NCBI RefSeq assembly: GCF_002941025.1
Contig: NZ_PTJS01000001.1
Location: forward strand, 8,127,678 to 8,191,677
DNA: 64,000 nucleotides
Direction: 5' to 3'
From: Streptomyces sp. QL37
GTDB taxonomy: Bacteria > Actinomycetota > Actinomycetes > Streptomycetales > Streptomycetaceae
The position numbers and the translations under genes were made by a program. The notes below the pieces were generated by a model, which saw nothing but the letters and a program-made list of their open reading frames with translations, made no database searches and was not told the DNA's origin. Positions within the stretch are counted from its first letter, which is position 1; each line of letters opens with the position of its first letter. This document shows positions 1-64,000 of this stretch, in pieces.

Positions 1-100
1 CCTGCCCGACCCCGTCAACCCGGCCACCAGCCAGGTGGTGCCGTACGCCGTGCTGCGCAGCCTCGCCGCCCTCGCCGGCCGGAGCGGGCAGATCCTGTGA
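1..100 (+). CDS. C-terminal fragment, aspartate-dehydrogenase-like protein
   Basis: Only the last 32 codons are inside the window, read from base 2 to a TGA. The tail contains NPATSQVVPYAVLRSL, which resembles the conserved NPKTS-type C-terminal segment of L-aspartate dehydrogenases (NadX/DUF108 family). Those enzymes interconvert L-aspartate and iminoaspartate or oxaloacetate with NAD(P). The stop overlaps the GTG of the next gene (GTGA), so it is the upstream member of the same operon. The family call rests on a short tail and is tentative. Confidence 0.45.
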   Translation, partial: LPDPVNPATSQVVPYAVLRSLAALAGRSGQIL

Positions 101-882
101 GCGCCGCCCACGTCCATGTCGAGGAGGCGGGCGACCACGGACCGCTGCTGCTGTGCCTGCACGGCATCGGCTCCTCCTCGGCCGCCTTCGCACCGCAGCT
201 CGCCGAACTCTCCGCGTACGTCCGGGTCGTGGCCTGGGACGCTCCCGGCTACGCCAAGTCGCCCGACCCCGCAGGGCCGATGAGTCTCGACGACTACGCG
301 GACGCGGCGGCCGCCCTCATCCGGGAGCGCGCCACCACCGCCCACGTCCTCGGCGTCTCCTGGGGCGGAGTGATCGCGCTCCGCCTCGCCACCCGCCACC
401 CCGACGTCGTCGCCTCACTGATCGTCGCCGACTCCAGCCCCGGCTCGGGCACCGACGAGGCCAAGGCGGCAGGCATGCGCGCGAGGGCCGCCGACCTCGC
501 CGAGCTGGGCCCCCGCGCCTTCGCCGAAGCCCGTGGCCCGCGGCTGGTGTCGTGCGACGCGCCGGACGCACTGGTCCGCCGCGTCGTCGACACCATGGCC
601 GACTCGGTACGCCTGCCGGGCTACGCCTACGCCGCCAAATCCATGGCCTCCGCCGACCTGCGCGCCGAACTCCCCTCGATCGCCGCCCCCACCCTCGTGC
701 TCTGCGGCGAACAGGACCGGGTCACCGGCCCCGAGGCGAGCCAGGCCATCGCCGGGGCCATCCACAGGACCGCCTACGTGATCGTCAAGGACGCCGGTCA
801 CCTGGCCAATCAGGAGCAGCCGGGCCACTTCGACGCCTGGGTGCTCTCCCACCTCCGCATCACCGCCTCCATCCCCGAATAG
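97..882 (+). CDS. alpha/beta hydrolase
   Basis: A 261-residue alpha/beta-hydrolase-fold protein with a full catalytic set. The oxyanion strand LHGIGSS is near residue 21, nucleophile Ser88 lies in GVSWGG, the acid is in CGEQDRVTG, and the catalytic His is in KDAGHLANQEQP near the C-terminus. There is no signal peptide, so it is cytoplasmic. The GTG start overlaps the preceding stop (GTGA). Family members hydrolyse esters, enol-lactones or C-C bonds of ring-cleavage products. In an operon with a Rieske oxygenase and a ThDP enzyme it probably opens or deacylates a catabolic intermediate; the substrate cannot be read from sequence. Confidence 0.85.
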   Translation: MSAAHVHVEEAGDHGPLLLCLHGIGSSSAAFAPQLAELSAYVRVVAWDAPGYAKSPDPAGPMSLDDYADAAAALIRERATTAHVLGVSWGGVIALRLATRHPDVVASLIVADSSPGSGTDEAKAAGMRARAADLAELGPRAFAEARGPRLVSCDAPDALVRRVVDTMADSVRLPGYAYAAKSMASADLRAELPSIAAPTLVLCGEQDRVTGPEASQAIAGAIHRTAYVIVKDAGHLANQEQPGHFDAWVLSHLRITASIPE

Positions 883-893
883 GAGCCACCACC

Positions 894-1415
894 ATGCCCC
901 TGACCACCGACGCGTACGACAACGGCGACGACCTCTCCGCGTACACCGACTCCCTCATCGCCACCAAGGCCTCCCGGGTCGCCGACTTCGACACCCTGTC
1001 CTTCCAGGAGAAGGCCGGCCCGCAGTTCCGCCGCGGCCAGATCCGCTACGTCGGCTCCGGCGCCACCGGCAACCACGAGAGCGACAGCCGCATCCTCCCG
1101 TCCGGCGGCTTCACCTTCTCGAACATGCTGCTGCCGCCCGGCGCCGAGGGCCCGGCCCACACCCACCACGACGTCGAGGAGGCCTTCTTCGTCCTGGAGG
1201 GCGAGGTCAAGGTCGGCATCCACCGCGGCGCCGACGAGGCCGAGTACCGCACCCTGGGCTACCGCGACATGATCGTCGTCCCCGCCGGGGTCACCCGGTC
1301 GCTGAAGAACGAGGGCGACACCGACGCCCTGTTCTGCGTCGTCATCGGCACGCAGAAGCCGCAGGTGCCGACCTACCCCGAGTACTCGCCGATGCATGGC
1401 GTCACCCGTGGCTGA
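894..1415 (+). CDS. cupin-domain protein
   Basis: A 173-residue single-domain cupin. The first metal-binding cupin motif is visible as PGAEGPAHTHHDVEEAFFVL (two His, a following Glu, then EGEV), and the second barrel motif falls in YRDMIVVPAGVTRSLKN. Such proteins are metal-dependent dioxygenases, isomerases or sugar/acid-binding proteins; nothing seen fixes the reaction. An ATG about ten bases after AGGAG was chosen as start because an upstream extension in the same frame would run antisense-like through the hydrolase gene. Its 3' end overlaps the next gene by 20 bases, indicating translational coupling. Confidence 0.8.
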   Translation: MPLTTDAYDNGDDLSAYTDSLIATKASRVADFDTLSFQEKAGPQFRRGQIRYVGSGATGNHESDSRILPSGGFTFSNMLLPPGAEGPAHTHHDVEEAFFVLEGEVKVGIHRGADEAEYRTLGYRDMIVVPAGVTRSLKNEGDTDALFCVVIGTQKPQVPTYPEYSPMHGVTRG

Positions 1416-2163
1416 CCAGCCTCCGGCAGGCCGGCGCACCGTCGTCGTCACCGGAGCGGGCCGTGGCCTCGGACTGGCCATGGCCCGCCGGGCGGGCACC
1501 GACGGCTTCCGGGTCGTCCTCGCCGAACTGGAGCGGGAGCGCGGCGAACGCGCCGCGGCCGAGCTGCGGGCGGAGGGCCTCGACGCCCACTTCGTACGCT
1601 GCGACGTCGCCGACCCCGCTTCGGTGGAGGCGCTCGCCGGCGCCGTGCGCGACCTGGGGCCCCTGTACGGCCTGGTCAACAACGCGGCGCTGGCCAACGG
1701 CGTGGGCGGAAGCGAGTTCCAGGACATCGACGTCGAGGTGTGGGACCGGCTGATGGCGGTCAACGCCCGAAGCCCCTGGCTCGTGTCGAAGGCCCTCCAC
1801 CCGCTCTTCACCGAGCCCGGCCGGATCGTCAACCTCGCCTCGGACGCGGCGCTCTACGGTTCCCCGCGCCTCGCCCACTACATCGCCTCCAAGGGCGCCG
1901 TCATCGCGCTGACCCGCGCCATGGCACGTGAACTCGGAGAGCGAGGGATCACCGTGAACGCGGTGGCCCCCGGCCTCACCGAGTGCGAGGCGACCGAGAC
2001 CGTGCCCGCCGAACGGCACGACCTCTACCGAATGAACCGGGCCATCTCACGGCCGCAGCAGCCCGACGACCTCACCGGGATCGTCTCCTTCCTGCTGGGC
2101 GAGGAATCCCGCTATCTGACCGGACAGGTGATCGCCGTCAACGGCGGATTCACCATGAACTGA
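1396..2163 (+). CDS. SDR family oxidoreductase
   Basis: A classical short-chain dehydrogenase/reductase of 255 residues. The Rossmann cofactor motif TGAGRGLG is near residue 20, NNAALANG is in the NNAG position, and the catalytic motif is YIASK. The C-terminus ends GQVIAVNGGFTMN, typical of FabG-like enzymes. It oxidises or reduces an alcohol/ketone with NAD(P)(H). It overlaps the cupin gene and is followed 19 bases later by a second, divergent SDR with GGAGATACGAG as ribosome site, so the two probably act on successive intermediates of one pathway. Confidence 0.88.
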   Translation: MASPVADQPPAGRRTVVVTGAGRGLGLAMARRAGTDGFRVVLAELERERGERAAAELRAEGLDAHFVRCDVADPASVEALAGAVRDLGPLYGLVNNAALANGVGGSEFQDIDVEVWDRLMAVNARSPWLVSKALHPLFTEPGRIVNLASDAALYGSPRLAHYIASKGAVIALTRAMARELGERGITVNAVAPGLTECEATETVPAERHDLYRMNRAISRPQQPDDLTGIVSFLLGEESRYLTGQVIAVNGGFTMN

Positions 2164-2182
2164 ACCGCAGGAGATACGAGTT

Positions 2183-2971
2183 ATGGATCTGGGCCTCGCC
2201 GACCGCACCATCGTGGTCACCGGCGGCAGCTCGGGCGTCGGCCTGGCCACGGTCCGCGCCCTGCTCGACGAGGGCGCCCGCGTCGCCACCTGCGGCCGCG
2301 ACGCCGGCCGGCTCGCCGAGGCGGCCGCCGGCCTCGGCGCCGGGCACGACCGCCTGCTGACCGGCGTCTGCGACGTAAGGGACGCCGACGCCGTCCGCGG
2401 CTTCGTCCGCCGTACGGCCGAGGAATTCGGCGGGATCGACGGGCTGGTCAACAACGCCGGACAGTCCCGCATGAAGGGACTCGACGACTCCACCGCCGAG
2501 GACTGGCGCGACGAACTGGAGCTGAAGTTCGCCGGAGTGCTGAACCCCCTCCAGGCGGCGCGCCCCCACCTCGCCGCGTCCGGAGCGGCGAGCGTCGTCA
2601 ACATCAACGCGGTCCTGGCCAAGCAGCCCGAGACCCGGCTGATCACGACGAGCGCCGCACGCGCCGGCATCCTCAACCTCTCCAAGTCCCTGTCCGTCGA
2701 ACTCGCCGGTGACGGCATCCGGGTCAACTCCGTCTGCCTCGGACTCGTCGACACCGGCCAGTGGACCCGCCGCCACGCGGCCGCGGACTCCGGCCTCACC
2801 TACGAGGAGTGGCAGGCCGAACTGGCCGGGGACCGGGGCATCGCGCTGGGCCGCCTCGGCCGGGCCGAGGAGGTCGCGTACGCGGTCGTCGCCCTGCTCT
2901 CACCCCGCGCCTCCTACATCACCGGCACCAGCATCGACGTCTGCGGCGGCGTCGGCCGCTCCATCCTCTGA
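2183..2971 (+). CDS. atypical SDR oxidoreductase, non-canonical active site
   Basis: A 262-residue SDR-fold protein with cofactor motif TGGSSGVG and NNAGQS. The usual YxxxK is not present: the aligned segment is TTSAARAG, so Tyr is Thr156 and Lys is Arg160, and the usual catalytic Ser is Ala143 (NINAV). The C-terminus ITGTSIDVCGGVGRSIL is SDR-like. Either the chemistry differs from classical SDRs or the protein is a non-catalytic partner. It sits between a canonical SDR and the ThDP enzyme, with AGGAGA before the next ATG. SDRs with a TSAAR segment occur elsewhere, so this is probably a subfamily trait and not decay. Confidence 0.8.
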   Translation: MDLGLADRTIVVTGGSSGVGLATVRALLDEGARVATCGRDAGRLAEAAAGLGAGHDRLLTGVCDVRDADAVRGFVRRTAEEFGGIDGLVNNAGQSRMKGLDDSTAEDWRDELELKFAGVLNPLQAARPHLAASGAASVVNINAVLAKQPETRLITTSAARAGILNLSKSLSVELAGDGIRVNSVCLGLVDTGQWTRRHAAADSGLTYEEWQAELAGDRGIALGRLGRAEEVAYAVVALLSPRASYITGTSIDVCGGVGRSIL

Positions 2972-2980
2972 GGAGACACC

Positions 2981-4606
2981 ATGCGTCACGACAACGGAGG
3001 CGATCTCCTCGTCACCGTCCTGCGCGAACTCGGCATCGACACCGTCTTCGGCATCGTCAGCGTCCACAACCTGCCGCTCGTCGAAGCCGTCGACCGCGAA
3101 CTGCGGTTCGTGCCCGTGCGGCACGAGGCGTCGGCCGTCAACGCCGCCGACGCCTACGGCCGCGCACGGGGCGGTCTCGGCTGCGCCCTGACCTCGACCG
3201 GTACCGGCGCGGGCAACGCCGCCGGATCGCTGATCGAGGCGCTCAGCGCGGGCAGCTCCGTCCTGCACGTCACCGGTCAGGTGGAGAGCGAGTTCCTGGG
3301 CAGCGGACGGGGATTCATCCACGAGACCAAGGACCAGCTCGGCATGCTCCAGGCGGTCTCCGCGTACGCCGCGAGCGTGCCGGACGCCGCGCAGGCGGGC
3401 CGGATCCTGCGCGAGGCGGCCCGCTCGGCCCTGACCGCGCCCGGCGGCCCCGCCAGCGTGGAGTGGCCGATCGACCTCCAGTACGCCGCGCAGACCGACG
3501 AGCCCGCCGAGCACGCGGAGAGCGCCCCGGTGGCGCCCACCCAGGGTGAACTCGACGCCGCGGGGGCCCTCCTGGCCTCCGCCCGGCGCCCCCTGATCTG
3601 GGCGGGCGGCGGCGCGAACACCGCGCGCGGCGAACTGGCCGCCCTGCTGGAGGCCACCGGCGCCGGACTGATCACCTCGAACTCCGGGCGCGGCAGCGTG
3701 CCCGAGGACCACGAGCAGGTCATCGGCAACTTCGCCACCACCCCCGCGGTGCGCGCCCTGCTCGCCGACGCGGACGTCCTGCTGACCATCGGCACGCACT
3801 TCCGGTCGAACGAGACCTCCGACTACACCCTGGAACTCCCCGCGGCCCACATCCAGATCGACGTCGACGCGGCCGCCCTCGCCAGGGTGTACCCGGCCAC
3901 CCACCCACTGCACGCAGACGCCGCCCTGGCCCTGGACGGCCTGCTGCCGCACGGCGTCCCCGCCGAACCCGGCTGGACGGACCGCGTCGGAGCCGTACGC
4001 ACCGAGGTGCGCGCGATCCTGCACGACAACATCGGACCGCAGGCCGCGATCTGCGACGCGATCCGCGCCGCGCTTCCCCGCGAGGCCGTCGTCGCCCGCG
4101 ACGTCACCATCCCCTCCAGCAGCTGGGGCAACCGGCTCCTGGAGATGTACGACCCGAAGGACAACGTCTTCCCGCGCGGCGGCGGCATCGGCCAGGGACT
4201 GGGCATGGGCATCGGCGCGGCGCTCGCGCGGCCCGGCACGCCCACCGTCGTGATCGCGGGCGACGGCGGACTCGCCGTCCACCTCGGCGAACTCCTCACC
4301 CTCGCCCAGGAACGGCCCCGGCTGACCCTGATCGTCTTCAACGACGGCGGCTACGGAGTCCTGCGCAACATGCAGGACCACCACGGCGAGCGCCGCTCGG
4401 GAGTCGACCTCACCACCCCCGACTTCGAGCTCCTGGCCCGCGCCTGCGGCCTGCCGTACGCCCGCATCTCCGCCGAGGAGCACGCCGGCCCGGTGCTCTC
4501 CGAAGCCATCGCCTCGGACGGCCCCACGCTTGTCGAGGTCGACCTCGACGCCCTCGGCCCGATGAAGAACCCGTTCACCCCGCCCGTCAGGATCCCGGGC
4601 CAGTAG
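2981..4606 (+). CDS. thiamine diphosphate-dependent enzyme (acetolactate synthase/benzoylformate decarboxylase-like)
   Basis: A 541-residue three-domain ThDP enzyme. The N-terminal Pyr domain carries the cofactor-activating Glu in VRHEASAVNAADAYGR and the GTGAGN segment. The central domain contains IWAGGGANTARGEL. The C-terminal PP domain has the Mg/ThDP motif starting at VIAGDGG and closing about 25 residues later at FNDGGYG. Length matches acetolactate synthase large subunits and benzoylformate decarboxylase. No small regulatory ALS subunit is nearby, which argues for 2-oxo acid decarboxylation or C-C cleavage/ligation in catabolism and not for branched-chain synthesis. It starts ten bases after the preceding SDR. 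Confidence 0.85.
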   Translation: MRHDNGGDLLVTVLRELGIDTVFGIVSVHNLPLVEAVDRELRFVPVRHEASAVNAADAYGRARGGLGCALTSTGTGAGNAAGSLIEALSAGSSVLHVTGQVESEFLGSGRGFIHETKDQLGMLQAVSAYAASVPDAAQAGRILREAARSALTAPGGPASVEWPIDLQYAAQTDEPAEHAESAPVAPTQGELDAAGALLASARRPLIWAGGGANTARGELAALLEATGAGLITSNSGRGSVPEDHEQVIGNFATTPAVRALLADADVLLTIGTHFRSNETSDYTLELPAAHIQIDVDAAALARVYPATHPLHADAALALDGLLPHGVPAEPGWTDRVGAVRTEVRAILHDNIGPQAAICDAIRAALPREAVVARDVTIPSSSWGNRLLEMYDPKDNVFPRGGGIGQGLGMGIGAALARPGTPTVVIAGDGGLAVHLGELLTLAQERPRLTLIVFNDGGYGVLRNMQDHHGERRSGVDLTTPDFELLARACGLPYARISAEEHAGPVLSEAIASDGPTLVEVDLDALGPMKNPFTPPVRIPGQ

Positions 4607-4644
4607 CCCGGCCGACCGAACCGCCGGCAAGGAGGCAACAGACC

Positions 4645-5580
4645 ATGAGCGAGGAATCGCTGCGGCTGACCGTCCGTCGTATGACCTGGGAGGCCGAAGG
4701 CGTCCTGTCCGTCGAGCTGACCCACCCCGACGGCAAACCCCTGCCCGCCTGGACCCCCGGCGCGCACCTCGACGTCCACGCCGGCGGCCAGGTCCGTCAG
4801 TACAGCCTGTGCGGCGACCCGCACACTCCGGACGTCTACCGCATCGGCGTACTCAACGAGCCCGCCTCGCGCGGCGGTTCACGTTTCGTGCACACCCAGT
4901 TGCGGCCCGGCCAGGAGATCACGGTCTCCGAGCCGCGTAACCACTTCGTGCTGGAGGACGCTGGCTCCTACGTGTTCGTCGCGGGCGGAATCGGCATCAC
5001 CCCACTGCTGGCGATGGCCCGGGAGGCTGCCCGCGCGGGAGCCCGGTGGCGCATGGTGTACGGCGGCAGGAACCGGGCCTCCATGGCGTTCACGGGCGAA
5101 CTCGACGCGCTGGGCGGTGACGTCACACTCGTCCCGCAGGACGAACACGGCCACATCGACCTGGACTCCGCGCTCGCCGGGCTGCCCGAGGGCACCCTGG
5201 TGTACTCCTGCGGCCCCGAGCCCCTGCTCGCGGCCGTCGAACAGCGCTGCCCCGCGGACCGGCTGCGCCTGGAGCGGTTCGCCGCGCCGACGGGGGAACG
5301 CACCGGCGACGACGAGGCGTTCGAGGTCGAGTGCCGCACCTCCGGGACGACGCTCACCGTCGGTGCCGGAACCTCCGTCCTGGAGGCCGCCGAGAGCGCC
5401 GGAATCACCGTGGACAACTCGTGCCGCGACGGCATCTGCGGCTCCTGCGAGACCCGGGTGCTCGAAGGCGTCCCGGACCACCGCGACTTCCTGCTCAGTG
5501 AAGCCGAACGGGCCGCGAACACCACGATGATGATCTGCGTCTCGCGGTGCGCCTCCGGCCGGCTCGTCCTCGACCTCTGA
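4645..5580 (+). CDS. PDR/VanB-type oxygenase reductase (FMN, NAD, 2Fe-2S)
   Basis: A 311-residue flavin/iron-sulfur reductase in the phthalate dioxygenase reductase order. The N-terminal flavin-binding barrel has RQYSLCGDP, the NAD domain has VFVAGGIGITPLLAMAR and YSCGPEPLL, and the C-terminal plant-type ferredoxin has CRDGICGSC with the fourth Cys in MMICVSRC. This architecture passes electrons from NAD(P)H to a Rieske oxygenase. The obvious partner is the oxygenase two genes downstream, making a two-component system like VanA/VanB. AAGGAGG lies about ten bases before the ATG. Confidence 0.9.
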   Translation: MSEESLRLTVRRMTWEAEGVLSVELTHPDGKPLPAWTPGAHLDVHAGGQVRQYSLCGDPHTPDVYRIGVLNEPASRGGSRFVHTQLRPGQEITVSEPRNHFVLEDAGSYVFVAGGIGITPLLAMAREAARAGARWRMVYGGRNRASMAFTGELDALGGDVTLVPQDEHGHIDLDSALAGLPEGTLVYSCGPEPLLAAVEQRCPADRLRLERFAAPTGERTGDDEAFEVECRTSGTTLTVGAGTSVLEAAESAGITVDNSCRDGICGSCETRVLEGVPDHRDFLLSEAERAANTTMMICVSRCASGRLVLDL

Positions 5581-5608
5581 CACTCCCACCGCACTTTCAG
5601 GAGACACC

Positions 5609-5833
5609 GTGACCGACACCTGGCCGTACCTGGACGTCCACCAGTCCCGTACGCACGAGCCGACCCCGTACGAGTACAAACTCGCAGCCACCCTCGAAGA
5701 GGTCTACACGCGCGAGGGCCACGAGCTCGCCGACGTCGTGCGCGGGCTCAACGCCCGCCAGGTCCACGCCGCCGACGGCGCTCCGTGGACCGAGGAGTCC
5801 TTCCGCGCCGAGATGAACCGACTGGGAGCCTGA
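5609..5833 (+). CDS. small recombinase-like helix-turn-helix protein
   Basis: A 74-residue protein. Residues 20-74 (YEYKLAATLEEVYTREGHEL then LADVVRGLNARQV and WTEESFRAEMNRLG) resemble the short helix-turn-helix module found after resolvase domains in serine recombinases, here without a catalytic domain. Similar stand-alone proteins are known beside Rieske oxygenase genes, with no established role. It is wedged between reductase and oxygenase, two bases before the oxygenase start, with AGGAGA in front of its GTG. Co-location suggests an accessory or assembly factor for the oxygenase, or a DNA-binding regulator; the sequence does not decide. Confidence 0.75.
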   Translation: MTDTWPYLDVHQSRTHEPTPYEYKLAATLEEVYTREGHELADVVRGLNARQVHAADGAPWTEESFRAEMNRLGA

Positions 5834-5835
5834 CC

Positions 5836-6852
5836 ATGACGCTGTCGTCCTCCGCCACCGCGGAACACATCTACGCCACCGGTCTGCGCAACCAGTGGCA
5901 CCCGGTCGTCCCCTCGCACTTCGTGGCGCCCGGCGCGATGCGCAAGGTGACCGCGCTCGGCGAACAGTGGCTCCTGTTCCGGCGCTCCGACGGCGCCCTG
6001 TCCATGCTCGCCGACCGCTGCCCGCACCGCGGCGCCCCGCTCTCGCTCGGCAAGCACCTCGGTGACCGGGTCGCCTGCTGGTACCACGGCGTCGAGGTCG
6101 AACCCGACGGCACCGTCTCCTCGGTCCCCGGCCTGCCGGGCTGCAGCCTGGAGGGCAAGAAGCTGGTGACCTCGCTGCCGGTGCGCGAGGTCGCGGGCGC
6201 GATCCTCGCCTACTTCGGGGACGAGGAGCACCCCGAGCCCGTCGCGCTGACCCTGCCGGAGCCGCTGACCGACCCCGGAGTGGACGCGTTCCTCTGCTAC
6301 GCGGAATGGGACGCGCCCTGGCGGTACGCCGTGGAGAACCTGCTCGACCCCATGCACGGCGCGTTCCTGCACCACGACTCGCACACCATGTTCGACGGCG
6401 ACACGACAGCCAAGTTCCGTATCCGGGAGACCGGCCGGGGCTACTTCTTCGAGAAGACCGACCAGCGCGGCGTCAACTTCGACTGGGTGGAGCTCTGCCG
6501 CACCGGAGTGGACTGGGTCGACCTCTCCATCCCGTACCCGCCGTCGGCCGGCCCCGGTGGTCCCTTCGGCATCGTCGGCATGGTCTGCCCGGTGGGCGAA
6601 CGGCGCAGCGGCGTCTTCTTCTGGCGCTACCGCCGGGTCGAGGACTGGCAGCGCGCCTCCTGGCGCTTCCTGTACCGGACGCTGATCGAGCAGCGCCACT
6701 GGGACGTCCTGGAACAGGACCGCGTCATGCTGGAGGCCATGCCGGCGGACGCCGACCAGCAGGAGAACCTCTACCAGCACGACCTGGGCGTGGTAAGGCT
6801 GCGACGCCTCTACCGCGCGGCGGCCGAGGCGCAGTCGACGGCCGGAGCCTGA
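5836..6852 (+). CDS. Rieske [2Fe-2S] non-heme iron oxygenase
   Basis: The oxygenase component, 338 residues. The Rieske cluster motif runs from CPHRG to CWYHG (C-x-H, 17 residues, C-x2-H). The mononuclear iron site is visible as ENLLDPMHGAFLHH, giving the Asp/His/His ligand pattern and the bridging acid. Length fits VanA/PobA-like single-subunit oxygenases. It takes electrons from the VanB-type reductase upstream and performs hydroxylation, demethylation or dihydroxylation of an unidentified substrate. The ATG two bases after the small HTH gene is preferred to a longer in-frame start that overlaps it. It is the last gene of the operon. Confidence 0.9.
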   Translation: MTLSSSATAEHIYATGLRNQWHPVVPSHFVAPGAMRKVTALGEQWLLFRRSDGALSMLADRCPHRGAPLSLGKHLGDRVACWYHGVEVEPDGTVSSVPGLPGCSLEGKKLVTSLPVREVAGAILAYFGDEEHPEPVALTLPEPLTDPGVDAFLCYAEWDAPWRYAVENLLDPMHGAFLHHDSHTMFDGDTTAKFRIRETGRGYFFEKTDQRGVNFDWVELCRTGVDWVDLSIPYPPSAGPGGPFGIVGMVCPVGERRSGVFFWRYRRVEDWQRASWRFLYRTLIEQRHWDVLEQDRVMLEAMPADADQQENLYQHDLGVVRLRRLYRAAAEAQSTAGA

Positions 6853-6895
6853 GGGACACACCGGGCGGGTGGTTCACCGGGGGAGTGGGCCGGAT

Positions 6896-6923
6896 CCGGC
6901 GGCACCGCCGCCGGTGCCGCCGG
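6896..6923. terminator. shared terminator between convergent genes
   Basis: A perfect 11-bp GC stem (CCGGCGGCACC and its complement) with a six-base loop lies between the convergent ends of the oxygenase and the MarR gene. There is no clear T-run, as is usual in Streptomyces. Confidence 0.55.
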
Positions 6924-6984
6924 CCACCCACCGGCGGCACCGCGCACCGGAGAGCAGGGCGGCCACCCCCCCGGAGGGGCCGGA

Positions 6985-7566
6985 TCACACGCGGCGCGGG
7001 GCGCCCGGATGCGTGTCACGCCCCCCGTCCTCCCCCGGAGCCCGCGGTCCGGGGGCAGGGGCCGTGAGGCCGTCGGCCGCCCGGTCCCGTTCCAGGTGCG
7101 AGTGGACGCGGCGCAACAGGGAGGCGAACTGCTCGCGTTCCTCGGAGCTCAGCGGGGCGAGCAGCTCCGCCTCGGTGGCGGCCACATCGGCGTCGAGCCG
7201 TGCCAGCGCGCATCTGCCCGCCGCTGTCAGGGCGACCTCGATTCGGCGGCGGTCCGAGGGGTCCCGGGCACACACGACGTATCCGGCCGCGTCCAGGTCC
7301 GTGACCGTCCTGGTCAGATCGCTCTGGTTCATGTCCAGTCGAGAGGCGAGGTCGCCCTTGGACAGCCGGCCGGCCTCGTCCAGCATGGCCAGGATGGTCA
7401 GGTGCCACAGCCGCAGCCCGTGAGCCGTCAGTGTGCCGGTGAGCCTGCGGCGTGCGGCCTTGCCCGTCGCGTACATGAGATAGGCGTTGAGGCTCAGCAC
7501 ACTCGACGGCGTCACGCCCGCGGTCCGGGGCCCGTGGGCCGTCCCCGGAGCGCTCGGCTGGTGCAT
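6985..7566 (-). CDS. MarR-family transcriptional regulator
   Basis: A 193-residue winged-helix regulator of the MarR type. The DNA-binding core is LWHLTILAMLDEAGRLSKGDL, LASRLDMNQSDLTRTVTDL as recognition helix region, and the wing with RDPSDRRRIEVALTAAG. C-terminal helices (LLAPLSSEEREQFASLLRRV) form the dimer interface. The chosen ATG has AGGGAG six bases upstream; a longer in-frame start overlaps the neighbouring stop and lacks a site. It lies 41 bases downstream of the formyltransferase on the same strand and convergent to the Rieske operon, so it could regulate either. Confidence 0.88.
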   Translation of the reverse strand: MHQPSAPGTAHGPRTAGVTPSSVLSLNAYLMYATGKAARRRLTGTLTAHGLRLWHLTILAMLDEAGRLSKGDLASRLDMNQSDLTRTVTDLDAAGYVVCARDPSDRRRIEVALTAAGRCALARLDADVAATEAELLAPLSSEEREQFASLLRRVHSHLERDRAADGLTAPAPGPRAPGEDGGRDTHPGAPRRV

Positions 7567-7607
7567 GGTTCTCCCTAACGTGGCGACGTGCGGCAGGAGA
7601 CCCGAGG

Positions 7608-8555
7608 TCATGGCCTGCCGGTGAGGTAGCCGCCCATCGAGGTGAAGTACTCGGTCGCGGGCAGTTCCTCGCCGTCCTCCGTACGCACCCGGGTGACCGC
7701 CAGGCCGCGGTTCCGGCCGGTCCGGGCGTCAGCCCCCGCGACGATCACCACTCCGTCGCCCTCGCGGTAGAAGATCCTTCCGGGCGTGCCGCCGTAGCGC
7801 CCCTCGGACACGACCGCCGTCACGATCTCCAGGCGCCTGCCCCTGTGGTGGGTGAACGCGCTGGGGTAGGGGGCGGACTGCGCGCGCACGAGACGTTCGA
7901 GGTCCTCGGCCGGCCAGGTCCAGTCGATGCGGATGTCCTCCTCGGCGCGCTTGTGGAAGAAGGTCGCCAGGGACCGGTCCTGCGGGGTGAAGGCCGTGTG
8001 CCCGGAGGCGATGAGGTCGAGGGCCTCCGTGGTGACGGGGGCGATGAGTTCGACGGTCCTGTGGAACAGGTCCGTCGCCGTGTCGGCGGGCCCGACCTCC
8101 ACCGCGCGCTGGACCACGATGTCGCCGGCGTCGAGCTCGGCGTCCATCAGGTGCGCGGTCACGCCCACCTCGCGCTCACCGTTGATGAGCGCCCAGATCA
8201 GGGGCGAGAAACCCGCGTACTTCGGCAGCAGCGAATCATGCACGTTGAGTGTGCCGTGCCGGGGGAGCCCGTAGATGTGCGGGGGGATCCAGGTACGCCA
8301 GTTGTTCGCCACGATGATGTCCGGCTCCGCCTCCTTGAGACGGGTGAACAGCTCCTCGTCGTCGGGCCGGTTGCGGATCAGGACGGGGACGCCGTTCTCC
8401 TCCGCGAGGTCGGCGACCGAGTCGCTCCAGATCTTCTCGTACGCGTGCTCGCTCCTGGGGTGGGTCACCACCATCACCACGTCATGTGAGGAGTCCAGGA
8501 GAGCTCGCAGGGTCCGGTGCCCCCAGGTCTGATAGCCGAACATGACGACCCGCAC
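7608..8555 (-). CDS. formyltransferase, siderophore-type (CchA-like)
   Basis: A 315-residue protein of the methionyl-tRNA formyltransferase fold. Catalytic residues of the formyl-THF transferase site are seen: Asn104 and His106 in LNVHDSLLPKYAGFSP and the Asp in LDAGDIVVQ near residue 145. A C-terminal Fmt-like domain follows. It is too divergent and wrongly placed for the housekeeping Fmt, and it is divergent from an amino-acid N-hydroxylase across two iron boxes. The likely reaction is N-formylation of N5-hydroxyornithine (or the lysine homologue) from N10-formyl-THF, as CchA does for coelichelin. No peptide synthetase is present in the window. Confidence 0.8.
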   Translation of the reverse strand: MRVVMFGYQTWGHRTLRALLDSSHDVVMVVTHPRSEHAYEKIWSDSVADLAEENGVPVLIRNRPDDEELFTRLKEAEPDIIVANNWRTWIPPHIYGLPRHGTLNVHDSLLPKYAGFSPLIWALINGEREVGVTAHLMDAELDAGDIVVQRAVEVGPADTATDLFHRTVELIAPVTTEALDLIASGHTAFTPQDRSLATFFHKRAEEDIRIDWTWPAEDLERLVRAQSAPYPSAFTHHRGRRLEIVTAVVSEGRYGGTPGRIFYREGDGVVIVAGADARTGRNRGLAVTRVRTEDGEELPATEYFTSMGGYLTGRP

Positions 8556-8587
8556 AGGTTCCTCCTCGGAACGACGATGAAGCTTAG

Positions 8588-8606
8588 TAAAGCAAGCCTA
8601 ACCTAA
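8588..8606. promoter_or_regulatory. iron box (DmdR1/IdeR-type operator)
   Basis: TAAAGCAAGCCTAACCTAA matches the palindromic consensus TTAGGTTAGGCTAACCTAA at 14 of 19 positions. It lies about 33 bases upstream of the formyltransferase start, where a repressor would block its promoter when iron is plentiful. Confidence 0.7.
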
Positions 8607-8690
8607 GCACACAATGCCTGTCGCGTCAGGGTGAGTTGACGGCGACCCACCCGGCGCCGTCCGGATCGCGCTGTCGACAGCGTGCAATGA

Positions 8691-8709
8691 TGAGGTTAGC
8701 TTTACCTAA
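8691..8709. promoter_or_regulatory. iron box (DmdR1/IdeR-type operator)
   Basis: TGAGGTTAGCTTTACCTAA matches the iron-box consensus at 15 of 19 positions. It lies about 90 bases upstream of the N-hydroxylase start, on the other side of the divergent promoter region from the first box. Both arms are thus likely derepressed under iron limitation. Confidence 0.75.
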
Positions 8710-8796
8710 GTTCACCCCGGCTGCCGCTCAGCCGGTGTGCTCTGTTCCGCTTTCCCCAGGCCGCCGAAGCGGCTGCCCCCGCACGATGGGAGTGAC

Positions 8797-10152
8797 ATGT
8801 CACAGGCTTCACCCGACGACGCACCACCGGTCCACGACCTCATAGGAATCGGCTTCGGACCGTCCAATGTGGCCATGGCGATAGCGCTCACGGAGCGCAA
8901 CGCACGCGTCGGCAGGCAGGAGGCCGTCACCGCTCACTTCTTCGAGAAGCAGCCGCGGTTCGGCTGGCATCGCGGGATGCTGATCGACGACGCCACGATG
9001 CAGGTGTCCTTCCTCAAGGACCTGGTGACGCTGCGGAACCCGTCGAGCGAGTTCAGTTTCCTCTGCTACCTGCAGAGCCAGGGGCGTCTGGTCGACTTCG
9101 TGAACGGCAAGAGCCTCTTCCCGCTGCGGGTCGAGTTCCACGCCTACTTCGAATGGGCCGCCGCCCAGGTGGACGACATGGTGTCCTACGGGCACGAGGT
9201 CGTCGATGTCCGGCCCGTCGTCCACGACGGTGTCGTGGAGTACGTGGACGTGACCTCCCGCTCGGGCTCGGAGACGGTGGTCCACCGGGCGCGGAACCTC
9301 GTGATCGGTACGGGCCTGCGGCCGCAGATGCCCGAGGGGATCAAGCGTACGGACCGGATCTGGCACACCTCCGACCTGCTGGCCCGCGTGGGCGGCCTGG
9401 ACGGGACCGAGGCGCCGTCCCGCTTCGTCGTGGTCGGGGCCGGTCAGAGCGCGGCCGAGAACGTGGCCTACCTGCACCGCCGCTTCCCGGAGGCAGAGGT
9501 CTGCGCGGTCTTCTCGCGCTACGGCTACAGCCCCGCGGACGACAGCGGCTTCGCCAACCGGATCTTCGACCCGGACGCGGTCGACGAGTACTTCACCGCC
9601 CCGGACGAGACCAAACGCCGGCTGATGGGCTATCACGGCAACACCAACTACGCCGTGGTGGACATCGACCTCATCGACGACCTCTACCGCACGGCGTACC
9701 AGGAGAAGGTCCTCGGGACCGAGCGGCTGCGCTTCCTCAACGTGTCGCGGGTCGTCGACGCCGTCGAGACGCCCGACGCGGTCCGCACGACGGTCGAATC
9801 GCTGGTCACCGGGGAACGGACGACGCTGGACGCCGATGTGGTCGTCTACGCCACCGGCTACCAGCCCGCCGACGCGCTCGGCCTGCTCGGCGACATCGCG
9901 GAGCACTGCCTGCTCGACGACCAGGGGCGGGTCCGCGTCGAGCGCGACTACCGTGTGGCGACCGATCCCGCACTGCGGTGCGGGGTCTACCTGCAGGGCG
10001 GTACGGAACACACCCACGGCATCACGTCGTCCCTGCTGTCGAACACCGCGATCAGGGTCGGCGAGATCCTCGACTCGGTCGTGGAACACGGGCAGAAGGA
10101 CGCGCCCGGCCGACCCCACGACGCCGTCGGAGGGGTGGGCGCTCCTCTCTGA
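8797..10152 (+). CDS. L-ornithine/L-lysine N-monooxygenase
   Basis: A 451-residue flavin N-hydroxylating monooxygenase (SidA/IucD/CchB family). The FAD motif GIGFGPSN is near residue 17, the NADPH motif VVVGAGQSAAENVAYL is central, YATGYQPADALG is the family signature, and GTEHTHGITSSLLSNTAIR closes the FAD site. It hydroxylates the side-chain amine of ornithine or lysine to make the hydroxamate precursor of a siderophore. The ATG with GGGAG at 8787 was preferred to an in-frame ATG 60 bases earlier. Divergent pairing with a formyltransferase suggests an N-formyl-N-hydroxy amino acid product. Confidence 0.9.
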   Translation: MSQASPDDAPPVHDLIGIGFGPSNVAMAIALTERNARVGRQEAVTAHFFEKQPRFGWHRGMLIDDATMQVSFLKDLVTLRNPSSEFSFLCYLQSQGRLVDFVNGKSLFPLRVEFHAYFEWAAAQVDDMVSYGHEVVDVRPVVHDGVVEYVDVTSRSGSETVVHRARNLVIGTGLRPQMPEGIKRTDRIWHTSDLLARVGGLDGTEAPSRFVVVGAGQSAAENVAYLHRRFPEAEVCAVFSRYGYSPADDSGFANRIFDPDAVDEYFTAPDETKRRLMGYHGNTNYAVVDIDLIDDLYRTAYQEKVLGTERLRFLNVSRVVDAVETPDAVRTTVESLVTGERTTLDADVVVYATGYQPADALGLLGDIAEHCLLDDQGRVRVERDYRVATDPALRCGVYLQGGTEHTHGITSSLLSNTAIRVGEILDSVVEHGQKDAPGRPHDAVGGVGAPL

Positions 10153-10198
10153 GGCGGGCTCCTCGGGGCCGGGTCATCCGCCCCGGCCCGCGTCGCGG

Positions 10199-10229
10199 CC
10201 CGGCCCGCCGGTGAGTCCGACGGGCCGGG
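10199..10229. terminator. probable terminator between convergent genes
   Basis: A nine-base stem, CCCGGCCCG with CGGGCCGGG, and a 13-base loop separates the N-hydroxylase from the convergent ferredoxin reductase gene. Confidence 0.45.
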
Positions 10230-10237
10230 AAGGGTGT

Positions 10238-11887
10238 TCAGCCGGGAAGCCGCCGCCGGCCGCCCCGAGCCGCCGCCACCAGCTCGGGCAGCGTCGCCAG
10301 CTTGACCCGGGGGCGGCCCTCGCGGCGCCCCCGGGCGAGCTCGGCACGCTCGATCTCGGCCAGGCCGCGGGCGTCCACGAGCCGCCGGTTACGGCGCCGC
10401 ACGAGGCGCTGGAACGCCTTCGCCCCCTGCTCCGCCGCGGGCAGCGTGCCGCCGACGGCATCGTCCAGCAGCGTGCCCACGGTCTCGGCGGCGCAAGTCC
10501 GGTTGGCCCCGATGCCGCCCGAAGGGCCGCGCTTGATCCAGCCCACGACATACGTCCCCGGCAGGCCCGTCACCCGGCCGCCCTCGTGCGGAACGGTGCC
10601 CGTCCGCTCGTCGAACGGCAGCCCGGCCACCGGCAGTCCGCGCTGACCGACGGCCCGCAGCAACAGCCCGGCCGGTATCTCCCGGCCGTCGTCGCCGCCG
10701 GTCACCCGTACCGCGCGGACGCCGCCGTCCCCGAGCGCCTCCACCGGCGCGGAGTGGAAGCGGAACACGATACGGCGCCCCGCAGGCGGCGGGCGGGACC
10801 AGTCCACCACCTCGCGGGCGACATCGGCCAGCAGCGCGGCCCGCTCACCGGGTTGCGCGGCGTCGATCGCCGCACCGGTCCTCGGGTCGTGGCCGTCGAC
10901 GACCAGTTCCACACCGGGCAGGTGCTTGAGCGCGAGCAGTTCTGACCTGGTGTACGCCGCGTCCTCGGGCCCCCGCCGCCCGAGCAGCACCACCTCGCGC
11001 ACCGAGCCCGCGCGCAGGGCGTCCAGCGCGTGGCCGGCGATGTCCCCGGCCGCCAGCGCGTCGGGGTCCGAGACCAGGATGCGTGCCGCGTCGAGGGCCA
11101 CATTTCCGTTACCGACCACGACGACCCGCTCCGCGGACAGGTCCACGGCGTCCGGAGCGACCTCGGGGTGGGCGTTGTACCAGGAGACGAACGTCGTCGC
11201 GCAGACGCTGCCGGGCAGGTCCTCGCCGGGTATCCCGAGCCGGCGGCCGGCCGCCGCGCCGACGGCGTAGATCACCGCGTCATGATGCGCGGCGAGCTCC
11301 TCGGGAGTGATGTCCCTGCCCACGTCGAGGCCGAGGCACATGCGCACCCTCGGGTGCGTGTGGAACCTGGCGAACGTGTCTCCGGCCTTCTTCGTGGACA
11401 GGTGGTCGGGCGCCACACCGTAGCGGATGAGCCCGCCCGCGACCGGCAGCCGGTCGATCAGCGTCACCTCGGCGCCCGTGTGCAGCAGCAGGTCCTCGGC
11501 GGCGTACATCCCGGCCGGGCCCGTGCCCACGACCGCGACCCGGAGCGGTCCGAAGTCCGACGGCAGACTGCGGTCGAAGGACGGCTCTCCCCACACGTGG
11601 AAGTTCGGCCCCTCGGGGGCCCGGGCGGGCTCCCGGTCCGCGAAGTACGCCGCGTTGAGCGGGCCGTACTCCCGCTGCGAGGAGGGGAGGCTGTCCACCG
11701 GGAAGACGGCATCCACCGGGCAGGCGTCGGCGCAGGCGCCGCAGTCGATGCAGGACTTCGGGTCGATGTACAGCATCTCCGTGCGGCCGAAGTCCGGTTC
11801 CTCCGGGGTCGGGTGGATGCAGTTCACGGGACACACCGAGATGCAGGTGGCGTCGCCGCAGCACGTCTGGGTGATGGCGTAGGTCAT
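10238..11887 (-). CDS. ferredoxin-FAD/NADP reductase fusion (FprB-like)
   Basis: A 549-residue fusion. Residues 1-65 are a bacterial ferredoxin with two clustered Cys sets (CCGDATCISVCPVNC and CIDCGACADACP). The rest is an adrenodoxin-reductase-like flavoprotein: FAD motif VAVVGTGPAGMYAAEDLL near residue 107, NADP segment VVVVGNGNVALDAARIL, and WIKRGPSGGIGANR near the C-terminus. It resembles mycobacterial FprB and moves electrons between NADPH and its ferredoxin domain or an external oxygenase. The diiron oxygenase gene ends nine bases upstream on the same strand, so that enzyme is the probable client. Confidence 0.85.
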   Translation of the reverse strand: MTYAITQTCCGDATCISVCPVNCIHPTPEEPDFGRTEMLYIDPKSCIDCGACADACPVDAVFPVDSLPSSQREYGPLNAAYFADREPARAPEGPNFHVWGEPSFDRSLPSDFGPLRVAVVGTGPAGMYAAEDLLLHTGAEVTLIDRLPVAGGLIRYGVAPDHLSTKKAGDTFARFHTHPRVRMCLGLDVGRDITPEELAAHHDAVIYAVGAAAGRRLGIPGEDLPGSVCATTFVSWYNAHPEVAPDAVDLSAERVVVVGNGNVALDAARILVSDPDALAAGDIAGHALDALRAGSVREVVLLGRRGPEDAAYTRSELLALKHLPGVELVVDGHDPRTGAAIDAAQPGERAALLADVAREVVDWSRPPPAGRRIVFRFHSAPVEALGDGGVRAVRVTGGDDGREIPAGLLLRAVGQRGLPVAGLPFDERTGTVPHEGGRVTGLPGTYVVGWIKRGPSGGIGANRTCAAETVGTLLDDAVGGTLPAAEQGAKAFQRLVRRRNRRLVDARGLAEIERAELARGRREGRPRVKLATLPELVAAARGGRRRLPG

Positions 11888-11896
11888 CTCGTCCGC

Positions 11897-12811
11897 TCAG
11901 ATCAGATGGGCACGCTTGTAGAACGCCAGGGCGGGCTTGGTGAGCAGCCGGGCCGAGGCCAGGAACTCCATGAGGCCCGAACAGCTCGAGCGCATCATCG
12001 ACTTGTGGTGCTCGTTGGCCTTCGCCTCGCCGAGGGCGCGCTTGCCGTCGAGTCCGGCGTTGGCGTAGACGTCCTTGTTCACCATGCTGGTGACGATCAC
12101 GTACGACGCGATCGCGATGACGAGGGCGTTGATCCGCCGTCGCACCGGGCCCGCGCCGCTGAGGTGCTTGCGGGTCTCAGCGCGGGCGAACTTCATGTGC
12201 CGGGATTCCTCGACGACATGGATGTTGTTGATGGTGCGGACGAAGGGAACGACCCGCTCGTCCCGCATCCAGTCCCGCTGCATGACGTCGAGGACCTCCT
12301 CGGCGACGAGGATCGCCGCGTACGCCGCCTCGCCGAACGCGAGCGTCTTGAAGGCCCGTCCGAGCTCCACCGCGAGCCGGTGCGGCCGGTAGGGCGGGGC
12401 ACCCAGCTTCTGCGCGCCCCGGGCGAACATGATCGAGTGCCGGCACTCCTCGGCTATCTCGGTCAGCGCCCACTGGACGTCCGCACTCGTGGGGTCCTTC
12501 GCGTAGACATCGCGCAGGACCATCTGCTGGAGGATCATCTCGAACCAGATGCCGGTGCTGGCCACCGAGGCGGCTTCCTGGCGCGTCAGTTCCTTGCGCT
12601 GCTCCTCGGTCAGCTCGCCCCAGTACGCGGTGCCGTACAGGGTGCTCCACTCCGGGCTCGCACCGTGGAAGTCCTTGTCCAGCGGCGTGTCCCAGTCGAC
12701 CTCCGTGGCGGGGTCGTACGCCAGCGTGGCGGCCGATTCGAGCAGGCGTCGGGTGAGGTGGTCCTCGGGCGGCCGGTCCTCGGCGCCCGGCCGAACAGTG
12801 CTGCTTGCCAT
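11897..12811 (-). CDS. AurF-like diiron oxygenase
   Basis: A 304-residue all-helical protein with a carboxylate-bridged diiron signature. One half-site includes WFEMILQQ and AEECRHSIMF (ExxRH), the other GEAAYAAILVAEE and VVEESRHMKF (ExxRH). This matches the AurF/CmlI-type N-oxygenase family, which oxidises aryl-amines to hydroxylamines or nitro groups, though many relatives have unknown substrates. The ATG at 12811 has GAGGAG at suitable spacing. It leads a two-gene operon with the ferredoxin reductase. Nothing in it shows whether it cooperates with the nearby hydroxamate genes. Confidence 0.8.
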   Translation of the reverse strand: MASSTVRPGAEDRPPEDHLTRRLLESAATLAYDPATEVDWDTPLDKDFHGASPEWSTLYGTAYWGELTEEQRKELTRQEAASVASTGIWFEMILQQMVLRDVYAKDPTSADVQWALTEIAEECRHSIMFARGAQKLGAPPYRPHRLAVELGRAFKTLAFGEAAYAAILVAEEVLDVMQRDWMRDERVVPFVRTINNIHVVEESRHMKFARAETRKHLSGAGPVRRRINALVIAIASYVIVTSMVNKDVYANAGLDGKRALGEAKANEHHKSMMRSSCSGLMEFLASARLLTKPALAFYKRAHLI

Positions 12812-12953
12812 GGTGCGGCTCCTCGGTTCGTCAGCGATGTTCCTTGGTGCTGTCACATGTGCGATGTGGGTGACGGCCCGTCATATGCCGGACCGCCGAC
12901 CGGAGACGACGGCAGCCGTGAGCAAGGGACCGGCGCCGGACCCGGCCGGACTG

Positions 12954-12981
12954 CCTTCCGTCCTCCTTGTTAGACGGAAGG
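12954..12981. promoter_or_regulatory. inverted repeat, candidate operator of the diiron operon
   Basis: CCTTCCGTC, ten bases, then GACGGAAGG form a perfect nine-base inverted repeat about 145 bases upstream of the diiron oxygenase start. Size and symmetry fit a TetR-family or similar operator. No cognate regulator is adjacent. Confidence 0.4.
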
Positions 12982-13120
12982 TATAGCAAGGCGGCCGGGT
13001 GGGCCTACCCCCCAGTAAGAAATGTGTGGGCATCCCCGCGATATCTCCTCGCGCGCACCCGTGCGCACGCGTCCCCGCCCGCCTGAGCCGCGGGCGGGGA
13101 GGGGTATCCGTTCGTGATGT

Positions 13121-13133
13121 CGAACATTGTTCG
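13121..13133. promoter_or_regulatory. palindromic candidate operator CGAACATTGTTCG
   Basis: A perfect 13-base palindrome (odd centre) lies about 20 bases upstream of the -35 element. A related half-symmetrical element, TCGAAATATCGAA, lies at 13205 downstream of the -10. The pair could bracket the promoter of the ABC operon. Confidence 0.4.
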
Positions 13134-13151
13134 CAATTTCAGCGCGAGTCA

Positions 13152-13180
13152 TTGACGCCACGTTTTCCCGGGCCTACGGT
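13152..13180 (+). promoter_or_regulatory. housekeeping-type promoter of the ABC importer operon
   Basis: TTGACG, a 17-base spacer and TACGGT fit the streptomycete sigma-HrdB pattern (TTGACn, 17-18 bases, TAnnnT). The binding-protein gene begins about 95 bases downstream. Confidence 0.5.
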
Positions 13181-13275
13181 CCCGTCCGAAGTAGCGGTCA
13201 CGCGTCGAAATATCGAACGTGCCGACCCCCCTTCACGCGTCCCCGCACCTCAGAGACGAGCCGAGACGAGCCGCC

Positions 13276-14616
13276 ATGCAACCACCCCTCCTCAGCCGGC
13301 GCCGAGCCCTCGCGGGCGGTGCCGGCGCCCTGGCCGCCGCCGGAGCCCTGGGCTCCCTGTCCGGCTGCGCCGCACCGGCGACCGCCGCGGGTCCGGGACA
13401 GACCCTGCTGCGGTACTGGCACCTGTTCGGCGGCGGCGACGGCGTCAACATGCAGGGAATGCTGGACGACTTCCGGGCCGGGCACCCGGAGATCGCGCTG
13501 GAGGCCTCGACCTTGCAGTGGGGCGCCCCTTACTACACCAAGCTCGGCATGGCCGGTGCGGGCGGACGGGCCCCCGAGCTGGCCGCCCTGCACCTCGCCA
13601 GGCTCGCGGGGTTCGCCCCCGGACGGCTCCTCGACCCGTTCGACCTCGACCTGCTGGCCGAACACGGCGTGCGGGAGAAGGACTTCCCGACGGACATCTG
13701 GCGCCGGGGCCAGGTGGGCGGCAAGCAGTACGCCGTCCCGCTCGACACCCACCCCTTCGTCCTCTACTACCAGACCGAGATCTGTGAGAAGGCCGGACTC
13801 ATGTCGGGCGGCCGGCTCAAGCCGATCAGCGGCGCCGACGACTTCGCCGACGCACTGCGCGCCGCGAAGAAGGCGACCGGGCAGCCGGGTCTGGTGACGG
13901 AGACGCTCGGTCCCGACTGCATCACGCCCTGGCGTCTCTTCTCCAGCTTCTACGCGCAGACCGGTGGCACGGTGCTCTCCGCGGACGGCAAGCGCCTCGC
14001 CCTCGACGACGCCAAGGCGCTGCGGGTGCTGGAGTACCTGGCCCGGCTCATCGAGGAAGGGCTCATGGTGCGCCGCGTCGACTACGCGGGGTCCATCGGC
14101 GTCTTCAACGGGGGGAAGACCGCCTTCCACCTCAACGGCGAATGGGAGATCACCACCTTCAAGACCACCGGACTCCCCTTCTCCATGACCCGCATACCCG
14201 CGCTCTTCGGGACCGCGGCCACGCAGGCCGACTGCCACTCCTTCGTCCTGCCGCACCAGGCGGACCGCGGGGGAGCCCCCAACGAGGCGGCCCACACACT
14301 CGTCGCCTGGATGCTGAAGAACTCCGTGGCCTGGGCCGAGGGAGGGCACGTGCCCGCCTATCTGCCGGTGCTCGACGACCCCGCCTACCTCGCGCTGAAG
14401 CCGCAGTCCGAGTACCGCACCGTGATCGACGACGTGGCGCTGGACGAGCCCGCGTGGTTCGCCGGCTCCGCCTCCCGGCTGTGGATCGAGCTCGGAGCCG
14501 TGTTCTCCGGTGTCCTCACCGGCTCCCGGAGCCCGCGCAACGCCCTGACCGAGGCCAAGGCCCGGCTGCGGACACTCCTCGACACCCGCAACCCCCTCCC
14601 GGGAGCCGCGTCATGA
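13276..14616 (+). CDS. carbohydrate ABC transporter, substrate-binding lipoprotein
   Basis: A 446-residue extracellular solute-binding protein of the sugar type. The N-terminus has a twin-arginine-like SRRRALAGG, a hydrophobic core and lipobox LSGC with Cys31, so it is probably exported and lipid-anchored. The mature part has family segments such as TLLRYWHLFGGGDG, NMQGMLDDFRAGHPEI and FNGGKTAFHLNGEWEIT. It captures a sugar or oligosaccharide outside the cell. Its stop overlaps the first permease (ATGA). No ATPase gene follows, so a shared MsiK-type ATPase elsewhere is expected, as is normal in Streptomyces. Confidence 0.85.
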   Translation: MQPPLLSRRRALAGGAGALAAAGALGSLSGCAAPATAAGPGQTLLRYWHLFGGGDGVNMQGMLDDFRAGHPEIALEASTLQWGAPYYTKLGMAGAGGRAPELAALHLARLAGFAPGRLLDPFDLDLLAEHGVREKDFPTDIWRRGQVGGKQYAVPLDTHPFVLYYQTEICEKAGLMSGGRLKPISGADDFADALRAAKKATGQPGLVTETLGPDCITPWRLFSSFYAQTGGTVLSADGKRLALDDAKALRVLEYLARLIEEGLMVRRVDYAGSIGVFNGGKTAFHLNGEWEITTFKTTGLPFSMTRIPALFGTAATQADCHSFVLPHQADRGGAPNEAAHTLVAWMLKNSVAWAEGGHVPAYLPVLDDPAYLALKPQSEYRTVIDDVALDEPAWFAGSASRLWIELGAVFSGVLTGSRSPRNALTEAKARLRTLLDTRNPLPGAAS

Positions 14617-15575
14617 CCTCCACCACCGCGGCGGCACCGGCACCCGTGGCGAAGCCCGCCGAGAGTGCGGGCGGGCGTCCGTCCCGTGCCGTGCACAGGA
14701 AGTGGACCGAACACGGCCTGGTGTTCATCGCGCCCTTCCTCCTCGTGTACGCCGGCTTCCTGATCTGGCCGCTGATATCCGGCCTGCACATGAGCCTCAC
14801 CAGCGAGAACATCACCGGCACCGGGGGCGAGTTCGTCGGCCTCGACAACTACGCCGAGGCGGTGCGCGACCCCGAGGTGTGGTCCTCGCTGTGGAACACC
14901 GTCTGGTTCACGGTCCTGTCCACCGTCCCCCTCGTCGTCGTCGGCCTCGTGCTCGCCCTGCTCGCCCACCAGCTGCGGGTGGTGCAGTGGCTGTGGCGGC
15001 TCAGCTGGTTCGCGCCGTTCCTGCTGCCGTCCGGGGTCGTGTGCCTGCTCTTCCTGAACATGATCCTGCCGTCCGACTTCGGCCTCGCCGACCAGCTGCT
15101 GGCCGCCGTGGGGCTGACGCCCGAGATCGGATGGCTGACGGACGAGCGGTACGCCATGCTCAGCATCGTGGCGACCACCGTCTGGTGGACCGTCGGCTTC
15201 AACTTCCTGCTGTATCTCGCCGCCCTCCAGGCCATCCCGGCACATCTGTACGAGGCCGCCGAGCTGGACGGCGCGGGCGCCGGGAAGCGGCTCCTGCACA
15301 TCACCCTGCCGATGCTCAGCCGCACCACCGGGCTGGTCGTGGTCCTCCAGGTACTGGCCTCGCTGAAGATCTTCGACCAGGTCTACATCATGACCGGCGG
15401 CGGCCCCGACGACTCCACCCGTCCGATCCTCCAGTACGTCTACCAGCAGGGCTTCACGGGCTACCGCATCGGCTACGCCTCCGCCGTCTCGTACATCTTC
15501 TTCGCCCTGATCCTGACCGTCTCCCTGGTGCAGCCGCTGCTGTCCCGGCGCCGAGCTGAGGAGGCCGCGAAGTGA
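14613..15575 (+). CDS. carbohydrate ABC transporter permease (MalF-type)
   Basis: A 320-residue integral membrane permease. After a hydrophilic N-terminus there are about six transmembrane segments, starting at LVFIAPFLLVYAGFLIWPL. The EAA loop that contacts the ATPase is seen in LYEAAELDGAGAGKRLLHITLP. It forms the inner-membrane channel with the next gene product. ATGA overlap upstream and GTGA overlap downstream show one operon with strict coupling. Substrate is unknown; no linked glycosidase or regulator reveals it. Confidence 0.88.
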   Translation: MTSTTAAAPAPVAKPAESAGGRPSRAVHRKWTEHGLVFIAPFLLVYAGFLIWPLISGLHMSLTSENITGTGGEFVGLDNYAEAVRDPEVWSSLWNTVWFTVLSTVPLVVVGLVLALLAHQLRVVQWLWRLSWFAPFLLPSGVVCLLFLNMILPSDFGLADQLLAAVGLTPEIGWLTDERYAMLSIVATTVWWTVGFNFLLYLAALQAIPAHLYEAAELDGAGAGKRLLHITLPMLSRTTGLVVVLQVLASLKIFDQVYIMTGGGPDDSTRPILQYVYQQGFTGYRIGYASAVSYIFFALILTVSLVQPLLSRRRAEEAAK

Positions 15576-16471
15576 GCGGTTCCACCACCGTCACCACCCG
15601 ACCCGCCCCACGGCGGGAGCGTTCCGCCGACGCCGGGGGCCGCCGCCCGCGCTGGACGCCCGGCAGGATCGTCCTCCTCGTCATCGCCCTGCTCCTCACC
15701 GCGGCCTGGCTCCTGCCGCTCGCCTGGGCCGTCGCCACCTCCCTGAAGCCGGAGGGCGACACGACGAGGACGCCGCTGTCCTGGATCGGCTCGCGCGTCA
15801 CCTTCGACGCGTACACCAAGGTCTGGGAGTCCGGCGACCTGATGGTCTGGCTCATGAACTCGGCGTACATTTCCGTCATGACCACGCTGCTGACCGTCGT
15901 GACGTGCGCGATGGCCGCCTACGGGTTCACCCGCACCGACTTCCGCGGCCGGCGGCTGCTCTACGGGCTCGTGCTCGCCGGCATCATGGTGCCCCCGCAG
16001 GTGCTCATCGCGCCCCTGTTCCGCGAGATGGTGCAACTCGGCCTCGTCGACACCTACTGGGGTGTGATCCTGCCCCAGGTCGCCGTGCCCGCCATGGTGT
16101 TCATCCTGGTGAAGTTCTTCGAGGGCGTGCCCCGGGAGCTGGAGGAGGCGGCCTTCTGCGACGGCGCCGGCCGGTGGCGGGTGTTCTGGACGATCGTCAT
16201 CCCGCTGTCCCGGCCCGTGCTCGCGGCCGTGGCGATCTTCACCTTCATCTCCACCTGGAACAACTTCCTCTGGCCGTTCCTCGTGACCACCGACCCGGGC
16301 GGCATGACCCTGCCCGTCGGCCTCGTCAACGTCCAGTCGTCCTTCGGGGTGCGGTACGCCCAGATCATGGCCTCGCTCGTGATCGCGGGGATGCCGCTCC
16401 TGATCGTCTTCGCCTTCTTCCAGCGGCAGATCGTGCGCGGAATCGCGCACACCGGTCTCGCCGGCCAATAA
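15572..16471 (+). CDS. carbohydrate ABC transporter permease (MalG-type)
   Basis: A 299-residue second permease with about six membrane segments. The EAA motif is ELEEAAFCDGAGRWRVFWTIVIP, and the C-terminal FAFFQRQIVRGIAHTG is typical of MalG-type subunits. It pairs with the preceding permease. The GTG start overlaps the upstream stop. It is the last gene of the importer operon and runs into the long hairpin that follows. Confidence 0.88.
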   Translation: MSGSTTVTTRPAPRRERSADAGGRRPRWTPGRIVLLVIALLLTAAWLLPLAWAVATSLKPEGDTTRTPLSWIGSRVTFDAYTKVWESGDLMVWLMNSAYISVMTTLLTVVTCAMAAYGFTRTDFRGRRLLYGLVLAGIMVPPQVLIAPLFREMVQLGLVDTYWGVILPQVAVPAMVFILVKFFEGVPRELEEAAFCDGAGRWRVFWTIVIPLSRPVLAAVAIFTFISTWNNFLWPFLVTTDPGGMTLPVGLVNVQSSFGVRYAQIMASLVIAGMPLLIVFAFFQRQIVRGIAHTGLAGQ

Positions 16472-16484
16472 GGGGCACGCCACA

Positions 16485-16530
16485 CCTGACGGCCCGTACG
16501 GACGGCATCCCGTCCGTACGGGCCGTCAGG
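16485..16530. terminator. strong bidirectional terminator
   Basis: Two perfectly complementary 21-base arms with a CATC loop. They lie between the convergent importer operon and the UbiA gene; the UbiA stop codon is inside the stem. This is one of the longest perfect hairpins in the window. Confidence 0.8.
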
Positions 16531-17413
16531 CGATCTCCGCGCCCCGCGCGAGCAGCAGCGCCACGTCGGCCGCGGCCACCACCACCGTCCCCGCGAGCGC
16601 GGCCTTGCGCCAGGCCCTGACCGGCCGTGGGCCCGCACAGGCAGTCGTCGCCGCCACGGCGCAGAGAGCCACACCGGAGAGGACGGCGACGCCCCGGCCA
16701 CCCGGCGCCCCCGTGGGCCCCAGGACCAGCACCCCGGTGGCCGCCACCAACGGGAGGGGCAGCAGGAACCGGGTGCGGGCGGGGCCCAGCCGCTGGGGCA
16801 GACCGCGGACGCCTGCCCGCAGATCCTCCTCGATGTCCGGCAGCACGTCGCCCAGATGGGCCGCCACACCGAGCAGCGCACCCGCCGCCACCGCCCACCA
16901 CGCGGGCCAGGGGCTCCCCGGCAGGCTCAGGGCGACCAGACACGGAAGGGCGCCGAAGCCGATCGCGTACGGCAGCCAGGACATCACCGTCCCCTTGAGC
17001 CCCAGGTTGTACGCCCACGCCGCGACGACCCCGGCCAGATGCGCAGCCCCCGCCGCTCCACCGCACGCGAGCGACAGCGCCGCGCACAGGAGCAGCGCGG
17101 TGAACGCCGCGGTCCACACGGTTCCTCGGCTCACCGCGCCCCGGGCCACCGGCTTGCCCGGCCGCGCGGCCTCGGCGTCGCGCGGGGCGTCGAACGCGTC
17201 GTTGCACCACCCGACCGAGAGCTGCCCGGTCAGCACCGCGGCGGCGACCAGGACCCAACGGCCGCTGCCCGGACCCGAGCTGACGGCCAGCGCGGTGACG
17301 AGCACGGTCACCGCCACCACCGGACCCGGGTGACAGGACAGCGCGAGCCCCGCCGACGGGCCGGACAGGCGGAGGGCGGGCACGTGCGCCGAGGGCCGGT
17401 CCGTGGTGTCCAC
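16526..17413 (-). CDS. UbiA-family prenyltransferase
   Basis: A 295-residue polytopic membrane protein with the two Asp-rich motifs of UbiA enzymes: NDAFDAPRD near residue 90 and GDVLPDIEED in the second half. About eight hydrophobic segments surround them. Such enzymes transfer an isoprenoid diphosphate to an aromatic acceptor. It is divergent from a type III PKS with tailoring genes, so a polyketide phenol or quinone is a plausible acceptor. The GTG start lacks a clear ribosome site. A role in menaquinone-like metabolism cannot be excluded. Confidence 0.85.
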   Translation of the reverse strand: MDTTDRPSAHVPALRLSGPSAGLALSCHPGPVVAVTVLVTALAVSSGPGSGRWVLVAAAVLTGQLSVGWCNDAFDAPRDAEAARPGKPVARGAVSRGTVWTAAFTALLLCAALSLACGGAAGAAHLAGVVAAWAYNLGLKGTVMSWLPYAIGFGALPCLVALSLPGSPWPAWWAVAAGALLGVAAHLGDVLPDIEEDLRAGVRGLPQRLGPARTRFLLPLPLVAATGVLVLGPTGAPGGRGVAVLSGVALCAVAATTACAGPRPVRAWRKAALAGTVVVAAADVALLLARGAEIA

Positions 17414-17532
17414 GGGGCGATCGTAAGGACTCCGAGGCGCGGAAACACGGCAGCCGCGCGTCGCATGTGCTCAGGTTTGCCCCTTTATGTAGGCAGGATG
17501 TGGGGCATGACCCTTCCGAAGCGGTGGCCGGG

Positions 17533-18591
17533 GTGACCCGGATCGCGGCCGTGCACGGTGTCCTGCCGACGCACCGTCACCCCCAGCGGGACGTCACCGA
17601 CATGGTGGCGCGCACCTGCCTGCCCGCCGGCACCGACCGCCGCGTGCTGGACCGGATCCACGCCAACGCCGGCGTCCGCACCCGTAACACGGTGCTGCCC
17701 CTGGAGCGCTACGGCGAACTGGACGGCTTCGGGGCGGCGAACGACGTGTTCATCGGAGCGGCCGTCGACCTGGGAGCCGAAGCCGTCCGAGGCGCGCTGC
17801 GCAAGGCCGGACTGCGCCCCGCCGACGTGGACATGCTGCTGTTCACCTCGGTCACGGGCATCGCCGCCCCCTCCGTCGACGCACGGCTCGTCGGGCGTCT
17901 CGGTCTTCGCCCCGACGTGAAGCGGCTCCCGGTCTTCGGACTGGGCTGCGTCGCCGGAGCCGCCGGGGTGGCGCGCCTGCACGACTACCTGCACGGCCGG
18001 CCCGGCCAGGTGGCCGTTCTGCTCTCCGTCGAGCTCTGCTCCCTGACCTTCCAGCGGGACGACGCGAGCCCCGCCAACCTGGTGGCCACCGCGCTGTTCG
18101 GCGACGGCGCCGCCGCGGCGGTCCTCGTCGGCGACGGCCACCGGGCACCGGGGGACGGCCCCGCGGTGGTGGACACCCGCAGCCGCCTGTACCCGGACAC
18201 CGGGCACGTCATGGGCTGGGACATCCGCGGCTCCGGCTTCAGGGTGATCCTCGACCCGGCCGTCCCCGACGTCGTACGCCGATATCTCGCCGAGGACGTC
18301 AGCGGCTTCCTGGAGGAGCACGGGCTGAAGCCGAAGGACGTCGCCCGCTGGGTCTGCCATCCCGGCGGCCCCAAGGTCCTGGACGCCGTCGCGGACGTCC
18401 TGTCCCTGCCCGAGGGCGCCCTGGACGTCACCTGGCGTTCGCTGGCCGAGGTCGGCAACCTGTCGTCGTCCTCGGTCCTGCACGTCCTGCGGGACACGAT
18501 GGAGCAGCGGAGGCCCGAGCCCGGAACGCCCGGTCTGCTGATGGCCATGGGCCCCGGCTTCTGCTGCGAACTGGTGCTGCTGCGCTGGTAG
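17533..18591 (+). CDS. type III polyketide synthase (alkylresorcinol/pyrone-type)
   Basis: A 352-residue chalcone-synthase-fold ketosynthase. The nucleophile is Cys139 in FGLGCVAGAAG, His is in WVCHPGGPKVLDA, and Asn in LAEVGNLSSSSVL, completing the Cys-His-Asn triad. Size matches the family. The neighbours (Ste14-like methyltransferase, FAD hydroxylase, UbiA) match the S. griseus srsA-srsB-srsC arrangement, which makes alkylresorcinol methyl ethers and quinones from fatty acyl starters and malonyl/methylmalonyl-CoA. The GTG at 17533 was chosen because it gives the usual N-terminus (TRIAAVHGVLP). Confidence 0.88.
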   Translation: MTRIAAVHGVLPTHRHPQRDVTDMVARTCLPAGTDRRVLDRIHANAGVRTRNTVLPLERYGELDGFGAANDVFIGAAVDLGAEAVRGALRKAGLRPADVDMLLFTSVTGIAAPSVDARLVGRLGLRPDVKRLPVFGLGCVAGAAGVARLHDYLHGRPGQVAVLLSVELCSLTFQRDDASPANLVATALFGDGAAAAVLVGDGHRAPGDGPAVVDTRSRLYPDTGHVMGWDIRGSGFRVILDPAVPDVVRRYLAEDVSGFLEEHGLKPKDVARWVCHPGGPKVLDAVADVLSLPEGALDVTWRSLAEVGNLSSSSVLHVLRDTMEQRRPEPGTPGLLMAMGPGFCCELVLLRW

Positions 18592-18604
18592 TCCGGAGGA
18601 ACAC

Positions 18605-19132
18605 ATGATCTGGTACACGGCTCTCGTGCTGGCCGTCGCCGTCGAGCGCCTGGCCGAGCTCGCGGTGGCGCTGCGCAACGCCCGCTGGAGCCTGGCCCGG
18701 GGCGGCACCGAGGCCGGGCGTGGGCACTACCCGGTGATGGTCGCCCTCCACACCGGGCTGCTCGCCGCGTGTCTCGCCGAGACATGGCTGGCCGGGCGCC
18801 CGTTCGTGGCCTGGTTCGGCTGGGCCATGGTCGCGGTGGTGGCCGCCGCGCAAGGGCTGCGCTGGTGGTGCGTCCGCACGCTGGGGCGCCGCTGGAACAC
18901 CCGGGTGATCGTCGTCCCCGGCCTGCCCCTGGTGACCGGCGGGCCCTACCGGTGGCTGCGCCATCCGAACTACGTGGCGGTCGCCGCCGAAGGGGCCGCT
19001 CTGCCGCTGGTCCACGGCGCCTGGGTGACCGCCGTCCTGTTCACCGTGGCCAACGCGGCGCTCATGACCGTACGCATCCGCTGCGAGGACGGCGCGCTGG
19101 CCCGCCTCGTCGGAGCGGACGCACGCGCGTGA
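18605..19132 (+). CDS. isoprenylcysteine carboxyl methyltransferase-family protein (SrsB-like)
   Basis: A 175-residue membrane methyltransferase. The SAM-binding C-terminal motif is GPYRWLRHPNYVAVAAEGAALPL, preceded by three or four hydrophobic segments. In srs-type loci the equivalent protein O-methylates the resorcinol made by the type III PKS. GGAGG precedes the ATG, 13 bases after the PKS stop. The next gene overlaps it (GTGA), so PKS, methyltransferase and flavoprotein form one operon. Confidence 0.85.
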   Translation: MIWYTALVLAVAVERLAELAVALRNARWSLARGGTEAGRGHYPVMVALHTGLLAACLAETWLAGRPFVAWFGWAMVAVVAAAQGLRWWCVRTLGRRWNTRVIVVPGLPLVTGGPYRWLRHPNYVAVAAEGAALPLVHGAWVTAVLFTVANAALMTVRIRCEDGALARLVGADARA

Positions 19133-20142
19133 TCGACATCCTGGTCGCCGGCGGCGGACCGGCCGGCCTCGCGGCGGCGATCCGGGCCGCCGCGGCCGGC
19201 CTGGAGGCCGTCGTGGTCGAACCCCGCCCGATGCCCGTGGACAAGGCCTGCGGCGAGGGAATCATGCCCAGCGGAGTGGCAGCCCTGCGCGCCCTGGGAG
19301 TCACTCCGGCCGGCAGCGAACTCCGGGGGATCCGTTACGTCGAGGGTTCCCTACAGGCCGAGGCGGCCTTCCGGGGCGGTCCCGGGCTCGGTGTCCGGCG
19401 CACCGAGCTCCACGCCGCCCTGCACCGGCGCGCCCGGGATCTCGGGGTACGCGTCGTCGCAGGCCGTGCGGTGGACGTACGCCAGGGCCCCGACAGCGTC
19501 ACGGCGGCGGGGCTGACCGCCCGCTGGCTGATCGCCGCCGACGGCCTGCACTCACCGCTGCGCCGCGCGCTCGGCCTGGAACGCCCCTGCTCGGCACCCC
19601 GCAGATACGGGCTGCGCCGGCACTACCGGACCGCCCCCTGGACGGACCTCGTGGAAGTCCACTGGTCGCGGCTCGGTGAGGCGTATGTGACACCCGTGGG
19701 GGAGGAGCTGGTGGGCGTCGCCGTGCTCAGCCGCCACCAGGGCTCCCACGAGCAGCACCTCTCCGCCTTCCCCGCCCTGGTCCGCAGACTCGGAGGCCTG
19801 GAGGCGGGCCCCGTGCGCGGCGCCGGCCCGCTGCGCCGGAGCGCGAGCGCACCGAGGGCCGGACGGGTCCTGCTGGCCGGCGACGCGGCGGGCTACGTCG
19901 ACGCACTCACCGGCGAGGGCATCGCCCTGGCCGCGGCGACCGCCTCGGCGGCCGTCGACTGCCTCGCCTCGGGCCGGCCCGAGGCGTACCCCGCGCAGTG
20001 GGCGAGGCTGACGCGGCGGCACCGCCTGCTCACCGGAGCGTTGCTGGGCGCCGCGGGGCACCCCTGGACCGCCGGGCTGATCGTGCCCGCAGCCCACCGG
20101 CTGCCCCGGTTGTTCGCCGCCGCGGTGCGCGCCCTGCAGTAG
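19129..20142 (+). CDS. FAD-dependent aromatic hydroxylase (SrsC-like)
   Basis: A 337-residue flavoprotein with FAD motif LVAGGGPAGLAAAIRAAAAG at the N-terminus, CGEGIMPSGVAALRALG, the middle motif WLIAADGLHSPLRRALGL, and VLLAGDAAGYVDALTGEGIALA near the C-terminus. It belongs to the geranylgeranyl reductase/PHBH-like oxidoreductases. By position it should oxidise the polyketide ring, as SrsC does when forming quinols and quinones. The GTG start overlaps the methyltransferase stop. Confidence 0.85.
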   Translation: MIDILVAGGGPAGLAAAIRAAAAGLEAVVVEPRPMPVDKACGEGIMPSGVAALRALGVTPAGSELRGIRYVEGSLQAEAAFRGGPGLGVRRTELHAALHRRARDLGVRVVAGRAVDVRQGPDSVTAAGLTARWLIAADGLHSPLRRALGLERPCSAPRRYGLRRHYRTAPWTDLVEVHWSRLGEAYVTPVGEELVGVAVLSRHQGSHEQHLSAFPALVRRLGGLEAGPVRGAGPLRRSASAPRAGRVLLAGDAAGYVDALTGEGIALAAATASAAVDCLASGRPEAYPAQWARLTRRHRLLTGALLGAAGHPWTAGLIVPAAHRLPRLFAAAVRALQ

Positions 20143-20289
20143 CCACTGCCCCTGACGGGCCTCCGGCCGCCCTCCGCCACCGTGTCCGGGCGCCGCCCCG
20201 CCCCGGTCCCGCGGTCGCCTCCTTCATCCGCCCGTCCGCGCGTACGGCAGGGGCGGCGAGGAAGCGGGAAGCCGTGTAGAAAGGGGGGC

Positions 20290-22995
20290 ATGGCCGGACG
20301 CTACGGCCGCCCGCGTTCGTTTCTCCGGATGAGAAGCCTCGCTGGTCAGGTCTTTCTCCTGCAGGTGGCGATCGTGGTGCTGCTCGTCGCTGCTTCCGTG
20401 GCCGCGCTCGTGCTGCAGTCGCGGGCCGACAGCGAACGGGAAGCCCGTAATCGCTCCGTCGCCGTGGCCGAGACCTTCGCGAACGCCCCCGGGATGGACG
20501 CGGCTCTGCGGAGCCCCGATCCCACCGCCGTGCTCCAGCCCAGGGCCGAGGCGGCGCGCAAGGGCTCCGGGGTCGACTTCATCGTCGTCATGAACCTCGA
20601 CGCCGTCCGCTACACGCATCCGCTGCCCGACAGGATCGGCAAGAAGTTCGTGGGCACCGTGGGGCCCGCCATCGAAGGCCGTGTCGTCACCGAGAAGGTC
20701 GACGGAACCATCGGACCGCTCGTCCAGGCCGTCGTGCCCGTGAAGGGCGCGAACGGCGAAGTCCTGGGCCTGGTGTCCGCGGGCATCACCATCAAGAGCG
20801 TCAGCGGGGCCGCGGAGGGCCAGTTCCCCCTCCTGTTCGGCTCGGCCGCGGGAATCCTGCTGCTCACCATGGGAGGCACCGCACTCGTCACCAGACGCCT
20901 GAAACGCCAGACCCACGGACTCGGCCCGACCGAGATGACCCAGATGTACGAGCACCACGACGCCGTTCTGCACGCCGTGCGGGAGGGCGTGCTCATCGTC
21001 GGCGGCGACGGGCGGCTGCTGCTGGCCAACGACGAGGCGCGAAGGCTCCTGCACCTGCCCCCGGGCATCGAGGGCACGCCCGTCGCGGAGCTCGGACTCG
21101 ACCCGGTCACCACCGGACTGCTGACCTCGGGACGGAGCGCGACCGACGAGGTGCACTCCGTGGGCGACCGCGTCCTGTCCATCAGCCAGCGGGCCACGGA
21201 CAGGCACGGCGGACCGCCCGGGAGCGTGACGACCCTGCGCGACACCACGGAGCTTCAGGCCCTCACGGGCAGCGCCGCCATGGCGCGCGGCAGGCTGAAG
21301 CTCCTCTACGACGCGGGTACGGAGATCGGCACCGCCCTCGATGTCGTACGGACCTGCGAGGAGCTGACGGAGTTCGCCACGGCGCGGTTCGCCGACTACG
21401 CCACCGTCGATCTGGCCGAGGGCGTGCTGCGCGGCGAGGAACCCACGACCGCCCGGGCCACCACCGACGGCCTGCGCCGCTCGGCCTTCAGCGGCCCCCG
21501 CGACGACACGGGGCTCCATCCGCTGGGCTCGGTGGTCCGTTTCCTCGAGACCACGGACCTCGGGGCCGGCCTGCTCAGGGGCGAAGCCGTCCTCGACACC
21601 GATCTGGCGCGGCGCTCCGGCTGGCAGCAGCAGGACCCGGAACGCGCCGAGCGCATCGTGGAGAGCGGATTCCACTCGATGATGGCCGTCCCGATGCGGG
21701 CCAGGGGTGTGCTTCTCGGCGCGGCCCTGTTCTGGCGGGCCCGGACCCCCGAGCCGTTCGAGGACGAGGACCTCTCCGTCGCGGAGGAGCTCGTCGCCCG
21801 GGCCGCGGTGAGCATAGACAACGCGCGCCGCTACTCCCGTGAGCACAACGTGGCGGTCACCCTCCAGCGCAGTCTGCTGCCGCAGGGGCTCCCCGACCAG
21901 AGCGCCATCGACGCCGCCTACCGGTACCTCCCCGCGCAGGCGGGGCTCGGCGGGCTGGGCGGTGTCGGCGGCGACTGGTTCGACATCATCCCGCTGCCCG
22001 GCGCCCGCGTCGCGCTCGTGGTCGGGGACGTGGTCGGGCACGGACTCCACGCAGCCGCCACCATGGGGCGTCTGCGCACGGCGGTCCACAACTTCTCCAC
22101 CCTGGACCTGCCCCCCGACGAGCTGCTGTGGCACCTGGACGAGCTCGTCGCCCGCATCGACCAGGACGAAGCGGCCGAGGGCTCGGAGGGAGGCGGCGGC
22201 GTCACCGGGGCCACCTGCCTCTACGCGATCTACGACCCGGCGTCCGGACGCTGCACCATGGCCCGCGCGGGCCATCTCCAGCCGGTGATCGTCAGCCCCG
22301 AGGGCGACGCCGTGTTCGCGGATGTCCCCGGTGGCCCGCCCCTGGGGCTCGGCGGCATGCCCTTCGAGACCCTCGACCTGGAGCTTCCGGAGAGCAGCCG
22401 TCTGGTGCTCTACACGGACGGGCTCGTCGAGGACCGGCACCGCGACATCGACGAAGGGCTGGAGATGCTGCGCGAGACCCTGTCCGGGCACCCCGACCGG
22501 ACACCGGAGGAGACCTGCCAGGCCGTCCTCCGTGTCCTGGTGCCCGCCAAGGCCCGTGACGACATCGCGCTGCTCGTCGCACGCACCCGCTGTCTCGCCT
22601 CCGAGAACGTGGCCGAATGGGACGTGCCCTCCGATCCCTCCGCGGTCGCGCGGGTGCGTTCCGAGGTGTCCCGCAAGCTGAACGAGTGGAATCTGGTCGA
22701 GGAGGCCTTCACGACCGAGCTGATCCTCAGCGAACTGGTCACCAATTCCATCCGCTACGCCAACGGCCCGATCGGCGTACGGCTGATCCGCGACAGGACG
22801 CTGATCTGCGAGGTGTCCGACCGCAGCAGCACCTCGCCCCATCTGCGCCAGGCGGCCAGCATGGACGAGGGGGGCAGGGGCCTGTTCCTCGTCGCCCAGC
22901 TGGCAGAACGCTGGGGCACCCGCTACACCGACGACGGCGGCAAGGTCATCTGGACGGAGCAGCTGCCGCAGCCGGAGATCAACGGCCCCGCGTGA
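20290..22995 (+). CDS. membrane sensor with PAS, GAF, SpoIIE phosphatase and anti-sigma-type ATPase domains
   Basis: A 901-residue multidomain signalling protein. A membrane helix (VFLLQVAIVVLLVAASVAALVL) is followed by a CitA/DcuS-like extracytoplasmic sensor (FIVVMNLDAVRYTHPLPDRI), a second helix, a PAS domain near 220-330, a GAF domain near 350-510, a PP2C/SpoIIE domain with GDWFDI and VVGDVVGHGLHAAATMG, and a C-terminal HATPase (LILSELVTNSIRYA, GGRGLFLVAQLAERWG). It combines an RsbU-like phosphatase with an RsbW-like kinase in one chain, so it probably controls an anti-sigma/anti-anti-sigma switch. The ATG after GGGGGG was chosen over an upstream in-frame GTG. Confidence 0.88.
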   Translation: MAGRYGRPRSFLRMRSLAGQVFLLQVAIVVLLVAASVAALVLQSRADSEREARNRSVAVAETFANAPGMDAALRSPDPTAVLQPRAEAARKGSGVDFIVVMNLDAVRYTHPLPDRIGKKFVGTVGPAIEGRVVTEKVDGTIGPLVQAVVPVKGANGEVLGLVSAGITIKSVSGAAEGQFPLLFGSAAGILLLTMGGTALVTRRLKRQTHGLGPTEMTQMYEHHDAVLHAVREGVLIVGGDGRLLLANDEARRLLHLPPGIEGTPVAELGLDPVTTGLLTSGRSATDEVHSVGDRVLSISQRATDRHGGPPGSVTTLRDTTELQALTGSAAMARGRLKLLYDAGTEIGTALDVVRTCEELTEFATARFADYATVDLAEGVLRGEEPTTARATTDGLRRSAFSGPRDDTGLHPLGSVVRFLETTDLGAGLLRGEAVLDTDLARRSGWQQQDPERAERIVESGFHSMMAVPMRARGVLLGAALFWRARTPEPFEDEDLSVAEELVARAAVSIDNARRYSREHNVAVTLQRSLLPQGLPDQSAIDAAYRYLPAQAGLGGLGGVGGDWFDIIPLPGARVALVVGDVVGHGLHAAATMGRLRTAVHNFSTLDLPPDELLWHLDELVARIDQDEAAEGSEGGGGVTGATCLYAIYDPASGRCTMARAGHLQPVIVSPEGDAVFADVPGGPPLGLGGMPFETLDLELPESSRLVLYTDGLVEDRHRDIDEGLEMLRETLSGHPDRTPEETCQAVLRVLVPAKARDDIALLVARTRCLASENVAEWDVPSDPSAVARVRSEVSRKLNEWNLVEEAFTTELILSELVTNSIRYANGPIGVRLIRDRTLICEVSDRSSTSPHLRQAASMDEGGRGLFLVAQLAERWGTRYTDDGGKVIWTEQLPQPEINGPA

Positions 22996-23011
22996 CGGAA
23001 CACCGGGCTGG

Positions 23012-23641
23012 TCACCGACGGCAGTCCAGGAACAGATGGGGCTCGGGCACCGCACCGGGCCGGTCCGGAGTGAAGACCGATTCCGTCTCGTGCACGACGG
23101 TCAGCCCGGCACCGGTGGCGAGCGCCCTGAGCTCCTCGGGCCCGAAGCTGGTCACCCGCACCTCCTGGCCCATGAACACGGCGCTCACGCCCTCCACGTC
23201 CAGCGGCACGGTCGCCAGGACCAGATGGCCGCCCGGCCTGAGCGCTTCCGCCAGACGGCGCACGAGGGCACGCTGCTCGTCGCGCGACATCTGCAGGAGC
23301 GAGAAATATACGCAGACGGCGTCGAAGCTCGCCTTCTCCAGGGGGACCTCCCGGATGTCCGCCCGGCGGAACGACGCCCCGGGAACCCTGCGGGACGCCA
23401 GGTCCACCATGACGGGCGAGACGTCGACACCCAGCACCTCGTGCCCGGCCGCCACCAGGGTGTGGGCGGTCGGCCGGCCCGTCCCGCTGCCGACATCCAG
23501 AATCCTGCTGTGCGGCGCCAGCCGCTCCAGCAGCCGGTTCAGCGAGGCGTGGTGCGCGGCCGAGCCGGCGAAGGCCGTCTCGTAGTCGGCCCCGATGGCG
23601 TCGAACGCCTCGGCCGCGGCGTGCCGATGGTCCTCGGTCAT
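23012..23641 (-). CDS. class I SAM-dependent methyltransferase
   Basis: A 209-residue methyltransferase. SAM-binding motif I is LDVGSGTGRPT, with the acidic motif II end in VLGVDVSPVM and motif post-II around FRRADIREVP. It methylates an unidentified small molecule. It is 25 bases downstream of a DUF574 methyltransferase on the same strand and convergent with the sensor gene at only 16 bases, leaving no room for an ordinary terminator. Confidence 0.8.
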   Translation of the reverse strand: MTEDHRHAAAEAFDAIGADYETAFAGSAAHHASLNRLLERLAPHSRILDVGSGTGRPTAHTLVAAGHEVLGVDVSPVMVDLASRRVPGASFRRADIREVPLEKASFDAVCVYFSLLQMSRDEQRALVRRLAEALRPGGHLVLATVPLDVEGVSAVFMGQEVRVTSFGPEELRALATGAGLTVVHETESVFTPDRPGAVPEPHLFLDCRR

Positions 23642-23666
23642 GGATACGTCCCCTTCCGGACCGTGA

Positions 23667-24449
23667 CTACGGGATACGGGCGACCGCGACGTAGACGCCG
23701 CTGAACTCCCGCTCGGGGGCCGGCGTGCCGCGGAACCACTCGGGAGCCGTCACCAGACCCGGCTCGACGAGGTCCAGGCCCTCGAAGAAGCGGGCGAACT
23801 CGGCGCGGGTGCGCAGGGCGAGCCGGATACCCCCCTTGCCGTACTCGGCCGCGCCCTGTTCGCCGCGCTCCGGGTTCACGTCCGAGGCCCCCTGCGACAG
23901 CACCACGTAACTGCCCGACGCCAGGGTGCCGGTCAGCGTGCGCACGATGGCCAGCGGATCCTGGTCGTCCGGGAGGAAGTGGAGAAGACCCAGGAGCGAG
24001 AGGGCGATGGGCCGGTCGAAGTCGAGGACCTGGCGGGCCGCCTCGATGATCGTGGCCGGTTCGAGCACGTCCGCGTGAACGTAGTCCGTGGCTCCTTCCG
24101 GGCTGCTGATCAGAAGGGCCTCGGCGTGCCGCAGGACGATCGGGTCGTTGTCGCAGTAGACGACCCGTGACCGCGGATCGATCTCCTGGGCGATCTGGTG
24201 CAGGTTCGGCGCGGTGGGGATCCCCGTGCCGATGTCGAGGAACTGGCTGATCCCCTCGCCGGCCAGCCAGGCCGTCGCGCGGTTCATGAAGGCGCGGTTC
24301 TGGAACGCCCCGGCCTTCGCCTCGGCAGGCAGTTGCTGTGCCACCGCCTGGTCCACCGGGTAGTTGTCCTTGCCGCCGAGCAGCGAGTCGTACACGCGTG
24401 CAGAGTGGGGCCTGCTGGTGTCGACCGGGGGCCGGGGTGTCGTGGTCAT
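23667..24449 (-). CDS. SAM-dependent methyltransferase, DUF574 family
   Basis: A 260-residue protein of the actinobacterial family DUF574. The SAM site is FLDIGTGIPTAPNLHQIAQ, and the family N-terminus TSRPHSARVYDSLLGGKDNY is clear. These proteins are very numerous in Streptomyces and mostly of unknown substrate. The ATG at 24449 gives the standard family length; a longer reading frame adds an unrelated N-terminus. It probably forms an operon with the downstream methyltransferase. Confidence 0.88.
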   Translation of the reverse strand: MTTTPRPPVDTSRPHSARVYDSLLGGKDNYPVDQAVAQQLPAEAKAGAFQNRAFMNRATAWLAGEGISQFLDIGTGIPTAPNLHQIAQEIDPRSRVVYCDNDPIVLRHAEALLISSPEGATDYVHADVLEPATIIEAARQVLDFDRPIALSLLGLLHFLPDDQDPLAIVRTLTGTLASGSYVVLSQGASDVNPERGEQGAAEYGKGGIRLALRTRAEFARFFEGLDLVEPGLVTAPEWFRGTPAPEREFSGVYVAVARIP

Positions 24450-24553
24450 GACGCGCTCCGTCGCAGATGAGGTGAACCGCTCCGCCTGCGAAGTCTGCCA
24501 CAGCAACTCACGTGCGCAGGGCAGTGGTTGACCTCCGGCGGGCGACAGCGGCG

Positions 24554-24584
24554 GCGGCCCCCGGGAACCTGTCCCGGGGGCCGC
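24554..24584 (-). terminator. terminator of the lysyl-oxidase-like gene
   Basis: A perfect 13-base stem (GCGGCCCCCGGGA and its complement) with a five-base loop lies 16 bases beyond the stop codon. Confidence 0.7.
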
Positions 24585-24599
24585 GTGTCGGACCGGGTC

Positions 24600-26312
24600 T
24601 CAGGGCGCGTCGACCAGGTCGTGCTTGGGCACGGTCACCGTGCGGGCACCGGGCTTGCCGCCCAGGACCACCTTCCGCAGGGCGCTGTTGTTGCCGAGGT
24701 CGGTCTCCTTCAGCCGGTTCTCCGGGTTGGCCAGCACCTGGATGTAGTAGGTGCCGTTCGCCAGGCCGGTGATGTCGAAGGACTGGCCCGGAAGGTCCTG
24801 GGTGTACGTGTCACCTGAACCCACGTCGAGCACCTCCCGTACGGAGATGGAGTTCTCCTGCCCGCACGCCGTCGACAGATCGGTGTTGTCCGGGTGCCAG
24901 TTGGCGTTCTTCACCGTGTAGTCGACCGCGTCGGTGTTGGCCAGACAGAAGGCCTCCTTGCCGCTGCGCACGGTCTCCTTCTGGTCCGCCTTCAGCAGCC
25001 GGTAGCTCGCGAAGTCGGTGAAGTGCCAGTGCTCATGACCCGGACGGGGGTCCCATTCCATGGTGCCGGTCGGGGTGTAGCCGACCTGCTTGCCCGAGGC
25101 GTCGTAGAAGTACTGGTAGGCGTCCATCAACTCGTTGCCCGGCTTGCGGAAGCCGTCCACGACCAGCTGTGCGGGGCCCGCGTTCCACACGTTGGCGCTG
25201 AAGGCCAGATAGTCCTTGCCCGGCGCGTCCGCGTCGCCCTGCCCGATGGTGATCCCGTAGGCGGGCAGGGAGCGCAGGTCGGGCTTGGGGACGTCCGGAA
25301 CGGCGGCCCGGCCCGTCGGACGCTGCGCGTTCGGCTGCGCGGCGGGCGCCTGCCTGGAGCCGTCCGTCATGCCCGGCCCGTCGCCCTGTGCCGACCGGAG
25401 TCCCGCGCGCTTGGCGGCCCACGGCACGGCGGCGGGCGCCGGCGGGTGGGGGCCGTGGCCCACGTTGTACGAGGGGCCCGCACCGGTGGTCGCGGACGCC
25501 GGGGCGGGAGTGCGGGCGGCGGTGTGGCCGGCGTGGCCCGAGTGCCCGGCCCCGTGGGCCGCGTGCTCCGACGCGGAACGGGCGCCCGCGGCGCCGACGG
25601 GGCTCTCCTCCTCCCAACTGCGCTCGCGCACGGTCACCTTGACGGTCTGGGGCTCGTCAGCGATCTTGAAAAGATCGCGATAGCGCTGGGTGACGGCCAC
25701 CTCCGCGGTGTACGTCCCGGCCGCCAGGGTGACCGGCGCCCCGTAGTAGCCGGCGTACGTGTTGGACGCCCAGCCCTTCTCGACACCCCACACCGATCCG
25801 AGCGTGAAGGGGTTCGTCGGGCAGCTCTCGGGATACTTCGACGTGGACGGGGCGTCGGGCAGGATCCGGCCCGACGCGTTGTTCGGGCAGAACGACTCGG
25901 TACGGTTCACCACCGCCTTGCCCGCAGCGTCCCGGACCGTGATCCGGACGAAGTCCGGAAGCCCCGAGAAGTCCTTCACCAGGCCCTTGGGCAGGGCCTT
26001 GGTCCGGGTCCCGTCCCCCTCGTGGATGATCTGGGTGGCGACGACCGGGTCCTTGTAGCTCTTACGGGTCACCCGCAGTTCCAGCGGGGCTCCGGAGGCG
26101 GTGAGATACGTCCCGAGGTCCAGGTAGACGCCCGGGTCCTCCTTCCACGAGTCGAGCGTCACCGACTTCGACGCGGCGACCAGGCCCAGCTGAGGGGCGG
26201 ACGTCGCCTTGCTGTCGGGCGCCGCGGCGACGACGCCGGCGGTCACGGTGATCGCCGCGGCGGCGGCGACGGCCGGACGCCACAGGCGGTTGCGGGGGGT
26301 TCTGCTGCTCAT
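24600..26312 (-). CDS. secreted lysyl-oxidase-like protein
   Basis: A 570-residue exported protein. The N-terminus (RRNRLW-type start, then AVAAAAAITVTAGVVAAAP) is a signal peptide. The C-terminal 200 residues form a lysyl-oxidase-like domain with copper-ligand His cluster PRPGHEHWHFTDFASYRLL. A low-complexity His/Ala/Pro linker (HAAHGAGHSGHAGHTAAR) around residue 290 joins it to an N-terminal beta-rich region. Lysyl oxidases convert lysine amines to aldehydes for cross-linking; bacterial relatives are little studied. The ATG at 26312 has GGAGAAC upstream. It stands alone, with its own terminator. Confidence 0.82.
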   Translation of the reverse strand: MSSRTPRNRLWRPAVAAAAAITVTAGVVAAAPDSKATSAPQLGLVAASKSVTLDSWKEDPGVYLDLGTYLTASGAPLELRVTRKSYKDPVVATQIIHEGDGTRTKALPKGLVKDFSGLPDFVRITVRDAAGKAVVNRTESFCPNNASGRILPDAPSTSKYPESCPTNPFTLGSVWGVEKGWASNTYAGYYGAPVTLAAGTYTAEVAVTQRYRDLFKIADEPQTVKVTVRERSWEEESPVGAAGARSASEHAAHGAGHSGHAGHTAARTPAPASATTGAGPSYNVGHGPHPPAPAAVPWAAKRAGLRSAQGDGPGMTDGSRQAPAAQPNAQRPTGRAAVPDVPKPDLRSLPAYGITIGQGDADAPGKDYLAFSANVWNAGPAQLVVDGFRKPGNELMDAYQYFYDASGKQVGYTPTGTMEWDPRPGHEHWHFTDFASYRLLKADQKETVRSGKEAFCLANTDAVDYTVKNANWHPDNTDLSTACGQENSISVREVLDVGSGDTYTQDLPGQSFDITGLANGTYYIQVLANPENRLKETDLGNNSALRKVVLGGKPGARTVTVPKHDLVDAP

Positions 26313-26830
26313 CGTTCTCCGATGTCCGGGTGCCCCGTCGGGGCGGTGGAGTCGCTTTGCCCATGAGAGAGGGGGAACCGGCCGGAGGTTGTCCGCGGAC
26401 TCCCGAGGCCTCGAATGTTGGCCGAAATCGTGCCTGGAGGTGCGCAATCAGACATTTCTCTGCCGTTCTCACTGCGACCACGGAAGCGCTGTGCTAGGGC
26501 CGATCGCCTGGATCGGGCCGGATCGGGGCGGGGTGCCGGTCCCCGCGAGACCGGCATGGCCGACACGGGAGACCCCGACCCCACGCCTGTATGACCGCTG
26601 ACGGGCACGAAACGGGCGCTCCAGCGGGCGAAACAGGCGTTGCGCGGGCGCCCCGCCGCCCCCGGAGCGCGGACCACCAGCGCGGGAACCCTCGGGGAAG
26701 CGGGCATGAACGGGCAGAGGCCGTGGGGCGAAGAAGCTGGTCGTACAACCGTTCCTGCTTGTACAAACAATGCGTGAGCCCGAACGGACGCCGGGCCCAC
26801 GGTTGATTCGCACTAGCGCAGGGATGTGTC
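26313..26830. other. divergent intergenic region
   Basis: About 520 bases separate the lysyl-oxidase-like gene from the DeoR gene. Apart from the TTGTACAA elements I see no conserved structure and no plausible gene; open frames here lack ribosome sites and codon bias. Confidence 0.5.
26741..26766. promoter_or_regulatory. repeated TCGTACAA/TTGTACAA elements, candidate DeoR operator
   Basis: TCGTACAA and the perfect palindrome TTGTACAA are spaced 18 bases apart start to start, about 65 bases before the regulator start. Direct spaced half-sites like this are typical of DeoR-family autoregulation. Confidence 0.4.
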
Positions 26831-28285
26831 GTGGGAACCGAGGAACGCCGCCGGGGAATTCTCGAGACGGCCCGACAGGACGGTGCGGTCGACGTGAACC
26901 GGCTGGCCGAACGGTTCGAGGTCGCCAAGGAGACCATCAGGCGCGATCTCCACACCCTTGAGGAGCACGGCCTCGTACGGCGCACGCACGGTGGTGCCTA
27001 CCCGGTCGAGAGCGCCGGATTCGAGACCACGCTGGCGATGCGCACCACGCACCACGTACCGCAGAAGTCACGGATCGCGACGGCCGCCGCCGAGCTGCTC
27101 GGCGACGCCGAGACGGTCTTCATCGACGAGGGCTTCACCCCTCAGCTCATCGCCGAGGCGCTTCCCCGCGACCGGCCGCTGACGGTGGTCACGGCGTCCC
27201 TGGCCGTCGCCACCGTCCTGGCGGACTCGGAGAAGACCGCCGTGCTCCTCCTCGGCGGGCGTGTGCGCGGCAGCACCATGGCGACCGTCGACCACTGGGC
27301 CACCCGCATGCTCGCCGACTTCGTCATCGACCTGGCCTACGTCGGTGCGAACGGCATCTCCCGCCAGTACGGGCTGACCACCCCGGACCCGGCGGTCGGC
27401 GAGGTCAAGGCGCAGGCCATGCGCAGTGCCCGCCGCCGCGTCTTCGCCGGCGTCCATTCGAAGTTCGGAGCGGTGAGCTTCTGCCGCTTCGCCGGTGTCG
27501 GCGACTTCGAGGCCGTCGTCACCGACACCGGCGAAGCGGCAGAAGCTCACCGCTCCGAACTTCGAATGGACGCCGGCGAAGACGCGGCGGCGGGCACTGC
27601 GCATGGCCTGCGCCTTGACCTCGCCGACCGCCGGGTCCGGGGTGGTCAGCCCGTACTGGCGGGAGATGCCGTTCGCACCGACGTAGGCCAGGTCGATGAC
27701 GAAGTCGGCGAGCATGCGGGTGGCCCAGTGGTCGACGGTCGCCATGGTGCTGCCGCGCACACGCCCGCCGAGGAGGAGCACGGCGGTCTTCTCCGAGTCC
27801 GCCAGGACGGTGGCGACGGCCAGGGACGCCGTGACCACCGTCCTGGCGGACTCGGAGAAGACCGCCGTGCTCCTCCTCGGCGGGCGTGTGCGCGGCAGCA
27901 CCATGGCGACCGTCGACCACTGGGCCACCCGCATGCTCGCCGACTTCGTCATCGACCTGGCCTACGTCGGTGCGAACGGCATCTCCCGCCAGTACGGGCT
28001 GACCACCCCGGACCCGGCGGTCGGCGAGGTCAAGGCGCAGGCCATGCGCAGTGCCCGCCGCCGCGTCTTCGCCGGCGTCCATTCGAAGTTCGGAGCGGTG
28101 AGCTTCTGCAGCTCCAGCATCTGGGGGTTGTTCACCATCAGTACGTTCAGTGCGTCCCCCCCTCCGAACGCGGTGCCGCCTGCTCCGGCGCACCCGGCGG
28201 CGAGGAAGGCCATCACTGCCGTGCCCGCGACCGCACGCACGCGGGTCCCACGGCGTCGTTGCTGGTGGGGCATAGATTCTCCTGA
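26831..28285 (+). CDS. DeoR-family regulator with aberrant C-terminus
   Basis: The first 230 codons are a good DeoR/GlpR regulator: HTH ILETARQDGAVDVNRLAERF, VAKETIRRDLHTLEEHGLVRRTHGGA, and the sugar-phosphate-sensing domain with TVVTASLAVATVLA, LLGGRVRGSTMATVD and YVGANGIS. The chain then runs into inverted copies of the same gene and of the next one, so codons after about 27521 encode sequence unrelated to DeoR (AGEDAAAGTAHGLRLDLADR and on). A normal family member ends near 255 residues; about 25-30 native C-terminal residues are missing. The GTG start follows AGGGAT. It probably controls the polyol operon downstream, if functional. Confidence 0.7.
   Translation: MGTEERRRGILETARQDGAVDVNRLAERFEVAKETIRRDLHTLEEHGLVRRTHGGAYPVESAGFETTLAMRTTHHVPQKSRIATAAAELLGDAETVFIDEGFTPQLIAEALPRDRPLTVVTASLAVATVLADSEKTAVLLLGGRVRGSTMATVDHWATRMLADFVIDLAYVGANGISRQYGLTTPDPAVGEVKAQAMRSARRRVFAGVHSKFGAVSFCRFAGVGDFEAVVTDTGEAAEAHRSELRMDAGEDAAAGTAHGLRLDLADRRVRGGQPVLAGDAVRTDVGQVDDEVGEHAGGPVVDGRHGAAAHTPAEEEHGGLLRVRQDGGDGQGRRDHRPGGLGEDRRAPPRRACARQHHGDRRPLGHPHARRLRHRPGLRRCERHLPPVRADHPGPGGRRGQGAGHAQCPPPRLRRRPFEVRSGELLQLQHLGVVHHQYVQCVPPSERGAACSGAPGGEEGHHCRARDRTHAGPTASLLVGHRFS
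27181..27842. repeat. fold-back duplication 1 (321-bp inverted repeat in deoR-like gene)
   Basis: Bases 27181-27501 recur as their reverse complement at 27522-27842, separated by 20 bases. The turn lies at a natural short hairpin (CCGGTGTCGG and CCGACACCGG). The segments compared by eye match without difference. Confidence 0.9.
27835..28109. repeat. fold-back duplication 2 (third copy of deoR-like segment)
   Basis: Bases 27835-28109 repeat 27210-27484 in the original orientation, shifted by 625 bases. The switch from the inverted segment occurs in the shared octamer CCACCGTC, whose complement GACGGTGG occurs 21 bases away in the parent gene. Confidence 0.9.
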
Positions 28286-28643
28286 TCGGTCGTAGCGGCT
28301 CGCGGATCGGTGCCCGTGCCCTGCGGCTCTCCTGACGGTTCCGGGCATGGCGGGGCTGCCCTCCGGGTCTCCCCGAGGGCAGCCCCGCCATGCCCGGAAC
28401 CGTCAGGAGAGCCGCAGGGCACGGGCACCGATCCGCGAGCCGCTACGACCGATCAGGAGAATCTATGCCCCACCAGCAACGACGCCGTGGGACCCGCGTG
28501 CGTGCGGTCGCGGGCACGGCAGTGATGGCCTTCCTCGCCGCCGGGTGCGCCGGAGCAGGCGGCACCGCGTTCGGAGGGGGGGACGCACTGAACGTACTGA
28601 TGGTGAACAACCCCCAGATGCTGGAGCTGCAGAAGCTCACCGC
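28095..28643. repeat. fold-back duplication 3 (269-bp inverted repeat at the start of the binding-protein gene)
   Basis: Bases 28095-28363 are the reverse complement of 28375-28643, with an 11-base loop. They duplicate the leader and first 60 codons of the downstream binding-protein gene. The switch from the previous segment uses a 15-base match, GCGGTGAGCTTCTGC. Confidence 0.9.
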
Positions 28644-29823
28644 CGAGCACTTCACCGAGGAGACCGGCATCAAGGTCCACTTCACGGTGCTCCCGGAGAA
28701 CGACGTCCGCGACAAGATCAGTCAGGACTTCTCCAACCAGGCGGGCCAGTACGACGTCGGCACCATCAGCAACTTCGAGGTGCCCTTCTTCGCGAAGAAC
28801 GAGTGGCTGCACCCCCTCGACACCTACGCCGCCGAGGACACCGCCTTCGACCAGGACGACATCCTCGAACCCCTGAGGGAGTCACTCACGGCCGAGGGCA
28901 AGCTCTACGCCGAACCCTTCTACGGCGAGTCGTCCTTCCTCATGTACCGCAAGGACGTCTTCGACTCGAAGGGGCTGACGATGCCCGCGCACCCCACCTG
29001 GACCGAGGTGGCGGAACTCGCGGCGCGGGCCGACGGCGCCGAGCCCGGCATGAAGGGCATCTGCCTGCGAGGACTGCCCGGCTGGGGCGAGCTCATCGCC
29101 CCGCTCACCACCGTCGTCAACACCATGGGCGGCACCTGGTTCACCGAGGACTGGAAACCCCGGCTCACCTCACCCGAGTTCAAGAAGGCCACCGAGTTCT
29201 ACGTCGACCTGGTGCGCAAGCACGGCGAGCGCGGCGCCTCCCAGTCCGGATACGCCGAGTGCCTCAACAACATGACGCAGGGCAAGACCGCCATGTGGTA
29301 CGACGCCACGGCGGGCGCCGGCTCCCTGGAGGCGGCGGGGTCCCCGGTCAAGGGGAAGATCGGCTACGTGCCCGCGCCGGTCGAGGAGACCAAGAGCTCC
29401 GGGTGGCTCTACACCTGGGCCTGGGGCATCCAGAAGGCGTCCAAGAAGGCGGACGACGCCTGGAAGTTCGTCTCCTGGGCTTCCAGCAAGGAGTACGAGT
29501 CGCTCGTCGGTGAGACCAGCGGCTGGTCCAACGCCCCGGCCGGCAAGCGGGCCTCCACCTACGACAATCCCGAATACCGCAAGGCGGCGGGCGCCTTCGC
29601 GGACGTCACCGAGCAGGCCATCTCCGGCGCCGACCCGAAGAACCCCGGCGTCCAGCCGCGCCCCGTGCCGGGAATCCAGTTCGTCGGCATCCCCGAGTTC
29701 ACCGATCTCGGAACCAGGGTCGCGCAGGAGATCAGCGCGGCCATCGCCGGCCGCCAGTCCGTCGACAAGGCGCTGGCCGCTTCCCAGAAGCTGGCCGAAC
29801 AGGTCGCCAAGGAGTACCGATGA
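28465..29823 (+). CDS. polyol/sugar ABC transporter, substrate-binding lipoprotein
   Basis: A 452-residue solute-binding protein. Signal peptide with lipobox LAAGC (Cys28) marks it as a lipoprotein. The mature part contains NVLMVNNPQMLELQKLTAEH, TFTEETG-type segment and QYDVGTISNFEVPFFAKNEW, like the sorbitol/mannitol-binding SmoE group. CAGGAGA precedes the ATG. Two permeases follow with overlaps, then a Zn dehydrogenase and a sugar kinase, so the ligand is probably a sugar alcohol. The first 60 codons and leader also exist as an inverted copy just upstream. Confidence 0.85.
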   Translation: MPHQQRRRGTRVRAVAGTAVMAFLAAGCAGAGGTAFGGGDALNVLMVNNPQMLELQKLTAEHFTEETGIKVHFTVLPENDVRDKISQDFSNQAGQYDVGTISNFEVPFFAKNEWLHPLDTYAAEDTAFDQDDILEPLRESLTAEGKLYAEPFYGESSFLMYRKDVFDSKGLTMPAHPTWTEVAELAARADGAEPGMKGICLRGLPGWGELIAPLTTVVNTMGGTWFTEDWKPRLTSPEFKKATEFYVDLVRKHGERGASQSGYAECLNNMTQGKTAMWYDATAGAGSLEAAGSPVKGKIGYVPAPVEETKSSGWLYTWAWGIQKASKKADDAWKFVSWASSKEYESLVGETSGWSNAPAGKRASTYDNPEYRKAAGAFADVTEQAISGADPKNPGVQPRPVPGIQFVGIPEFTDLGTRVAQEISAAIAGRQSVDKALAASQKLAEQVAKEYR

Positions 29824-30785
29824 CCACAGCAGTCGGCACCACACCCCAGTCGCCACCCCGGCCACCCGCAGCCCCGGCCCGTAAGAGGAACGGTGCCCGG
29901 GCCTGGGCCACCAGGGCTCCGCTGCTCCCGGCACTGGTCTTCCTGATCGTCGTCACCCAACTGCCCTTCGTGGCGACCCTGGTGATCTCCCTCTTCGACT
30001 GGAACTCCCTCAACCCCGACAAACGCGCCTTCAACGGACTCGACAACTACGCGTCCGTCTTCACCGACGCCGCGCTCCGCGACTCGGTCCTCACCACGAT
30101 CATGCTGACCGTGGGCGTCGTCCTCGCCACCGTCGTCATCGGACTGGCCCTCGCGCTGCTCCTCGACCGTACGTTCTTCGGCCGGGGCATGGTCCGTACC
30201 CTGCTCATCACGCCGTTCCTGATCGTGCCCGTCTCGGCCGCGCTCCTGTGGAAGCACGCGCTGTACAACCCGGAGTACGGCCTCCTCAACGGCGCGCTCA
30301 GCTGGGTGGGAGACCTCTTCGGCGACACCAGCCCGAGCCAGCCGGACTGGATCGCGGACATGCCGCTCCTCGCCGTCATCGCGGCGCTGGTCTGGCAGTG
30401 GACACCGTTCATGATGCTGATCCTGCTCGCGGGCCTCCAGAGCCGGCCCGCGGAGGTCGTCGAGGCGGCGCGCCTGGACGGTGCGAGCGCCTGGCAGACC
30501 TTCCGCTACCTGACGCTGCCGCACCTGCGCAGGTACCTCGAACTCGGCGTCCTGCTCGGGGCCGTCTACATCGTGCAGAACTTCGACGCGGTGTTCACGA
30601 TCACCGCGGGCGGACTGGACACCGCCAACCTTCCCTACACGATCTACCAGACCTTCTACCAGGCCCACGAATACGGACTGGCGTCCGCCGCGGGAGTCGT
30701 GGTGGTGATCGGCACGATCATCATCGCCACTTTCGCGCTCCGGACCGTCTCGTCCCTCTTCAGTGAGGAGGCGAACCGCGCATGA
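29820..30785 (+). CDS. polyol/sugar ABC transporter permease (SmoF/MalF-type)
   Basis: A 321-residue permease with about six transmembrane segments from LPALVFLIVVTQLPFVATLV onward. The EAA loop is VVEAARLDGASAWQTFRYLTLP. It overlaps the binding-protein stop (ATGA) and the next permease (ATGA). With its partner it forms the channel of the importer; no ATPase is encoded here, so a multitask ATPase must serve it. Confidence 0.88.
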   Translation: MTTAVGTTPQSPPRPPAAPARKRNGARAWATRAPLLPALVFLIVVTQLPFVATLVISLFDWNSLNPDKRAFNGLDNYASVFTDAALRDSVLTTIMLTVGVVLATVVIGLALALLLDRTFFGRGMVRTLLITPFLIVPVSAALLWKHALYNPEYGLLNGALSWVGDLFGDTSPSQPDWIADMPLLAVIAALVWQWTPFMMLILLAGLQSRPAEVVEAARLDGASAWQTFRYLTLPHLRRYLELGVLLGAVYIVQNFDAVFTITAGGLDTANLPYTIYQTFYQAHEYGLASAAGVVVVIGTIIIATFALRTVSSLFSEEANRA

Positions 30786-31660
30786 CCACCGCCACCGTCC
30801 CCGCGCCCGCCCCGTCCGCGCGACGCGTCCTGCGACGGGCCCGACGGCGCTCCGCCGCGCTGGGCCTGCTGGCCTGGGCGGCAGGGCTCGCCTTCTGCCT
30901 GCCCGCGCTCTGGATGCTGCTGACCTCGCTGCACGCGGAGTCCGACGCCGCCACCAACCCGCCCTCCCTCTTCGCGCCGCTCACCCTCGACGGCTACCGC
31001 GCCTTCTTCGGCGCCGACACCGGCGTGACCCCGTGGCCGCCCCTGCTCAACTCCCTGGGCGCCTCGTTCTTCTCCACGGTCCTGGTGCTCCTGCTGGCAC
31101 TCCCGGCGGCGTACGCCCTCTCCATCCGGCGCGTGCGCAAGTGGACGGACGTGATGTTCTTCTTCCTGTCCACGAAGATGCTGCCCGTCGTCGCCGGTCT
31201 CCTCCCCGTCTACCTGTTCGCCAAGAACGCCGGGATGCTGGACAACATCTGGCTCCTCGTCCTGCTCTACACCTCGATGAACCTGCCGATCGCGGTCTGG
31301 ATGATGCAGTCCTTCCTCGCGGACGTGCCGGTGTCGGTCATCGAGGCCGCCCAGGTCGACGGCGCGAGGCTGCCGACCGTCCTGGCCCGGGTCGTCGCCC
31401 CGATGGCCGCCCCCGGGATCGCGGCAACCGCCCTGATCTGCTTCATCTTCAGCTGGAACGAGCTGCTCTTCGCACGGGTGCTCACCGGCGTCGTCGCCCA
31501 GACGGCACCCGTCTTCCTCACCGGATTCGTCACCAGCCAGGGCCTCTTCCTGGCCCAGCTGTGCGCCGCGTCCGTCGTCGTGTCCCTGCCGGTGCTCGCC
31601 GCCGGCTACGCCGCCCAGGACAAACTCGTCCAGGGCCTGTCTCTCGGAGCAGTGAAATAA
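30782..31660 (+). CDS. polyol/sugar ABC transporter permease (SmoG/MalG-type)
   Basis: A 292-residue second permease. The EAA loop is VIEAAQVDGARLPTVLARVVAP, and the C-terminus AGYAAQDKLVQGLSLGAVK is typical of MalG-type subunits. It is translationally coupled to genes on both sides: ATGA with the first permease and TAATG with the dehydrogenase. Confidence 0.88.
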   Translation: MTTATVPAPAPSARRVLRRARRRSAALGLLAWAAGLAFCLPALWMLLTSLHAESDAATNPPSLFAPLTLDGYRAFFGADTGVTPWPPLLNSLGASFFSTVLVLLLALPAAYALSIRRVRKWTDVMFFFLSTKMLPVVAGLLPVYLFAKNAGMLDNIWLLVLLYTSMNLPIAVWMMQSFLADVPVSVIEAAQVDGARLPTVLARVVAPMAAPGIAATALICFIFSWNELLFARVLTGVVAQTAPVFLTGFVTSQGLFLAQLCAASVVVSLPVLAAGYAAQDKLVQGLSLGAVK

Positions 31661-32649
31661 TGCGGGCAGCCATCGTCGAAGCACCCGGAAAGATCTCCGT
31701 CACCACCGTTCCCGACCCCACGCCCGGCCCCCGCGAGGTCGTCGTGTCCGTCGCCTCCTGCGGGCTGTGCGGCACCGATCTGCACATCCTGCAGGGCGAG
31801 TTCGCGCCCTCCCTGCCGCTCGTCCCCGGCCACGAGTTCGCCGGGGAGATCGTGGGCGTCGGACGTGACGTCACGGAGCTCGCCATCGGCGACCGCGTCG
31901 CGGTCGACCCCTCACTGCACTGCCACGAGTGCCGTTACTGCCGCAGCGGACGCGGCAACCTCTGCGAGCGCTGGGCCGCCATCGGCGTCACCGTCTCCGG
32001 CGGCGCCGCGGAGTACGCCGTGGCCCCCGTCGCCAACTGCGTCCGGCTGCCCGAGCACATCGACGTGAAGGACGCGGCCCTGATCGAACCGCTCTCCTGC
32101 GCGGTCCGGGGATACGACGTACTGAGCAGCACCCTCGGCGCCGAGGTGCTGATCTACGGCTCCGGAACCATGGGCCTGATGATGCTGGAGCTCGCCAAGC
32201 GCACCGGGGCGGCCGGCGTGGACGTCCTGGACGTCAACCCCGACCGCCTCGCCACGGCCGGCCTCCTCGGCTGCTCCCGGTCGGCGGCCGGCGCAGACGA
32301 GCTGGACCGCCCCGGCGGCTGGGACGTCGTCATCGACGCGACGGGCAACGCGGCAGCCATCCAGGACGGCCTGGGACGCGTCGCCAAGGGCGGGACCTTC
32401 CTCCAGTTCGGGGTCGCCGACTACGCGACGACGGCCGTCATCGAGCCGTACCGCATCTACAACCAGGAGATCACCATCACCGGCTCGATGGCCGTCCTGC
32501 ACAGCTACGAACGCGCCGCCGCGCTCTTCGCCACGGGGGTCCTCGACCCTGCCGTCTTCATCAGCGACCGGCTGCCGCTCGACCAGTACCCGCAGGCCAT
32601 CGACCGTTTCAAGGCCGGCATCGGCCGCAAGATCGTGGTCGAGCCGTGA
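31660..32649 (+). CDS. zinc-dependent polyol/alcohol dehydrogenase (MDR family)
   Basis: A 329-residue medium-chain dehydrogenase. Catalytic zinc ligands are in CGLCGTDLH and PGHEFAGEI; the structural zinc site is the four-Cys lobe CHECRYCRSGRGNLC. The NAD-binding region has IYGSGTMGLMMLELAK. In this operon it most likely oxidises the imported polyol to a ketose (for example mannitol, sorbitol or arabitol to fructose or xylulose), which the next enzyme phosphorylates. Start and upstream stop share bases (TAATG). Confidence 0.87.
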   Translation: MRAAIVEAPGKISVTTVPDPTPGPREVVVSVASCGLCGTDLHILQGEFAPSLPLVPGHEFAGEIVGVGRDVTELAIGDRVAVDPSLHCHECRYCRSGRGNLCERWAAIGVTVSGGAAEYAVAPVANCVRLPEHIDVKDAALIEPLSCAVRGYDVLSSTLGAEVLIYGSGTMGLMMLELAKRTGAAGVDVLDVNPDRLATAGLLGCSRSAAGADELDRPGGWDVVIDATGNAAAIQDGLGRVAKGGTFLQFGVADYATTAVIEPYRIYNQEITITGSMAVLHSYERAAALFATGVLDPAVFISDRLPLDQYPQAIDRFKAGIGRKIVVEP

Positions 32650-33560
32650 CGGGCGGGCCCGGCGCCGTCCTCGTACTCGGAGAGGCACTCGTCGACCTCG
32701 TACCCGTGGCCGGGGACGGCGGCCTGCGGGCCGCGCAGTTCGGCGGGGCCCCGGCCAACGTCGCCGTCGGCCTGGCCACGCTCGGCACTCCGGTCTCGTT
32801 CGCCGGAGGACTGGGCGGCGACGGCTTCGCCCGCACGATCGAGGAGCGGCTGCGGGCGGCCGGGGTGGACCTCACGCTCTGCGAACGCTCCGGCCTGCCC
32901 ACGGCACTGGCTGTCGCCGAGCCGGGCGACGGGGGAACGGGCTACCACTTCCACCTCCAGGAGACGGCCACGTTCCGGCTGCCGGACCTGTCCACGCGGG
33001 CCGCCGGATACGGGGCGGTGTACGCGGGCGGGCTCGCGGCGGTCGTCGGGCCCGCGGCATCGGCCGTGCGGGCCACCGCCGCCGCGGCCGCCGAGCACTC
33101 CCTGCTCGTCGTGGACCCCAACGTCCGCCGGGACCGCACCCTGGGGGCGGACCACGGCGCGGCGGCGCTGCGCGAACTGTGCGGACTCGCGCACGTCGTG
33201 AAGGTCAGCGACGAGGACCTGGAGACGCTGTGGCCCGGCGCCGATCCGGAGGAGACCTGCCGGGAGCTGGCGGCAGGGGGACGGCTGGTGGTCCTCACCC
33301 GTGGCGCGCGGGGCAGCACGGCGTACACGGCGACCGCACCGCCCGTCTCCGTCGCGGCCACACCGGTCGAGGTGGTCAACACGATCGGAGCGGGGGACGC
33401 GTTCACCGCGGGCCTGCTGAGCCGCATGGGGGCCCTGGGCTCCTTCACGGCGACGCCGTATCCGGAGGAGGTGAGGGACATGCTGTCGTTCGCCTCCGAG
33501 ACGGCCGCCTCGGTGTGCGCGCGGGCGGGCACGGAGCCCTCGGCCCCCGCCGGCATCTGA
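32646..33560 (+). CDS. PfkB-family carbohydrate kinase
   Basis: A 304-residue ribokinase-type sugar kinase. The N-terminal signature is QFGGAPANVAVGLATLG; the second signature VVNTIGAGDAFTAGLL contains the catalytic Asp in GAGD. It transfers phosphate from ATP to a sugar, here probably the ketose made by the upstream dehydrogenase (fructokinase or similar). The GTG start overlaps the dehydrogenase stop. It closes the five-gene polyol operon. Confidence 0.87.
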   Translation: MTGGPGAVLVLGEALVDLVPVAGDGGLRAAQFGGAPANVAVGLATLGTPVSFAGGLGGDGFARTIEERLRAAGVDLTLCERSGLPTALAVAEPGDGGTGYHFHLQETATFRLPDLSTRAAGYGAVYAGGLAAVVGPAASAVRATAAAAAEHSLLVVDPNVRRDRTLGADHGAAALRELCGLAHVVKVSDEDLETLWPGADPEETCRELAAGGRLVVLTRGARGSTAYTATAPPVSVAATPVEVVNTIGAGDAFTAGLLSRMGALGSFTATPYPEEVRDMLSFASETAASVCARAGTEPSAPAGI

Positions 33561-33583
33561 CGGGGCGCGGCGTCTGCGTGGAC

Positions 33584-33609
33584 ATGCGCACCCGCGCACG
33601 GGTGCGCAT
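33584..33609. terminator. hairpin after the polyol operon
   Basis: ATGCGCACCC and GGGTGCGCAT pair perfectly over ten bases with a six-base loop, 24 bases after the kinase stop and ten before the next GTG. It may terminate the operon, or control translation of the phosphatase gene. Confidence 0.5.
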
Positions 33610-33618
33610 CCTGTCTGT

Positions 33619-36060
33619 GTGACCTGGAGCCCCGATGGCAGCCGAACGCCCGACGGACTGTCGCTCGTGCTCGCCCAGGCCGTGGTGAGCGCCGTCGACG
33701 CCGTCGGGGGGTACGCGGGCGGCGTCTACCTGCGCTCACGGACCCCGGGGCTCCTGCTGATGGCGGTGCTCGCGGGACTGCCACCCCCGCTGCTGCGCCC
33801 CTGGTGGCGGATGCACGTGAACCGGCCCTTCCCGGTCGCCGAGGCCTACCGGTCGAACCGGCCGGTGTATCTGGGCGACGCCGAGGAGGCCATGCGCCGG
33901 TTCCCCCAGCTCATGGCCGGCCTTCCGTTCCCGTTCGGGTCGCTCTACGTGCCCGTGCCGGGCGGAGCCACACCCGTGGGCGTGCTCGTGGTCCTGCGCT
34001 ACGCCACCCGGGGCGTGCCGGTCGGCGGCGCGGACCGCCGCCGGCTGGAAGCACTCGCCCGGCAGCTCGGCGCCGACATCGCCGCACAGGACACGCCGGC
34101 CGAGTGGGACGGCGTGCCCATGCCCCTGCGGCTTCCTTCGGACACGGCGCGGCAGATGCGCGTCGGACACTTCGCGTGGGACATCGACAGCGGGACGGTC
34201 ACCGCGGACGAGCGTACGCACGCGATCCTGGGCCATGAGCCCACGGACGGGCCGGCACGCTCCATGGCGGCGCTCACGGCCGGGCTGCTGCCCGAGGACG
34301 TGTACGGGCTGTGGACGCTGGCGAGCAGAGCCGCGCGGTCGGCGGAGCCCCATGTGCGTCGGATGCGGCTCTGGAGCCCCGACGGCCGTCCGCTCCTGGT
34401 CGAGCTCTCGGGCACCGGGGACCTCGACGGCCACCGGGGCCGGCTGACCGGCCTCCTCCTCGACCAGGGGGCCGGGCCCGTGGTGCCGGACGCGGCCGAC
34501 CGGATCCCGCGCGGCATGCTCACCTACGACCGGCTCGGTCGGATCACCTACGTCAACAGTCAGGCGGAGGAGCTCCTCGGCCACACCCGGGCGGAGCTGA
34601 CCGGCCGCACCCTGGGTGACGCGCTGCCCTGGCTCGCGAGCCCCGCCTACGAGGATCAGCGGCGGGCCGCGCTCTTCTCCGACGACCCCGTGTACTTCCT
34701 CGCCCGGCGAACCCCGACGGAGTGGCTGTCCGTCGCGATGTTCCCCGGCCGCGACGGCGTCACGGCCACGTTCAGCCCCTCGGGGCGGCCCGGCCGCACA
34801 CCGGAGTCGGGCGCCACTCCGGGAGGGGAGCTCGGCTCCCCGGCGGACCGCTCCGCGGTGCTGTACCGCCCGGTCGCCCTGGCCATCGCGCTGACGGAGG
34901 CCGTCACTGCGCGTCAGGTCTCGGCCGTGGTCACGGAGGAACTGCTGCCCGCCTTCGGAGGCAGACAGCTGGCGATCTACCTCCAGAACGAGCGGCGCCT
35001 CTACCTGGCCTGGGAGACCGGCTTCCCCAAGGGGTTCCTGGACCAGTTCGACGGCGTCGGTCTCGACGCCCGCATCCCCGGGGTGGAGACGCTCACGACG
35101 GGCAGGCCGCTGTTCTTCGAGTCCATGGAGCAGCTGGCCGACGCCTACCCAGGTATGCCCATCGACGCCAGCGTCGGCGCGCGCGCCTTCCTGCCGCTCA
35201 TCGCGTCGGGCCGTCCCGTCGGTTCGTGCATCCTCGGATTCGACCAGCCCCGCGGATTCAGCCCCGAGGAACGCACCGTGCTCACCGCGCTGGCAGGGCT
35301 CATCGCCCAGGCCCTCCAGCGCGCCCGGCGCTACGACACCGAGGCCGCGCTCGCCCGGGGCCTCCAGGACGCCCTGCTGCCCCACCGGCTGCCCGTCGTC
35401 GACCACGTCGACACCGTCGGGCGCTATCTCTCGGGCACCCAGGACATCGAGATCGGGGGCGACTGGTACGACGTCATCGAGACGGGCAGCCGACTCGCCC
35501 TCGTCATCGGGGACGTGCAGGGGCACGGCGTCGCCGCGGCGGCCACCATGGGGCAACTGCGCAGCGCCGTACGGGCCTTCACGCTGATCGGGCACGAACC
35601 GCAGGAGATCATGAGCGCCACCAACCGGCTGCTCATCGGCCTCGACCCCGGGCAGTTCGCCAGCTGCTGCTACGTGCTGCTCGACCCCGCGACCGGTGTC
35701 ACCCGGGCCGTACGCGCCGGTCACCCCCAGCCCGTCCTGCGGCACCCGGACGGCAGGACCGAGGTCCTGGACCTCCCCGGAGGCGTGGTGCTCGGCGTCG
35801 ACCCGGACGCCTCGTACCCCGTCACGGAACTGCGGCTCGACCCGGGAGCCGTCCTCGCCCTCTTCACGGACGGGCTCGTGGAGAAGGCGGGAACGGACAT
35901 CGACGAGGGCATCGAACGGCTCCGCAGCACCCTCGACGCGGTGGGCCACATGCCGCTCGCGGAGACGGCCGACCGCATCATCGGACAGGCCCGGCAGGAC
36001 GAGGACCGGCCCGACGACATCGCGCTGCTCATGGCCGCCCGGCGGGATCCGTCCGGCTGA
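33619..36060 (+). CDS. SpoIIE-type phosphatase with GAF and PAS sensor domains
   Basis: An 813-residue soluble signalling protein. Order: GAF-like domain (residues 10-160), two PAS domains (MRVGHFAWDIDSGTVTADER near 180; YDRLGRITYVNSQAEELLG near 305), a second GAF (near 430-580) and a C-terminal PP2C/SpoIIE domain with GGDWYDVIETG, LVIGDVQGHGVAAAATMG and LFTDGLVE. It lacks the ATPase domain found in the other SpoIIE protein of this window. It should dephosphorylate an anti-anti-sigma factor in response to an unknown signal. The GTG start has no strong ribosome site. Confidence 0.88.
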   Translation: MTWSPDGSRTPDGLSLVLAQAVVSAVDAVGGYAGGVYLRSRTPGLLLMAVLAGLPPPLLRPWWRMHVNRPFPVAEAYRSNRPVYLGDAEEAMRRFPQLMAGLPFPFGSLYVPVPGGATPVGVLVVLRYATRGVPVGGADRRRLEALARQLGADIAAQDTPAEWDGVPMPLRLPSDTARQMRVGHFAWDIDSGTVTADERTHAILGHEPTDGPARSMAALTAGLLPEDVYGLWTLASRAARSAEPHVRRMRLWSPDGRPLLVELSGTGDLDGHRGRLTGLLLDQGAGPVVPDAADRIPRGMLTYDRLGRITYVNSQAEELLGHTRAELTGRTLGDALPWLASPAYEDQRRAALFSDDPVYFLARRTPTEWLSVAMFPGRDGVTATFSPSGRPGRTPESGATPGGELGSPADRSAVLYRPVALAIALTEAVTARQVSAVVTEELLPAFGGRQLAIYLQNERRLYLAWETGFPKGFLDQFDGVGLDARIPGVETLTTGRPLFFESMEQLADAYPGMPIDASVGARAFLPLIASGRPVGSCILGFDQPRGFSPEERTVLTALAGLIAQALQRARRYDTEAALARGLQDALLPHRLPVVDHVDTVGRYLSGTQDIEIGGDWYDVIETGSRLALVIGDVQGHGVAAAATMGQLRSAVRAFTLIGHEPQEIMSATNRLLIGLDPGQFASCCYVLLDPATGVTRAVRAGHPQPVLRHPDGRTEVLDLPGGVVLGVDPDASYPVTELRLDPGAVLALFTDGLVEKAGTDIDEGIERLRSTLDAVGHMPLAETADRIIGQARQDEDRPDDIALLMAARRDPSG

Positions 36061-36226
36061 ATCCGCCGGTCACAGCCCCGGGCGGTGTCCGTCATGCGGA
36101 ACGCGCCCCGTGCCGACTGCGCCCCGGGCGCCCCGGTGAGGCATCCTCTGCTGGTCGGGCAGAACGGGTCCGCGGCGGTGAGTGGATCTCCGCCACGGTC
36201 TGTGACGGAGAAGGATTCGAAACCAG

Positions 36227-36649
36227 ATGGCAGACAACTCGGACCTGTTGGCCTTCGTGCGGGCACGCCTCGCCGAGGAGGAGCAGATCGCGCGGGAGGC
36301 GGGCGGCGACGGCTGGCGGACTCCGGCCGACGCACCCGGTGAGGTGCACGACCGCACCAGCGGCATCGCGTTCGTCGTACGGTCGCGTGCCTACGACCGG
36401 CACATCGCCTTCCAGGACCCGGCCCACACCCTGCAACGTGTCGAGACCACCCGGGTCCTCCTGGACGAGTACGAGGAGATCGCGGTCCTGGACGCGGACC
36501 GACCGGCCCAGGACTTCACCTCGGGCCGCGCCGTCGGCCTGGGATTCGTCGTCCGGCAGATGGCCGCCGAGCACGCCGGGCACCCCGACTACCGGGTGAA
36601 GTGGCTGCCCCGGTTCTCCCACTGGGGACCGCCCGCCCCGCCGGAGTAG
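36227..36649 (+). CDS. DUF6221-family protein
   Basis: A 140-residue acidic protein matching the streptomycete DUF6221 pattern: N-terminal DLLAFVRARLAEEEQIAREA, middle HIAFQDPAHTLQRVETTRVLLDEYE, and a C-terminal region with FSHWGPP. No catalytic motif is apparent and the function is unknown. GAGAAGG lies upstream of the ATG. It is a single-gene unit between the phosphatase and an SDR. Confidence 0.75.
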   Translation: MADNSDLLAFVRARLAEEEQIAREAGGDGWRTPADAPGEVHDRTSGIAFVVRSRAYDRHIAFQDPAHTLQRVETTRVLLDEYEEIAVLDADRPAQDFTSGRAVGLGFVVRQMAAEHAGHPDYRVKWLPRFSHWGPPAPPE

Positions 36650-36761
36650 CGGCAGCGCGGTCCGTCTCGCCGAGCGCCCGGCGCACAGGAGTGCTTGGGT
36701 GGACACACCGTCCGCGAGCCGACGGCACGGCGACGGCGCGGTCGATTCCGAGGAGACGCGT

Positions 36762-37652
36762 ATGACGGGCACATCTGGTCCTCTGGAAGGCCGCGTGGCC
36801 GTCGTGACCGGTGCCGCGCGAGGGCTCGGCGCGGCCGTCGCACGCGAGCTGGCGGACCGCGGCGCCACGGTGGCCCTGATCGGCCGTGAGGAAGCCGGCC
36901 TAGCCGCGGTGCGGGACTCGCTCCCCGGGCACGCGCGGTGCTGGGAGGCCGACGTCACCGACGAGGCGGGAATGGCGCGGGTGGCCGACGACGTACGGGA
37001 GCGGCTCGGTCCCGCCTCGGTCGTCGTCGCCAACGCGGGCCTGGCCGAGGGCGGCCCCTTCGCCGAGTCCGACCCGGCGACCTGGCGGCGCGTGATCGAG
37101 GTGAACCTGATCGGCAGCGCGACCACGGCTCGGGTCTTCCTGCCCCAGCTGCGCGCCACCCGGGGCTACTACCTCCAGATCGCGTCGCTCGCCTCCATCG
37201 GAGCCGCGCCCATGATGAGCGCGTACTGCGCCTCCAAGGCCGGCGTGGAGTCGTTCGCGCACTCGCTGCGCGCCGAGCTCGCCCATGAGCACGTCGCGGT
37301 GGGCATCGGCTATCTGAACTGGACCGACACCGACATGATCCGCGACGCCGACCAGCACCCCGTGCTGCGCGAGCTGAGGGCGCACATGCCCAGGCCCGCG
37401 CGCAAGGTCTACCCGGCGGAGACCGTGGCGCGCCGCATGGTCCGGGCGGTCGAGCGCCGCAGTGCCGCCGCGTACATGCCGGCGTGGCTCCGCGCCACGC
37501 AGCTGGTGCGCGCCGCGATGCCCCCGGTCGTCACGGCGCTCTCGAAGCGGGAACTGCCCAGACTGGCGCGGACGGCCCCGTTCGAGGCCACTGGGCTCCT
37601 CGGGGCCGGCGGCCGGGCCGACGCCTCCGGCCGGCGGGGACCGGACGGCTGA
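36762..37652 (+). CDS. SDR family oxidoreductase
   Basis: A 296-residue SDR with cofactor motif TGAARGLG, VANAGLAEG in the NAG position and active site YCASK. The C-terminal extension (MPAWLRATQLVRAAMPPVVTALSKRELPRL) resembles the membrane-associated tail of the DHRS7/DltE-like group. The ATG at 36762 has GAGGAGA seven bases upstream; an earlier in-frame GTG adds 21 residues. Fragments of the gene's last 50 bases recur at 38041 and inverted at 39021. Confidence 0.85.
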   Translation: MTGTSGPLEGRVAVVTGAARGLGAAVARELADRGATVALIGREEAGLAAVRDSLPGHARCWEADVTDEAGMARVADDVRERLGPASVVVANAGLAEGGPFAESDPATWRRVIEVNLIGSATTARVFLPQLRATRGYYLQIASLASIGAAPMMSAYCASKAGVESFAHSLRAELAHEHVAVGIGYLNWTDTDMIRDADQHPVLRELRAHMPRPARKVYPAETVARRMVRAVERRSAAAYMPAWLRATQLVRAAMPPVVTALSKRELPRLARTAPFEATGLLGAGGRADASGRRGPDG

Positions 37653-37751
37653 AACCCGCCCCACCCGGCGCGTACACGGGCCGGACTGAGTACGGGGGAG
37701 CGGGACGGCTGAGTACGTGACCCGATCCCGGCAGGTGTCCCCGCTGGTCGA

Positions 37752-37994
37752 ATGGGGGTCATGCTCCCCGAAGCGCCGACGCGCCCCCGCATCCAGAACC
37801 TGACCAGCGCAGGTACGGCGCTGGCCGTGACCCTGCTCCCGCTGGCCGTCGGCGTCCTGCTGGCCAGGACGATGGCGCTGGACCCGATGACATCCGTGAA
37901 CGCCTTCGTCACCGGTGGAGGTCAGCGCGTCCGGCTCGCCCCTTCGCGGTGGATGCTGAAGGCTCGAACGCACGAGCTCCTTTCCCGGCGGTAA
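37752..37994 (+). CDS. possible small membrane protein, doubtful
   Basis: An 80-codon frame with one hydrophobic stretch (GTALAVTLLPLAVGVLLARTMAL) after a short hydrophilic start. The last 30 codons look like non-coding sequence, so the frame may be a truncated gene whose 3' part was lost in the rearranged stretch just downstream. No family is recognised. Confidence 0.25.
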   Translation: MGVMLPEAPTRPRIQNLTSAGTALAVTLLPLAVGVLLARTMALDPMTSVNAFVTGGGQRVRLAPSRWMLKARTHELLSRR

Positions 37995-38111
37995 TGGCAT
38001 ATCTGTCCAGGTAAGCGCTGTCGCTCCTGTTACACGGATCGGCGGGGGCCGGGCGGCTGAAACCCGCCCCACCCGGGGGTCAGGGTCCGGGGGGGGCCCC
38101 GGCGCCCACCC

Positions 38112-38237
38112 CCAGCCGCCACTCCGTCAACCTCCGCGGCTGGACGCTCACCGACGAGAGCCGCCGCTCGTACAAGTTCGACCTGCGGCTGCCCGGCCGC
38201 TCCTCCGTGCGCGTCCACACCGGTGTCGGCCGCGACA
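38112..38237 (+). repeat. partial copy of the lamin-tail coding region
   Basis: 126 bases identical to 39554-39679 in the lamin-tail gene, same orientation, without start or stop. Its right end joins directly to a copy of that gene's upstream region. Confidence 0.85.
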
Positions 38238-38548
38238 ACGGCCCCCCGAAAGGGTCGGTGCAACGATCAACGGTTGACAGGTCTACGACTGCCGGAATCC
38301 GTGCCGGGTGCAGTCGTGTGTGACAGAAATGTCCGCACTTCGTCACACGAACCAGGGCACCTTTCGGCCACCTCGGAAGCGGGACAAAGTTTGCGTTCCC
38401 GGCACGACGCCGGGGTCGGAAAAACGCCCGGAGCTCCATTCCGGGCCCGCATGATGAGGGGTTTCCATGTCCCGTTCCGCACGACGGATCACCGCCACCG
38501 TCTTCGCCTCAGGCGCCCTGCTCGCCGCAGCGGCCCTCCCGGCATCGG
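38237..38548 (+). repeat. copy of the lamin-tail leader and first codons
   Basis: 312 bases matching 39104-39415 in the same orientation, offset 867, with one base change seen (CTTCGC for CTCGC). It ends at the palindrome centre. Confidence 0.88.
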
Positions 38549-39020
38549 CCGATGCCGGGAGGGCCGCTGCGGCGAGCAGGGCGCCTGAGGCGAAGACGGT
38601 GGCGGTGATCCGTCGTGCGGAACGGGACATGGAAACCCCTCATCATGCGGGCCCGGAATGGAGCTCCGGGCGTTTTTCCGACCCCGGCGTCGTGCCGGGA
38701 ACGCAAACTTTGTCCCGCTTCCGAGGTGGCCGAAAGGTGCCCTGGTTCGTGTGACGAAGTGCGGACATTTCTGTCACACACGACTGCACCCGGCACGGAT
38801 TCCGGCAGTCGTAGACCTGTCAACCGTTGATCGTTGCACCGACCCTTTCGGGGGGCCGTTGTCGCGGCCGACACCGGTGTGGACGCGCACGGAGGAGCGG
38901 CCGGGCAGCCGCAGGTCGAACTTGTACGAGCGGCGGCTCTCGTCGGTGAGCGTCCAGCCGCGGAGGTTGACGGAGTGGCGGCTGGGGGTGGGCGCCGGGG
39001 CCCCCCCCGGACCCTGACCC

Positions 39021-39071
39021 CCGGGTGGGGCGGGTTTCAGCCGTCCGGTCCCCGCCGGCCGGAGGCGTCGG
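39021..39071 (-). repeat. inverted copy of the SDR gene 3' end
   Basis: 51 bases are the reverse complement of 37619-37669, spanning the stop codon of the SDR gene. The following 32 bases, up to 39103, have no other copy in the window that I could find. Confidence 0.8.
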
Positions 39072-39103
39072 GGCGGGGGTGAACGGGGCGCCATGACCAG
39101 GTG

Positions 39104-39333
39104 AACGGCCCCCCGAAAGGGTCGGTGCAACGATCAACGGTTGACAGGTCTACGACTGCCGGAATCCGTGCCGGGTGCAGTCGTGTGTGACAGAAATGTC
39201 CGCACTTCGTCACACGAACCAGGGCACCTTTCGGCCACCTCGGAAGCGGGACAAAGTTTGCGTTCCCGGCACGACGCCGGGGTCGGAAAAACGCCCGGAG
39301 CTCCATTCCGGGCCCGCATGATGAGGGGTTTCC
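39104..39333 (+). promoter_or_regulatory. long leader of the lamin-tail gene
   Basis: The 230 bases before the start codon include TTGACA at 39141 and a GTGTGAC/GTCACAC inverted repeat near 39185 and 39210. The sequence between is less GC-rich than coding DNA and may form a structured 5' leader. I do not recognise a known riboswitch. The region is duplicated upstream. Confidence 0.4.
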
Positions 39334-39825
39334 ATGTCCCGTTCCGCACGACGGATCACCGCCACCGTCCTCGCCTCAGGCGCCCTGCTCGCCGCAGCGG
39401 CCCTCCCGGCATCGGCCGATGGCCGGGACCACGGTCACAACCGGCCGGCACAGCGCTCGGCGGTCGTCCTGGGAGAGATCCAGTACGACAGCCCCGGCCG
39501 CGACAACGGCTCCAACCGGAGCCTGAACGCCGAGTGGGTCACCGTGACCAACACCAGCCGCCACTCCGTCAACCTCCGCGGCTGGACGCTCACCGACGAG
39601 AGCCGCCGCTCGTACAAGTTCGACCTGCGGCTGCCCGGCCGCTCCTCCGTGCGCGTCCACACCGGTGTCGGCCGCGACACCCGGCACGACGTCTACCAGG
39701 ACCGCCGCCACTACGTGTGGGACAGCAGGGACACCGCCACGCTCCGCGACAACCGCGGGCACAAGGTCGACTCCGAGTCCTGGGGCCGGCACCACCGTGA
39801 CGGCGGCCACCGCGGCAACCGCTGA
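39334..39825 (+). CDS. secreted lamin-tail-domain protein
   Basis: A 163-residue exported protein. Signal peptide SRSARRITATVLASGALLAA with ASA cleavage is followed by a lamin-tail (LTD) beta domain: VVLGEIQYDSPG, NAEWVTVTN, HSVNLRGWTLTDES, YKFDLRLPG and TLRDNRGHKVDSESW. LTD domains are Ig-like binding modules found on secreted nucleases and on stand-alone actinobacterial proteins of unknown role. This is the intact copy; partial and inverted copies lie upstream. A strong hairpin follows the stop. Confidence 0.85.
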   Translation: MSRSARRITATVLASGALLAAAALPASADGRDHGHNRPAQRSAVVLGEIQYDSPGRDNGSNRSLNAEWVTVTNTSRHSVNLRGWTLTDESRRSYKFDLRLPGRSSVRVHTGVGRDTRHDVYQDRRHYVWDSRDTATLRDNRGHKVDSESWGRHHRDGGHRGNR

Positions 39826-39866
39826 GCGGCACCGGTAGGGGGAAGCGGCGTTCTCCCTGACTAGAA

Positions 39867-39901
39867 ACGGCGTACCACGGCTCACCCCCGTGGTACGCCG
39901 T
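39867..39901. terminator. terminator of the lamin-tail gene
   Basis: A 14-base perfect stem (ACGGCGTACCACGG) with a seven-base loop, 41 bases after the stop. Confidence 0.75.
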
Positions 39902-39974
39902 CCGCGTGCGGCACGCCCGCCACCAGGGCGGGGCCTGTGCATCGGGAGCTGCCGGGTGATGTCAGGATGGACTC

Positions 39975-40472
39975 ATGACCATCAAGGCGTATTTCGACAT
40001 CACCATCGACGACCAGCCCGCTGGGCGGATCGTGTTCAACCTCTTCGACGACGTGGCCCCCAAGACCGCGGAGAACTTCCGCGCGCTGGCCACCGGTGAG
40101 AAGGGCTTCGGCTACGCGGGCTCGCCGTTCCACCGCGTCATCCCGGAGTTCATGCTCCAGGGCGGCGACTTCACCAACGGCAACGGCACCGGCGGCAAGA
40201 GCATCTACGGCGAGAAGTTCGCCGACGAGAACTTCACGCTGAAGCACAACAAGCCGGGCCTGCTCTCGATGGCCAACGCGGGCCCGAACAGCAACGGTTC
40301 GCAGTTCTTCATCACCACCGTCGTCACCCCGTGGCTGGACGGCAAGCACGTCGTCTTCGGCGAGGTCGCCGACGAGGCGAGCATGGAACTCGTCCGCAAG
40401 ATCGAGTCGTACGGCTCCTCGACCGGCAAGACCAAGGCGAACATCGCCGTCTCCGAGTCCGGCGTTCTCTGA
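39975..40472 (+). CDS. peptidyl-prolyl cis-trans isomerase, cyclophilin type
   Basis: A 165-residue cytoplasmic cyclophilin. Active-site segments [34 protein letters not shown] and [12 protein letters not shown] include the catalytic Arg and the substrate-binding Gln, Phe and Trp/His positions. It catalyses prolyl isomerisation during protein folding. It is a monocistronic housekeeping gene flanked by terminators. Confidence 0.93.
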
Positions 40473-40485
40473 GTCACCCGACGGG

Positions 40486-40514
40486 GCTCCCGGCCGTTTT
40501 CACGGGCCGGGAGC
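40486..40514. terminator. terminator of the cyclophilin gene
   Basis: GCTCCCGGCC and GGCCGGGAGC form a ten-base stem, with a T-run in the loop, 13 bases after the stop. Confidence 0.7.
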
Positions 40515-40649
40515 TCCGAGCCGCGCCATGGCCTGAACCGGACGGGGCGCGCGGAGCCCAGGGTGGCCCGGAAGGCGTCCCGCGCCGGGGAGTGACAGGG
40601 TGGAGATTCCTCGACCCCGCACACCGACATATGACGGAAGGACCGCAAG

Positions 40650-41444
40650 GTGCGTATCGATCTCGCCGGCAGGACCGCTGTCGTGACCGGCTCCTCGCAG
40701 GGCATCGGGCTAGCCATCGCCACCGGGCTCGCCGGTGCCGGAGCGCGCGTCGTACTGACCGGACGGGGCCGGGACCGGCTCGTCACCGCCGCTGACGCGC
40801 TGCGCGGCACCGAGCCCGGCGCCGACGTCCTCACGGTCGCCTGCGACCTCGCCACGGAACAGGGAGCGGCGGAGCTCCACGAGGCCGTGCCCGCGGCGGA
40901 CATCCTCGTCAACAACCTCGGCATCTTCGGCTCCCGGCCGCCGCTGGAGATCACCGACGAGGAGTGGCGCGCCTACTTCGACACCAACGTCCTCAGCGCG
41001 GTGCGCCTGATCCGCCGCTACCTCCCCGGCATGACCGAGCGGGGGTGGGGCCGGATCCAGAACATCGCGAGCGACTCCGCGATCGTCATCCCCGCCGAGA
41101 TGATCCACTACGGCATGTCGAAGACCGCTCTGCTCTCCGTCTCCCGAGGTTTCGCCAAGGAGGCCGCGGGCACCGGGGTGACGGTGAATTCCGTGATCGC
41201 CGGGCCCACGCACACCGGCGGTGTCGAGGACTTCGTCCACGAGCTCGTGGGTGACGACCTCCCCTGGGACGAGGCCCAGCGCGTCTTCATGCGACGGCAC
41301 CGCCCGCAATCCCTGCTCCAGCGCCTGATCGAGCCCGAGGAGATCGCGAACCTCGTCGTCTACCTCAGCTCCCCGCAGGCGTCGGCCACGACGGGCGCCG
41401 CCATGCGGGTGGACGGCGGCTACATCGACTCGATCGTGCCCTGA
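40650..41444 (+). CDS. SDR family oxidoreductase
   Basis: A 264-residue SDR. The cofactor motif is TGSSQGIG, NNLGIFG replaces NNAG, and the active site is YGMSK. The C-terminal half contains VNSVIAGPTHTGGVEDFVHE and ends TTGAAMRVDGGYIDSIVP, resembling 3-oxoacyl-ACP-reductase-like enzymes of unknown substrate. GGAAGG lies eight bases before the GTG. It is followed 26 bases later by RNase H, possibly co-transcribed. Confidence 0.86.
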   Translation: MRIDLAGRTAVVTGSSQGIGLAIATGLAGAGARVVLTGRGRDRLVTAADALRGTEPGADVLTVACDLATEQGAAELHEAVPAADILVNNLGIFGSRPPLEITDEEWRAYFDTNVLSAVRLIRRYLPGMTERGWGRIQNIASDSAIVIPAEMIHYGMSKTALLSVSRGFAKEAAGTGVTVNSVIAGPTHTGGVEDFVHELVGDDLPWDEAQRVFMRRHRPQSLLQRLIEPEEIANLVVYLSSPQASATTGAAMRVDGGYIDSIVP

Positions 41445-41470
41445 GCTTCCGGGCTGGCATGATCAGGGGC

Positions 41471-42169
41471 ATGGACGAGCGCATCATCGCCGCGTGTGAC
41501 GGGGCATCGAAGGGCAATCCGGGACCTGCCGCCTGGGCGTGGGTCGTGGCCGATGACCAGGGGAACCCCCGGCGGTGGGAAGCTGGCCCGCTGGGCACCG
41601 CGACCAACAACGTCGCCGAGCTCACCGCCCTGCTGGAACTGCTGAGGTCGACCGATCCGTCCGTGCCGGTCGAGGTGCGCATGGATTCGCAGTACGCGAT
41701 GAACGCGGTGACCAAGTGGCTGCCGGGGTGGAAGCGCAACGGCTGGAAGACGTCGGCGGGCAAGCCGGTCGCCAACCGGGAGCTGGTGGTCGGCATCGAC
41801 GAGCTGCTGAGCAGCCGCGCTGTGACCTTCCGCTACGTGCCGGCGCATCAGGTGGACGGCGACCCGCTCAACGCTCTGGCCGACCAGGCCGCGAGCGAGG
41901 TGGCCGTCTCCCAACAGGCGGCGGGGACCGCGCACGGCACAGCCGACATGCCGGTGCCCGCTCCGGCCCGCTCGACGAAGAGCCGGACGGCGGGCGCCGC
42001 CAAGGCCGGATCCAGCGGCGGCTCCACGTCCCGGGCGCGCTCCGCCGCCACGATCCGGGCGAAATTCGCGGGCCGGTGCCACTGCGGGAAGCCCTACGCG
42101 GCCAAGGACATGATCGCCAAGAACCCGAACGGCTGGGGTCACCCGGAGTGCCGGACCGCGCCGGCCTGA
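41471..42169 (+). CDS. ribonuclease H-family protein with C-terminal zinc-ribbon-like tail
   Basis: A 232-residue protein. Residues 1-145 are type-1 RNase H with catalytic acids Asp10 (CDGASKGNPGP), Glu50 (NNVAELTALLELL), Asp72 (VRMDSQYAMNAV) and Asp138 (LADQA), plus His126. It cleaves RNA in RNA-DNA hybrids. A basic Ala/Ser-rich linker leads to a C-terminal CHCGKPYAAKDMIAKNPNGW-like segment with a later Cys, possibly a metal-binding or nucleic-acid-binding tail. An ATG 12 bases upstream is an alternative start. Confidence 0.88.
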   Translation: MDERIIAACDGASKGNPGPAAWAWVVADDQGNPRRWEAGPLGTATNNVAELTALLELLRSTDPSVPVEVRMDSQYAMNAVTKWLPGWKRNGWKTSAGKPVANRELVVGIDELLSSRAVTFRYVPAHQVDGDPLNALADQAASEVAVSQQAAGTAHGTADMPVPAPARSTKSRTAGAAKAGSSGGSTSRARSAATIRAKFAGRCHCGKPYAAKDMIAKNPNGWGHPECRTAPA

Positions 42170-42178
42170 GCGGTCCCG

Positions 42179-42240
42179 GGGGAGCGGCTCCGTGGCATCA
42201 GGGTCACCTCAGGGGAGCGGCTCCGTGGCATCCGGGTCAC
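42179..42240 (+). repeat. two tandem 29-bp repeats
   Basis: Copies at 42179-42207 and 42212-42240 differ at one base and are 33 bases apart. Each contains the 11-base palindrome GGAGCGGCTCC followed by GTGGCATC and GGGTCAC. Position, between the RNase H stop and the leader ORF, suggests tandem operators or RNA hairpins. Confidence 0.65.
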
Positions 42241-42328
42241 GGAGCCCGCGCGAGAACCCGATGGCGAACCTCGGAGACCGGCTGTTAATCTCCCGGAGGC
42301 CGTGCGAGAGAACGAGGAGGTGGTACCC

Positions 42329-42382
42329 GTGAACGCAGTTTCGACATGGGTGCTCCCCTCAGGGGTCACGGTCGGGCGATAG
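42329..42382 (+). CDS. probable 17-residue leader peptide
   Basis: A GTG-started frame with a near-ideal ribosome site (GAGGAGG, eight bases away) encodes MNAVSTWVLPSGVTVGR and stops at TAG. It ends 45 bases before the hydrolase start, and a hairpin lies between. This arrangement is that of a translated leader controlling the downstream gene by attenuation or reinitiation. The inducing signal is not evident; a single Trp codon is present, so amino-acid attenuation is unlikely. Confidence 0.5.
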   Translation: MNAVSTWVLPSGVTVGR

Positions 42383-42388
42383 GTCGTC

Positions 42389-42415
42389 CGGGAGCGCCGT
42401 TCAAGCGCACTCCCG
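42389..42415 (+). promoter_or_regulatory. hairpin preceding the hydrolase ribosome site
   Basis: CGGGAGCGC pairs with GCG-CA-CTCCCG (two-base bulge). The 3' arm directly abuts GAAAGG, the ribosome site of the hydrolase. Folding should reduce access for ribosomes unless the leader is being translated. Confidence 0.45.
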
Positions 42416-42427
42416 AAAGGCACGACC

Positions 42428-43150
42428 ATGCACTTCATTTCCGAGGAACGCCTCGACGACGGCGTCCTCGAGCGCGAATTCACCCTCGGTGAGATCCCCG
42501 GCACCCTCTGGACGCCCGGTTCCGACGCACCGGCTCCGCTGATCCTGATGGCCCACAACAACGGGCTGTCCAAGGGGGAGCCCCGGCTGGTGGCCAGGGC
42601 CCGGTACTCCGCGGCACGCGGCTACGCGGTGGCCTCCATCGACGCCGCAGGGTGCGGTGACCGGCCCCGTTCCGCCGCCGACGAGCAGGCCCGCGGCGAA
42701 CTCCGGCGGGCGATGCGGGCCGGCGAGCCGGTCGACGAGATCTTCGAGTCCTTCATCGGCCCGCTGGTCGAGAAGGCGGCCCCGGAGTGGCGGACCACCC
42801 TGGACGCCCTCCTCGCGCTGCCCGAGATCGGCGGTCCGGTCGGGTACTCCGGGTGGATGGCCCTCGGCGTACGGCTGGCGGCGGTCGAGCCGCGCGTCTC
42901 GGCCGCCGGATTCTTCGCCGGAGGCTTCGTGCCCCGCGCCCAGCGCGAGGAGGCGCGTCAGGTCACCATTCCGCTGCTGATGCTGGTGCAGTGGGACGAC
43001 GAGGGGAACCCGCGGCGGCGGGCCCTGGACCTGTTCGACGCCTTCGGCAGCAAGGAGAAGACCCTGCACGCCAATCCGGGCGGGCACACCGGCACCCCGT
43101 GGTTCGAGGTGGAGGACGGGGACCGGTTCTTCGGCCGGCACCTGAAGTAG
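42428..43150 (+). CDS. alpha/beta hydrolase, dienelactone-hydrolase-like
   Basis: A 240-residue alpha/beta hydrolase without signal peptide. The nucleophile region is GPVGYSGWMALG, an imperfect GxSxG; candidate acid and base lie in LVQWDDEGNPRRR and ANPGGHTGTPWF. LMAHNNGLSKGE precedes an N-terminal arm. It may act on an ester or lactone, possibly a xenobiotic or antibiotic. A leader ORF and hairpin immediately upstream indicate regulated expression. Two hairpins follow the stop. Confidence 0.82.
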   Translation: MHFISEERLDDGVLEREFTLGEIPGTLWTPGSDAPAPLILMAHNNGLSKGEPRLVARARYSAARGYAVASIDAAGCGDRPRSAADEQARGELRRAMRAGEPVDEIFESFIGPLVEKAAPEWRTTLDALLALPEIGGPVGYSGWMALGVRLAAVEPRVSAAGFFAGGFVPRAQREEARQVTIPLLMLVQWDDEGNPRRRALDLFDAFGSKEKTLHANPGGHTGTPWFEVEDGDRFFGRHLK

Positions 43151-43151
43151 G

Positions 43152-43180
43152 ACCGGGCCGGCGGCGGACGCCGGCCCGGT
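43152..43180. terminator. terminator of the hydrolase gene
   Basis: ACCGGGCCGGC and its complement form a perfect 11-base stem with a seven-base loop, starting two bases after the stop. Confidence 0.75.
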
Positions 43181-43191
43181 CGAGGCGGGCC

Positions 43192-43232
43192 GCCGCCATC
43201 GAGGACAGGCACCGGCCCTCCTCGATGGCGGC
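43192..43232. terminator. second terminator, probably serving the DinB gene
   Basis: A perfect 14-base stem (GCCGCCATCGAGGA) with a 13-base loop. It is a back-up for the hydrolase or the terminator for the convergent gene. The 130 bases beyond hold nothing recognisable. Confidence 0.65.
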
Positions 43233-43362
43233 TCGCTCGTGAGGCCGAGGCCGGCCGTCGGCGACCACGCGCGCACGGTGCGTCGCGCGGGATCCGGATG
43301 ACCCCCGGCCCACCTGCGTGGCCGCGGTTGCGCGGGGGTACGTCTTCCAGGACCTGCCCAGG

Positions 43363-43869
43363 TCAGCCGCCGGTCGTGCCGTCGAGCATCTCGCGCAGGA
43401 TGTCCAGATGGCCGTTGTGGCGGGCCGTCTCCTCGGTGAGGTGGTGCAGGATCCAGCGCAGATCGACGTGGAGGCCGTCGCGGATGGTCCCCTGTGTCTG
43501 CTTGTCCAGGTCGTTCCCGGCGACGAGTCCGCGGTTGAGGGCGCACTGTTCGGCGTACTCGTCGAGCAACCGCGAAAGCGGGAAGTCGACTGCGATGCGC
43601 ATCTCGCGGTCGGGGTCCTCGTCGGTCCAGGGGCCCCGGTCCTCCTCACCGAGGAAGACCACCTGGAACCAGTAGTACTCGACCCAGCGGAGGTGATTGA
43701 TCACTCCGCTCATGGTCATGAGCGGTGAGCCCGGCAGGAGCGCCCTTCGGGCGTTCTCCGGCGAGACGCCCTCGCACTTGGCGCGTGCGGTGTCACGTGT
43801 GTAGTCGAGAAACGTGGTGAGCTGGGTGCGCTCGTCCCACGAGACGGGTATGTCGTCGATTCTGGTCAT
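43363..43869 (-). CDS. DinB/DUF664-family protein
   Basis: A 168-residue four-helix-bundle protein. Metal-binding His candidates are in MSGVINHLRWVEYYW and ILHHLTEETARHNGHLDILR, the spacing typical of DUF664/DinB proteins. Many actinobacterial members are mycothiol-dependent transferases or of unknown function. The ATG at 43869 gives the usual N-terminus DERTQLTTFLDYTR; a longer frame adds 14 unrelated residues. Confidence 0.85.
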   Translation of the reverse strand: MTRIDDIPVSWDERTQLTTFLDYTRDTARAKCEGVSPENARRALLPGSPLMTMSGVINHLRWVEYYWFQVVFLGEEDRGPWTDEDPDREMRIAVDFPLSRLLDEYAEQCALNRGLVAGNDLDKQTQGTIRDGLHVDLRWILHHLTEETARHNGHLDILREMLDGTTGG

Positions 43870-43962
43870 CGCGCGAAGCGTCCCTGATCGGCGCGACCCG
43901 TGTCGAGGCATTTATCGCCGGACCCGGCCCGCCTGCGGACCGCACGACCGCGTCCCGAGGCC

Positions 43963-44490
43963 TCAGATGTCGGCCCAGACGAGTCGGCCGGACACGCTGC
44001 TGCGCGTGCCCCATCGCGCCGCGAGCGCGTCCACGAGCATCAGGCCGCGGCCGTCCTCGGACACCGACGCGAGACTGAACCCGTCGTCCGTGCCCTCCGG
44101 CCCGCCGAGTGGCACCGGGCCGGGGCCCTCCGCGCCGTGCGGACCATCAGCCGGGGTGCCGGCCGGCCGGTTCCGCGGGCCCGGCAGTTTCGGCACGTGC
44201 CGCCGGCCGCGGTTCCACACGCAGATGCGCACCCGGCCGGGGGTCCGCAGGAGGCGACACCGGATCCGTCGGCCCGCGGTGTGCTCCACCGCGTTCGTGA
44301 CCAGCTCGGTCACGACCAGGGCCGCGGTCTCGACGCGTTCGTCGGGTTCTCCCCAGCTCCGCATGGCTTCCTGCACGCGGTGCCTCGCCACCGGGACGGC
44401 CCGGGGAAGGCGAGGGATCCACCAGCTCTGTGCGCTCCGCCCGCCCGATCCCTCCGGGGCGGAACGCGCGCACGTAACTATTTCCGACAT
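43963..44490 (-). CDS. anti-sigma-factor-type ATP-binding protein
   Basis: A 175-residue HATPase_c protein of the RsbW-like class. The N-box is VVTELVTNAVEHT, and the G-type box is SEDGRGLMLVDALAARWGT. Streptomyces has dozens of these; some bind sigma or anti-sigma antagonists. GGAGAG precedes the ATG. It is divergent from a DUF5753-type XRE regulator, an arrangement seen repeatedly in the genus, with a perfect palindrome between them. Confidence 0.85.
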   Translation of the reverse strand: MSEIVTCARSAPEGSGGRSAQSWWIPRLPRAVPVARHRVQEAMRSWGEPDERVETAALVVTELVTNAVEHTAGRRIRCRLLRTPGRVRICVWNRGRRHVPKLPGPRNRPAGTPADGPHGAEGPGPVPLGGPEGTDDGFSLASVSEDGRGLMLVDALAARWGTRSSVSGRLVWADI

Positions 44491-44504
44491 GTACGTACTC
44501 TCCG

Positions 44505-44524
44505 TGCAAAGTGCATACTTTGCA
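44505..44524. promoter_or_regulatory. palindromic operator between ATPase and XRE genes
   Basis: TGCAAAGT, GCAT, ACTTTGCA is a perfect 20-base palindrome 14 bases from the ATPase start and 83 from the XRE start. It is an obvious binding site for the adjacent XRE regulator and could control both genes. Confidence 0.7.
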
Positions 44525-44607
44525 AGAGGCAGAATGTCAGGATGGTTCCGAATCGGCGCCGGGACCGCTGCGACCGCGCCCGTCGGAGCCTGCGAGAAGG
44601 GACATGG

Positions 44608-45462
44608 ATGAGGCCCCGGTCCGGCCCCACCGTCGAACACCGTGTCCTGGCGGCGCGCCTGCGGATGCTCCGGGAACGAGCGGGCGTCAGCCTCCAGGCG
44701 GCTTCGGTGGCACTCGGTGCCCACCCCGCGACCGTCCGGCGCATCGAGCGTGCCGAGACCGGGCTCGACGCCCACCAGGTCCGTGTCCTCCTCGAGCGTT
44801 ACGCCGTCACCGCCGAGGAGGCCGAGCCGATCATGGCGGGCATCGCGGCCGCGAACCTGCCGGGCTGGTGGCACGCGTGGCGGGACGCGATGGACCCCTG
44901 GCAGCAGGAGGTCATCGGTATCGAGTCCTCCGCCGCACTCGTCCGGACCTGGCACCCGGCTCTGGTCCCGGAGCTCCTGCGCACCCCTGCCTACGAGGCG
45001 GCCCTGTGCCGCAGCCTGACCGCCGATCCGCCGCCACGACGCGACCGGCACCTCGAACTGCTCGCGGAGCGCCAGCGCCGCCTCGAGGCGCGTGGCGCGG
45101 TCCTCTGGGCGCTCTTCCCGGCCGCCGCCCTCCATACGACGGTCGGCGGACCGTCCGTGATGGCAGGACAACGGGCGGTGCTGGAGGAGGCGGCCCACCG
45201 GCAGCACCTCACGGTGCAGGTCGTGCCCCTCGACGCCCCACCGCACGCGATGACCGGTGTGCCACCGCTGCACCTGCTGCGCGTACCGGCCCCGGAGATC
45301 GGCGACCGCGCGGTCCTGGAGACCGCGGGGGCCCGGGTGGACATCATCGACGAACCGGCCGTCGTCATGGACTACCGCATCCGGCTGGACAGTGCGTGCG
45401 CGGTCGCCCCGCACCCGGGTTCGCCGCTGCCGGAAGCCGGCCGGGGCACCGGAAACCCCTGA
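44608..45462 (+). CDS. XRE-family regulator with DUF5753 domain
   Basis: A 284-residue protein. Residues 12-75 are a lambda-repressor-like HTH (LAARLRMLRERAGVSLQAAS, ALGAHPATVRRIERAETGL). The rest is the DUF5753 module: YESSAALVRTWHPALVPELL-like segment, RQRRLEARGAVLWALFPAAALHT and VVPLDAPPHAMTGVPPLHLL. GAGAAGGGA lies six bases before the ATG. Such regulators typically pair with a small DUF397 protein; here none follows, and the ATPase gene occupies the divergent position. Confidence 0.85.
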   Translation: MRPRSGPTVEHRVLAARLRMLRERAGVSLQAASVALGAHPATVRRIERAETGLDAHQVRVLLERYAVTAEEAEPIMAGIAAANLPGWWHAWRDAMDPWQQEVIGIESSAALVRTWHPALVPELLRTPAYEAALCRSLTADPPPRRDRHLELLAERQRRLEARGAVLWALFPAAALHTTVGGPSVMAGQRAVLEEAAHRQHLTVQVVPLDAPPHAMTGVPPLHLLRVPAPEIGDRAVLETAGARVDIIDEPAVVMDYRIRLDSACAVAPHPGSPLPEAGRGTGNP

Positions 45463-45583
45463 AGGCCCGGCCCGTTGGGGTTTCGATCGCCGTATGACGG
45501 TCACGCGCACAGTGCGGCACCCGAAACCGAGCGGAGTCCGGTCGAGACCGACGGACCGTTCCCGGCGAGAAGGAGTGAGAGAC

Positions 45584-45841
45584 ATGGACAACTGGCGGAT
45601 GCACGCGGCATGCCGCGAAGAGGACCCGGACCTGTTCTTCCCCATCGGCACCACCGGGCCCGCGCTCGTACAGGCCGAGGAGGCCAAGGCCGTCTGCGGG
45701 ACCTGTCCCGTGCGGGAACAGTGCCTGGAGTGGGCGCTGGAGAATGGACAGGACTCGGGCGTGTGGGGAGGTATGGACGAGAACGAGCGCCGTGCCCTGA
45801 AGCGCCGTCGCGCCCGTCAACAGGCCAGGAGCCACGGGTGA
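45584..45841 (+). CDS. WhiB-family iron-sulfur regulator (WblE/WhiB1-like)
   Basis: An 85-residue WhiB-like protein with the four cluster-binding cysteines: Cys10 and Cys38, Cys41, Cys47 in CGTCPVREQC. The turn motif GVWGGMDENERR and a basic C-terminal tail (KRRRARQQARSHG) follow. Sequence and length are close to the WblE/WhiB1 subgroup, which holds a nitric-oxide-sensitive [4Fe-4S] cluster and acts with the principal sigma factor. AGGAGTGAG precedes the ATG. The essential housekeeping copy is probably elsewhere, since the context here is not the conserved one. Confidence 0.9.
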   Translation: MDNWRMHAACREEDPDLFFPIGTTGPALVQAEEAKAVCGTCPVREQCLEWALENGQDSGVWGGMDENERRALKRRRARQQARSHG

Positions 45842-45882
45842 AGCCTCCGCGCTCCGGCCGCCCGGCCGGGAGACGATGAGCC

Positions 45883-46212
45883 ATGGACACCTCGGTCTGG
45901 CTCATCATCGGCGCGCTCGTACTCCTGCTCATGGCAGGCGCCGCCCTCGTCCTGCTGGTACGTGTGATCCGGGCCAGAAGGCTCCTCGTCGACGCCGGCA
46001 TCCCTCTGCGGAACAAGGCGCTCGTCTGGGCGGCGGTGATCTACACCGTGTCGCCCGTGGACCTTCTGCCGGATCCCGTCTACCTCGACGACATCGGCTT
46101 CCTGCTGCTCGCGCTGCGCTCACTGCACGCCGCGGCCGGTGCGGTACGGGGGCGGCCCGCCATGACGGAGAAGGAGACCGGCGGCAACCTTTCGGCGTCC
46201 GGGAGCAACTGA
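45883..46212 (+). CDS. DUF1232/YkvA-family membrane protein
   Basis: A 109-residue protein with an N-terminal membrane helix (LIIGALVLLLMAGAALVLLV) and the DUF1232 signature VIYTVSPVDLLPDPVYLDDIGFLLLALR. Function is unknown for the family. It begins 41 bases after the WhiB gene and ends before the PL11 gene. Confidence 0.82.
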   Translation: MDTSVWLIIGALVLLLMAGAALVLLVRVIRARRLLVDAGIPLRNKALVWAAVIYTVSPVDLLPDPVYLDDIGFLLLALRSLHAAAGAVRGRPAMTEKETGGNLSASGSN

Positions 46213-46249
46213 GGGGGCGTAAGCCATCCCCTGCCAGAAGGTGCCTCCC

Positions 46250-48151
46250 GTGGAGCCTCTGCTTCCCCACACCGATTCCCGTCCCCGCCGCAGACGCCGC
46301 ATCACCCGCACCCGCACGCTGGTCGGCGCCCTGGCGGCCGGGCTGCTCGCCGCCGGCGGGCTCGTAGCACTCGGACCCGCCTCGCAGGCCGCCACCGCGC
46401 GGCAGGCCGAGGCGCTCGACCGCGGCGTCGTCAGCGTGCACACCGACAGCGGAAACCTCGTCAGCTGGCGCTGGCTCGGTACCGACCCCGACAACGTGTC
46501 GTTCAACGTCTACCGGGCGGGCACCAAGGTCAACGCCTCGCCGGTCACCGCCTCGACGAACTACTTCCACTCCGGCGCGCCCGCCACCGCCGACTACACG
46601 GTGCGCGCGGTCGTCGACGGCGTGGAGCAGAGCGACTCCGTGCACGCGATCCAGTTCCGCGCCGGATACAAGGACGTGCCCATCAGCCCGCCCGCCGGGG
46701 GGACGACACCCGACGGGGTCGCCTACACCTACGAGGCCAACGACGCGTCCGTCGGCGACCTGGACGGCGACGGCGCCCTCGACTTCGTGCTGAAGTGGCA
46801 GCCCACCAACGCCAAGGACAACTCCCAGTCCGGTTACACGGGCAACACGATCATCGACGGGATCCGTCTCGACGGCACCCGGCTCTGGCGGATCGACCTC
46901 GGACGCAACATCCGCTCGGGCGCGCACTACACGCAGTTCCAGGTGTACGACTACGACGGTGACGGCCAGGCCGAGGTGGCGATGAAGACCGCCGACGGCA
47001 GCGTCGACGGTGCCGGAAAGGTCATCGGCAGTTCCTCCGCCGACTACCGCAACTCCTCCGGATACATCCTGTCCGGACCCGAGTTCCTGACGATGTTCAA
47101 CGGCAGGACCGGCGCGGCGATGGGCACCGTCGACTACGTCCCCGCACGCGGCACGGTGTCCTCGTGGGGCGACTCGTACGGCAACCGGGTCGACCGCTTC
47201 CTCGCCGGCACGGCCTATCTGGACGGTGCCAGGCCGTCCCTGATCATGGCGCGCGGCTACTACACGCGCAGCGTCATCGCCGCCTGGGACTGGCGGGGCG
47301 GCGCCTTCACCCGCCGCTGGACCTTCGACACGAACAGCTCGACCAACTCCGGCAAGGGATACGACGGCCAGGGCAACCACCAGCTCTCCATCGCCGACGC
47401 CGACGGTGACGGCAAGGACGAGATCATCTACGGAGCCATGGCCGTGGACGACAACGGCAGCGGGCTGTGGACGACGAAGAACGGCCACGGGGACGCCATG
47501 CACGTGGGGGACCTCGACCCGTCCAGGTCGGGCCTGGAGGAGTTCAAGGTCGACGAGGACAGCTCCAAGCCCTCGTCGTGGATGGCGGACGCCAAGTCCG
47601 GTCAGATCCTCTGGTCCACCCCGGCGAGCGGCGACAACGGACGCGGCGTGTCCGGTGACATCTGGTCCGGCAGCGCGGGCGCCGAGTCCTGGTCCTCCGC
47701 CGTCTCCGGTGTGCGCGGGCCGAAGGGCGACGTGGTCACCAGCCGTAAGCCGTCCAGCTCCAACTTCCTGTCCTGGTGGGACGGCGACACGACCCGTGAA
47801 CTACTCGACGGCACCCACATCGACAAATACGGCACCTCGGCCGACACCCGCCTGCTGACCGGGGCCTCCGTCCACTCCGGCAACGGCACCAAGGCCACGC
47901 CCGCGATCTCCGGGGACATCTTCGGCGACTGGCGCGAGGAAGTGGTCTGGCCGACCACCAACAACACCGCGCTGCGGATCTACTCCACGCCGTACGAGAC
48001 CAGCACGAAGATCACCACTCTGCTCCACGACACCATGTACCGGACCGCGCTGGCCTGGCAGAACACCGCGTACAACCAGCCGCCGCACCCCAGCTTCGCG
48101 ATCGGCAGCGGGATGGCTACCGCGCCCCGGCCGAGCGTCACCACGCCGTAG
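46250..48151 (+). CDS. secreted rhamnogalacturonan lyase (PL11)
   Basis: A 633-residue exported protein. The Arg-rich N-terminus RRRRRITRTRTLVGALAAGL with Ala-rich core is a signal peptide. The mature enzyme is a beta-propeller of family PL11 (YesW/YesX): AEALDRGVVSVHTDSGNLVSWRW at its start, calcium-binding DLDGDGALDFVLKW and DYDGDGQAEVAMK loops, and IFGDWREEVVWPT near the end. It cleaves the rhamnose-galacturonate backbone of pectin by beta-elimination. No carbohydrate-binding module is attached. The GTG at 46250 has AGAAGG eight bases upstream; a GTG nine bases earlier is possible. Confidence 0.9.
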   Translation: MEPLLPHTDSRPRRRRRITRTRTLVGALAAGLLAAGGLVALGPASQAATARQAEALDRGVVSVHTDSGNLVSWRWLGTDPDNVSFNVYRAGTKVNASPVTASTNYFHSGAPATADYTVRAVVDGVEQSDSVHAIQFRAGYKDVPISPPAGGTTPDGVAYTYEANDASVGDLDGDGALDFVLKWQPTNAKDNSQSGYTGNTIIDGIRLDGTRLWRIDLGRNIRSGAHYTQFQVYDYDGDGQAEVAMKTADGSVDGAGKVIGSSSADYRNSSGYILSGPEFLTMFNGRTGAAMGTVDYVPARGTVSSWGDSYGNRVDRFLAGTAYLDGARPSLIMARGYYTRSVIAAWDWRGGAFTRRWTFDTNSSTNSGKGYDGQGNHQLSIADADGDGKDEIIYGAMAVDDNGSGLWTTKNGHGDAMHVGDLDPSRSGLEEFKVDEDSSKPSSWMADAKSGQILWSTPASGDNGRGVSGDIWSGSAGAESWSSAVSGVRGPKGDVVTSRKPSSSNFLSWWDGDTTRELLDGTHIDKYGTSADTRLLTGASVHSGNGTKATPAISGDIFGDWREEVVWPTTNNTALRIYSTPYETSTKITTLLHDTMYRTALAWQNTAYNQPPHPSFAIGSGMATAPRPSVTTP

Positions 48152-48181
48152 CCGCGGAAACGCCGCCTTCCGCATGTGCGG

Positions 48182-48216
48182 GCGGCGGCTGCGAGAGGGC
48201 CTCCCGCAGCCGCCGC
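48182..48216. terminator. terminator of the PL11 gene
   Basis: GCGGCGGCTGCG pairs with CGCAGCCGCCGC across an 11-base loop, 30 bases after the stop. Confidence 0.65.
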
Positions 48217-48325
48217 TCCGGCCGGACTCGGACGCGGCGGCCCTGCCCGCTCCCGCATTCTGCCCGCGAGCAGCAGCGGCCGTCCCGCACCTGGGGCCAA
48301 GGCCCCCTCGGGAGCAGCCATTTTG

Positions 48326-48817
48326 GTGATCGGAACCCACGCTTTCGAGCAGGCCCGTGAGCACCGTGAGCTGCGGCGCGGTTGCTATACGGAACTGCAC
48401 AAGGATGCGCGGCAGTTCTCCACAGCACTCAGCCGTCACCTGTATGTCATGCGGGACCGTACGGCCGAGGCCGAGGACATTCGGGCGCTGGAAGAAACCA
48501 AGGACACCTACCGCGACCGCTGGTCCGAGGCGTTGATGATCGCTTCCGACACGGTGGTTCCTTCGGCGCATGACGTGAACGAGGCGCTGAACCTCGTCTA
48601 CGGACAGGTCAAGCGCCTGGAGCAGGGGAGGTCACGGCCGGGCGAGACCCTGCGATCAGCGGCTGAGGCACAACATTCGCTCTGGGCCCTGATCGGCGCC
48701 ATGAGGGAGGCCATGCGCGGTGATCTGGGCGTGACGGACGACCCGCACCCCGGCATCCGGAGCGGCGAGCTGCCTGAGGCCGTGCGTCGTGATTTCGGCG
48801 TGGCTGAGGAGACCTGA
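48326..48817 (+). CDS. helical hypothetical protein, possibly N-terminally truncated
   Basis: A 163-residue, largely alpha-helical protein (FEQAREHRELRRGCYTELHK, DTYRDRWSEALMIASDTV, LWALIGAMREAMRGDLGV). It resembles the cytoplasmic part of small streptomycete proteins that usually begin with a membrane anchor, which is absent here. The GTG start has only a distant GGGAG. The family is not recognised. A frame open further upstream is antisense-like and overlaps the terminator, so it was not used. Confidence 0.55.
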   Translation: MIGTHAFEQAREHRELRRGCYTELHKDARQFSTALSRHLYVMRDRTAEAEDIRALEETKDTYRDRWSEALMIASDTVVPSAHDVNEALNLVYGQVKRLEQGRSRPGETLRSAAEAQHSLWALIGAMREAMRGDLGVTDDPHPGIRSGELPEAVRRDFGVAEET

Positions 48818-49421
48818 CGGGCTGGGCGGATGCGAGCGCTCCTCCGAACAGCGCGTGCGGGTACGGCGGGAGGCGGGGAGGTCCAGCAGGGCGCGGTGGC
48901 CGATCCGTGGACCGGTGGCCCCGGCGAACACCCGCATCGAGGTTCTCAGCCGGACGTCCTCGCCGTCCCGTGACTCGTGCGGAGCGGGATCACGTACCGA
49001 TCCGCGTGCAGAGGCACGGGGTGCGGCCCCAGGCCCGCACGCTCAGCTTCCGTGCCGGTCCGCTGGCGGCCCACCAGCGTTGCCCGCACGCGGCGGCGAC
49101 CGAACGCGCGGACCGCAGGCTCGACGAACCAGAGGAGGAAGCCGGGGTACGGGCCGTACACGGCGGCTGCCTCAAGGGGGCGGACAATTCCTCGGGCGGA
49201 GAGGCACGTTCGAGCAGTGGCTCCGCACCGTGCGGGCGAGGTGCGGGCATGCCCGCCCTCCGGTTGCAGGGCGACGTCTTCGACACCCGGCGATCGCGCG
49301 ACCTCCATCGCGCACGTCAGGAACGAACGCGGTTCCGTGCGGCTCCTCTTCGGCCCCGACCGTATTCCGGACCGGACACCTCAGCAGGCACGGCACCGTC
49401 GGTCGCCGGCCCGCGCGCGGA
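48818..49421. other. gene-poor stretch, possibly decayed
   Basis: About 600 bases with only unconvincing frames. Translation near 49290-49370 (SIAHVRNERGSVRLLFGPDR) is faintly like the core of HigB/Gp49-type toxins, but no start, stop or partner fits. I treat the region as non-coding or degenerate. Confidence 0.4.
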
Positions 49422-49595
49422 TCACGCTGCCTCGGTCCCGTCCGCCCGCACAGCCGCCGACCACTCGACCAGTAGCCGCTCGTACTCCCGGCGAGCTTCC
49501 GGGGACGGCAGGCCGCTGTCGACGAGCGCGCGGATCTCCGCGTTCAGCTCGGCGAGCGACCGGGCAGGCTCCGGCTCGGTAGGACGTGTGGGCAT
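49422..49595 (-). CDS. small 57-residue protein, probably leaderless
   Basis: A short frame with clear codon bias encodes a helical acidic protein (ARSLAELNAEIRALVDSGLP, EARREYERLLVEWSAAVRA). It has no ribosome site, but TAGAAT lies seven bases before the ATG, at the distance expected for a -10 box of a leaderless transcript. A CGACA-CAAA-TGTCG palindrome is just upstream. Similar small proteins are common in Streptomyces; the function is unknown. Confidence 0.6.
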   Translation of the reverse strand: MPTRPTEPEPARSLAELNAEIRALVDSGLPSPEARREYERLLVEWSAAVRADGTEAA

Positions 49596-49983
49596 GCGTC
49601 GATTCTACGTGCGGGGGGCGACATTTGTGTCGACCGCGTCCTGGACGGATGCCACGGGCAGCCTTCCGGTTGCCGCCCGCCAGCCTGGCCGCACCGAAGG
49701 CGCTCACACCCCGCGGCACGGTCGCCTCTGTGCCGCGCAGCTCGGCAACACTCCGTACGGATGCCTGAAGTCGCACGTGGGAGGCGTTCACGCACGGCCG
49801 GCACGGGTCGGGATCCGCTCTACGAGCGCCGCGGCGGCGATGCCGACGGCGAATTCCGACGTCTGCCCGAGCGCCCGCTCGTCGGCCGTTCCGGGAAGGG
49901 GGCGACGCGAGGAGAATCACATCCGCCTTCGGTCATGTGCCGGGCACTCCCGGCGCCTCCCGTACGCCGTGACGTGACGTGAC
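49596..49983. other. intergenic region without recognisable content
   Basis: Beyond the promoter of the small minus-strand gene, I see no supported gene or structure until the terminator at 49984. Confidence 0.4.
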
Positions 49984-50023
49984 GAGCGGGCCGTCGCCCC
50001 TGCCCAGGGGCCACGGCCCGCTC
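49984..50023. terminator. terminator of the MarR gene
   Basis: GAGCGGGCCGT pairs with ACGGCCCGCTC; inside, GCCCC and GGGGC add a second stem. It ends five bases from the MarR stop. Confidence 0.75.
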
Positions 50024-50028
50024 GGGAC

Positions 50029-50475
50029 TCAGGAGAGCGTCGACAGCAGGGGTGGTTCGCCCCAAGGCGTCGTGAGGATGTCGCGCAGCAGCCCGGCCCG
50101 CGGACCGATGCGCTCGGCCAGGACGGCCTCTATGCGGGCGAGCATGACCTGCGCCCGCTCGTGCGCCCGGGCACCTTCCGGGGTGGTGCGGACGATCCGC
50201 GACCTGGCGGAGGACGGATCGGGCGTCTGTTCCAGCAGGCCCAGGCCGATCAGGCTGTGCACCGCCTGGTGCGTCGTCTGACGGGTGACGCCCATCCGCC
50301 GCGCCAGCTCGGAGATCGAGGTGCCGTCCGGATCGAGTGTCGCGAAGACCGCGGCCTGCGCGGCGGTCACGGGCTGCTCACCGGCGGCCGTCATGCCGGC
50401 CAGCAGGGCGTCGTCGAACCAGCGTTTGGCCTCGCTGAGGAGCTGGGGCATGTTCGGTGCGGTGTCGGCGGTCAT
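50029..50475 (-). CDS. MarR-family transcriptional regulator
   Basis: A 148-residue MarR protein. The winged helix is QAAVFATLDPDGTSISELAR, MGVTRQTTHQAVHSLIGLGL (recognition helix region), with the wing at RSRIVRTTPEGARAHERA. It lies downstream of an esterase, cupin and VOC gene on the same strand and may regulate them; the palindrome at 52127 is a candidate site. GAGGAATC precedes the ATG. Confidence 0.87.
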   Translation of the reverse strand: MTADTAPNMPQLLSEAKRWFDDALLAGMTAAGEQPVTAAQAAVFATLDPDGTSISELARRMGVTRQTTHQAVHSLIGLGLLEQTPDPSSARSRIVRTTPEGARAHERAQVMLARIEAVLAERIGPRAGLLRDILTTPWGEPPLLSTLS

Positions 50476-50557
50476 GATTCCTCGATGGGCAGGCGGAGCT
50501 CCGAGCATAACGACCGGCTGTGCCCGCCCGGCACTCCCGCGTCCGCCCCGCCCGTGA

Positions 50558-51472
50558 TCAGCGGGTACGCGCGCGGGTGAACTCCACGGAGCGTTCGAAA
50601 CAGTCGATGACCTGCTCGTCGGGAACACCCATCCACAGGTGTTGGGCCCCCTCGACCAGGCGCAGCTCCACGGGTACCCCCGCCTCCCGCAGCGCGTCGG
50701 CCAGTCGGACGCTCTGCCGGGTGGGAACAGCGGTGTCGGCCGTCCCGTGCAGCAGGAGGAAGGGAGGGGCCTGCGCGGTGACATGGGCCACCGGACTCGC
50801 CGCCCTCGCCCTCTCCGGGTCCGCGCCGGCCGGCGCTCCGAGGAGCCGCGCTTCGTACGTGCCCGGGTCGAGGGCGTCGTAGCGGCCGCCATGGTCCTCG
50901 GCGAGGGCGCCCAGATCACTCGGCACGTACCAGCACACGCAGCCGCGGACCGGGGCGATGCCCTCCGCCCGCGCCGAGAGAGCGGCGAGGGCGGCCAGGT
51001 GCGCGCCCGCGGACTCCCCCCACAGGACGGTGCGGGACGCGTCCACTCCCAGCTCTTCGGCGCGGGTGTTCAGCCAGCGCAGAGCGGCGGCGACATCGTC
51101 CCGCTGGGCGGGGAAGTGCGCCTCGCCGCTGAGCCGGTAGTCGAGGCACGCGACGGCGAAGCCGGCCCGGACGAGACGGGCGAACGGTCCCGGCTGCCAG
51201 GAGTGGAGGCGGGGCCCCATGTTGTCCCGCAGGCCGGTGTGCCAGCCGCCTCCGTGCACGAACACGACGAGGGGGACGTGAGTACCGGTGTCCTCCGGCA
51301 GCCACACGTCCAGCTCCAGTGGCCTGCGCCCCTCCAGCAGCCGGTAGACCGCTGCGCGCAGCAGCCTCACGCCCGCCGCCGGGCGCGAGGGGGACGGCAG
51401 CGGAAGCGCGGCCGGGTCCGGCGGGGCGGGAGGCGAGAAAGGGACGGACGGAGGATCGGAAGACAGTGCCAT
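50558..51472 (-). CDS. alpha/beta hydrolase (hormone-sensitive-lipase-like esterase)
   Basis: A 304-residue esterase. The oxyanion motif is FVHGGGWHTG, the nucleophile is in LWGESAGAHLAALAAL (GxSxG), Asp is in HGTADTAVPTRQS and His in EGAQHLWMGVP. It hydrolyses short-chain esters. There is no signal peptide. It sits between the cupin gene and the MarR gene. The ATG chosen begins the Pro/Ser-rich N-terminus; an upstream 35-residue extension overlaps the cupin end and was rejected. Confidence 0.87.
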   Translation of the reverse strand: MALSSDPPSVPFSPPAPPDPAALPLPSPSRPAAGVRLLRAAVYRLLEGRRPLELDVWLPEDTGTHVPLVVFVHGGGWHTGLRDNMGPRLHSWQPGPFARLVRAGFAVACLDYRLSGEAHFPAQRDDVAAALRWLNTRAEELGVDASRTVLWGESAGAHLAALAALSARAEGIAPVRGCVCWYVPSDLGALAEDHGGRYDALDPGTYEARLLGAPAGADPERARAASPVAHVTAQAPPFLLLHGTADTAVPTRQSVRLADALREAGVPVELRLVEGAQHLWMGVPDEQVIDCFERSVEFTRARTR

Positions 51473-51533
51473 GGACCTGACTTTCGGTGGGTGTGGGCGT
51501 TCCTCGGGACGAGAGCGGCGAGCGAACGGCCTG

Positions 51534-52094
51534 TCAGTCCTGGGTGCGCCACTGCTGACCGGGCATGAAGTGCACATCGAACTGCTCCGGCACCGTGCCG
51601 AACTTCCGCGGCTCGGGGACGTACGGCTCGCGGGGCAGGGTCAGCTCCTCGGTCGGTGTCCCGAGGTTCTCGAAGAAGCGCTCGAAGGTGCCGCCCGGAC
51701 CTGCGGCCACCCCGATGATCTGGCTGTGATGGCGCTCGATGCGGTAGGCGTGCGGACAGTTCTTGGGTACGAAACCGAAGTCGCCGGTGGTCAGCAGCTT
51801 TTCGTACTGCTCACCTTCCTGGTCCTCGACGAAGAGCCGCGCCGCGCCGCTGCCGATGTAGAAGACCTCGTAGGTGTCCGTATGCATGTGGGCGGGGATG
51901 ATGTCCCCCTTTGCCCCCTCGACGGTGAAGAAGTTGAAGGCGTTCTCGGTCTGCTCCCCACCGGCATAGACGGTCACGAGGTCACCGAAGAGGTGGGCCC
52001 GGTCGCCCATTCCCTTCTCGATGAAATACGGCTTGCCCGGCTCAGGGGGGATGTGGGAGCGGGTGCGGTACTGGGTGGCGTACTCCATGGTCAT
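51534..52094 (-). CDS. cupin protein, quercetin 2,3-dioxygenase-like
   Basis: A 186-residue cupin. The metal-binding motif is GDIIPAHMHTDTYEVFYIGS (His, His, Glu), with the second motif in TTGDFGFVPKNCPHAYRIERHH. It resembles quercetinase-like cupin dioxygenases acting on flavonols or related phenols, though relatives differ in function. GGAGG is six bases before the ATG at 52094. It is followed by the esterase gene on the same strand. Confidence 0.85.
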   Translation of the reverse strand: MTMEYATQYRTRSHIPPEPGKPYFIEKGMGDRAHLFGDLVTVYAGGEQTENAFNFFTVEGAKGDIIPAHMHTDTYEVFYIGSGAARLFVEDQEGEQYEKLLTTGDFGFVPKNCPHAYRIERHHSQIIGVAAGPGGTFERFFENLGTPTEELTLPREPYVPEPRKFGTVPEQFDVHFMPGQQWRTQD

Positions 52095-52126
52095 GGTCAA
52101 CCTCCGGGATCGGCTCCGACTGAAAC

Positions 52127-52141
52127 GTCAGGCTACCTGAC
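52127..52141. promoter_or_regulatory. palindrome GTCAGG-CTA-CCTGAC, candidate operator
   Basis: A perfect six-base inverted repeat with a three-base centre lies 33 bases upstream of the cupin start. It fits MarR-type operators, and a MarR gene is in the same cluster. Confidence 0.5.
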
Positions 52142-52207
52142 AGTCTGCTCGGAGTGAAGGCCGGACGCTCCGGATCCCGCCCGAGGCGGCGGGCGGGGCC
52201 GCCCGGC

Positions 52208-52939
52208 TTACTCGCCGGTCACGGGATCACGCCCGGTGAGGCAGTAGATGCCGCCCGCCGGGTCCCGCATCACCGTCCAGCCGTCGCCGTCGCGCACGAA
52301 CCCGGCGCCGAGCCCTTCGTGATGCGCCCGGCCGGCCGCCAGGTCCGAGCAGGCCAGATCCAGATGCGCCGAGGCGGGGCGGGGCTCGACCAGGCGCTGG
52401 ACGAGCAGATGGACGGGCAGGTCCCGCGGCGGGCGGAGCACGTGGAACTCCCGGTGGACGCCCGGGCGCGCATCCCAGCCGGTCAGCGCCGCCCAGAACG
52501 CGACCTCCGCGTCGAACAGGGCCGGTGACACGTCGAGGCAGATCTGGTCCAGCCGGCTCGTGGTGCCGCCGGGACCGGTCAGGACCGGCGGCCGCGCCCG
52601 CTGGCCCCGCCAGGGCACGACGCAGAAGGGCTGGCCGCCGGGGGAGCGCAGGACGGTCAGTTCCGGCTGTCGGGCCTTTTCCAGCGCGCCCAGCCGAAGG
52701 GCTTGTTCGGTGAAGGCGGTCATGTCGTCCACCGCCAGATCGGGATGGGCCCCGCCCTCGTCCCCCACCGCCTGCACCGCGAGGCAGGCGTCGGCTCGCT
52801 CCGGGAGCAGGGTGGTGAATTCGCCCCGCTCGCCCCACGGCGTGGAGACCTGGGTGCCGGTGACCGCGCTCCAGAAGCCGGCGGCACGGCCGGCGACTGC
52901 CGCGGGCCGGTCGATGAAGGCGTATGTCCAGCGGATCAC
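52208..52939 (-). CDS. VOC-family (glyoxalase-like) protein, two domains
   Basis: A 243-residue protein made of two vicinal-oxygen-chelate modules: residues 1-115 (WTYAFIDRPAAVAGRAAGFW, AHPDLAVDDMTAF) and 130-243 (LDQICLDVSPALFDAEVAFW, AHLDLACSDLAAGRAHHEGL). It resembles glyoxalase/bleomycin-resistance-type proteins of unknown ligand. GAGGAGAACC precedes the GTG at 52939. A longer reading frame upstream lacks a site and was not used. Confidence 0.85.
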   Translation of the reverse strand: MIRWTYAFIDRPAAVAGRAAGFWSAVTGTQVSTPWGERGEFTTLLPERADACLAVQAVGDEGGAHPDLAVDDMTAFTEQALRLGALEKARQPELTVLRSPGGQPFCVVPWRGQRARPPVLTGPGGTTSRLDQICLDVSPALFDAEVAFWAALTGWDARPGVHREFHVLRPPRDLPVHLLVQRLVEPRPASAHLDLACSDLAAGRAHHEGLGAGFVRDGDGWTVMRDPAGGIYCLTGRDPVTGE

Positions 52940-53124
52940 GGTTCTCCTCTGCTGTGGCTCGGTGCTTCGTCCGGCAGTTCCCATCGTGTCAAAGCGTGGT
53001 CTCGCGGCCCCGTTCATCACGCGTTCACCGGTCGGATCCGTCCGCGGCATTCCCCGGCACGCCGCGGGCACCTACGCTCGGCCGCGAACGATCAACGCTG
53101 CCGCGCCGTGGTCCGAACGGTGTT

Positions 53125-53136
53125 GACAACGTTGTC
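53125..53136. promoter_or_regulatory. LacI-type operator GACAACGTTGTC
   Basis: A perfect 12-base palindrome with an AACGTT core lies 26 bases before the GH92 start. The core is shared with the operator at 60330 upstream of the LacI gene, suggesting related regulation. Confidence 0.6.
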
Positions 53137-53162
53137 CCTCTCCGTCGGAGGTATCCGAGAAC

Positions 53163-55598
53163 ATGCCCTCCAGACCGTCCCCGGCCCGGCGTCTCGCCGC
53201 ACGGGCCGCCGCGATCGCCCTCGCCTGCACACTCGCCGGAGCCGTCGTGCCGCCGGCCGCCGAGGCCGACGCGCTGGTCGCGCGCCCCACTGCCTACGTG
53301 GACCCGATGATCGGCACGGCGAACGGCGGCAACACCTATCCCGGCGCGGTCCGCCCGTACGGCATGATCGCCTGGTCCCCGACCAGCACCACGGGCGACC
53401 AGACGAGCACCGGGGCGGCCAACGGTTACGAGTACGGGGTGACCCGGATGCGCGGCCTGAGCCTCACCCATGTCAACGGCGCCGGGTGCAACCCCGGCGC
53501 CGCGGGCGACGTACCGATCATGCCGTTCGTCGGCGACGTCACCTCCTCGCCCTCCGCCGACACGAAGGACGCGGTCTACGCGTCCGGCTTCTCGCACGAC
53601 AACGAGCGCGCCGTTCCCGGCCGTTACACCGTCGGACTGGACTCCGGCGCCACCGCGGACCTGGCCGTCAGTGAGCGTGCCGGAGTGGCCGACTTCAGCT
53701 TCCCGGCGGACAGGCCCGCCAATCTGCTCTTCCGGGTGTCCAACTCCCTGAACGGCAGCGAGGACGCCGAGATCGAGATCGACACCGCCCACCGCAAGGT
53801 GACCGGTTCGGTGCTCACCGGGGCGTTCTGCGGCAGGCGCGCCAATGGCGGTACCAACAACCGCAAGAGCTACTACCGGCTCTACTTCAGCGCCTCCTTC
53901 GACCGGGCCTTCTCCACCACGGGCACCTGGCGCGACGGCACCCTCGCTCCGGGCACCACAAGCGGAAGCGGCGGCGAGGGATACGCCACCGGGGCAGACC
54001 GCGCCGGGCGCGGTTCCGGCGGCTGGGTGGGCTTCGACACCACGGCCGACGACGACGTCCGCATGCGGATCGGGATCTCCTACGTCAGCCAGGCCGGCGC
54101 CGAGGCCAACCTCCGCCAGGAGATCGCGCCCAGGGCGAGCGTCGACGACGTGGCCCGGGCGGGATCCGCCGCCTGGGACCGCGAACTCGCCTCCGCGCGC
54201 ATCGGGGGTGGCAGCGACGCGCAGCGCACCGCGTTCTACACCGCGCTGTACCACTCGCTGATGCAGCCGAACCTGATCAGCGACAGGGACGGCCGCTACC
54301 CGGGCATGGACGGCAAGCCGCACCGTGTGACGCGTGGCCAGAAGGCCCAGTACAGCAACTTCTCCGGCTGGGACCAGTACCGCGCCCAGATCCAGCTCCT
54401 GGCGCTCCTCAAACCCAGGATCGCGGGCGACTTCGCCCAGTCGCTCTACAACTTCGCCCGGCAGAACGGCGGCGTCTGGGACCGTTGGGTGCACGTCAAC
54501 GGCGCCACACACGTGATGACGGGCGACCCCACGGCCGCCACCCTCGCCACGTTCTACGCGATGGGCGTACGCAACTTCGACTACGAGGGTGCCTTCGAAT
54601 CCCTGGCGCGGCAGGCCACGGTGCCCCACCCCGACGGCCTGTCCGACGCGGGGTGCCCCGGCCAGTGCACCGGCCAGCGGCCCAATCTCGCCCAGTACCT
54701 GGAGTCGCACTACGCGGCCCAGGACGTCTGCCACTGCTGGGGCGGTGCCGCCGAGACGCTGGAGGACGCGGTCGCGGACGCGGCACTCGGCCGGTGGGCC
54801 CGGCTGCTCGGGCGCGACGAGGAGGCCGACGCCTTCGAGGAGCGCGGCCTCTGGTGGCGCAACGTCTTCAACCCCGAGGCCGGCGACGGAGCCGGGAACA
54901 CCGGCTACATCCAGGCGCGCGACCTCGACGGCTCCTGGGTGACCCCCTTCAGCCCGGGCAGCGACCGGGGCTTCGCGCAGGGCACCAGCGCCACGTACAC
55001 CTGGATGGTCCCGCAGGACGTGCAGGGGCTGGCCGAGGCCATGGGCGGCCGGGACGTGGCGGCCGAGCGGCTGGACGGCTTCTTCCACAAGGCGGACGGC
55101 TCCTGGTCGGTCAAGGGCGGTGACGCGCTGCGCTACGACCCCACCAACGAGCCCGGCATCCACGCCCCTTGGCTCTACAACGCGCTGGGGCAGCCGTGGA
55201 AGACCCAGGAGACCGTACGGGAGATCGTGAACACCGTCTACGGGACCGGCCCGCGAGGACTGCCCGGCAACGACGACCTCGGCACGATGTCGGCCTGGTA
55301 CGTCTACTCGGCCCTCGGCCTCTACCCGCAGACACCGGGCAGCGCCACCATGCTGCTGGGCGCGCCGCTGTTCCCGTCCGCGGTGCTGGACCGGCCGCAG
55401 GGCGGTGACATCCGGATCAGCGCCCCGGAGGCCGATGCGACACATCCGTACATCGACGCGGTGAGGGTCGACGGACGGACGGCCGACAGGTCGTGGACGG
55501 ACGCCCGGCTGGTCACCCGTGGAGGGTCGCTGACCTACCGGCTCGCCGACCGGCCGAACACCTCCTGGGCCACAGGACCTGCGGGTCTTCCGCAATAG
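53163..55598 (+). CDS. secreted GH92 alpha-mannosidase-like enzyme
   Basis: An 811-residue exported glycoside hydrolase. The signal peptide (RRLAARAAAIALACTLAGAV) is followed by the GH92 N-terminus YVDPMIGTANGGNTYPGAV, then LSLTHVNGAGC, and the catalytic (alpha/alpha)6 domain with FSGWDQYRAQIQLLALL, NEPGIHAPWLYNALG and GNDDLGTMSAWYVYSALGLY. GH92 enzymes are calcium-dependent exo-alpha-mannosidases. No binding module is appended. GGAGG precedes the ATG, and a LacI-type palindrome marks its promoter. It probably trims fungal or plant mannan or N-glycans. Confidence 0.9.
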   Translation: MPSRPSPARRLAARAAAIALACTLAGAVVPPAAEADALVARPTAYVDPMIGTANGGNTYPGAVRPYGMIAWSPTSTTGDQTSTGAANGYEYGVTRMRGLSLTHVNGAGCNPGAAGDVPIMPFVGDVTSSPSADTKDAVYASGFSHDNERAVPGRYTVGLDSGATADLAVSERAGVADFSFPADRPANLLFRVSNSLNGSEDAEIEIDTAHRKVTGSVLTGAFCGRRANGGTNNRKSYYRLYFSASFDRAFSTTGTWRDGTLAPGTTSGSGGEGYATGADRAGRGSGGWVGFDTTADDDVRMRIGISYVSQAGAEANLRQEIAPRASVDDVARAGSAAWDRELASARIGGGSDAQRTAFYTALYHSLMQPNLISDRDGRYPGMDGKPHRVTRGQKAQYSNFSGWDQYRAQIQLLALLKPRIAGDFAQSLYNFARQNGGVWDRWVHVNGATHVMTGDPTAATLATFYAMGVRNFDYEGAFESLARQATVPHPDGLSDAGCPGQCTGQRPNLAQYLESHYAAQDVCHCWGGAAETLEDAVADAALGRWARLLGRDEEADAFEERGLWWRNVFNPEAGDGAGNTGYIQARDLDGSWVTPFSPGSDRGFAQGTSATYTWMVPQDVQGLAEAMGGRDVAAERLDGFFHKADGSWSVKGGDALRYDPTNEPGIHAPWLYNALGQPWKTQETVREIVNTVYGTGPRGLPGNDDLGTMSAWYVYSALGLYPQTPGSATMLLGAPLFPSAVLDRPQGGDIRISAPEADATHPYIDAVRVDGRTADRSWTDARLVTRGGSLTYRLADRPNTSWATGPAGLPQ

Positions 55599-55623
55599 CA
55601 CGCCAACCGGCCCCGGTCCGGAA

Positions 55624-55654
55624 CCCGGCGGGCGGCGCGACGCCGCCCGCCGGG
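55624..55654. terminator. terminator of the GH92 gene
   Basis: A perfect 14-base stem (CCCGGCGGGCGGCG) with a three-base loop, 25 bases after the stop. Confidence 0.8.
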
Positions 55655-55691
55655 CACCGCCTGCCCTATGCGGAGGGTGGGAGAGGTCTCG

Positions 55692-55710
55692 ATTTTCTAT
55701 CGTTGAAAAT
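55692..55710. promoter_or_regulatory. AT-rich inverted repeat upstream of the first GH2 gene
   Basis: ATTTTC, seven bases, GAAAAT is an unusually AT-rich element for this DNA, about 110 bases before the GH2 start. It may be a promoter or operator component. Confidence 0.3.
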
Positions 55711-55818
55711 TCTGCGTGCACGACCGTTGTCAGCTGTTTGAGGCTGTGGCTCAATGTTCGACTATGTGCAGTGCTCCGCGGTCCGGGGCACTCCGGCTTC
55801 TTCGACGAGGACGACGCC

Positions 55819-58800
55819 TTGATACGACAACTAGCCCGCCCCCGCACGCTTTTCAGATCACTCGCCTGTACGGCGGCGCTGCTGCTCCCGCTCGGGGCCA
55901 CCCTGGTCCCGGCCGCCGCCGCGGCTCCCGCAGCCCCCGCGGCTGACGCCGCCACCGCCTCGGCGTTCACCAAGGAGGACCCGTCCACCGAGGTGCACGG
56001 CCTCAAGGGCGAGTACTTCGCCATGTCCGCCCCGGGCGCCCGTGACTTCGCGAAGCTGGGCGCGACCGCGCTCGACCCGGACATCAACTTTCCCGGGCTG
56101 ACCGGTGCCTTCGAGTCGGCCACCGGACAGACCGAGCACACCACCGCCCGCTGGACGGGGCAGATCGAGGCCCCGGAGACGGGTGACTACACCTTCTCCG
56201 CCATCGGTGACAACGGCTTCCGGCTCTTCATCGACGACAAGGCGGTCATCGACCACTGGGAGCCGGACTGGGACCAGGAGCAGACCAGTGCTCCGGTCGC
56301 GCTGAAGGCCGGCGAGACGCACACGTTCCGGCTGGAGATGTTCCAGGACATCGGCGGGGCGAACATGTTCCTGCGCTGGTCGAGCGCGAAGCTCGCCAAG
56401 CAGATCGTGCCCGAATCGGCCTTCACCCCGCCGTCCGACTTCGAGGTCTACCCGGTCGGGCTGACCGTCGCCGAGAACGGCCTCAAGGTGCAGGCGACCT
56501 TCGACCACGAGGTCAGCGGCATCCAGGACGTCAAGGACCACCTCACCATCGAGGCGGACACGACGCCGATGCCGGTGAAGTCGGTCGCCAAGGCGTCGAA
56601 CAACCGCAAGGCGCTCGTCGTCACCCTGGGCGCCGCGGTCCAGAAGGGCCAGCAGCTCAAGGTCGTCTACGACGGTGAGGGCGGCCTCAAGAACGGCGAC
56701 GAGACCGTACCGGAGATCAGCCGCAGGGCGCAGAACCTCTCGACGCACCGGCTCACCACGCCGTGGGGTGACAAGGTCGACCCCAAGAACCCGATGCCCG
56801 AGTACCCCCGCCCGCAGCAGGTGCGCGACGACTGGAAGAACCTCAACGGGCAGTGGGAGTTCGCCGGAGCCACCGCCGGTGAGAAGCCGGTCTTCGGGAA
56901 GAAGCTCGACGAGCGCATCACCGTGCCCTACCCCGTCGAGTCGCAGCTCTCCGGGCTCGAGCGCCACGAAGACCACATGTTCTACCGCAAGCTCGTCACG
57001 GTGCCCAGGAGCTGGTCGGTCGGCAAGCGCGACAAGGACGACCGCCTGAAGCTCAACTTCGGCGCCGTCGACTACCAGGCGCGGGTCTGGGTCAACGGCA
57101 AGCAGGTCGCCGAGCACACCGGCGGCTACACCGCCTTCAGCGCCGACATCACCGACGCCCTCAAGGGCAGCGGCCCCCAGGAGATCGTCGTCGCGGTCAC
57201 CGACACCACCGGCGCCGACCAGCCCACGGGCAAGCAGTCCTCGAACCCCAGCGGCATCTTCTACACCGCCTCCTCCGGTATCTGGCAGACGGTCTGGATG
57301 GAGCCCGTCGCTCCGGCCGCCGTCGACTCGCTGACGACCACACCGGACATCGACAAGGGCCGCCTCGCCCTGACGGTCAACTCCGAGGACGCCTCGAAGT
57401 CCGCCCGTGTCACCGCCGTCGCCCGCGACAAGAAGGGCAAGGTCGTCGGAACGGTCACCGGCCCTGCCAACAGCGAGCTCAGCCTGCCGGTCGCCAAGCA
57501 GCACCTGTGGACCCCCGACGACCCGTACCTGTACGACCTGGAGGTCACCCTCAAGGACGGGCGCTCCAAGGACACCGTCGACAGCTACTTCGGCATGCGC
57601 TCCTTCGGCGTCGCCAAGGTCGGCGGCTACCAGAAGCTGGTGCTCAACGGGAAGCCGTTCTTCTCCCTCGCCCAGCTGGACCAGGGCTTCTACCCCGACG
57701 GTCTGAACACGGCGCCCAGTGACGACGCCCTGGTCTTCGACCTGAAGGCGCAGAAGGACCTCGGCTTCAACTCCGTCCGCAAGCACATCAAGGTCGAGCC
57801 GGCGCGCTGGTACTACCACGCCGACCAGCTGGGGCTCCTGGTGTGGCAGGACTTCGTCTCCGGCAACCTCACCGGCGAGAAGGGCCAGAAGGCCTTCCTC
57901 GACCAGGGCGCCGAGATGATGGAGCAGCTGCACAACTACCCCTCCATCGGTGCGTGGATCGTCTTCAACGAGGGCTGGGGTGAGTGGGACCGTACCGAGA
58001 CCGGCAAGATCACCGAGAAGGTCCAGGCCGCCGACCCGTCGCGCGTCGTCAGCGCCCACAGCGGTGTCAACTGCTGCAACTCCAAGGGCGACTCCGGCAA
58101 GGGCGACATCATCGACCACCACGACTACAACAACACCGACCCGGCCTTCCCCGACGAGACGCGTGCCGCGATGGACGGTGAGCACGGCGGCTTCACCCTG
58201 CGGATCCCCGGCCGCATGTGGCCCGGTGCCCCCACCGCGATCTACAGCGGTGTCGCGGACAAGGACGCCCTGACCGCCAAGTACGTCGACAACACCCGTA
58301 CGTACTACCTGGAAGCGGCCGGCGCGGAACTCTCCGGCTCCATCTACACCCAGGTGACCGACCTGGAGAACGAGCTCAACGGCCTCTGGACGTACGACCG
58401 CCGGGAGATCAAGGTCGACGCCGCCAAGGTGCGGAAGATCAACCAGGAGGTCATCGCGGCCGGCGCGGCCGCGGGCGAGCGGGACGAGGTCAAGGGCGGT
58501 GGTGCGTGGTCCCTCGACGAGAACAAGGGCACCAAGGCCGCCGACAGCGGCCCGAACCACAAGGACCTCACCCTCTCCGAGGGGGCGTCCTGGACGCCGG
58601 GAGTGCAGGGCTCGGCACTGAAGTTCAACGGCGAGGGCCAGTACGCGCAGACCGACGGCCCGGTCGTCGACACCACCGGTGACTACACCGTGTCGGCCTG
58701 GGCGTCGCTGGACGCGCTTCCGGGCAACTACGGCACTGTCGTCAGCCAGGACGGCCGACGCCAGGAGAACCCGTTCTACCTCCAGTACGGACAGGGCGGG

Positions 58801-59106
58801 TTCGCCTTCTCCACCCCGGGCGCCCACCGCGCCCGGCTGGAGATCGAGCCCGAGCTCGGCCGGTGGTACCACCTGGTCGGCGTGCGCAGTGGTGACGAGA
58901 TCAAGCTGTACGTCGACGGCAAGCTCGCCTCCACCGCGGCGGCCGGCACCGCCGACGTCAGCAGCGGCGCGCTGTCCGTGGGCCGCGCCAAGTGGTCCGG
59001 CGGCAACACCGACTTCTGGAACGGCTCCGTCGACCAGGTGAAGGTGTACGACAAGGCGCTCACCGACCAGGAGGTGACCGCGCTCCACGACGGCGAGCAG
59101 CCGTAG
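55819..59106 (+). CDS. secreted GH2 enzyme with PA14 and LamG-like domains
   Basis: A 1095-residue modular hydrolase. Order: signal peptide (FRSLACTAALLLPLGATLVP), PA14 domain near 55-200 (YTFSAIGDNGFRLFIDDKAV), linker, GH2 sugar-binding domain near 330-500 (NLNGQWEFAG, GIFYTASSGIWQTVW), Ig-like domain, TIM barrel, and a C-terminal concanavalin-like LamG module near 900-1090. Acid/base Glu718 is in WIVFNEGWGEWD, and the nucleophile is probably Glu788 in DGEHGGF. GH2 covers beta-galactosidases, glucuronidases and mannosidases; substrate is open. The TTG at 55819 after GAGG gives a proper signal peptide; an ATG 81 bases earlier does not. Confidence 0.85.
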   Translation: MIRQLARPRTLFRSLACTAALLLPLGATLVPAAAAAPAAPAADAATASAFTKEDPSTEVHGLKGEYFAMSAPGARDFAKLGATALDPDINFPGLTGAFESATGQTEHTTARWTGQIEAPETGDYTFSAIGDNGFRLFIDDKAVIDHWEPDWDQEQTSAPVALKAGETHTFRLEMFQDIGGANMFLRWSSAKLAKQIVPESAFTPPSDFEVYPVGLTVAENGLKVQATFDHEVSGIQDVKDHLTIEADTTPMPVKSVAKASNNRKALVVTLGAAVQKGQQLKVVYDGEGGLKNGDETVPEISRRAQNLSTHRLTTPWGDKVDPKNPMPEYPRPQQVRDDWKNLNGQWEFAGATAGEKPVFGKKLDERITVPYPVESQLSGLERHEDHMFYRKLVTVPRSWSVGKRDKDDRLKLNFGAVDYQARVWVNGKQVAEHTGGYTAFSADITDALKGSGPQEIVVAVTDTTGADQPTGKQSSNPSGIFYTASSGIWQTVWMEPVAPAAVDSLTTTPDIDKGRLALTVNSEDASKSARVTAVARDKKGKVVGTVTGPANSELSLPVAKQHLWTPDDPYLYDLEVTLKDGRSKDTVDSYFGMRSFGVAKVGGYQKLVLNGKPFFSLAQLDQGFYPDGLNTAPSDDALVFDLKAQKDLGFNSVRKHIKVEPARWYYHADQLGLLVWQDFVSGNLTGEKGQKAFLDQGAEMMEQLHNYPSIGAWIVFNEGWGEWDRTETGKITEKVQAADPSRVVSAHSGVNCCNSKGDSGKGDIIDHHDYNNTDPAFPDETRAAMDGEHGGFTLRIPGRMWPGAPTAIYSGVADKDALTAKYVDNTRTYYLEAAGAELSGSIYTQVTDLENELNGLWTYDRREIKVDAAKVRKINQEVIAAGAAAGERDEVKGGGAWSLDENKGTKAADSGPNHKDLTLSEGASWTPGVQGSALKFNGEGQYAQTDGPVVDTTGDYTVSAWASLDALPGNYGTVVSQDGRRQENPFYLQYGQGGFAFSTPGAHRARLEIEPELGRWYHLVGVRSGDEIKLYVDGKLASTAAAGTADVSSGALSVGRAKWSGGNTDFWNGSVDQVKVYDKALTDQEVTALHDGEQP

Positions 59107-59125
59107 GGAGCAACCCCGCGAGACC

Positions 59126-59164
59126 GCTCCCGGCAGCGTGCGCACAGGCCGCGCTGCCGGGAGC
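59126..59164. terminator. shared terminator, GH2 gene and LacI gene
   Basis: GCTCCCGGCAGCG pairs perfectly over 13 bases with its complement across a 13-base loop, between convergent genes. Confidence 0.75.
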
Positions 59165-59193
59165 TCCGTGCCGCCCCGGTCCCGCTACGGACG

Positions 59194-60213
59194 TCACACC
59201 GGTGAGACCGGGCCTCCGGTGCTCTCCCGGCCAACCACGCGGTGCGGGACCACGATCCTGCGGCCGGGCAGCGCCTCGAACCTCCCCAGGACACGCTCGG
59301 TCAGGCACTGCACCGCGCGTTCGGCGATCTGCTCCCGGTCCGGGGCGATCGTGGTGAGCGAGGGGGCGGCGAACCGGCCGTCCTCGATGTCGTCGAACCC
59401 CATGAGCGCCAGGTCCTCCGGCACCCGCACGCCCTCTTCGGCCGCCACGCGCAGCGCACCGAGGGCCAGTTCGTCGCTGAAGCAGAAGACGGCGTCGACG
59501 GAACCGGGAGCCGCCAGCAACTCCCGCAGAGCCCGCGCCCCCTCGGCCCGGTGCAGGTCGGCCACCTCCACCTCGGCCACCGGAGCCAGACCGGCCTCCC
59601 GCAGCCCTTGCCGGAAGCCCTCGGCGCGCAGCTCGGCCGTCCCGTGGCCCAGCCCCGACTGCAGGCCGATCGCCGCGATACGCCGACGGCCCAGCGAGAC
59701 GAGATGACGAGCGGCATCCCGCGCCGCCCCCACGTTGTCCAGAGCCACATGGTCGATGGACCCGTCCGGCTCCAGCTCGCCCAGGACGACCAGCGGCAGA
59801 CCACCGGCGAGGGACGCCAGGTCGGCCGGAGACGTGGACCACGGGCTGATGATCATGCCGTCGACCTGGTGGCCCTCGGACCCGTCCAGGAGCCGCCGCT
59901 CCAGATCCGCCCGCCCTCCCGTCCGCTCCAGGAGCACCGTCCACCCGCGCTCCTGCGCCGCGTCGATGAGAAGGCCCGTCAGCGCGCCGAAGTACGGCGA
60001 GTGGATCTCGGGCACGGCGACCCCGATGAGGCCCGTACGCCCCTGCCGGAGGTTGCGGGCGGCGAGGTTGGGGCGGTACCCCAGCTCCTCCACGGCCGCC
60101 ATGACCCGGGCGCGCGTCGCCGGGGCGACGGCCGCGGCGTTGCTCACGACGTTGGAGACGGTCCGGACGGACACGCCGGCGAGTGCGGCGACATCCTTGA
60201 GTCTCGCTGCCAC
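59194..60213 (-). CDS. LacI-family transcriptional regulator
   Basis: A 339-residue repressor. The HTH and hinge are RLKDVAALAGVSVRTVSNVV and RARVMAAVEELGYRPNLAARNL, followed by a periplasmic-binding-protein-like sensor domain (IGVAVPEIHSPYFGALTGLL, GFDDIEDGRFAAPSLTTI). The GTG at 60213 starts just before the HTH, as usual. Divergent from the PhyH dioxygenase and next to two GH2 genes, it probably represses them in the absence of an oligosaccharide. A palindromic operator lies in the divergent region. Confidence 0.9.
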   Translation of the reverse strand: MAARLKDVAALAGVSVRTVSNVVSNAAAVAPATRARVMAAVEELGYRPNLAARNLRQGRTGLIGVAVPEIHSPYFGALTGLLIDAAQERGWTVLLERTGGRADLERRLLDGSEGHQVDGMIISPWSTSPADLASLAGGLPLVVLGELEPDGSIDHVALDNVGAARDAARHLVSLGRRRIAAIGLQSGLGHGTAELRAEGFRQGLREAGLAPVAEVEVADLHRAEGARALRELLAAPGSVDAVFCFSDELALGALRVAAEEGVRVPEDLALMGFDDIEDGRFAAPSLTTIAPDREQIAERAVQCLTERVLGRFEALPGRRIVVPHRVVGRESTGGPVSPV

Positions 60214-60329
60214 AGCCGGTGCGCTCCCGTCCTTCTGCCTGCGGGGGCGGTCGGCGGACCGTGCCCTCTGCGCTGTGCACCGTAACAGGCCCGCCGCCCG
60301 ACATCGCGTGCTCCCTCTTGCCACGTTGC

Positions 60330-60343
60330 TTGCAACGTTGCAA
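60330..60343. promoter_or_regulatory. LacI operator TTGCAACGTTGCAA
   Basis: A perfect 14-base palindrome with central CG between the divergent LacI and PhyH genes, typical of LacI-family sites. A partial repeat (ACGTTGC) overlaps its left side. Confidence 0.75.
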
Positions 60344-60433
60344 CATGGGCGCGTCGGCAGGGCCGCAGGAGAGCGGCTCCGCGCCTGCGCCGCTCTGTCG
60401 TGCCCGCTTCCCGCCCTTGAAGGGATCACTGCC

Positions 60434-61261
60434 ATGCCCGAGACCTCCCTCGCCCCGCACCTCGACGCGGCCGTCCAGGATCTGTACACGGCGGGGATCA
60501 CCGCGTGCCGGGGTGCCTTCACCCCGGAGTGGGCCGACGTGATGCGGGACGACATCGAGAAGGCCTTCGCCGAGGCGCGCGGGCGGGAGGGCGGGGCGGT
60601 CGGCCGGGGGCCGCACCGTTTCTACGTGGAGATACACCCCGAGCAACTGCGGGGCTTCGTGGACCTCGTCGACCATCCGTGGGTGCGTGGGGTGGCCGAG
60701 GCCGTTTTGGGGGCCGACTACCGCATCGTCGAGCTGGGCTTCGACGTCCCGCTGGCCGGAGCGGTGAACCAGCCCTGGCACAGGGACTTCCCCATGCCGG
60801 AGGCCACCCGGCACCGGCGTCGGCTGACGTCGCTCGCCTTCAACCTCACCGCCGTGGACACGCGCGAGGACATGGGGCCGTTCGAGATCGCGCCGGGCAC
60901 CCAGTGGGACGACGACCCCGGTTTCGGCCACGGGATGTTCCCGGCCCGCGACTCCTACCCGCGCTACGAGGCCCTCGCCGAGCGCAAGTATCCGAGGCGC
61001 GGGGACATCTCGGCCCGCTCCGCCCTGACGATCCACCGGGGGACGGCCAACCACTCGCCCGACGCCCGGCCCGTCCTGGTGCTCGGCATCGACGCACCGG
61101 GGGCCGGCAACGACGCGCAGCACGACATGGCGGTGACCAGGGAGTACTGGGCGTCGCTGCCCGGCCGGGTACGTGCCCACCTGCACTGCCCGGTCGTGGA
61201 GGAGCTGACCCCCATCGTGCAGAAGCACACCATCGAGGGTCTGGTCATGGGCGACGCCTGA
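60434..61261 (+). CDS. phytanoyl-CoA dioxygenase-family (PhyH) Fe(II)/2-oxoglutarate enzyme
   Basis: A 275-residue non-heme iron dioxygenase. The iron-binding facial triad is visible as QPWHRDF (HxD) and HRGTANHSP (distal His), with the 2-oxoglutarate-binding Arg probably in PDARPVLVLGID. It hydroxylates an unknown substrate with O2 and 2-oxoglutarate. GAAGGGA precedes the ATG. It is divergent from LacI across the operator and convergent with a GH2 gene, so it may be co-regulated with sugar degradation. A link to a secondary metabolite cannot be excluded. Confidence 0.85.
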   Translation: MPETSLAPHLDAAVQDLYTAGITACRGAFTPEWADVMRDDIEKAFAEARGREGGAVGRGPHRFYVEIHPEQLRGFVDLVDHPWVRGVAEAVLGADYRIVELGFDVPLAGAVNQPWHRDFPMPEATRHRRRLTSLAFNLTAVDTREDMGPFEIAPGTQWDDDPGFGHGMFPARDSYPRYEALAERKYPRRGDISARSALTIHRGTANHSPDARPVLVLGIDAPGAGNDAQHDMAVTREYWASLPGRVRAHLHCPVVEELTPIVQKHTIEGLVMGDA

Positions 61262-61263
61262 CA

Positions 61264-61300
61264 CCGTCGGGCCCGGCGGCCGGCCCGCCGGGCCCGACGG
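61264..61300. terminator. shared terminator, PhyH gene and second GH2 gene
   Basis: Perfect 16-base arms (CCGTCGGGCCCGGCGG and complement) with a five-base loop between convergent genes. Confidence 0.8.
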
Positions 61301-61306
61301 GTCACC

Positions 61307-63655
61307 TCAGGGTGCCCAGGGGGCGTCCACCGCCCACGTCGTGTCCTCGGTGAAGGTCGCCGCGTTGTCCCACGCGTGACCGCCGCCCGGAGTGGCCAGC
61401 CACACCTCGGAGTCGATGTGGCGCAGATAGCTGCCGGGCAGATTGGCGCTCGACAGCCGTACGCCGCCCTGACCCGCCACCGCGCACCAGGTGGCGTCGG
61501 CCTTGAAGAGGGCCGAGCCGTCGCTCGCGTCTCGGCGGACCCGGAAGTCCCGGTGGCGCAGGTACTCACCGGGGTAGTTGCGGGACTCGAACGAATAGCA
61601 GTTGCCGTTCGCCAGGCCGGTGACGACCTTCCACGTGGCGTCGTTCTTCAGGAGCGCGGTGCTGCCGCTGTCGACGACGGCCGTGTAGGCGAGCGCCTGT
61701 GAATGGCGCAGGTACTTGTTCGTGTGCCCCGGAGTGGTGACCCGGAGCGACCTGTTCCCGGTGGGCAGGGTGACAGGCGGCGCGGGAGTCCTCGACGCCT
61801 GGATCAGGGCCTGGTTGGCGGCCTTCACCCGGGCGGTGTCCACCTTGACCACCTGACGGTCGTAGGTGAGCAGCCCGTTCGCCTCGTTCTCGACGTCCGT
61901 GATCTCCGTGTAGACCGAAGCGGAGAGCCCGGCGGGCAGCTGGCCGACGCGGATGGCGTCGATGAGGCCCACGAAGCGGTTGCCGAGAGCGGAGAGGCTC
62001 GCCTGGTCCTCGTAGCTGAACCCGCCGCCCGGATACCACTCGTGACCCGGCACCTTGTAGCCCAGTCCGCCGAACTCGCCGAGGACGGCGGCCCGGGTCG
62101 CGGTCGGCGCGGTGTTCCCGGGACCGACGTAGACGTGGTTGTCGATGACGTCCCCGTTGCCGCCGTCCACCGAACCGCAGCAGTTGACCCCGCTCATGTT
62201 GTTGACGAGCCGCGACGGGTCGTACGCCTTCACCTCGTCGGCGATCCTGGCCTGGTCGTACTGTCCCCAGCCCTCGTTCTGGTTGACCCACATGACCACC
62301 GAGGGCGAGCTGCGGTGCTGGTCGATGACCGCGTGGTACTCGGCCTCCCACTGTGCCCTCGCCGCACTGTCGGGGGTCTTCCCGGTGTCCATCGCGGGCA
62401 TGTCCTGCCAGACGAGGAGGCCCAGCTTGTCCGCCCAGTAGAACCAGCGCTGCGGTTCGACCTTGATGTGCTTGCGGACCATGTTGAAGCCGAGGTCCTT
62501 GTGCGCCTGGAGATCGGACCTGAGCGCGGCGTCGGTGGGTGCCGTGTAGATGCCGTCCGGCCAGTAGCCCTGGTCGAGTGTGCCGGTCTGGAAGACGAAC
62601 TTCCCGTTGAGGACCGGGCGCAGGATGTTGTCGACCTTCGCGATGCCCACGGACCGCATGCCCGCGTAGCTGCCCACCGTGTCCACCACGGCCGCCCCGT
62701 CGAGCAGTTCGGCGCGAACGTCGTAGAGGAACGGGTCGTCGGGGCTCCACAGCCGGGGGCCGGGTACCGGGACGGAGATCTCCGAGCCGGGCGCCCCCGT
62801 CGCCGTCCCCACGACGGTGCCGCCGCTGGAGACGGTGACCCGGGCGGTCCGGCCGCTGCCCGCCGCGGCCTGCACCTTGACCCGCAGGGTGCTGTTGCCG
62901 AGGTCCGGCGTCATGTCCAGGCGTGTGACGTGCGACGCCGCGACGGGCTCCAGCCAGACCGTCTGCCAGATGCCGGAGGCCGCCGTGTAGAAGATCCCGC
63001 CGCCCGGGTGGGGGTTCACGTCGTTGATCCGCTGCTTGCCGACGGCCTGGCCGCCGGTCTGCGTCGGGTCGTACACGGAGACCACGATCGTGTTCGTGCC
63101 ACCGTTGAGCTGGGGCGTGATGTCGTACGAGAACGAGTCGAAGCCGCCCTTGTGCGCCCCGACCTGGGTGCCGTTGACCCAGACGGTGCTCTGCCAGTCG
63201 GAGGCGCCGAAGTTGAGCACGGTCCGGCGGCCGTTCCAGTTCGACGGCACGGTGAAGGTCCGCTTGTACCAGAGCTTGTCGTTCTCGGTGATCTTCCGCT
63301 TGATGCCGGAGAGCGAGGACTCCGCGACGAACGGGACCCTGATCTGCTCGGAGAACGCCGAGGGCTGCCCGGCGTCGCGGCCGGTCACCGCGAAGTCCCA
63401 GATGCCGTTGAGATTCGCCCAGTCGGGGCGGGTCAGCTGGGGGCGCGGATACTCGGGGAGCGGGTTGTCGACGGACACCTGGTTCGTCCAGGGCGTCGTC
63501 ATGGGCGCCGGCTTCGGTGTCCACGCGGTGGGTGCGGCGGCGGCCGGGGCGGTGGCCGCTCCGACGAGTGCGGTGGCGAGCAGCGCCAGCAGGCCGGTGC
63601 CGGCGGTTAACCGTCTCCACCAGGTGCGGCGGCGTGGTGCGGTTGCGGGTGTCAT
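61307..63655 (-). CDS. secreted GH2 enzyme with C-terminal AbfB (CBM42-like) domain
   Basis: A 782-residue exported hydrolase. Signal peptide (RRLTAGTGLLALLATALVGA) with AAA cleavage, GH2 sugar-binding domain (LPEYPRPQLTRPDWANLNGI, GGGIFYTAASGIWQTVWLEP), Ig-like domain and TIM barrel with acid/base Glu461 in WVNQNEGWGQYD and probable nucleophile Glu527 in LGEFGG. The last 140 residues are an AbfB-type beta-trefoil with repeats such as NKYLRHSQ, GEYLRHRDFRV and GSYLRHIDSEV, which bind arabinofuranose side chains. It is therefore likely to act on arabinose-decorated polysaccharide. AAGGAG precedes the ATG. Confidence 0.88.
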   Translation of the reverse strand: MTPATAPRRRTWWRRLTAGTGLLALLATALVGAATAPAAAAPTAWTPKPAPMTTPWTNQVSVDNPLPEYPRPQLTRPDWANLNGIWDFAVTGRDAGQPSAFSEQIRVPFVAESSLSGIKRKITENDKLWYKRTFTVPSNWNGRRTVLNFGASDWQSTVWVNGTQVGAHKGGFDSFSYDITPQLNGGTNTIVVSVYDPTQTGGQAVGKQRINDVNPHPGGGIFYTAASGIWQTVWLEPVAASHVTRLDMTPDLGNSTLRVKVQAAAGSGRTARVTVSSGGTVVGTATGAPGSEISVPVPGPRLWSPDDPFLYDVRAELLDGAAVVDTVGSYAGMRSVGIAKVDNILRPVLNGKFVFQTGTLDQGYWPDGIYTAPTDAALRSDLQAHKDLGFNMVRKHIKVEPQRWFYWADKLGLLVWQDMPAMDTGKTPDSAARAQWEAEYHAVIDQHRSSPSVVMWVNQNEGWGQYDQARIADEVKAYDPSRLVNNMSGVNCCGSVDGGNGDVIDNHVYVGPGNTAPTATRAAVLGEFGGLGYKVPGHEWYPGGGFSYEDQASLSALGNRFVGLIDAIRVGQLPAGLSASVYTEITDVENEANGLLTYDRQVVKVDTARVKAANQALIQASRTPAPPVTLPTGNRSLRVTTPGHTNKYLRHSQALAYTAVVDSGSTALLKNDATWKVVTGLANGNCYSFESRNYPGEYLRHRDFRVRRDASDGSALFKADATWCAVAGQGGVRLSSANLPGSYLRHIDSEVWLATPGGGHAWDNAATFTEDTTWAVDAPWAP

Positions 63656-63728
63656 CCCAGGGACTCCTTCATGACGAGGAGCCCCCGCGCCGGCCGGCGC
63701 GGGGGGTGGCGCGTCGGCGGACCGCCGC

Positions 63729-64000
63729 TCAGAGCAGCTGCCAGAGATGGTCCGCGGTCCCGTTGTCGTCGTACTGGACGACGTGGGCGCTGTCGGCGGT
63801 GGACATGCCGTCCACGCCGAGCACCTTGTCCGAGTTGCGGTTGCGGATGCGGTACCAGCCGTCCCCGTCGGGCACGAGCTGCCACAGGTGGTCCGCCGTG
63901 TCGTTGTCGTCGAACTGGACGACGTGGGCGCTGTTCGCCGTGGACATGAGGTCCACGCCGAGCACCTTGCCCGAGTGCTGGTTGCGGATGCGGTACCAGC
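63729..64000 (-). CDS. C-terminal ricin-B-type lectin domain, gene cut by window edge
   Basis: The visible 90 residues are the end of a larger protein whose start lies beyond the window. Two repeats of the RICIN type are seen, each with WYRIRN, KVLGVD, MSTA, SAHVVQ, ADHLWQL. Such beta-trefoil lectins are the carbohydrate-binding tails of secreted streptomycete hydrolases. It is probably another secreted enzyme, in the same direction as and just upstream of the AbfB-tailed GH2 gene; the catalytic part cannot be inferred. Confidence 0.85.
   Translation of the reverse strand, partial: WYRIRNQHSGKVLGVDLMSTANSAHVVQFDDNDTADHLWQLVPDGDGWYRIRNRNSDKVLGVDGMSTADSAHVVQYDDNGTADHLWQLL

Follow-up and report, generated by a model that had tools for sequence, protein, structure and literature searches.

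Between the gene of a DeoR-family regulator and the sugar ABC transporter operon that follows it, the deposited genome of Streptomyces sp. QL37 runs back and forth through copies of its own sequence. We asked whether this zigzag belongs to the chromosome or arose on the way to the assembly. The locus lies in a 64,000-nucleotide stretch of contig NZ_PTJS01000001.1 (positions 8,127,678 to 8,191,677), hereafter the window, whose numbering is used throughout. An earlier note on this DNA had read the pattern as repeated template switching, either in the cell or during library preparation or gap closure.

Results

The sequence between deoR and the binding-protein gene folds back on itself

Performing a self-comparison, we find three near-perfect inverted repeats in 27181-28653, and the path through them goes forward, back, forward, back, and forward again. 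The arms of the first pair (27181-27505 and 27518-27842) are 325 nt long and 100% identical; those of the second (27535-27820 and 27828-28113) and the third (28085-28367 and 28371-28653) measure 286 nt at 99% and 283 nt at 98% identity, respectively. Base-by-base pairing showed that the differences are confined to the arm ends. The cores are mismatch-free over 321 bp (27181-27501 with 27522-27842), 275 bp (27539-27813 with 27835-28109), and 269 bp (28095-28363 with 28375-28643). The path that the earlier note had traced over 27181-28643 was therefore correct. Since the core arms are identical, the copies are too recent for divergence.

Comparison with relatives identifies the pieces as copies of the two adjoining genes themselves. 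Aligned to the Streptomyces silvae locus (L037), the deoR part runs forward over 26831-27532, back over 27491-27860, and forward over 27828-28109; the start of the binding-protein gene runs back over 28095-28366 and then forward from 28372. The first of these blocks is 93.6% identical to positions 2062-2763 of L037, whose deoR homologue carries HTH_DeoR and DeoRC domains. The product of the substrate-binding protein gene matches SBP_bac_1 (E 7.7e-50), and the closest relatives have proteins 95-96% identical to it. The features are collected in Table 1.

Table 1. Features of the deoR zigzag and of the second cluster in the window
Feature	Position	Strand	Description
deoR-family regulator gene	26831..27532	+	last codons missing; ends where similarity to relatives stops
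First forward deoR-segment copy, native	27181..27501	+	self-comparison, base pairing
Turn 1	27502..27521		20-nt loop separating perfect arms
Inverted deoR-segment copy	27522..27842	-	self-comparison, base pairing, S. silvae alignment
Turn 2	27814..27834		21-nt loop
Second forward deoR-segment copy	27835..28109	+	self-comparison, base pairing, S. silvae alignment
Turn 3	28095..28109		15-bp match of deoR (27470) and the binding-protein gene, inverted (28629)
Inverted copy of the binding-protein gene 5′ leader and start	28095..28363	-	self-comparison, base pairing, S. silvae alignment
Turn 4	28364..28374		11-nt loop
Native leader and sugar ABC transporter substrate-binding protein gene	28375..29823	+	ATG at 28465
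Second zigzag cluster	37613..39679		start of lamin-tail-domain protein gene

Pairing and turn analysis also agreed in essence with the four turns described before (a hairpin, an 8-bp match, a 15-bp match, and an 11-base loop). Native stems at the turns were looked at in the deoR cluster alone. Comparison with G029 and S. silvae suggests that the right half of the stem at turn 1 is native, in which case this flanking stem is 10-11 bp. At turn 2, the segments 27181-27188 and 27210-27217 of the native forward sequence form the 8-bp inverted match. On the binding-protein side, S. silvae has no exact copy of the 15-bp match at turn 3, which makes this match particular to the sequence of the strain and not conserved. 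Of 13 palindromes in the assembly, 12 have a central loop of 0-34 nt; the script did not properly parse the remaining one, in L146. Small loops of this kind, as in snap-back hairpins, together with the 8-15-bp matches at deoR, suggest that real chimeric molecules existed, and not an assembler's word overlaps alone.

Relatives carry a short, simple junction, and the native deoR tail is absent from the assembly

G029 is the closest relative among the 81 genomes searched (binding protein 96% identical). The homologues of positions 27532 and 28372 lie 132 bp apart in this genome and 144 bp apart in S. silvae, where the window has about 840 bp. This native stretch comprises the C-terminus and stop codon of deoR and intergenic DNA rich in GC; the end of deoR is conserved in all four relatives aligned. 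A probe for the deoR tail and intergenic region, taken from S. silvae, found no match in the strain's 8.78-Mb assembly at E ≤ 0.001. The same probe matched its counterpart in G029, G005, and G030, which served as the positive control. The deoR gene of the window is thus without its tail.

We also fetched the surroundings of homologous binding-protein genes, 109 loci in all (L007-L115), among which some species may occur twice. A deoR gene lies upstream of the binding-protein gene in 106 of them, and the other three (L036, L043, and L059) are contig ends. None of the 109 loci has an inverted self-match of at least 60 bp at 90% identity or more. Most likely, the real strain has an ordinary deoR gene and a short intergenic region, followed by the transporter operon.

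Close inverted pairs recur across the assembly

A second cluster lies 9 kb away in the same window (Table 1). It contains a palindrome with two 509-bp arms and further inverted pieces, and the G029 homologue of the gene affected carries an LTD domain. The copies in this cluster differ at one base (38503 and 39370).

For the rest of the genome, we took 59 stretches of 20 kb each, spread over the main contig outside the window (1.18 Mb in all, about 13% of the contig). The control sample was 60 stretches (1.2 Mb) of four related genomes: 20 each from G047 and G029, and 10 each from G005 and G031. With thresholds set after the first clusters had been seen, inverted pairs of at least 50 bp and 95% identity within 1 kb occurred in 8/59 own and 0/60 control stretches (Fisher p = 0.003). 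Changing the limits gave 7/59 versus 0/60 for pairs within 100 bp (p = 0.006), 8/59 versus 1/60 within 3 kb (p = 0.015), 7/59 versus 0/60 within 3 kb at 98% identity (p = 0.006), and 12/59 versus 1/60 within 1 kb at 90% identity (p = 0.0009). The control exceptions were L166, with arms 1.46 kb apart, at the 3-kb limit and L168 at 90% identity. The deoR zigzag is more than chance, given that no control stretch holds a pair within 1 kb.

The eight own stretches are L127, L130, L132, L146, L262, L263, L267, and L270, to which 90% identity added L137, L141, L260, and L272. The one pair in L132 has 707 bp between its arms and is not a fold-back. Extrapolating 8/59 to the whole main contig would give roughly 60 stretches with close inverted pairs. 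The 8,943-bp contig C2 (L135) carries two further inverted clusters; it is a small leftover contig, possibly of unresolved repeats. C2 resembles a repetitive stretch of the main contig C1 near 6.30-6.33 Mb.

Eight clusters were compared with G029, namely the two in the window and those in L127, L130, L146, L262, L263, and L267; L132 and L270 were left out, and the repetitive matches of the two C2 clusters gave no simple answer. In all eight, the deoR cluster included, the flanks are collinear and G029 has a single simple spot. Besides the 132 bp at deoR, the flank spacing in G029 is about 27 bp at the second cluster of the window, 244 at L127, 31 at L130, 205 at L146, 151 at L262, 121 at L263, and 0 at L267. 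This assembly has about 410-1,700 bp at these spots, against about 0-244 bp in G029. The fate of the native stretch varies. At L127, judged against G029, the missing stretch takes in the ends of a uracil-DNA-glycosylase-family gene and a helicase-C3/WYL gene. Nothing is lost at L130, where an inverted piece contains the 31 bp that are absent between the flanks. At L267, nothing is missing relative to G029, and G005 has 179 bp there. In the five clusters that were traced, nearly all pieces derive from the neighbourhood of the spot.

GC content and folding of the affected spots

The stretches between the flanks are GC-rich in the relatives (71-82%, five clusters). The best 100-bp GC window reaches the 95th percentile of its locus at deoR, L130, and L146, and does not reach it at the second cluster of the window or at L127. 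The native deoR spot of S. silvae, the one spot folded, folds no better than its shuffles (z -0.8). A strong hairpin or extreme GC as the cause was thus not borne out.

Among the 80 loci from named genomes, six contigs start at most 3 kb upstream of where the match lies (L036, L043, L059, L060, L063, and L106). Three of them, L036, L043, and L059, which belong to other Streptomyces assemblies, start about 180, 160, and 60 bp upstream of the start codon, the second and third values being computed from matched residue numbers; these starts coincide with the end of deoR or follow closely behind it. Such contig starts are a hint, from a small count and post hoc, that the spot is hard to assemble.

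Discussion

Three findings favour an artefact: such clusters recur in the assembly, relatives have a simple junction, and the native deoR tail is missing. As judged from sequence comparison, the zigzag is very probably artificial in one way or another, whether through chimeric molecules or through the assembly program alone. Probably, fold-back chimeric molecules were built into the consensus of the deposited sequence. In library preparation or amplification, short native inverted matches (8-15 bp) would have let single strands fold back, and a polymerase would have extended the folded strand into a chimeric molecule that reads forward and then back. At spots with poor coverage of the true sequence, the chimeras could then have been taken up by the assembler or in gap closing. 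The outcome at deoR would be a zigzag of local copies replacing about 130-145 bp of real sequence. We infer the in-vitro origin, the poor coverage at deoR, and the route of the chimeras into the consensus from the assembly and its relatives. Template switching, as proposed in the earlier note, fits the junctions well; of the two origins that it had left open, we favour the artefact over an event in the cell.

Foldback reads in long-read data reportedly arise from technique (PMC12870357). The structures seen here would share this technical origin, but those are long-read artefacts, and the arms of the inverted pairs in this assembly span only about 50-880 bp. For sonicated libraries, chimeric reads are described in which an original strand and its inverted complement meet at native inverted repeats (the PDSM model, PMC10908179). 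The zigzag shares this way of joining; however, the PDSM reads are described there as low-frequency artefacts in human DNA, whereas here an assembled bacterial consensus makes several successive turns. Whole-genome amplification is likewise described as yielding artificial palindromes that harm assembly (PMC6218980), but in long reads of amplified DNA. Literature searches, judged by titles and abstract openings, gave no account of such gap-closer errors or of Streptomyces assembly artefacts.

A gap-closing or assembly program might also have made the zigzag alone, walking local reads through short overlaps with no chimeric molecules involved. The main contig spans 8.77 Mb, and a sample of 852,943 bases contained one N, as might be expected of a closed scaffold; the local origin of nearly all pieces in the five traced clusters would suit such a walk. 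However, unpaired loops as long as 34 nt lie within the fold-backs, and turns 1 and 2 depend on matches of just 8-11 bp. Usual assembler overlaps are longer than this. The short matches and unpaired loops indicate that reads holding the turns probably existed, and we consider the program acting alone rather unlikely.

Serial template switching in the cell, during replication or repair, would have produced an inverted triplication of the deoR segment fused to an inverted start of the binding-protein gene. Bacteria are known to form tandem inversion duplications. Such duplications and inverted triplications share with the zigzag the forward-inverted-forward order and the short inverted matches at the turns, and the identical arms would fit a recent event. 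A tandem inversion duplication, however, keeps the original downstream junction on one copy. Here this junction is lost, a probe for the native deoR tail having no match in the assembly, and other spots of the genome are scarred alike. Similar scars in 8 of the 59 sampled stretches do not speak for one event at one locus, and all eight compared clusters are simple in G029. Moreover, palindromes that are long and perfect tend to be unstable in bacteria. We therefore hold an origin in the cell to be very improbable. Slightly more doubtful still is the broader form of this idea, in which the zigzags are real and fold-back template switching across the genome, for example through a replication or repair defect, left dozens of inverted triplications. 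Dozens of recent, near-perfect local inverted lesions in one living genome, several of them replacing conserved sequence, are implausible.

A functional element, for instance a mobile element or an inverted array with a regulatory role, might be suspected from the placement of the zigzag between a regulator gene and its operon, but the pieces copy the two neighbouring genes themselves, and we rejected this reading, whose probability is next to nil, as none of the 109 homologous loci has inverted copies. A search of the PLSDB plasmid database matched 20 records, the best covering 61% of the query and none 80%.

On the reading that we prefer, fold-back chimeras in the consensus, the consequences reach beyond one locus. 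This near-closed assembly appears to hold false inverted copies that truncate gene ends, as at deoR and, relative to G029, at the uracil-DNA-glycosylase-family gene of L127. False copies of this kind also create false ORFs: a 484-aa ORF (26831-28285) starts in deoR and continues through zigzag-derived sequence, and annotation built on this assembly would be wrong there. They could pass for rearrangements or for regulatory arrays. Scanning for close, near-identical inverted pairs that relatives are without would be a cheap test of assembly quality.
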